From Parietichytrium sp. I65-24A (lineage: Eukaryota > Sar > Bigyra > Thraustochytrida > Thraustochytriidae): DNA of 28,751 nt. The position numbers were made by a program, and so were the translations under genes. Positions 1-28,751 of this stretch are shown one piece after another (the first letter of the stretch is position 1; each line of letters begins with the position of its first letter). The DNA lies in assembly GCA_012862575.1 (NCBI GenBank), contig BLSF01000147.1:1-28751 (forward strand). The letters run 5' to 3'. The notes beneath the pieces were generated by a model. That model did no database searches. It saw only the letters and a list, made by a program, of their open reading frames with translations, and had not been told where the DNA came from.

Positions 1-1
1 C

Positions 2-808
2 GGCCCGGGATCTTTTTTCGATAGATACGCCCCAAAATTTCCATCCATGCTCCTTGCCCCAGGCGTTGGTTATGAGTCGTTCATGCAAAAAGTGCGATTC
101 GACCCGGGGTTCTCGAAAGACAGAACTAATCTGCCGACAGTTGATGACGAAAAGTATTACAAGTCGCTGGATGTGAAAAACAAGGCCCATCTCATGGTGC
201 GCACCACGGCGTCTGCGAAAACGGTGTACCGGGACGTCCGCGGGAGGAAATTCCCTTTTGGATTGCGCATTCTCATCTTGAACGCCGTCGAGATTGCATC
301 GCTCTTTGATGTTTCCCCGCAAGACAACAACCCAATCGCAAGAACAGATGCAGCTGACGAAATTAAACGCATCACCGGGATGCTCGGAAAGATCGGTGAA
401 GGCTTTGTGCCGGGTGGAAATCAAACTCCGATCAAGCGATACCCACCCATCGCTGCTTTGGTGATTCATCTGGAGAAAGTAGACAAAGAGAAGCAAGACT
501 ATGTGAGTCAATTCATTTCAGAGTGCTTTTCCATCACCGAGGTGAGGGAAATGAGCGTGTTTGATGTGGATGAACTTGTAAAGCGTCGCGCAGAAGTGGA
601 GCGAGATCATAAAGAGCGGCGTGCCTTTGACGGAATCTTTCAAGAGCTTTGGGAGAGTGTGGCAACTGATGCTGCCAATAGTCTCGAATGGCTGTTTACA
701 GTCGTGTCTGAGCACGAGTTTAATGCGCATGAGTTTGCTGTGGAGCCGAAGCCTGGTGTGCTTGGAAAGATGAGGAAGTCTATTATGCAAAAAGTAATGG
801 GTAGTTAG
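2..808 (+). CDS. C-terminal part of an unrecognised protein, cut by the left edge
   Basis: The reading frame is open from the left edge (position 2) to the TAG at 806-808, so the ATG at 47 is probably internal and the 5' part of the gene is missing. At least 268 residues are visible. The protein is soluble, with mixed charge and no membrane segment or signal. A hydrophobic helix-like stretch (FPFGLRILILNAVEIASLF) is followed by a second hydrophobic strand (IAALVIHLEKV) and an acidic/basic helical part (VDELVKRRAEVERDHKERR). The order and spacing faintly recall the GPCR-chaperone domain of ANKRD13 proteins, but no diagnostic motif is present and I do not assign a function. The coding call rests on frame length, ordinary amino-acid composition and an AATAAA signal 33 nt after the stop. 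Confidence 0.75.
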   Translation, partial: GPGSFFDRYAPKFPSMLLAPGVGYESFMQKVRFDPGFSKDRTNLPTVDDEKYYKSLDVKNKAHLMVRTTASAKTVYRDVRGRKFPFGLRILILNAVEIASLFDVSPQDNNPIARTDAADEIKRITGMLGKIGEGFVPGGNQTPIKRYPPIAALVIHLEKVDKEKQDYVSQFISECFSITEVREMSVFDVDELVKRRAEVERDHKERRAFDGIFQELWESVATDAANSLEWLFTVVSEHEFNAHEFAVEPKPGVLGKMRKSIMQKVMGS

Positions 809-840
809 GTTATGAATTTTCTTTTATGATAATTTTTTTT

Positions 841-846
841 AATAAA
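841..846 (+). terminator. Polyadenylation signal AATAAA of the first gene
   Basis: AATAAA lies 33 nt after the TAG stop at 806-808, in an A/T-rich stretch with a run of T just before it. Position and context fit a cleavage/polyadenylation signal. The inverted repeat starting at 875 would lie at or just beyond the expected cleavage point. Confidence 0.5.
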
Positions 847-874
847 ACCAATGAACCGGATGATAGCAGGAAAG

Positions 875-948
875 TTGGCGACACTGTTGATTGACATTAT
901 CCCGTTGATTGTGGGCAATCAAAAAAGTGAAATGAACAGTGTCGCCAA
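875..948. repeat. 74-bp inverted-repeat element (14-bp perfect arms) with a nested hairpin
   Basis: The arms TTGGCGACACTGTT (875-888) and AACAGTGTCGCCAA (935-948) are exact reverse complements separated by 46 bp. Inside lies a second perfect hairpin, TTGATTG (905-911), loop TGGG, CAATCAA (916-922). The element sits 66 nt after the stop of the first gene. It could be a tiny non-autonomous transposon remnant (MITE-like), a structured 3' RNA, or a cruciform-forming spacer. No target-site duplication is evident. Confidence 0.6.
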
Positions 949-1137
949 ACAAACAATACTTCTTGGACGCACAGAAAAAAAAAGGGGTGCTTCTTCAATG
1001 AATGAATAAAGTTTGCTTCATTGAGAAATAAATGAATGTTTCTTGATTCGAGAACAGTTGAATGAACCGCGAATGTGGGAGAACAGCTCACTCACTCAGT
1101 GCGAGCGTTGACGAGCAAGTATGCCAAGCAATGAGAG

Positions 1138-1178
1138 AGAGTACTCGCGGACACACTGTGAAAGACCGCGAGTACTCT
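1138..1178. repeat. Hairpin with 13-bp perfect arms
   Basis: AGAGTACTCGCGG (1138-1150) and CCGCGAGTACTCT (1166-1178) are perfect reverse complements around a 15-nt loop. The element lies in the intergenic spacer and has no U-tract, so it does not look like an intrinsic terminator. Its role is unknown. Confidence 0.55.
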
Positions 1179-1705
1179 GTGTGTATGTGCGCAACGAACA
1201 AACGAACGCATACGCCCTGCCCTAGCAACGGACTGACGTGTTGCGACGCTGTGAGTGAGCGAGTGAGTGAGTGAGGTGTGTGCCGTTACGGATGTGAAAG
1301 TTGCGAGGACCGATGGGTGAAAGTTGAGAAGAGAAATGCACGCCGCCGCGGACTTGTGTGTGATAATTACGTTTGGCTCTAAGTCCCCGTCGTTCGAGCG
1401 GAACGGAGGATGTAGCAGAGCGTGGGGGCTGCCTGGCTGCCGCGGTGTGTATTCATGTATGTATGTATGTATGTATGTACCTTTGTGCATGCAATACAAT
1501 GGAATGCAGCACAATGTATTGTGGGCACGCCCCGACGTTGGCCTTGCTGGCCTTAATCTGCTGATGGCTCGCCGATTGGATGCGTGGGTGGGTGGGTGGT
1601 GGGGCTTGACGGGCTGGCTGGCTGGCTAACTGTCTGAATGATTGATTGATTGATTGATTCGCTGACTCGTTGATTGGGCTGATAGAACCGTCTTGAGCGA
1701 ATAGG

Positions 1706-1736
<31 letters not shown>

Positions 1737-1844
1737 CAACTAACTGAAAGAGCGGCTTGCTCATTCACAGTCAGTCAATAGCTCAATCGTTGTTTGCTTC
1801 GAATAGTTGGGACGGTGAGCTGTGTCGAAGGAGCTTCACTGTGA

Positions 1845-3884
1845 ATGACCATGGACCGCTCGATGAGCAGAGATGACGGTCACCGCCGCAAGGAGAGGAC
1901 AGAAAGGAGCCGCATGAGGTCCAGATCTAGATCTAGATCCAGATCCGAATCCCAAGCACGAAGAAGAAGAAGAAGAAGAACGACTCACAGCCGTAGTCGT
2001 AGTCGTAGTCGCAGCATGGATCGGAGAAAACACCGCTCCCGAAGTCGCAGCGGCAGGAGGAAGCATAGTAGTACCAGGAGTCGGAGCGCCTCTTCTGGCC
2101 GTGACAGAAGAGCAAAGGACAGAAAGCGCAGGTCTGCAAGATCGCGCAGTTACAGCGAATCTTCGAGATCTCGCTCGCATTCCGAGCGTTCCAGTACCTC
2201 GCGCTACAGTCGGCGCAGGAGGAGCGATGATCGCGAGAGGAGGAAACGTAGGGACCGCGATGAGTCTAGACGAGGGCGCAGGAGACATAGGGATCGCAAA
2301 AGCAGAAGCAGAAGCAGAGAGAGGAACCGGAGCAGGAACAGGGGTAGAGGTAGGAACGAGAGGAGGAGCAGAAGCAGAGACAGAGACAGAGACAGATCGA
2401 AGAGGGAGAAGGGACGGCGGCGAAGGAGCGATGGCCACCGCTCTCGTTCCTCGTCAAGCTCAGCTTGGACCTCCGACAGTCCTTCCAGGTCTCGGCAAAG
2501 GTCGCGGCGTTCTCGATCTAGCCGGTCTTCGTCTCCATCACCCCGCAATCGCCGATCTACCAACCGGCGCGCGAGTCACAAAAGGAGAAGCACGCCGTCG
2601 CGGAGTTCATGGCGAAGGGATCGCGGCTCTTCTAGGCAAGATGGTCATGGGCGATCGCCGAGTAGGAGGTCGTCCGGAAACGGGCGGTCGAAGAAGGAGA
2701 CGGGGTCCATTGAACGTGAGAGGACGGTCACAGACGGAAGCAGCAAAGGGGCCCGGACGCTGATGGTCTCTCAGTTGCAGATAAAGGTGACGGAGAGGGA
2801 TGTGTTGGATTTTGTCGAAAAGAAGTGTCCAGTGAAGAGTGTGAGACTTATCCGTGACTTGAGAACCGGACAGTCTCGTGGGATTGCCTATGTCGAGCTT
2901 GCGCGCAAAGCGGATATTGCCGCAGTGATGGCGATGTCAGGAACCCGCTTCGTCTTTAGCGATGGTCACGAAGGATTCCCATGCTCAATCAAGCGCTTAG
3001 AAGAGGAGACTTCGCAACACGATGAAAGGGACCATTTGGAAGCTTTAGATGCGGCAAGGCACCCGTTGAAAATTTACATTGACAATTTGCCTGGAGATAT
3101 AACTGAAGAAGAGCTGAAAGCCGTGTGTGAACGATTTGGGCCGATTTACGCCTGCAAGGTAGTAAAGTTCGAAAAGTTTGGAGGCGGTCTCACAGCTCAG
3201 GGTTTTGCGATCTTTCAGGAAACAGGCACCGCCGTGAAGGCTCTCGAAGATTTTAACTCGAACGGGCTGAGGTCGATGAAGCTAGATGCTCGATACTCAA
3301 GGGAGCTGATGGTCAAGGAGGTGTACACGCCTCGCTCTTCTACTCAGCCAGGCTTTTTCGAAGCTGAAAGTCCCGTAAATGCAAAGCGGCAAAAGCCAAC
3401 TCCGACAGATCCCTCAAGCACGTTTGAGGATCAGCTCGAGTCTAAGGGCGGGGTGGCGCTTAGCAATGCCGCAAGAATTTCTCTGATGTCTGATCTTGCC
3501 GGAGGCGCAGCAGCGGAAATCGTTTCGAGATTTACTTCACCAACGGACGCGAGGTCCTCAATAGATGCAGCACCAGTACCAGTGGCTCCGAAGTCCTCGA
3601 ATTATTGTGTCATCAAAAATGCCTTTGACCCAGCGAGAGAGGTTGGAGACGATTGGGTTGAAGAAATCGAATCGGATATGCGAGATGCCTGTGCTGAACT
3701 TGGGCAAGTTATCCGCTGCATCGCGCTCGCGAGTACGAAGGGAGACATTATCGTAGAGATGAGCACGGCAAGCGAAACTGAGAAAGTCAAGAGCAGTATC
3801 AGTGGTCGCATGTTTGATGGTCGCAAATTAGTCGTAGAGTACCTGACTCCTTCGGAGTTCCGTGATCGTCGTTCCGAACTTTAA
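1845..3884 (+). CDS. RBM39/CAPER-like splicing factor: RS domain, two RRMs and a UHM
   Basis: This 679-residue nuclear RNA-binding protein has an arginine/serine-dipeptide domain over residues 1 to about 290, RRM1 about 306-385 (RNP2-like LMVSQLQIKV, RNP1-like RGIAYVELA), RRM2 about 408-490 (IYIDNLP; QGFAIFQ), a linker, and a C-terminal U2AF-homology motif domain about 586-675. The UHM has the family's acidic helix (DDWVEEIESDM) and an R-x-F motif (GRMFDGR), the site that binds tryptophan ligands in SF3B1 or U2AF65. This domain order is that of RBM39/CAPER, a 3'-splice-site and alternative-splicing cofactor. The RS domain is about twice the length of the animal one. Two ATGs lie close together: 1845, and 1851 in a near-perfect ACCATGG context, so the start may be 1851 (677 aa). 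No intron is visible. Confidence 0.88.
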   Translation: MTMDRSMSRDDGHRRKERTERSRMRSRSRSRSRSESQARRRRRRRTTHSRSRSRSRSMDRRKHRSRSRSGRRKHSSTRSRSASSGRDRRAKDRKRRSARSRSYSESSRSRSHSERSSTSRYSRRRRSDDRERRKRRDRDESRRGRRRHRDRKSRSRSRERNRSRNRGRGRNERRSRSRDRDRDRSKREKGRRRRSDGHRSRSSSSSAWTSDSPSRSRQRSRRSRSSRSSSPSPRNRRSTNRRASHKRRSTPSRSSWRRDRGSSRQDGHGRSPSRRSSGNGRSKKETGSIERERTVTDGSSKGARTLMVSQLQIKVTERDVLDFVEKKCPVKSVRLIRDLRTGQSRGIAYVELARKADIAAVMAMSGTRFVFSDGHEGFPCSIKRLEEETSQHDERDHLEALDAARHPLKIYIDNLPGDITEEELKAVCERFGPIYACKVVKFEKFGGGLTAQGFAIFQETGTAVKALEDFNSNGLRSMKLDARYSRELMVKEVYTPRSSTQPGFFEAESPVNAKRQKPTPTDPSSTFEDQLESKGGVALSNAARISLMSDLAGGAAAEIVSRFTSPTDARSSIDAAPVPVAPKSSNYCVIKNAFDPAREVGDDWVEEIESDMRDACAELGQVIRCIALASTKGDIIVEMSTASETEKVKSSISGRMFDGRKLVVEYLTPSEFRDRRSEL

Positions 3885-4053
3885 ACCGCGCCCGCGCAAG
3901 CTGAACCGGTGCTTTGCCCGATCCAAAGCTCATCTTTTTTGTGAACTTTGAACTACGTCCGCGCAAGTTGAATCGGTGTTTCTTATATGAACTTTAAACC
4001 GCGTCCGCGCAAGCTGAACCGGTGCTTTGCCAGATCAACGCTCATTCTTATAT
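3876..4053 (+). repeat. Three tandem repeat copies that begin inside the last codons of the RBM39-like gene
   Basis: A unit starting GAACTTTAAACCGCG and containing CCGCGCAAGCTGAACCGGTG occurs at 3876-3942, 3943-3988 (shortened and diverged) and 3989-4053. The first copy supplies the final Glu-Leu codons and the TAA stop of the RBM39-like gene, so the repeats look like tandem duplications of that gene's own 3' end. They fill most of the 320-bp convergent spacer between this gene and UFL1. No polyadenylation signal is obvious in the repeats. Confidence 0.8.
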
Positions 4054-4204
4054 GAGAGTGCGAGTAAAGATGGATGATTTTTTGTTAAATTTTCATGTAT
4101 ATTATTCGACGTTGACAAATCAAGGAAAAGGTACACAATACACGTCAAACCCGGACGCCGAAGACGCGGAGCTCAAGAAGAGAACGAATCAAGCAAGTGG
4201 TGAT

Positions 4205-6610
4205 CTATTTCTTTTTGGCGAGCGCAAATTGTCTGATGCGATCCACCGCAGATGAGTCTGCTTCGCCTTTTCGTAAGGCTGTCAAGTCGCACGCGATCTC
4301 TTCTGTCGAAAATTCGAGTATGAGTTCATCCAAGTCAAAGTAGATTTCGAGCTTCTGGGATTCTGCTTCTGAAGCTACCAAGAGCGTATCAGGAACGAAA
4401 AGATTGATATTTTTGGATTGCTGCAGCACCAACGCAACCGTGAGCGCGAAAAGAGTGCTCTGGTCTGTGGCAGCGATGGCCCACTCCTGAATTTGGCGAC
4501 GGTAAGTCTTTTCCATCACTCGCTCGGTCTTTTTGTCCAGCTTGTGGGCGACAAACAGACACTCTTTTGCGATTCTCCCCACTTTGTCAGCCAAATCCTC
4601 AAATGATACCTCTTGCGCGGAATATTCTCCCCTTGTGTGCACCAAAGTAAGAAGCATCTCGAAATCGGCCTTCAGGTCTTTATCAGACAGTCTCCGCACT
4701 GCGTCCTCGCAGGCGGAGCGCATTGCCCATTGCTCCTCGAGGTTCGCGAAGCTCGCAGAGTCCCCTAAGAACTTTGTTGATTCGCGAATACACTCGCGCT
4801 CAAGCACGATGCCGACGAGGGGATGGACGAGGTGGGACACCCAAAATGGGCAGAGCCGATCCAGCGCGCGCGTTTCTTTTTCTCTCTCTTTTTGATCGGC
4901 ACGCTCTTCAGGGTCAGCAGCTTGGTGGCGTGTCCGGCAATACTTGAGGAGCTTGTCGCATCCCTTTGCAAAAAACTGCAACTGATTATACCGTTGTGCA
5001 AACTCGTTCTCGAGGTATTCCACGCGCTGCCCTTGACTCACAACAGAGGAGCGACTATGAACGGCAGCCTGTGTCTGTTTAAAAGCGCTCCTGAAAGATT
5101 CACGAAAGGCGGGCAATAGGAGAGACACAAGTTCCGTGTTCAAGTCTTGATCTCCTTGGTCTAGACTTGGGTAAGACTCGAGGAGGGACGATTCAACAGC
5201 CGAGTTCGTACAATGCTTGTTGAGTTCCCTTGCCAGCCCATCTTCAGGGTCGTGAGACGGGGTTTTCTTTTTCGACGATGGTGTGTTGCCAGCTGCCCCG
5301 GTATGTATAATGGTAAACGAGGTATCGATGGAGGAAGGCAGGGTCTCAGCCGCCTTGCTGCCCAGAGCAGCAGCCTTACGAACTAATCCGGCCTTCAGCA
5401 TCTGGAACCGTGGAGCGCTGACGGCGAAATTTTCCTCCGCCCCAAAAAGAAGCAGCTCCCTCGAAATCACAGCGGGCGAGAAGCTCTTGTTGAGCAACAA
5501 GGAAATGTCTTTCCCATTCATGAATGGCTTTGCGGCGGCCGCAAGGTTGATGACGCCCCGATTCGTGATGCAATCCTGCACAGATGCTTGAAACCCCTGA
5601 AGAATCCCTAAAGAAATCACACAAGAATCCAGGGGAACGGCATCGCCTCCCAGATAAGCCAGAAGAGCTTCAAAAAGAGCGGCCCCTTTGGTGGCTGTCC
5701 CAGCCACAGAAGCTATCAGGGCTCGATCCGGTGCCGATTCAGCTGTGAGGTAGCCTCTTGCCTGAAAAGCGGACTTGAGCGCCTCAATCTGAAGGTGCGC
5801 ATAGGCGGGGGGAACATATTCAACTCCTCGGAGTCTTCCGATGGGAAGGCCCTTGCCGCGCAGCTGTGCGAGGAATCTTTCCAGTTGCATTAGTTCGCAG
5901 CCTGCAAGACTGCAAATGTGTGCCTGGGGCATTGGGCGGGTAGCCGCCAGAAGCAAACCTCGCAGCTTTGCGAGAACTGTGTCCTCGTGTCTCTTGGTCA
6001 CGAGACACCCATCTCGGAGCGCCAGTTCACTTGCCGCGCCGTGGGCCTGCATCCCGGCAGTCAGTGCTGGCAAACGGTCTACGAGCACATCAGGAGACGG
6101 AAGAGCGAGTTCGGCAGCCAGCATCGACAGCGGAAGAGTTCCGCCCAGCTGCCTGATCTTTCGCGCAGCGTGCGCCGCAGCATTGCCCGCGAAATACTGC
6201 CCTGTCGCCACTTCACATGCAGGCCCAAGCCACCATCCCTCCTCCTTCACCGAGAGCCGCCGCAGCACAAACTCCACGGCATCCGCATCCACGCCGACCA
6301 CCGGCGCGATCTCGCTGGCCCGCGCTCTGCCTCCTCTAGCGCCCACTTCCGCGCGCACTTCCTCTTCGAGACGCTCCAGCGTCACCACCTGGTCCCCCGA
6401 GAGCACGCTCGCCCACTTTGCGCTGTCATTTTCTGCGATCTTGTCCAAGTCATTCTCCGCCGTCTCGCGAAGACGCTCCCGCGCGAGGCGCATCAGGTCT
6501 GCCGCGGCGCGCTCGGACAGCCGCGACAGTCGCGACAGTCGCGCGTTTCCCGCGTCATGCTGCGCGAAGGCTAGCTCATCCCGTAGCCGCGCCAACTCCG
6601 CGTCCGCCAT
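4205..6610 (-). CDS. UFL1: E3 UFM1-protein ligase 1 (UFL1)
   Basis: UFL1 transfers the ubiquitin-like modifier UFM1 from the E2 UFC1 to substrates such as ribosomal protein uL24 at the ER membrane, acting with DDRGK1. The protein aligns in outline over its full length with animal and plant UFL1: the N-terminal helix ending in LSERAAADL, then winged-helix segments (VRGGR-like ARGGRARASEIAPVVGVD), the conserved pattern LRGLLLAATRP...YVPPAYAHLQIEALKSAFQARGYL, and the helical C-terminal half. From the ATG at 6610 (context GGCCATGG) it is 801 residues, close to the animal length of about 794. The frame continues 57 nt further upstream to another ATG at 6667, but that stretch is encoded by CGCGACCA repeats and is probably leader. 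It is divergent from the transporter at 7156 and convergent with the RBM39-like gene. No RING or HECT motif is present, as expected for UFL1. Confidence 0.88.
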   Translation of the reverse strand: MADAELARLRDELAFAQHDAGNARLSRLSRLSERAAADLMRLARERLRETAENDLDKIAENDSAKWASVLSGDQVVTLERLEEEVRAEVGARGGRARASEIAPVVGVDADAVEFVLRRLSVKEEGWWLGPACEVATGQYFAGNAAAHAARKIRQLGGTLPLSMLAAELALPSPDVLVDRLPALTAGMQAHGAASELALRDGCLVTKRHEDTVLAKLRGLLLAATRPMPQAHICSLAGCELMQLERFLAQLRGKGLPIGRLRGVEYVPPAYAHLQIEALKSAFQARGYLTAESAPDRALIASVAGTATKGAALFEALLAYLGGDAVPLDSCVISLGILQGFQASVQDCITNRGVINLAAAAKPFMNGKDISLLLNKSFSPAVISRELLLFGAEENFAVSAPRFQMLKAGLVRKAAALGSKAAETLPSSIDTSFTIIHTGAAGNTPSSKKKTPSHDPEDGLARELNKHCTNSAVESSLLESYPSLDQGDQDLNTELVSLLLPAFRESFRSAFKQTQAAVHSRSSVVSQGQRVEYLENEFAQRYNQLQFFAKGCDKLLKYCRTRHQAADPEERADQKEREKETRALDRLCPFWVSHLVHPLVGIVLERECIRESTKFLGDSASFANLEEQWAMRSACEDAVRRLSDKDLKADFEMLLTLVHTRGEYSAQEVSFEDLADKVGRIAKECLFVAHKLDKKTERVMEKTYRRQIQEWAIAATDQSTLFALTVALVLQQSKNINLFVPDTLLVASEAESQKLEIYFDLDELILEFSTEEIACDLTALRKGEADSSAVDRIRQFALAKKK

Positions 6611-7155
6611 GGCCAGCACTCTCCCACTCTCCCACGCGACCACGCGACCACGCGACCAATCTCCCACGCGACCACGCGTACCGCGCGGACCAGAACCCGC
6701 AGGACCCGCAGAACCAGCAGAACCAGAGCGAAGCAGAGAGAAGCAGAGGGAGGCGGAGTGGATGGAGTGCGACGGGAGAACCGGGATCCCCTTGAGCCGT
6801 GCAAGCGCTGCTGCGAAAGCAAGCTGTGCCAGCGTCGGTTCCGCGGACCAGGCCCGCAGAGAACGTTCGTGAACCTTTTTCGAGGACCCGCGGCGAGACG
6901 TGTATGTATGTATGTATGTGTGTGTGTATGTGTGTGTATGTGTGTATGTGCGCTAAAGGATTGCAAGATTGCAAGATTGGAGGTTTTTAGGACAGGGAGA
7001 TCGATCTCTAAGGCGCCCCCCGTCTTTGCAGGCGTTGGCACAGGCCGCGAGGGAACAAGGAACAAGGAACAAGGACCAGGGGAGAACGGCGCGAGTGTAC
7101 GGTAAAAGGTGTCCGCGCGAAGGAAGCGCTGGTAGCTCTGGTAGCTCTGGTAGCT
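6611..7155. promoter_or_regulatory. Divergent intergenic region between UFL1 and the amino-acid transporter
   Basis: These 545 bp separate two head-to-head start codons and must hold both promoters. They contain an octamer-like tandem repeat (CGCGACCA) at about 6637-6680 next to UFL1, an A/G-rich CAGAACC/GCAGAGA tract at about 6690-6755, a TG/TATG microsatellite at 6901-6950, repeated GGAACAA at about 7050-7072, and repeated GGTAGCTCT just before the transporter ATG. No TATA box is evident. Confidence 0.5.
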
Positions 7156-8895
7156 ATGCGAGCGATGCGAGATGCAGAAGGCGAGTCGGACGGCTGGAGG
7201 GAAAGGGAGGCCACCGGTGTGGTAGCTGGGATCCTAGACGCCGGCCCACGGCGAAGGTCCTCCGCGCGGTCGGGTTCCGTAGGGTCCTTGGACGAGGAGG
7301 TAGCGAGCTTAGTCGGCGAGCATAGCGGTGCGGACGCTGTGCATGCTGTGGACAATGTGGACAATGTGGGCGATACGGAGGCCCAGCCAGAGGCGAGCTG
7401 GCCTGAAGAAGGGCTTGGGCCGACGGCTGTGGTGCTGACATTAACGACAAGCGTGGTGGGCACCGGGCTGCTCTCGCTGCCGTCGGCGTTCAGGTGTCTG
7501 GGCGTGGTCCGGGGCGTGCTGGCGCTGGCGCTGGTGAGCGTCGGCATGCTGTTTTCCAGCGATCTCATGGTGAGGAGCTACTTGGCCGCGCCGATTTCCG
7601 CCGATTCGTACGAGGGACTGGCCGCTCATGGCTGCAAGGTGGCGGCCCCGCGATCATGCCTGTCGTGGTGCCAGGGCAGGGGCCGAGCTGCTGTTGCGGT
7701 GGTGAATGCCGTGAATGCTATTGGGCTGTTCGGTGGATGCTGCGCGTATGTCGCGATCGGGAAAGACATCTTTCCGGCGCTTTTCCAGAGAGCTGGTGTG
7801 CATGCGGGCGACGAGCACGCAAACAAGCTCCGCACTGACCTGGCGACCCTTGTTTGTCTGGCTGGGGTCTCCTTCCCCCTCTCTCTGCTGCGGAATCTGA
7901 GCAGCCTCAGGTTCTCGAGCATGCTTGGCTTCGCATTCTCTATATACATGATCGCGGTCATTGGATTGAGAGGTTTCGGCGACCTGATAGACGGAGCCGA
8001 AAAATGGCGAAATATTTGGGACGGAGAATGTGCTGCTGAGCAGGGATGGGACAGTTTTGTGGCTGGTGTCTCCGTTTTCAACTTTTCGTTTGTATTTCAT
8101 TTCAATATTCTCCCGCTATACAGAACCCTGTCTCCCAAGCATCGCAGTCTGCCGTCCATGCGCAAAGTGCTCGGGGCCACCACATTTGCGTGTTTTGTTC
8201 TCTATTCCATTGTAGGTCTAGCGGGGTTTGCTCTGTTTGGCGACAAGACCAAGCCCAATATCCTGAGCAATTTCCCCGAGAGCGACGACATCATCAACCT
8301 GGCTCGGATCGCCATTTGCGCATGCTGCTTCCTGTGCCTTCCTCTCCTGGAACATCCTCTCCGCCGCACAATCCTGTCACTCTTACGCCTGCGAAGCACG
8401 TGGTTAAGCCGGCTCGTGGTCACGTTTGCGCTCTTAGCTGCTCAGTTCCTGGTGGCTCTTTTCGCCCCCGGAGTCAAAGCCCTCTTCCAGCTCACGGGCG
8501 GCTCGGCAGTTGTTGGCATTTGTTACGTGTTCCCAGTGGTCTTTGCGCTCTTGATTCTTGGAAGGTCTAAGAGCGACATTCATACATCTCTGCTGGAGGC
8601 AGAGACGGGGGCCTTCGACATTGCTTCTCGGGATCCTGAAGTGGAGCTTGGCAGCGACGGGACTGTGTCGCCTTTCAACGCTACGCCAGGTACCTCTGCT
8701 ACCTCTGACCGTCAGCAGGATGGCGACGAAAATTCTCTGCCTCTCTTAACTCTGGTCCATTCAGTTCTTCGCAGCGTCGTTGACCGGCATCTCTACCTTT
8801 CCACCGTTGAGCGAATCCTTTGCTGTTCGATGCTAGTTTTCTTTCCTCTTTGTGGCGCCTGGTCGTTGTCTCTTTCATCAGCGTCTTCGACGTAG
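7156..8895 (+). CDS. Amino-acid transporter of the AAAP family (SLC36/SLC38/AVT type)
   Basis: This 579-residue polytopic membrane protein has a hydrophilic, acidic N-terminal tail (about 1-88). A first membrane helix carries the family signature SVVGTGLLSLPSAF (residues 99-112), where the unwound helix TM1 binds amino acid and Na+ or H+ in this family. About ten further hydrophobic helices follow, including NAIGLFGGCCAYVAIG, FSSMLGFAFSIYMIAVIGL and FACFVLYSIVGLAGFALFG, the last matching the family's GYLTFG-like segment. There is a long hydrophilic loop at about 475-540 and a final helix at the C terminus. Likely roles are vacuolar or plasma-membrane amino-acid export or import; the substrate cannot be read from the sequence. 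The first ATG (7156) is followed by another at 7165. An AATAAA lies at 9011-9016. Confidence 0.85.
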   Translation: MRAMRDAEGESDGWREREATGVVAGILDAGPRRRSSARSGSVGSLDEEVASLVGEHSGADAVHAVDNVDNVGDTEAQPEASWPEEGLGPTAVVLTLTTSVVGTGLLSLPSAFRCLGVVRGVLALALVSVGMLFSSDLMVRSYLAAPISADSYEGLAAHGCKVAAPRSCLSWCQGRGRAAVAVVNAVNAIGLFGGCCAYVAIGKDIFPALFQRAGVHAGDEHANKLRTDLATLVCLAGVSFPLSLLRNLSSLRFSSMLGFAFSIYMIAVIGLRGFGDLIDGAEKWRNIWDGECAAEQGWDSFVAGVSVFNFSFVFHFNILPLYRTLSPKHRSLPSMRKVLGATTFACFVLYSIVGLAGFALFGDKTKPNILSNFPESDDIINLARIAICACCFLCLPLLEHPLRRTILSLLRLRSTWLSRLVVTFALLAAQFLVALFAPGVKALFQLTGGSAVVGICYVFPVVFALLILGRSKSDIHTSLLEAETGAFDIASRDPEVELGSDGTVSPFNATPGTSATSDRQQDGDENSLPLLTLVHSVLRSVVDRHLYLSTVERILCCSMLVFFPLCGAWSLSLSSASST

Positions 8896-9800
8896 TAACG
8901 TCTGTTGGCATGGAATCTCGCGTCCCGATGTGGACAGCGCTTGCAACGGACCGAATGGCTGGCTGACTGACTCACTGACTGACTGAATGAATGAATGAAT
9001 GAATTGAACGAATAAAATTGATATTATCTAGAACCCCCAAGGTGTCACCAAAACCCCAGTTTTGCAAGAACAATCTTGCTAGCTAGCAGATCAGAAAAGA
9101 GTCAACAACTTGACTGTGAATTTCATGCATTTTCGTATGTCAATCAAACCAGACTATTTTTAACTAGTACTGAAATCAGAAATGCGAGTAACAAACAGGT
9201 CACCAGTGGTGACTTGTTGCATTTGTTGCTCACCACCCTTGTCCTGCCTCTATCTGGAACCCAGGAACCCACCGCGAGACATGCGGAAGTCGGGCTCCCC
9301 TCTGCCACTAGTCCACACACAGTACCCAATACATCTTTTGTACCCCTATCAATTTAAGCACCTAATGACTAGTCTCCGCACAACTATCCAACTATTGATA
9401 GAGTAATGCCATAATAAGACTATTGTCACTCACTAATAGAAATATTAGACATCTTTATGTCAACATTACAGAACTTAGTAATATCTCGCGATGCGGCAAT
9501 AGGTGTAATAGATAGATGCATAGATGCATAGATGCATGGATTGGTAGTAGTAAGATGTAGTAAGTACTGTGGTACTGAGTACCGGGTACAGGGTACACAG
9601 AGAGACAGAAAATGATAGAAAGCAGAAAGAGACAGAGATAGTAGAGATGGATACGTCAATGGATTCGGAGATAGACAGATAGACAGATAGACAGATAGAG
9701 AGCGACGAGACGAGACGAGACCAGACAAGAGGCAGTCAAAAGGAATATAGTTGAATAGTTGAACAGTGGAGTTGGACAGCGCGAGTATCAATAAAGCACC
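8896..9800. other. Spacer with microsatellites and a near-perfect palindrome upstream of enoyl-CoA hydratase
   Basis: I see no gene on the plus strand between the transporter and the hydratase. The spacer holds the (GAAT)n run (8985-9004) and a 25-bp near-palindrome at 9194-9218: AACAGGTCACCA and TGGTGACTTGTT around a single G, with one G-T mismatch. It also holds a GATGCATA tandem run (about 9510-9538), a GGGTACAGGGTACA repeat (about 9583-9597), and GATAGACA repeats (9669-9698) that run into the hydratase leader. AATAAAGCACC stands immediately before the hydratase ATG. Confidence 0.5.
9011..9016 (+). terminator. Polyadenylation signal AATAAA after the amino-acid transporter
   Basis: AATAAA lies 116 nt after the TAG stop at 8893-8895, just behind a (GAAT)n run at 8985-9004. 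It is the first canonical signal downstream of the transporter. Confidence 0.45.
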
Positions 9801-10658
9801 ATGTTCGCAGTCCGTTCGAGCGTATTGGCGGCGAGCCGCGCGCCAAAGGTCTCTTTCCTGCGGCACATGAGCAGCAGCTTCGGCAGCTACGAGAACATCA
9901 TCGTGGAGAAGAAGGAGGGCAGGGTCGCGCTGGTGCAGCTGAACCGCCCGAAGGCTCTCAACGCACTGTGCACACCGCTTATTCACGACCTGAACGACGC
10001 CACCAGGAAGCTGGATTTGGACCCGGATGTCGGCGCAATTGTGATCACCGGGAGCGAGAAGGCGTTCGCGGCCGGCGCGGATATCAAGGAGATGGCACCC
10101 AAGGAGTACATCAGCGCATACACCATGAACATGTTCGCCGATTGGGCCGATCTCACCAAGATTCAGACGCCGACCATTGCCGCAGTGAACGGCTTTGCCC
10201 TTGGAGGCGGCTGCGAACTTGCCATGTTGTGCGACATCATCTTGGCCGGCGAAAAGGCCAAATTCGGACAGCCTGAGATCAAGCTTGGCACGATCCCGGG
10301 ATGCGGAGGAACGCAGCGTCTGATTCGCGCTGTGGGCAAGTCCAAGGCCATGGAGCTCATTCTCACCGGAAACATGATGTCTGCACAGGAGGCTGAGGCC
10401 AAAGGCCTGGTCGCGCGGATCTACCCAGCGGACAAGCTTGTCGACGAGGCTTTGGCTATGGCTCGCCAGATCGCTTCGTTCTCGAAACCTATCGTCCAGA
10501 TGTGCAAGGAGGCCGTGAACGCTTCTTACGAGATGACTCTGCAGGAAGGATGCAGATTTGAGCGCCGTATCTTCCACAGCACCTTCTCCACCGACGACCG
10601 TAGGGAGGGAATGAAGGCGTTCGTGGAGAAGCGCCCAGCAAACTTCACCCACAAATAA
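9801..10658 (+). CDS. Mitochondrial enoyl-CoA hydratase (crotonase, ECHS1 type)
   Basis: This enzyme hydrates trans-2-enoyl-CoA to L-3-hydroxyacyl-CoA in beta-oxidation and in branched-chain amino-acid breakdown. It is 285 residues long, like ECHS1 (about 290). The first about 27 residues are rich in Arg, Ser and Ala with no acids, which fits a mitochondrial targeting peptide. The crotonase fold follows: [10 protein letters not shown], the oxyanion-hole segments [12 protein letters not shown] and [12 protein letters not shown], and [18 protein letters not shown]. Both catalytic glutamates are present, Glu139 (in GGCEL) and Glu159 (in QPEIK), 20 residues apart as in rat ECHS1 (Glu144/Glu164). 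The C terminus [17 protein letters not shown] matches the family's usual end. It is convergent with the ankyrin gene. Confidence 0.95.
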
Positions 10659-11029
10659 GTTAATTTTTTGTTAAAACAAAATTTGAATAGATCTTCCTTG
10701 TGATAGAGGCGTCGAGAGACGAGAGAGGAGGCGAATTGCCGTCGCATGGAAGAGCAAGTGGCGGAGAAAAGAAAGCGAGAAACAACACACGTGCATACAT
10801 ACATACAGTACATACACAAATACCAGCCAACAAAGTAAATGAACAATACCCCAACATTATTATTCCTGATACTCACGCTCTTCTTTAACGACAAACGTTC
10901 AGAACAGAATTCACTATCAGATTTCAATAAGAATATGTACACATGCACTCAACTTCTCGCAAAGAAGAAGGCACACAACTTTCCCAGGCAGAGTGCGGAC
11001 AGTTTCGTTTGGACGCCGAAAACTACTAG
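10659..11029. other. Convergent spacer between hydratase and ankyrin gene
   Basis: This 371-bp A/T-richer spacer lies between two stop codons. It contains a short CATACATACA run (about 10794-10806) and no credible gene on either strand. Apart from the shared 14-mer at its start I see no distinct feature. Confidence 0.5.
10673..10686 (+). other. 14-nt 3'-flank motif shared with the myosin-like gene
   Basis: AAAACAAAATTTGA starts 15 nt after the hydratase stop, and the same 14-mer occurs at 24644-24657, 25 nt after the myosin-like stop. Neither gene has an AATAAA close by, so it could be part of an alternative 3'-end signal. Two copies in A/T-rich flanks are weak evidence. Confidence 0.25.
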
Positions 11030-11881
11030 CTAGAGATAAGCGACGACTCCGTTCCATACATCTCTGGGCAGCGCCGTCTTCGCGACCAGGGCATCAGCAG
11101 GCGACCGGCACAGTGTACTCAATTTTTCCCACTGCAACGCAAGACGAAACTTATTTTGCACCTGCTCCAGTTGCCACGCCGCTGGCGACCCGTTAGCGGC
11201 GCGCGTAGCTATTGACATAAGCCTGCGACAGGCCGCGTCACTCCCGCCCTCCACGGCGCACGCACTAGTGACGGAAGGGTTCCGCTGCCTCGCGCCAAAC
11301 CTCGCCCCCGCCCCCGGCCCCGCCAATAATTCAAACTCCTCGGGCTCGCGGTCGTCTGATAACTCCAAGCCGTCGGCGCCGGAACCAGCGCGGAACGGCG
11401 ACGCGCCGGCGCAGAGCAAGACTGCCATGGCGGCGCAATGGCGGCGTGCCAAGGCGATTGCCAGGCTTTCGTCTAGCGCGAGCTGCAGGACGTCCGGGTC
11501 CAGCTCCCGAGCCGAGCAGGTCCTAGCGTAGCGCGTGAGCTCAAGTAGGCGAGCAGCACGCCCGTGCGCTGCGCCGCTGTGGAATGCAGTGTATCCGCGC
11601 AGGTCCTTGTGCATCACGTTCGAACCGAAACGGAGCAAAAGCTTGAGCATGCGCTCATCGTCGTTCTCCACAGCCAACTGCACCATACTCCGCTTACTTC
11701 GGTCGCGGCTCTCCGGCGCCAAGTGCGTAAGGGGACTGTGAGCATTGTGAGCATTGTGAGGGTTGTGAGGGTCGTGAGGATCGTGTCTCCGTTGCCGTCG
11801 TACGCCAGGAGTACGCCGACGGTTACCGCCTAGCCAGTAAGCGCTGACGCCATCTTGGAACTTTCCGCCTCTGGCGAGCAT
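11030..11881 (-). CDS. Ankyrin-repeat protein, function unknown
   Basis: From the ATG at 11881 the product is 283 residues. The frame stays open upstream to about 12232 but has no earlier ATG, so the upstream part is probably leader. The N-terminal third is basic and low-complexity, with a His/Asn/Asp/Pro repeat (HDPHDPHNPHNAHNAH). One clear ankyrin repeat follows (MVQLAVENDDERMLKLLLRF then GSNVMHKDLRGYTAFHSGA), and a weaker one later (ALARRHCAAMAVLLCAGASP). The C terminus ends with LPRDVWNGVVAYL, which resembles the first helix of an F-box or a SOCS-box tail but is too short to assign. Ankyrin repeats bind protein partners; no enzymatic domain is visible. A second possible start is the ATG at 11686, directly before the ankyrin part. 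Confidence 0.62.
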   Translation of the reverse strand: MLARGGKFQDGVSAYWLGGNRRRTPGVRRQRRHDPHDPHNPHNAHNAHSPLTHLAPESRDRSKRSMVQLAVENDDERMLKLLLRFGSNVMHKDLRGYTAFHSGAAHGRAARLLELTRYARTCSARELDPDVLQLALDESLAIALARRHCAAMAVLLCAGASPFRAGSGADGLELSDDREPEEFELLAGPGAGARFGARQRNPSVTSACAVEGGSDAACRRLMSIATRAANGSPAAWQLEQVQNKFRLALQWEKLSTLCRSPADALVAKTALPRDVWNGVVAYL

Positions 11882-13682
11882 GGCGATGACGATGACGATG
11901 GCAAGCAAGGTTCTGGACCGGCAATCTCGCCGAGAAGAGAGTTTTCCGCTGGCTTCTTTACCGCGTACCACGGACGGCGCTATGCTGGCTCTCTGGCGGA
12001 GGATGCTCTTCTCTTTTGCGTGCGGGGACTCTGTGCACAAACTGCGCGTACCTTTTTCTTCTTCAAGAGCAAGTCTGAAGAGAGGGACCGACTCTTTCTC
12101 TCTCTCTGTCCCACCGAGAACTGTTAATGTTTGCTCTATAGAGTCGGTAGAAGTGCTTTTCTGTCCGCGCGGATATAGTGGGATTTGGCGATGCACAAAG
12201 TGATCCTCTTTGTTTTGGTTCGGAGAACTCACGACGTGGGAGTTATATATAGTGCCTAGTGGAGGTATAAACCTGGTCTGGTATCATTGATCGACTGAGT
12301 GTGAAAAGTCTTGTATACAATTCGGTAAGTGCTGGGAGGGTGTGGAACGAACCCGCGCGAGAGAGTGAAGCCTGGAGAAAACCAAACGCGGCGTCCATTA
12401 AGCGGAATAGGCTTGAATATAGGAGTTGGTACGAAGCTCTATATGAGACTATGCACGTGCGTAGCGAAGAGACCATGAGTCCACGAGACCACGTGCACGT
12501 GGGACTAATTCACTTTCACAAACTTTTCACATGTCAGTTCAGAATAATTCTGAACATAATTGAGAAGTTCAAAGTTTCATTGTTCCTTTTTAGGTTGGAG
12601 ATTGCACTTGCTGTACGGCCAGAACAAGATGCTATCCCATGCATGGTCCGAGCCAGATTACAATAAAGTTGTTTACATTTTGCAATTTACAATTTTTAGC
12701 AACTCAGCAGACATTGTGTACTAGGGCCTGACATATTATACCCTACTGAATTGTTGCTACTTGTACACTAATGATAAATATAGTTTGCCAGTTACTCCTT
12801 TCTATTAGTCAAAGTAGTAGTCGCCGCTGTCTTCCGTTCCGAGCTGACGATATCATGCTTAAAATAGCTAATAGATGACGTCATCTGCAACGGACAAGTG
12901 GTGCTTAAACCACGCCGGTAGAGGCTCCACGTCGCAAGTATTCTCCCTGGCCCGCAAACTTTAAACGCCTGGAATCGCTGGCAACAAATGCAACAATGTC
13001 GCACAACGAGCTTCAAGTCATCGCCAAGTCGAAAGGAACATAAAGCAACGCGACAAATATTGGAAAGAAGAATTACCACGACGACGACTGAATGAAAGGA
13101 TCCTCCATCTTCCATCTCATTGCCGATCGATATCGGCGGCTTTCTTCGCCTTCAAAGTCATTTGGTTCGCCCTTCGCCGCGCGACATTCGCGCCTGACTT
13201 TTCAACTCGTCCCTACAAGCGTCCTCAAAATAAAGAAACAAAGAAACGAAGAAGTTAAGAAAAAAAAGAAAGAAAGAAAGAAACAAGCAAGCAAGCAGCA
13301 TGGGCAGAGCTCCCCGGCGCTTCACCAACTAATTAGTTCAAACTTTTATCCATCCATCCATCCATCCATCAATCAATCTGTCAAACTGCAAATGCCGATG
13401 CCAAAACAACAACTAACTTGTGCAAACGCTCACGGCGACCGTGGCAGTTCCGGTGAACTCTGTACATAAACTCTGCAAACTTCATTAACCTTGGTAAACC
13501 TTGGTAAACCTTTGGTAAACAAACCTTCGTGAACTTTCGCAAACTTTGTAGGGCACTCATCTTGTTGGCCAAGCGCAGACACAGCGGAGCGCAGGCACGT
13601 CACAGTCAGGAAGCGGCGAAGAGACGACGAAGGAGACAGAGAGACAGATAGATACATACATAGATAGACAGACAGACAGAAG
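11882..13682. promoter_or_regulatory. Divergent intergenic region upstream of the ankyrin and MORN/EF-hand genes
   Basis: This 1.8-kb region separates two head-to-head starts. It holds a TATATATA box (12244-12251) that could serve the ankyrin gene with a long leader, and a double CACGTG palindrome (12489-12502, listed separately). It also has an A/G-rich tract with an AAAG run (about 13260-13283), a CATC run (13349-13377), a tandem AAACCTTGGT repeat (13487-13520), and a GACA/GATA microsatellite (13633-13681) ending one base before the MORN gene ATG. The 121-codon plus frame at 12301-12666 has no recognisable features. Confidence 0.45.
12489..12502. promoter_or_regulatory. Overlapping double G-box/E-box palindrome CCACGTGCACGTGG
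   Basis: The 14-mer is a perfect palindrome made of two CACGTG cores sharing bases. It is flanked at a distance by AGTCC (12478-12482) and GGACT (12502-12506), which extend the symmetry. CACGTG is the core site of bHLH and bZIP factors. It lies in the divergent region, about 600 bp from the ankyrin ATG and 1.2 kb from the MORN gene ATG, so its target is uncertain. Confidence 0.35.
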
Positions 13683-15123
13683 ATGGGCGAGGAGGGCGAA
13701 GTGGCCGTGTCGTACGCGTACCAGGAAGGGCACCGCGAAGTTGCGTCCTGGTGCAAACGCGCGGGCGTGGCGAAGGTGCAGTACGGGAACGGGGATAGCT
13801 TCGAAGGGTACTTTAATCATCGCAGGGAGAAGGAGGGCGAAGGCACGTACGTTTACGTTGGGGAGGATGGGCAGAAGAATGTGTACAGAGGCACGTGGAA
13901 GAGCTCTGTGCGGCACGGGTTCGGCGTGTTGAAGTATGCGAATGGGGACTGCTACGAGGGCATGTGGTAAGTTGGGGCTGTCGGTGGGGTTCGGTCGCGT
14001 CTTGAAAAAATCGTCATCAGACGACTGTCGGGTGGTGAAATCTGAGATGGAGCTTGTTTGTTCGTGTTTTTTGGCGGTCAGGAACGACGGGAAGCGCCAC
14101 GGACAGGGGACTTTTCGTTACGCGAACGGAGATGTTTTCAGTGGCGAATGGGTGAACGACGAAAAGCAAGGGCACGGCGCATATGTCTTCGCGAAGCCGG
14201 AGAGCCAGCTAGTGGGCATCTGGAAGGGCAACGAGATCGTTCGTGGCAAGTGGATCACCCCAGATATGACCAGTTATCACGGCGACTTCGCCGGCGGGAA
14301 ACCGATTCGCGCGGGGATCTTTTACCACCCCAATGGCCTAAAGCAGGAGGGGACCTATGTCGAGTCAAAGTCCGGGGAGGACGAGGACGCAGAAGAGGAC
14401 GGCGAGCCTGCGCAAAAGCCGCGTGCCTTTGCAGGAGGAAAAGTTTCGTTTTCCCAAGCGTCCACACGTGACCTTGTATTTAAATCGAGCAACGTCGCTG
14501 TGGTGGACGATGACGATTTTGTCATCAAAGCGAGGCCAAAGCCTCCTGCCGCAGCTGAGTCAAAAAGCGAGGAGAAGGAGTCTGACGCCGAACTTCCCGA
14601 AGTAGTCGTGGAGGAGAAGGACGCCATCCAATGCTTGTTCGAAGAGGTTGACACTGATCAAGATGGTGGCATCGGCCTCGACGAGCTCGTCGACTGCCTC
14701 TCGCAAGCCCAGGAAAATGAAAAGTTTTCCGCCTTGCTGAAAGCCGCCCCACAGCTCTCGAGCAAGGAGAAGCACACATTTTTTAAGGACGTGGACGCTG
14801 ATGGCAATGGCAAGCTGAACATGACCGAGTTTAGGGATTATTTCTACATGCTGAAATTGTTTAATTTCGTAGATGCCGATGAGAATGGTAAGGTTCGTCA
14901 TTCAGAGCTGAGGTCTGCATTGATTGAACACCCGGAGGCATTCCCTCCACACTTTGGAGAGGCCGGAACGTCTCGAATCGCTACTTCGGCGATGATGACT
15001 GCTGGAGACGTTGACAACGACAAACAGCTTAGCTTTCCTGAATTTGTGAAGATGATGCTGGCTGTTCAGGATGCCATGGATTCTTCACGGCAAGAGGACC
15101 TCGAAAACGAAGAGAAGGAGTAG
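13683..15123 (+). CDS. MORN-repeat and EF-hand calcium-binding protein, two exons
   Basis: The coding sequence is 13683-13966 joined to 14082-15123 and gives 441 residues. The N-terminal half consists of about seven MORN repeats, for example YANGDCYEGMW joined across the intron to NDGKRHGQGTFRYANGDVF; MORN repeats bind lipids or scaffold proteins at membranes. An acidic linker follows. The C-terminal part holds four EF-hand loops with full ligand patterns at residues 285-296 (DTDQDGGIGLDE), 333-344 (DADGNGKLNMTE), 359-370 (DADENGKVRHSE) and 404-415 (DVDNDKQLSFPE). It probably acts as a Ca2+-responsive membrane scaffold or sensor. The start directly follows a GACA microsatellite and has an AAGATGG context. 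An AATAAA lies at 15211-15216. It is convergent with the Na+/Ca2+ exchanger. Confidence 0.88.
13967..14081 (+). other. Spliceosomal intron in the MORN/EF-hand gene
   Basis: The donor is GTAAGT (13967-13972) and the acceptor is GGTCAG (ending 14081); the length is 115 nt. It splits a Trp codon after its second base. Splicing restores the MORN consensus YEGMW-NDGKRHGQG, whereas reading through would hit a TAA at 13968-13970. It is the only intron I can support in the window. Confidence 0.9.
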
Positions 15124-15210
15124 TGCATTCAGTCGCTCTTTCTGCTTTATCATTTTTTCCATTTCTTCTCTAAACAATAATGTTCTCGAAATTTACAGAA
15201 GTTTGATTTA

Positions 15211-15216
15211 AATAAA
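15211..15216 (+). terminator. Polyadenylation signal AATAAA after the MORN/EF-hand gene
   Basis: AATAAA sits 88 nt after the stop codon within TTTAAATAAAAAAAA. It lies in the 293-bp convergent spacer before the exchanger's stop at 15417. Confidence 0.55.
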
Positions 15217-15416
15217 AAAAAACATCTATTCTTGGAAAAGAGGACCTGGACTGATGAGGGGGAAAAGATATTGTCTTACCTGAGCTTGATTGTGCCAAGA
15301 ACCATCGTCGCAGCTAGCAAGTAGATCAGAAGCGAAGCATAGGTGGAAAATTATATTTGAGTCTTACTTGCGAATATTACAAAGTGAAGCGAGCATGTGC
15401 ATTGAGACACAGATCC

Positions 15417-17816
15417 TTACAAGCGCGGGTGAATGAGCAGCTCAAAAAGAATATAGAGCGCGTAGAAGACAATGAGGATGGCACCAACCCTCTTGCCAAG
15501 TTTCCATGAAAAGCACATCACCACAAGAAGCAAGCCAATCACCACGGCAAACAAGAAACCCATACTAATCCAGAGGTCGTCAGTTTCCACGTAGGAGGGC
15601 TCCTTGTAGACGATTGCAGATGCAATAAACCAAGGCAAGCCGAGGCCGAGCAGAATGTCAAACACGTTGGAGCCGATCGAGTTCGCGACGGCCATGTCGC
15701 CTTGGCCCTGACGTGCCACGATGATGGAACTGATGGCGTCTGGAACCGAGGTCCCTGCGGCGACGATAGTGAGACCCATCACTGTAGGCGAAATACCCAC
15801 AATACACCCGAACTTTACCGCGCAAAAGACGAGGAAGTGGGACAGGACTGCGATCCAAACAATGCACATGATGAACGACAACGAATATCCAATACGCCTG
15901 TTCTCCTCCTCTCCTTCCTTGTCCTCGCAAAAGAGGTCAAAGTTGCAGTCAGGAATGGTGAGTTTAAAGGCCAAGTTGAATGGAAAGCTGAAGATGTACC
16001 AGAGGCGTGCGGACCAAGTTGACTTCCACCCACAGAGTGCTCTCGTGACCAAAGATTTGGGCTCGTCGTCATCATTCTCTTCCATTGGCCAGATGAGAGG
16101 CTCCCAGTACGATCCCGGTCCGTCGTCAGATTCCTCGTCGCTGGATTGTGTCTGAGCTGCTGCAGAAGCTGCTGGAGCCGGAGCGGTGACGTTCACAACG
16201 CTCGGTGGAGAGCTGCTCGTCACACCGCCTTCGTTGCCAGCTGTCTGGTCGCTACCGGAACCGAGCTCGACGTCTACCAAGCCGCGCTTGCCGGATGCTG
16301 CGCCATTCTTGTCTCCACCACTCTCCTGTTGCTCGCCGAGTCTCGGAGTCCCATCCTCCGACTTTAGTTCGTCAGCCTTGACGGAGGCCGAATTAATAGT
16401 CTTCAGCTCGGGGCGAAATTTAGTAGAATTGCTATGCTTGAGCTGTCTCCAAGCGGCTCTATTCTTGCTCATCAGCATCGGGTTGCCATGGTGAAATGCA
16501 TTTCTTGCGCTTTCTGCCCGACTCGTCTTATTTGCAGCGCCAAACGCTGGATCAGAGTCGTGTCGCTCTAGCTGACGAACAGCTGCTGCGGCTTCCACCG
16601 CAGCAGTGGGCCGAGAGGTTTCGACCGTGTGTCGCACTGCCGGCTTGCGCGCTCCAGCGGGGGCAGATAGAATTTTCTCGGCTGCGGCGCGCACGTCAGA
16701 ACTGGATGTGGTCCTGAGCGATGGGGTGGGGTGGTGCTCTTGATCTGCGGTTGCAAACGCCGCGGGCTCAGCAGGCTTGTCCGTCAGCGAGAGTTCGACG
16801 CCGCTTTCCAGAATCTGAAAGCTCTTCTGATTTCCGGAAATCGCTTCCCCGGCAGTCTCTGGCGTAATATCCTCCATCGGAGTCGACGCACACTCGCTAT
16901 CCTTTCGTTTGAGCCCGAACTTGTTGTCCAACCAGTCGAAGAATCGCTGATTAAATACCATGAACGTGATGTAGAGCACGTACAAGATCAACATCACTAA
17001 CGCTTCGTACCAATGCACCTCATTGTCAAACACGACCCCGAGAAGAGTGGCGATGGACAGAACGTAGAATGACACATCGCGAAGAAGAGGTCGCCAATCT
17101 AGCGCGAGAGTTTGGCCCGCCAACAGCGCAGAGAGACCGATGATAACGAGTATGTTGAAGATTGCCGACCCAACAATGGTGCCGATGCCGACCGACTTTG
17201 GCGGGTTGGAGACAACGTTGTCGGCGAGGGAAACGAAAAGCTCAGGAGCGCTGGACCCGGCAGCCATGAACGTAGCACCCGCCACGTCGTCCGACAGCCC
17301 TAGCCCAGCAGAGATCTTTTCCAGAGAAGCAACGAAATAGTCATCACAGACGATTGCCAAACCGAGAAAAAGAAAGAGAAGAATAAAAATGTAAGCCCAG
17401 GCTCCGCCGTTGAGCTCCCAAGACGCGAGGCACTCCCCGTGACTCTGCCCTCCTGGAAGCAGCTCGGACACGCAGAGCTCCTCGTATGTACAACTTTCTT
17501 CCGACTTGGTCACGCACTGATCGTCATCATTCTCCTCTCCTTCCTCTGACGCTCTGCAGCATGTGCTTGGATAGTCCTCCGACTCGTAGCAAGCAGTGTC
17601 AGTTGGGCACAACTCCGGCGCGACGACCGAACAATTCCAGCCAGCGGTGGCAAGCACGCGGCCACGCTCCATCCCGTCATCACCAGATGCTCCTTGGAGT
17701 TCCTTATAAGTTGCCATACCCACCAGGGCGCTCGCAAGCACCGCGAAGCGCACTACAGTCGTCCTTTTCCTCCTTTGCGGAGCGCCCGTCGCTTTCTGCA
17801 TGCGTGGCGCCATCAT
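15417..17816 (-). CDS. K+-dependent Na+/Ca2+ exchanger (NCKX, SLC24 family)
   Basis: This 799-residue membrane antiporter expels Ca2+ in exchange for Na+ with K+ co-transport. It has a hydrophobic N-terminal segment (about 21-36, signal anchor or cleaved signal), then a Cys-rich acidic luminal/extracellular domain (about 60-130), then membrane helices. The alpha-1 repeat contains GSSAPE (187-192) and GSAIFNI; a long hydrophilic cytosolic loop (about 300-600) and the alpha-2 repeat follow, with GTSVPD (688-693) and GSNVFDI. Glu192 and Asp693 match the Ca2+-binding acids of NCKX2 (Glu188, Asp548). Asp720 in GSNVFD matches NCKX2 Asp575, the residue tied to K+ dependence; NCX proteins have Asn there. 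The 27-residue spacing between the two alpha-2 acids is the same as in NCKX2. The loop is rich in Ser, Glu and Ala and unlike known NCKX loops. Confidence 0.92.
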   Translation of the reverse strand: MMAPRMQKATGAPQRRKRTTVVRFAVLASALVGMATYKELQGASGDDGMERGRVLATAGWNCSVVAPELCPTDTACYESEDYPSTCCRASEEGEENDDDQCVTKSEESCTYEELCVSELLPGGQSHGECLASWELNGGAWAYIFILLFLFLGLAIVCDDYFVASLEKISAGLGLSDDVAGATFMAAGSSAPELFVSLADNVVSNPPKSVGIGTIVGSAIFNILVIIGLSALLAGQTLALDWRPLLRDVSFYVLSIATLLGVVFDNEVHWYEALVMLILYVLYITFMVFNQRFFDWLDNKFGLKRKDSECASTPMEDITPETAGEAISGNQKSFQILESGVELSLTDKPAEPAAFATADQEHHPTPSLRTTSSSDVRAAAEKILSAPAGARKPAVRHTVETSRPTAAVEAAAAVRQLERHDSDPAFGAANKTSRAESARNAFHHGNPMLMSKNRAAWRQLKHSNSTKFRPELKTINSASVKADELKSEDGTPRLGEQQESGGDKNGAASGKRGLVDVELGSGSDQTAGNEGGVTSSSPPSVVNVTAPAPAASAAAQTQSSDEESDDGPGSYWEPLIWPMEENDDDEPKSLVTRALCGWKSTWSARLWYIFSFPFNLAFKLTIPDCNFDLFCEDKEGEEENRRIGYSLSFIMCIVWIAVLSHFLVFCAVKFGCIVGISPTVMGLTIVAAGTSVPDAISSIIVARQGQGDMAVANSIGSNVFDILLGLGLPWFIASAIVYKEPSYVETDDLWISMGFLFAVVIGLLLVVMCFSWKLGKRVGAILIVFYALYILFELLIHPRL

Positions 17817-20800
17817 TATAGAGCTTTTTCCCCTTTTGATCGCCTCGAGCTGCGCTCAAAATACGCCCGCAATGCAGGCCAGCAGGCGCTGCCGCCCACC
17901 AATCTAACCTAACCTTCTGAGCCTAAGCTTGAGCCTGAAAGTGGACCTGAGCGTGAGCGCCACCAGAGCAACAACGAACGAGCGAAACGTTTGAACGTTT
18001 GCGACGCCGTCCAGTCCGCAGCGCACCACAGGAGAAAGTCTTTCGCCTTTCCTCGCTCAATCTCTTTCGCAGCACTCCGCAGCACCGGAAAAGACCCTTT
18101 GTCGTTCGCGAGACCGAGTTCGTGCACCTTGTCGCTCGCGCTGAGAGGATGGCTGACACCGAACGAGTGAGTGAGTGAGTGAGTGAGTGAGTGAGTGGGA
18201 GAGACTGCGAGAGGGCGGTTTGTTCGCCTGCGCACTACCAAATGATAATACCAAGAGGGGCAAGTAGTCTAGGCTTTCTCTCTTTCGTTCTTTCTCCCTC
18301 CCCCCTCCTATTCGGCAAAGGTCGAAAGGGGTACAAAGTAGAAAATATTTTCTCTGCTACACATAATTATAGTAGTTCTTATAACACCTCCCCCCTCACA
18401 ACAAGCCAACNCCTCCTATTCCCCCCTCTCTGTAGACTGTTAACAGCACACTGATACTCGGTGAGGCACTTGAACAGTGAGTACTGAGGACTGAGTGCCG
18501 CTAAGTTAGTTGCTAACTTTGGAAAGCGTCTTTCTCAAGTTTTGGTTTGTTGTTTTTGGCAGTCGGACTTTGCTCAGTTCGGTACTACTCTACTCAATAC
18601 TGACGGCGATGTGATCCAGTCTTAGTGCCAGTATAGCTGCAATATTGAAAGTTTCACCAAGTTTATTTGACCAGTGGGTCTGGTTTTTCTTGTTTGGCAA
18701 ATTTTCCAAGCTCAGGTTGAGACAGTTAGTCAGCATGGCGGCCCGAAAACTTTACTTTGTTTCGCGTGGCAAGGCACAATCGACCCATCTCGAGTGAGTT
18801 AGTCAGTCAGTTGATGGCTATCTTTTTTGTTTTAGTTTTTAATAAAGTATGAGCAACCTGCTGAGCAAACTACGTGCTCCAAGCTCAGAGCCAGAGTCAC
18901 TCCTCGAGAGAGCGGCTCTTTTCGCAGACGACGATTACGTCAATCAAGAGCCCGGGATTCAGAGTTCAGAATTTCAGAACAGAAGGATTCACATTCAAAA
19001 CGCGTCAATAGTTGGACGCAGCGGTGTAAACGCACTGGGCGAATGATGCTTGCAGGTCTTGCAGGGAGTGAACTCACAACTCGCTCAATCTGCGCAGTTT
19101 GTTCATTGATCAACTGTGGTCCAAATAAACTTGGAGTGAGGCTTGGGTAGATTCGAACAAATTACAAATTACTTTGAATGCATTTTTCTTCTGTTTCCCT
19201 CTGTTCTGATGGGAACATCGTTCTCATTTATGTTCTGAATTCTGATGAATGAATGAGTGAATGAAAGTGAGAGTGATGGGAATGCAAAATCGAAAAAAAG
19301 AAAGAAAAAGTAACCTATTGCTAGTGTCGATACTAGTACGACATGGTCAACCCTTACGAGAGGAGTGACTCAATCTTGCGTGGCCTGTGGCGGTTTTACC
19401 TCAGGTCGTCTAGCAACAAATTACAGCACTTTGTAACCGTTGTCTACACTGGTGTATATATAGTGAGGTCTCCTGTATATTACAAGAAAAACGAGGCGTC
19501 GGAAGGCGAGGTTCAGTGGCGCAGTTTTTCGGCTTGTTTTAGACGTGCGAAACTGTGAAAACGTCAACATTCGTTTTTTGTCATCATTGATCATTGGCCA
19601 TTGATCACTGAAGAGGCCAGAACGTGCGTCAAGCCTTGGTGATTTCCATCAGAATTCAGAATGTGGAGTTGAGAATCCAGAATATGCTTTTCGGACAGGC
19701 AAGTTTTTGGACCCCGGGAGAGCCGAATGGGAGTGCCAATGTGTGTGAAATCGAGACGTGGAATCTTTCGACTCGTATGTGTTGCTGCGTTATTCCACTA
19801 CACGGAGTGATAAGCTGCGATGGTGTGTGGTGGGCCAATTCGCCCATAAGTACTTTTGAGGTGGGTGGGGTTCGTGTTTAGCACTGATGCTCATTGTTTG
19901 TTGCCGAGATTGTGCTTGGTTTTGCTCTTGGATCAAACTGTGGCAACTTTCGTCTTCCTGAGCTGCAAGCATTACACCATTCACACTAGATGTGGTTGGT
20001 CTTTCCAGCAGAGTTTCTAATTCTAATTACTAGGAGGTAAAAAGTGTAACGTCTCAAAAAGGGCCGTTTGAATCCTCAACTCCGAGTCCAAGTCCAAGTC
20101 GGAGATGTATCTGAGTTCTCTGAGCTGTATCTCTGGTGGAATTGCACATTCGCGAGTTCTGAATTTTGAACTTCTAAGTTTTGTTTTGTTTGGCAAAGTC
20201 ATCATGGTTTCAACGAGTTGAATGGTTTTGATCAAGCAGCTCCTCTCCTCTGCTCTCACCATTTTCGCAGATTGCTACTAAGCAACCGTAAGTGAACTCT
20301 ATTGTGTATATTTAGCTTTACAGCGATACACAAAATATGAGATATACGTATTCCAAATATTGGGTCCGAACAACAACTTCAAGTTGAAGTTGAGCAAAGT
20401 AGAATTGCAAACAATCAAAGCAAGTGTAGTTCTGACTCATGTGAAGCTTGCAGGCCCGACAAATTTGGACCTCACGCCCATCCCAAGGTCTCGAGTGTCC
20501 CGAACAAAGATTGCCACGGATCTCGACAACCACTTGTGTTGAGCCACGCATTCTCCTCTTCTGCGACGTCATTTCGATGGTCTTGAATTATGAAATTCCG
20601 TCGCAAAACTTTTCTCAGAGGCTCGAAGCACCATCACATGTGCTTTGTTGACGATTGACATGTGACATGTGAAAAGCACCGTCCTCTTTTCGAATTACGG
20701 AGCCGGGCTGGCTGGTGACTACGCATACCAAGCATCCTATACTATACTTCTATAACAAAGATCCTGCGCACACTTCCAAGTCACGGCCACGCCACCTACC

Positions 20801-21610
20801 TCTTGCTAAGGGGGAAGTGCATCTACTACTAAATGCGCCGCTAAGAAGCTCCCATCCTTACCTTTATTTACCACACGCGCACGCCAACTTGCTTTGCCCG
20901 AACCAGTTTGTAGTTTACATCATGGAGGTTCTTTTGTTCAGAATGCGAGGCCAGGACCCGTTGAGTCATTGGACCTGATCAACGATCGGCGTTCACTGTC
21001 CAGGTCACGCGAACCCAAAGAGGCCCAAAGAGGCGGGCGAGGCGAAAAGAAAGAAAGTAAGAAAGTAAGAGAACATGGATGAACGAGATGACGAGACACC
21101 AATGTATTGTCGTCGCTTGCACTTCTTGCAGTGCATGTCCAGATGTTCCCAAACAACTCCACGCACACGGTCGAGTGGTTAAGTCAATAGGAATTTCTTG
21201 GCCAAATCAATAGGAGTGTCCTTCTTCCACACGCCGTAGATGTAAGTTCTATAGTTCAGACTATGTGAACCTAAGTGGCGCGAGCTAAGACCCACTAGTA
21301 CACACGCATTGGTTGGTAGTGTTGGATAGAGGATAATCTAGCAGCTGCGCAGTACTTTCGAAAGCTGTGCAAAGAGTGTTGGGTGATGTTGGGTGGATGA
21401 CCCTTACAGTCCGGACGAAATACTGGTTTGCGAGTACCAACAAGGGGTCCTCGCGGAGCCGATCGCGTACGCCACTACGTGTGATTAACGGGAGAGTAGA
21501 AGGGCTGGCCTGGCGACCCGTTTGGGCCTGACTCTGCGGGAGACGGGAGGCAGGAGGCTGGGCGGATCGAGAGGTCAGGAGAGAGGGGGTTTGGGAAGTG
21601 GGTGCTTAAA
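17817..21610. other. 3.8-kb gene-poor region
   Basis: The first few hundred bases are the presumed exchanger promoter. After about 18240 base composition falls toward A/T and no frame has convincing coding character. Visible items are an ambiguous base (n) at 18411, a CTCCCCCCT-type pyrimidine tract (about 18297-18430) around it, and a small hairpin AAGTTAG-TTG-CTAACTT (about 18503-18519). Variants of ATTCAGAAT/ATTCAGAGTTCAGAAT recur (about 18957-18978, 19651-19684, 20150-20178). There is a TATATATAGTG at about 19453-19463, duplicated CATTGATCA (about 19583-19607), and ACATGTG repeats (about 20635-20670). Two small ATG frames (18849-19046, 65 codons; 19343-19558, 71 codons) cannot be judged. 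The last about 400 bp are probably the promoter of the myosin-like gene. Confidence 0.4.
18165..18197. repeat. (GAGT)n microsatellite upstream of the exchanger
   Basis: Eight consecutive GAGT units lie about 350 bp upstream of the exchanger start on its 5' side. It is one of many tetranucleotide runs found near gene starts in this window. Confidence 0.85.
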
Positions 21611-24600
21611 ATGTCGGCCCCAGAGTTTGTGCAGCGCCGCAAGTACTCGGAGGCAAGGCAGTACTTGACCCGCAAGGCAGCGGATGTGGAATATGAGCGG
21701 TGGATCAAAGGGCAGCTCGTGTGGCTCAAGCAAAAGGGGCCGGTGTATCGTCCTGCGAAAGTGAACGTGGCGTTCGACAAGGGCGCGGAGAATGGAGGAA
21801 TGGTCATGTACAAAGAGGGCGGCAAAGTGAAGAAGGTCAAACTCTCAGAGGCTCTGACGACTCAGATTCTTAGTATGGGGACAGAAAACCTGCAGTGCTA
21901 CCCTCACTTCTCCCCGGACAAGCTTAGGGATATCAGCGAGCCAGCGCTGTTTCACAATATTCGCATGCGCTTCGAGATGGGGTACAGATTCCAGACGGTA
22001 AGCGACAATATTTTGCTCTTTTTGAACCACGAATTCGAGACGGACGTTCCCACACTCTCCACTCTGTCAGACTTTGGTGACGATGGGTTTGATGACCTTT
22101 CGCCTGGTGAGGCAGAGGAGTCCGATCCAATCGCGTGCACGGAGAATCTCAGCTCCATCGTATCGCGGGCATTCCAGAGACTTGTTGAGAGCAGTGGAAA
22201 ATCTTCTCAATCGATCGTGATCAATGGGTGTGAAGGTTCCGGTAAACGCGACGTCACAAGATTTGTCCTCCTGCGCGCAATCCAGCTTTCCAAACCGAAG
22301 AACGCCAACTGGTGGCAAAAGCTGCTAGCGGGTGACTTGCTGTTGCAGGAACTGGGCGGCGAAAATGGCTACGTTCGCTGGACCGAGTTGCAGCTCTTGT
22401 TTGACAAAAACCGCAAAGGAGGTAGCGTCTTTGGCGGGAAGAAGCCTGGGTCAGAGAGTATTCAGCCACAGCTCCTAGGTGCCGTATGCAACGCTTTCGG
22501 GCTCGAGCAATCTAGAGTCACGGAAGGCGAGCTGTTCCCAATCTTTGTTAGCTTGGCAGAGCACGCCTCTCTTAGCCGCGATCAGTTCCGGTACCTGCAC
22601 AATCGCGAGGCATCCGGAACGCAAGCACAGGGGTGGGCCAAGGTCATGGAGAGCATGGAGATTCTCGGTCTTGGCGCAGACTTGCGAGAGGGGTTGCAGC
22701 AGGCCCTCGTCGGCATTTTGGACTCGGGAAACATTGATTTTGCCGACGTTCAAGACGTAGATGATGATGACGAAGCCAGACGCAAGGAGGAAGAGCTTGA
22801 GCATCAAATGGGCGATAGTGAAAAGATGGTTCTTGGCGTCAAACTCGGCGATCTTCGGAGTGCTCTCAAGATCAAGACCATCCACGTCAAGCAGGAAACG
22901 TTCGAGAAAGAGCGAACCATAAAAGAAAAGTACGCCGTGCGTGATGGCCTTGCCCGTGTACTTTACTCGTCTCTCTTTGACTGGTTCATCGACATCATCA
23001 ACAAGGAGGTATCACGTATCGACGACGTACTGCAGTCCGCGTTGGCTAAAGCTCAGCCCAAGCCAGGAAAGGAGCAGGAGAGCCCGGCTCCACGCGATGC
23101 GGTGCGAAGGCAAAGCCGGGTCAAATCAGGGGCCATCAACCTGTTTCGAAAGAGCTCGCTGCGGGGCGCGAAAGAAAAGCCCGCAGAAAGTCCTAAAGGC
23201 ACCGCAGAAGAGAAGAGCAAGTCATCCAAGGCCAGAAAAGCAGCCCAGGCCACCAAAACGAAGGGTGTCATTGGTATCATTGGAGTGCTGGAGAACGCGG
23301 CAATGGTCCGCACAGAGTCAACTTTGGAAGACCTGTACCACAACTACCGCCTCGAGAGGTTTCAAGAATTCTTCACGCATGACATTGTGAGTCGTAATAC
23401 GAGGGTGCTCAGTGACAAGTGCGGTGTACGGTCCCCGCAGCCTCCAAAGCCTTCTGCGAATGACCTCGTGCTTCGACTGTTCTTGGGTTCTGTGCACAAG
23501 GACGTGGCCGCGTTCTCGGCAACTCAAGTGGAACCGGCGCAGACTGCTCTTCAAAAGGCAAGAGGTAGGCTGTCGGCCCGATATCAACTTGGCAAGGCCA
23601 AAGATCAGCAGGACGTCCTTGGCGGTGGCGGGCTGGGCTTGCTGCAGCAAATTGAGGAGGAAATTCACTTACCGGGCGGAAGTGACAAAGGCCTGGCAAG
23701 AAAAATTATTAAAAAGTCCAAGCTGAGCACTGCAATATCAAAGGCAACGAACGCAGACTTTACCATCCGGCATTATGGCGGGAAAGTGCTCTACAACTTG
23801 CACGGATTCGTGGATAGAAGTCGCGCCAACATCATCCCAATACAGGTCTTGAGGCTGCTGAAAGAAACGTCCAAGAATCCCCTCGTGAGGCAGGTTGTCG
23901 GGTTCAAGCGAGACCCCATCAGTGAGAGTGGCGTCATGGCAAAGCGAGAGTTCCAGTCCATGCTTGAGTTGGACAACAAGGCAGTGGAGGATGCCGCCCT
24001 CGCAAATATGGACCCCTCGGAGCTGACAAACGGCGAGCGAGCTGGCCGTGCAGAGACAGCAAAGCGAATTTACAATGAAATGAATCGTGCTGTGACGATT
24101 CTGGGCCGAACGCAAGTGGAGTTCATTTTCTCGCTCGCATCAAATACGGAGGCAGACCCCGATGGTCGACTTGATGGGAGCTTTCTCCTCGAGCAAATAA
24201 GAGTGCTTGGTCTTTCCGAAACTGTGTGCGGTAAGATGTACGACACTCTTCGCGGGGAGGGGATACCTGCTGAAGCATTTGCGCGGCGCTACCGCCCTAT
24301 TCTGAGATCGGCAGACTTCTCAAACGATTACCACAAGAACCCAGAAAAGTTGTGCAAAATGCTCGAGTCGATGAACCTCATTCGCGAGTATTCGTGTACG
24401 TCCGGAATGAGTGTACTCCTGAGCGCAAAATCCTTCTTTGCTCTCGAGACCGCTTTGCGCCTCATTCAAATTGAAGCCACACAATGCATTCAAAGGCTTG
24501 TGCGAGCCGCCTTCCGCAAGCGCCGAAAGCACCTTTTTGCAAAAATTATGGAGGAGGAAGATGATGAGGATGCAGAGGTCATTATTCTCGAGGAAAGCGA

Positions 24601-24619
24601 AAGCGAAGACGAAGAATAA
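21611..24619 (+). CDS. Divergent myosin-head protein with degenerate nucleotide site (putative pseudo-motor)
   Basis: From the ATG at 21611 the product has 1002 residues. The myosin motor order can be followed throughout: ALFHNIRMRFEMGYRFQTV (start of the motor core), the P-loop GCEGSGKR (206-213), GELFPIFVSLAEHASLSRDQFRYLH (HIFYQLL-like), LRSALKIKTIHV, VRDGLARVLYSSLFDWFIDI (about 443-462), LEDLYHNYRLERFQEFF (relay region), NADFTIRHYGGKVLYNL, LDGSFLLEQIRVLGLSETV, and PAEAFARRYRPIL (converter approach). One IQ motif (IQRLVRAAFRK, 960-970) and a short acidic tail follow. The active site is broken: the P-loop Thr/Ser after Lys is Arg, switch I (NxNSSRFGK) is absent in the expected place near 251-264, and switch II (DxxGFE) reads ENAAMV (561-566). 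A basic insert of about 85 residues lies before switch II. ATP hydrolysis is therefore unlikely; a scaffold or actin-binding role is inference. Confidence 0.85.
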   Translation: MSAPEFVQRRKYSEARQYLTRKAADVEYERWIKGQLVWLKQKGPVYRPAKVNVAFDKGAENGGMVMYKEGGKVKKVKLSEALTTQILSMGTENLQCYPHFSPDKLRDISEPALFHNIRMRFEMGYRFQTVSDNILLFLNHEFETDVPTLSTLSDFGDDGFDDLSPGEAEESDPIACTENLSSIVSRAFQRLVESSGKSSQSIVINGCEGSGKRDVTRFVLLRAIQLSKPKNANWWQKLLAGDLLLQELGGENGYVRWTELQLLFDKNRKGGSVFGGKKPGSESIQPQLLGAVCNAFGLEQSRVTEGELFPIFVSLAEHASLSRDQFRYLHNREASGTQAQGWAKVMESMEILGLGADLREGLQQALVGILDSGNIDFADVQDVDDDDEARRKEEELEHQMGDSEKMVLGVKLGDLRSALKIKTIHVKQETFEKERTIKEKYAVRDGLARVLYSSLFDWFIDIINKEVSRIDDVLQSALAKAQPKPGKEQESPAPRDAVRRQSRVKSGAINLFRKSSLRGAKEKPAESPKGTAEEKSKSSKARKAAQATKTKGVIGIIGVLENAAMVRTESTLEDLYHNYRLERFQEFFTHDIVSRNTRVLSDKCGVRSPQPPKPSANDLVLRLFLGSVHKDVAAFSATQVEPAQTALQKARGRLSARYQLGKAKDQQDVLGGGGLGLLQQIEEEIHLPGGSDKGLARKIIKKSKLSTAISKATNADFTIRHYGGKVLYNLHGFVDRSRANIIPIQVLRLLKETSKNPLVRQVVGFKRDPISESGVMAKREFQSMLELDNKAVEDAALANMDPSELTNGERAGRAETAKRIYNEMNRAVTILGRTQVEFIFSLASNTEADPDGRLDGSFLLEQIRVLGLSETVCGKMYDTLRGEGIPAEAFARRYRPILRSADFSNDYHKNPEKLCKMLESMNLIREYSCTSGMSVLLSAKSFFALETALRLIQIEATQCIQRLVRAAFRKRRKHLFAKIMEEEDDEDAEVIILEESESEDEE

Positions 24620-25097
24620 GCTGGCCGCGGCAGAAGGCAACTGAAAACAAAATTTGAGTATACATTACAATTGAAAAATCAAACATCGTCTTTTAAAACT
24701 TTAATTTAGCCTTCTGAAGATTGGACAGTCAGTCCCCCTTGGCCAATTCTGCGGTATCTCGGAGGCCCACAGGCCAGAGATGTAGTGGCGCATTTGCGGA
24801 TACTCACCTTCGTTTCCCGAAACAAATGCACGAACGATTCGGGCATGCGAGTGGCGACCTTTACTCTTCAAACACGGAGGGATCAGCGACTCACTTCGAT
24901 TTATCAGTGTGTCAAAGGCGAGCGTGCGATCGAAGAGTAGTTCGTCCGAGCAACTTGCGCTCTACAAAGGACTGCCACTATAACGAAGAACCTTCTTGCC
25001 GTTTTCATGACTTTGGTGCGGCTATACATGACAGGAATTTTTATACTGTTGATAAAATAGCCAGTGTTTGATATAGTTATGTACATGCAACGACAGG
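24620..25097. other. Convergent spacer between the myosin-like and FeeM-like genes
   Basis: The spacer is 478 bp between two stop codons. Its start is A/T-rich and would hold the myosin-like 3' end. A 116-codon plus frame (24721-25071) starts with TTG rather than ATG and has no recognisable motif, so I do not call it a gene. Confidence 0.4.
24644..24657 (+). other. 14-nt 3'-flank motif shared with enoyl-CoA hydratase
   Basis: This is AAAACAAAATTTGA, 25 nt after the myosin-like stop, identical to 10673-10686. Confidence 0.25.
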
Positions 25098-25727
25098 TCA
25101 ACACCGTGACCGCAGTAATGTTGCATTGTGTACGTTCTTCATACATTTATCAAGATACACGGCCACAACGACAACGTCATTCTCCTCGAGGTCGCCTGGG
25201 TACTTCACTGTTATAGGGAGTATGAAGCATCCCAAGGGCTTGTACAGAGGATTGAAGAATACCTGACGACATGCTCCGAGAAGAAGCACGTTTTGGCCGT
25301 ACTGCCGTTGCACATACATTAGTGCAAATGAAAAGGCTTTGAAAATGTTAACCTTTCTCCTTGCATGTTTTAGAATCGCCAACCTGTTGAACTCGATGCA
25401 CTTGTACCCTTGAGAGTGAATCAAAGTTTTATGAGCGCCGAAGTTGCAAAATTGCTCAAACTCGAGACTGTCCGACACAACGACGCGAAAGCAGCCCAAG
25501 AGCTCTCCGTAACTGTCCCTAAAACCAAACCACACGCTCCTCTCGTCAAATCTCGAATGCAGGAGCTTTTCAACGTGGTCTGACCAGACGCCTGTCTCGG
25601 GATGCGGCTCGTTCCATCCATATTCTTCACAATAAACCTTGTACAGCAAGCGCTTTGCTTGGACAACTGAATCGCTATTCAGCACCTCATAGCTGACGCT
25701 GCCGCGTTGCATCATGTGTTCTCCCAT
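25098..25727 (-). CDS. GNAT-fold acyltransferase-like protein resembling FeeM/autoinducer synthases
   Basis: The frame is open from 25838, but the first ATG is at 25727, giving 209 residues; a stop lies just above 25838. The pattern is that of N-acyl amino-acid synthase (FeeM) and acyl-homoserine-lactone synthase domains. It shows an early helix KRLLYKVYCEEYGWNEP (family: YRLRYRVYVEE), an acidic/Trp region (ETGVWSDHVE), the strand LGCFRVVVSD (family: GTxRLV), the hallmark IEFNRLAI (family: xExSRLAV), a helix with ARRKVNIFKAFSFALMYVQR, and the late LLGACRQVFFNPLYKPLGC (family: YxxLGF). FeeM-type enzymes transfer a fatty acyl chain from acyl-carrier protein to an amino acid. No signal peptide or membrane helix is seen. 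A TATAATAA at about 25852-25860 (minus) could be its promoter. The substrate is unknown, and GNAT-fold proteins outside this family remain possible. Confidence 0.65.
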   Translation of the reverse strand: MGEHMMQRGSVSYEVLNSDSVVQAKRLLYKVYCEEYGWNEPHPETGVWSDHVEKLLHSRFDERSVWFGFRDSYGELLGCFRVVVSDSLEFEQFCNFGAHKTLIHSQGYKCIEFNRLAILKHARRKVNIFKAFSFALMYVQRQYGQNVLLLGACRQVFFNPLYKPLGCFILPITVKYPGDLEENDVVVVAVYLDKCMKNVHNATLLRSRC

Positions 25728-27009
25728 AGCGCCGACCCAGCGTTCTGCCAACCAACGAGCGTTGCGGACTTGCACAATTATCTGCTGCAGCCTGCCTGTG
25801 CGACTTGCGTTGAGGGTTTGCTCCTTCTCAAGTATCACCGTTTCGCTTTAACTTATTATAAGCACAAGCCTCGGGTTATATTTTGGCGTAAATGGTCAAG
25901 TTAAATGGTTGGAAAGCAGAAGAGAAGAAGGCTGAGAAGAAGGAGACCAGTGATTCAAAGTACTGCACATTGCACGGCGTAGTCAACATGCAGCCATGAA
26001 GTGTGCAGCCAAAGAGGCGGAGGCAGCTTGACGAACTTTTAAAGCACCGGCACGCTTCAAGCTAACGCGGCCGGACCGAGTCCTCCCTGTCCGTGCTATG
26101 TTTTGTAGAAGTTTTGTAGAACTCGAAGAAAGCGCTATTCTGTTAAGTGCAAGTGTGCTGGTGCGAGTAGCGAGCATGAGAGACATGAGAGCATAAGTGT
26201 GATCGGGACTAGCACTTTCTTCGCCGGGTTAGCCAGCCTAACCAACACCCACAGTCAGCAAAGAAAGTATGTATAGTACACGAGCTCGGCCACGAGGCTG
26301 AATGAATTGCAGTGCGGGCACCGAAGCATTCACTGTCACTGTAAATGCCACTGTCAGTTCAAGCTCATAAAAGCTCGAACGGCGGTCGGTCGGCTGAAAC
26401 CATGTGCTCTCAAGTCGGCCAGCACGAAGCAAAATTCTTCTCTCTTTGAAACACATACCGGCGCTTGCACATACTCTAGCTAACCGGACTAGAGTACGTA
26501 CCCGTACATATCGTTCTTTGACTGCGAGAGTAATGCGCTTCCCGACTCTTTTGCCCCCGTCACTGCTATAACTGCTATCAGCCGGCAAGCTAGTATCCGT
26601 GTGCACAACTCACAAGTAGGTAAAGTGTTCGGGGGCATTCGGGGGCCCTAACTCTGCACTAGAGACGATCGTTCAGCGCGCGCTTATCGTAGCCTTAAGG
26701 AGCTGTTAATTACCAACAGCGTCTGCAGATGTCAGCAGCCAATGAGTCAGTTCAACCAGAGAAATAAAAAAATGTAGGACTTAACGTGCAGCTAGTGCAG
26801 CTCGCAATGCAAGTTCGTAAGGAATTCTTAAGATCTTATAAGCCGTGAACTACATGCTAGTGTTGCTAGCTAGCTAGGGGTGAAAGCTACAGTTACATAA
26901 CTTGCAACAGACTACTAACCTGGTTAGCTCTGCCAGACCCAGAGCTGAGGCACTAGTAGGACCAACTGTGAGGAGTGTAGTACACGTACGTAGTACACTA
27001 CGGACCGTG
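25728..27009. other. Gene-free region upstream of the FeeM-like gene
   Basis: I see no convincing gene on either strand. A 122-codon minus frame (26238-26606) has no motif and an uneven composition. Short items are GAAGAAGGCTGAGAAGAAGG (about 25922-25942), a CTAGCTAGCTAG run (about 26865-26876), and a doubled TAGTACAC around ACGTACGT (about 26978-26999). Confidence 0.4.
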
Positions 27010-28225
27010 ATGAAGTTCGAGGCTCGGCACTTGATCTAGCTCATCGAACAGAGCGCACGGACGCCGAGTGCCTCGAGAGTGAATGAAGCCCCGATCGAAC
27101 TTTCAGTGGCCGATGAGGATGACGGACCAAGAATCGCGACCTTCATTGGCTTGAACTAGCTTGACGGCGGATCACATATTTCTAAACACTCGAACGTATC
27201 CCCCGCCCCTCACAGGCAGCTGGCTGAAATTGTAGTGGAGCTTCGCGCGGCGTCTTGTCGGAACAGACGCTGGACTTGCTGAATGGTCGCACAATTGTCA
27301 AAATGACGTCGAGCTGTTCAGCAAGCCAGATCTGCCTCAAATATTTCTAAGCTCGAGAAATTTGATTCTCTCAGAAGGGGCTGTTCATGTGCAAATTGCA
27401 GAAGGGTTGGCGCAAGGCAAGCAGGTTTTCGCTTGGCCTTCCCTGGACATGGACACACGCAAGAACGCAAGAATGCCAATTCAAATCGTTGGCTTGTCTC
27501 CCAACTGCGTGAAAGTCATTCGGAAGCGGACCAACACAAGCATAAAGAGGGCACCAAATGTATTCGATAGGTTACAAGGCTATCTTCCCTGTTCACACGA
27601 AATTTGACTCCATGGTCCAGTACACAACGATACGCAACTCTCCATTTTCCTCGACGGCAAGGTCAACGCGGGTTCTTGGCTGGTCATGCTTTCCAGAGCG
27701 GAGGCGCTGGACCTGATTTACCGCACATGGCCCCTTTGCACCACGCTACAAGAGCGTTCCATTTTTGTTCCTAAAGCAATAGCAAAGGCTGCTCTTCCAG
27801 ATGCCAAACGAATGCAAAGGCGAAGCCAAGAGGTCCAATAAAAATACGCCTGGGCTGTCAACAGAGCAGCATGGTTCCAGGCTTTAGAACCGACACAATA
27901 GCAGCCCCTGAGACGGAATCCTCGTTCGTATCACAGGAACTCCGGGAAAGCGAGAGAGGCGAAATTAAGTTACGCGAGTCAAGCGGTTAAGCGAGTTAAG
28001 CGAAACAGGCGGGACAGGGAAAGCGGGAGGCGGCTTTGGCGGCAGTACCAGCAACGGCAGCAGAAGCGGCTCCGATCGCTCCGGCAGTGGAAGCGTTCTT
28101 TCAGCTTTCAGCTGCGCCAGAGGCCATTTAACTTTGTGCTCACATCTCCTTTATTGGGTATCACACATGCCCCTTCAATCTCTGTTCAGTTTCTTTCTTT
28201 AAATTGTCATAAATTTTTAAATTGA
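27010..28225 (+). pseudogene. Decayed coding-like region with in-frame stops and a frame change
   Basis: Starting at the ATG at 27010, one frame reads protein-like text (NEAPIELSVADEDDGPRIAT, GGSHISKHSNVSPAPHRQLA) broken by TAG at 27037 and 27157 and ending at a TGA at 27280. From 27236 a second frame continues, with NCQNDVELFSKPDLPQIFLS, LDMDTRKNARMPIQIVGLSP and AEALDLIYRTWPLCTTLQER, interrupted by TGA (27605), TAA (27839) and TAG (27899) before a basic Arg/Gln-rich stretch that ends at TGA 28223. The composition looks coding between the stops, which suggests a dead gene or an old transposon protein, but no family is recognised. Bases 28021-28125 are a GCA/GGC-rich low-complexity stretch that reads open in more than one frame. 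The alternative is chance. Confidence 0.3.
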
Positions 28226-28376
28226 ACTACTGCGTAACATCGTTCAAGAATGAACACTTCAGCAAACGCGCTGACAAAAACTTGCTCTCCCTTCCGTCCA
28301 CCCCGGCAACTCCTTGAGAATGGAAAGCAAACAATGGACGCTTCAACTTCTTCGCTCCCAATTCCAAGAGGTTTGA

Positions 28377-28751
28377 TCAAGTGGCTCTGCCTTCGCAAAC
28401 ACAGCAAATGTGCACTGAATTTCCACTCCGAACTACCACTGTATCAGAGCCATGGCATTCCTCTCCAATCGGACCTTCCACCGATATACCAACCACGCCA
28501 TCCGCCGAAAGCTGATTGCCACTGATAGTATATACAGCGCTAGAACCAAGCAACGAGGTCTGCGCGCTGGTGGTGCCAGCGACAAGCAGCTTGCCGGTAC
28601 TTGCGCTCCACAAAAGCGTGGATCCGCTCGTATCGACGCTCACAATCCTGTTCCCGTCGATGGCCACGCTATACACCTGATTAGTGTGTCCTTCAAATGT
28701 GTGAAGCAGCGCGCCGTCCTTGGCACTCCACACGCGCACCGTATTGTCCCT
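28377..28751 (-). CDS. WD40-repeat protein, C-terminal part, cut by the right edge
   Basis: The frame is open to the window's end, so the gene starts outside; 124 residues are visible. It begins in the last strand of one WD40 repeat (RDNTVRVWSAKDGALLHTFE), continues with a full repeat (GHTNQVYSVAIDGNRIVSVD, then GSTLLWSASTGKLLV) and ends in weaker, degenerate repeats. WD40 propellers are protein-interaction platforms. The pattern DNTVRVWSAKDG with few bulky insertions is like the many-repeat WD40 proteins found in algae, bacteria and NACHT-type proteins. The full domain content cannot be known from this fragment. Confidence 0.75.
   Translation of the reverse strand, partial: RDNTVRVWSAKDGALLHTFEGHTNQVYSVAIDGNRIVSVDTSGSTLLWSASTGKLLVAGTTSAQTSLLGSSAVYTISGNQLSADGVVGISVEGPIGEECHGSDTVVVRSGNSVHICCVCEGRAT

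Follow-up and report, generated by a model that had tools for sequence, protein, structure and literature searches.

Two divergent myosin heads with altered nucleotide-binding motifs in Parietichytrium sp. I65-24A: a candidate pseudo-myosin lineage

The DNA analysed here, referred to as the window, is a stretch of 28,751 nucleotides (G000:C147:1-28751) within the 42.5 Mb assembly of Parietichytrium sp. I65-24A. A gene on its plus strand encodes a divergent myosin head in a frame that begins with an ATG at 21611, ends with a stop codon at 24617-24619 and is open already from 21500. The features of this gene are given below, in which the paralogue is L009, a second gene of the same genome.

21611-24619, plus strand: pseudo-myosin gene, a single open frame including the stop, 1002 residues
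22226-22249, plus strand: P-loop equivalent GCEGSGKR (residues 206-213), Lys kept and Arg in place of the Mg-binding Thr; the paralogue has GAESSGKR
22355-22393, plus strand: GGENGYVRWTELQ at the approach to switch I; GYVRWTELQ is identical in the paralogue
22823-23020, plus strand: upper 50K stretch (residues 405-470), part of the best Pfam stretch; 38/66 residues identical in the paralogue
23021-23254, plus strand: Lys/Arg-rich insert before switch II (residues 471-548), net charge +10
23291-23308, plus strand: switch II equivalent ENAAMV (residues 561-566); ETSSLV in the paralogue
23630-23716, plus strand: equivalent of the lower 50K helix-loop-helix (residues 674-702); 23/29 residues identical in the paralogue
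24122-24145, plus strand: FIFSLASN in the position of FIRCIKPN
24488-24523, plus strand: single weak IQ-like string IQRLVRAAFRKR, seen by eye and not found by Pfam
24548-24616, plus strand: short acidic C-terminus of about 23 residues

Two other reading frames of the window are recorded here. The open frame adjoining the pseudo-myosin gene (25098-25838, minus strand) shows marginal similarity to FeeM N-acyl amino acid synthase, a family known from bacteria (28.2 bits, cut-off 27), and 13936-15123 on the plus strand encodes a protein in which MORN repeats occur together with four EF-hand stretches.

The initial annotation had described a myosin head with a long intact frame and proposed a profile search against PF00063, and the description is borne out: the 1002 residues are uninterrupted and the Pfam Myosin_head profile matches them in three stretches with 125.2 bits (E 3.3e-36), well over the curated cut-off of 33.3, which L009 also exceeds with 112.6 bits. 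When the window protein is compared with PDB sequences, the best 60 of 127 matches are myosins, with myosin Va at the top (E 3.8e-17), and a profile of the pair finds myosin XV at 5.7e-25 (best 60 of 132 matches). In a profile-profile alignment against five ordinary myosins of this genome, the probability is 99.9 over 627 columns at 23% identity; the homology covers almost the entire head. Because the single-sequence AlphaFold model of the window protein failed (mean pLDDT 35.8, pTM 0.25) and was set aside, we infer the myosin fold from sequence alone.

The motif letters initially read in the window protein, namely GCEGSGKR, no switch I, ENAAMV and FIFSLASN, are all reproduced by the alignments and by hhalign. 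The Thr of the P-loop binds Mg in ordinary myosins, and the consensus GESGAGKT that contains it is found in neither copy, GCEGSGKR being present in the window protein and GAESSGKR in L009, with the same S-to-E and T-to-R changes in a common GxExSGKRDVTRF. Switch I (NxNSSRFGK) is absent from both proteins, which carry GYVRWTELQ instead, and DxxGFE of switch II is replaced by ENAAMV and ETSSLV, respectively, where a common IGIIGVLE is followed by NAA in the window protein or TSS in L009. The MAFFT alignment puts the switch II register about four residues off, and hhalign backs the register of the initial annotation.

A Myosin_head search of the 42.5 Mb assembly returns at least 65 match rows from at least 51 scored candidates, which were grouped by hand into 49 loci including the window gene; the other 48 were retrieved and aligned. 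About 49 myosin loci in 42.5 Mb, many of them matched over nearly the whole head in one frame, is a large repertoire in comparison with other genomes. The motifs G[ED]SG[AS]GK[TS], NSSRF and DxxG[FL]E are kept in 46 of the 49 aligned loci, and all three are lost only in the window gene and L009. Counted among the 46 is L042 (G000:C12:435965-438025), an otherwise canonical myosin read as two pieces that are separated by an in-frame TAA, possibly an intron. The remaining locus, L010 (G000:C75, 752-7000, plus strand), is a third odd myosin of at least 2083 residues, with partly changed motifs (GVSGSGKS, CGDSTCFSK and EAKGFG) in which Walker A is kept. It has the longest end branch in the myosin tree, and its Pfam matches are IQ, PH and two SAM stretches, together with a RanBP zinc finger under the cut-off.

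Searching the window protein against its own genome gives 45 match rows, which comprise the protein itself, one full-length relative and 43 rows that match ordinary myosins only in part, the best of them with E 6e-18. The full-length relative is L009 (G000:C59, 881-4417, minus strand; E 1e-217), an open frame of 1179 residues, about 170 of which are extra with respect to the window protein; 444 of 950 aligned residues (47%) are identical between the two. When 45 ordinary myosins are compared, L042 and L010 being excluded, 89 columns show conservation in 90% of them or more. Both copies retain 36 of these columns, one copy retains 11 and neither retains 42, and the replacement is identical in the two copies at 26 of these 42; L010 keeps 56 of the 89. 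Because the same losses and replacements occur in both copies, the simplest reading is that the shared motif losses came before the duplication that would have produced the pair.

In four trees the two proteins group together as a clade whose stem measures 2.2-4.0 changes per site, as against 0.40-0.58 for the tips, and most of the change, the shared motif losses included, therefore appears to have preceded the duplication. The position of the pair differs among the IQ-TREE run (stopped by time), FastTree and the mixture model with and without L010. By path, the rows closest to the pair include L001, L003 and L006, and a union of the pair with L001, L003, L006, L019 and L031 is not rejected (p-AU 0.417), although these five, unlike the pair, keep the canonical motifs. 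The tail of L009 weakly resembles the helical tail repeats of L001, L003, L006 and L031 (18.4 bits, as compared with at most 7.8 in 2000 shuffles), in a test that is not independent because the likeness was first spotted by eye; the whole L009 frame reaches only 9.6 bits against the helical repeat model, and L007 reaches 13.8. Direct tail comparison is also weak, with a best E of 0.011 for L009 and nothing under 0.06 for the window protein, and descent of the pair from the L001 group is thus only a lead. Relatives of the pair number zero in viral contigs and zero in prokaryote contigs, neither of which is a protist collection, and ordinary myosins number zero in the viral contigs.

The lower-50K helix-loop-helix is the main actin element of known myosins, and its equivalent is retained in the pair. 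By alignment columns, the stretch before switch II in the window gene is both the longest (88 residues) and the most basic (+13) of 48 myosins, followed in basic charge by that of L009 (61 residues, +7). The equivalent of loop 2 has a net charge of 0 and -2 in the pair and -3 in L010 and is positive in 42 of the 46 ordinary loci, so the non-basic loop 2 of the pair speaks against strong actin binding. The initially annotated IQ motif stands only as a loose IQ-like string, about 30 residues before the end of the window protein, since Pfam finds no IQ match there and gives L009 14.9 bits (cut-off 20.3); such a weak motif speaks against a classical lever. Of the structured acidic tail initially described, the acidic end is present, and its being structured is without support.

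Constraint on the pair was assessed from the differences between its members. The window gene and L009 differ at 398 first, 309 second and 623 third positions of 950 codons, and pN is 0.38 and pS 0.74; dS is saturated, so a precise dN/dS is not obtainable. When the window gene is mutated at random to half the divergence seen at third positions, an average of 27.9 stops arises and none of 1000 runs gives fewer than 16, whereas neither copy contains any. In three pocket windows, chosen after the alignment was seen, 69 of 94 residues are identical in the pair, a value that random windows equal in 12 of 20000 draws, although a comparison of two sequences has low power. The changed pocket is among the best-conserved parts of the pair. 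Set against the rest of the head, the pocket has 75 of 111 residues identical and the rest 285 of 659. Ordinary myosin pairs with 40-60% identity in the rest of the head (46 of 990 pairs) have a median pocket identity of 71% (range 58-82%), and because the pair resembles them, its pocket constraint is ordinary in strength. The content of the pocket is not ordinary, with 25-26% identity between the pair and ordinary myosins and means of 52-66% among the latter; for the rest of the head the values are 20-21% and 25-34%. A head retained under selection with its catalytic residues lost, which is what defines a pseudo-myosin, is thus found in both copies, and the altered motifs have been inherited under constraint and are not noise. 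Taken together, the sequence data argue strongly for an old, constrained two-gene lineage of putative pseudo-myosins.

Whether the altered motifs could instead reflect decay or a misread gene was considered in light of these data. The loss of the catalytic motifs and the very long stem branch would suit a decaying pseudogene of an ordinary myosin, but frames of 1002 and 1179 codons have stayed open despite saturated synonymous change, and the pair shares its replacements and a conserved pocket, which makes decay extremely improbable. It was initially proposed that the head is a pseudo-motor rather than a gene in decay, and this view is strengthened by the existence of L009 with the same losses, by the two open frames and by the conservation of the changed pocket. 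Canonical motifs could also be hidden by introns and restored by splicing; the in-frame TAA that interrupts L042 indicates that introns may occur in this genome. Against this, the three forward frames of 21401-24900 are free of P-loop, Walker A and switch II patterns and contain just two strings resembling switch I, namely NSSR at 23367 and, upstream of the gene, NKGSSR at 21439, and L009 reads uninterrupted through the same elements with matching replacements; hidden introns are highly improbable. Both readings were thus tested, by way of the open frames, the forward-frame motif scan and the stop simulation, and found to be very unlikely.

Two further explanations accept a functional head and differ in what it would bind. 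A divergent myosin could still bind nucleotide and act as a slow structural switch without Mg-dependent hydrolysis, given that GxxxxGK is kept in both copies, the Lys of which leaves some nucleotide binding possible, and that conservation of the pocket relative to the rest is about that of comparably diverged ordinary pairs. However, neither copy retains the P-loop Thr, switch I or the two switch II residues Gly and Glu, and an Arg at the Thr position would be expected to occupy the Mg site, so that we regard a nucleotide switch as rather unlikely. Alternatively, the protein may be a myosin-fold scaffold that no longer binds actin and whose surface is reused for another partner, as might be suggested by the neutral to acidic loop 2 equivalent, the changed FIRCIKPN region and the unusually basic insert before switch II. 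This explanation deserves consideration but is also doubtful, as the lower-50K helix-loop-helix is among the best-conserved parts of the pair (23/29).

The reading that we favor, with moderate confidence, is that the window protein is a dead myosin head, one of two in an old lineage under purifying selection, which probably acts as a non-motile attachment protein. Lacking switch I, the Thr that coordinates Mg and two residues of switch II (Gly and Glu), the head would neither hydrolyze ATP nor cycle on actin, and it is because of this predicted inability that an attachment role in a fixed state is proposed. Docking to actin or to a partner may occur through the kept lower-50K helix-loop-helix, the upper-50K surface and the added basic insert, and the short neck possibly carries one light chain. 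In both copies, the kept Lys212 may act with the new Glu208 and Arg213 to keep the pocket in a single conformation, substituting for a nucleotide. The roles suggested initially, as a scaffold, an actin tether or a calmodulin-bound regulator, would all be conceivable.

A bolder and improbable extension of the attachment role is that the rebuilt pocket locks the head permanently in one nucleotide-like state. The head would then clamp actin or a partner without cycling, and in this way regulate or anchor the active myosins of the genome, roughly 46 in number. In such a pocket Glu208, normally Ser, would imitate a phosphate and be held by Lys212, and Arg213, at the position of the Mg-binding Thr, would take the place of Mg.

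The domain composition of the pair sets it apart from two known classes. Class 18 myosins have a PDZ domain and a long coiled-coil tail, a combination not found here, with no Pfam PDZ match in the window protein or L009. The fusion to chitin synthase of class 17 is likewise not found, Pfam matches being limited to Myosin_head in the window protein and to Myosin_head with a sub-cut-off IQ in L009.

Pseudo-myosins are already in print, and the present pair would add a variant to them; no description of it was found in the open-licence literature, and the available portions of PMC5795050 and PMC5378345 contain nothing on it. The accessible text of PMC5583752 makes a general remark on pseudo-myosins as a kind and names a divergent class 17B, and SchsMyoE and class-77 in that text may be similar divergent myosins. 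In Trypanosoma cruzi, MyHd is described in the available part of PMC7300353 as a pseudomyosin, a myosin head without the P-loop region that is thought to be inactive, and it localized to the cytopharynx when tagged and overexpressed. Compared by description only, the P-loop is lacking in MyHd, whereas that of the window protein is present with its Lys kept and its Thr changed to Arg. The initial annotation considered the loss of all three motifs unusual, which is fair but not without precedent, as Magnaporthe Chs5 is stated to have none of them in its class 17 myosin-like domain (PMC3276572, available text). Chs5, which probably belongs with class 17B, is part of a chitin synthase, whereas only Myosin_head is found by Pfam in the window protein. 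In CsmA, according to the accessible part of PMC4425547, actin binding by the myosin-like domain is needed and point mutations in the P-loop or switch I are without effect. Myo18A and Myo18B have DTxGFQ at switch II and a quoted P-loop change at Glu (PMC11112018 and PMC7900500, in the portions available), which are milder changes than those of the window protein, which has lost the P-loop Thr, switch I and both the Gly and the Glu of switch II and has a minimal tail. The published pseudo-myosins considered here either belong to another enzyme, retain a large part of the pocket or have received little description. The present pair is a free head with all three elements changed, conserved in two copies beside 46 canonical loci, which makes it a clear setting in which to ask how a myosin fold functions without ATP and whether side chains of the pocket itself can lock it.
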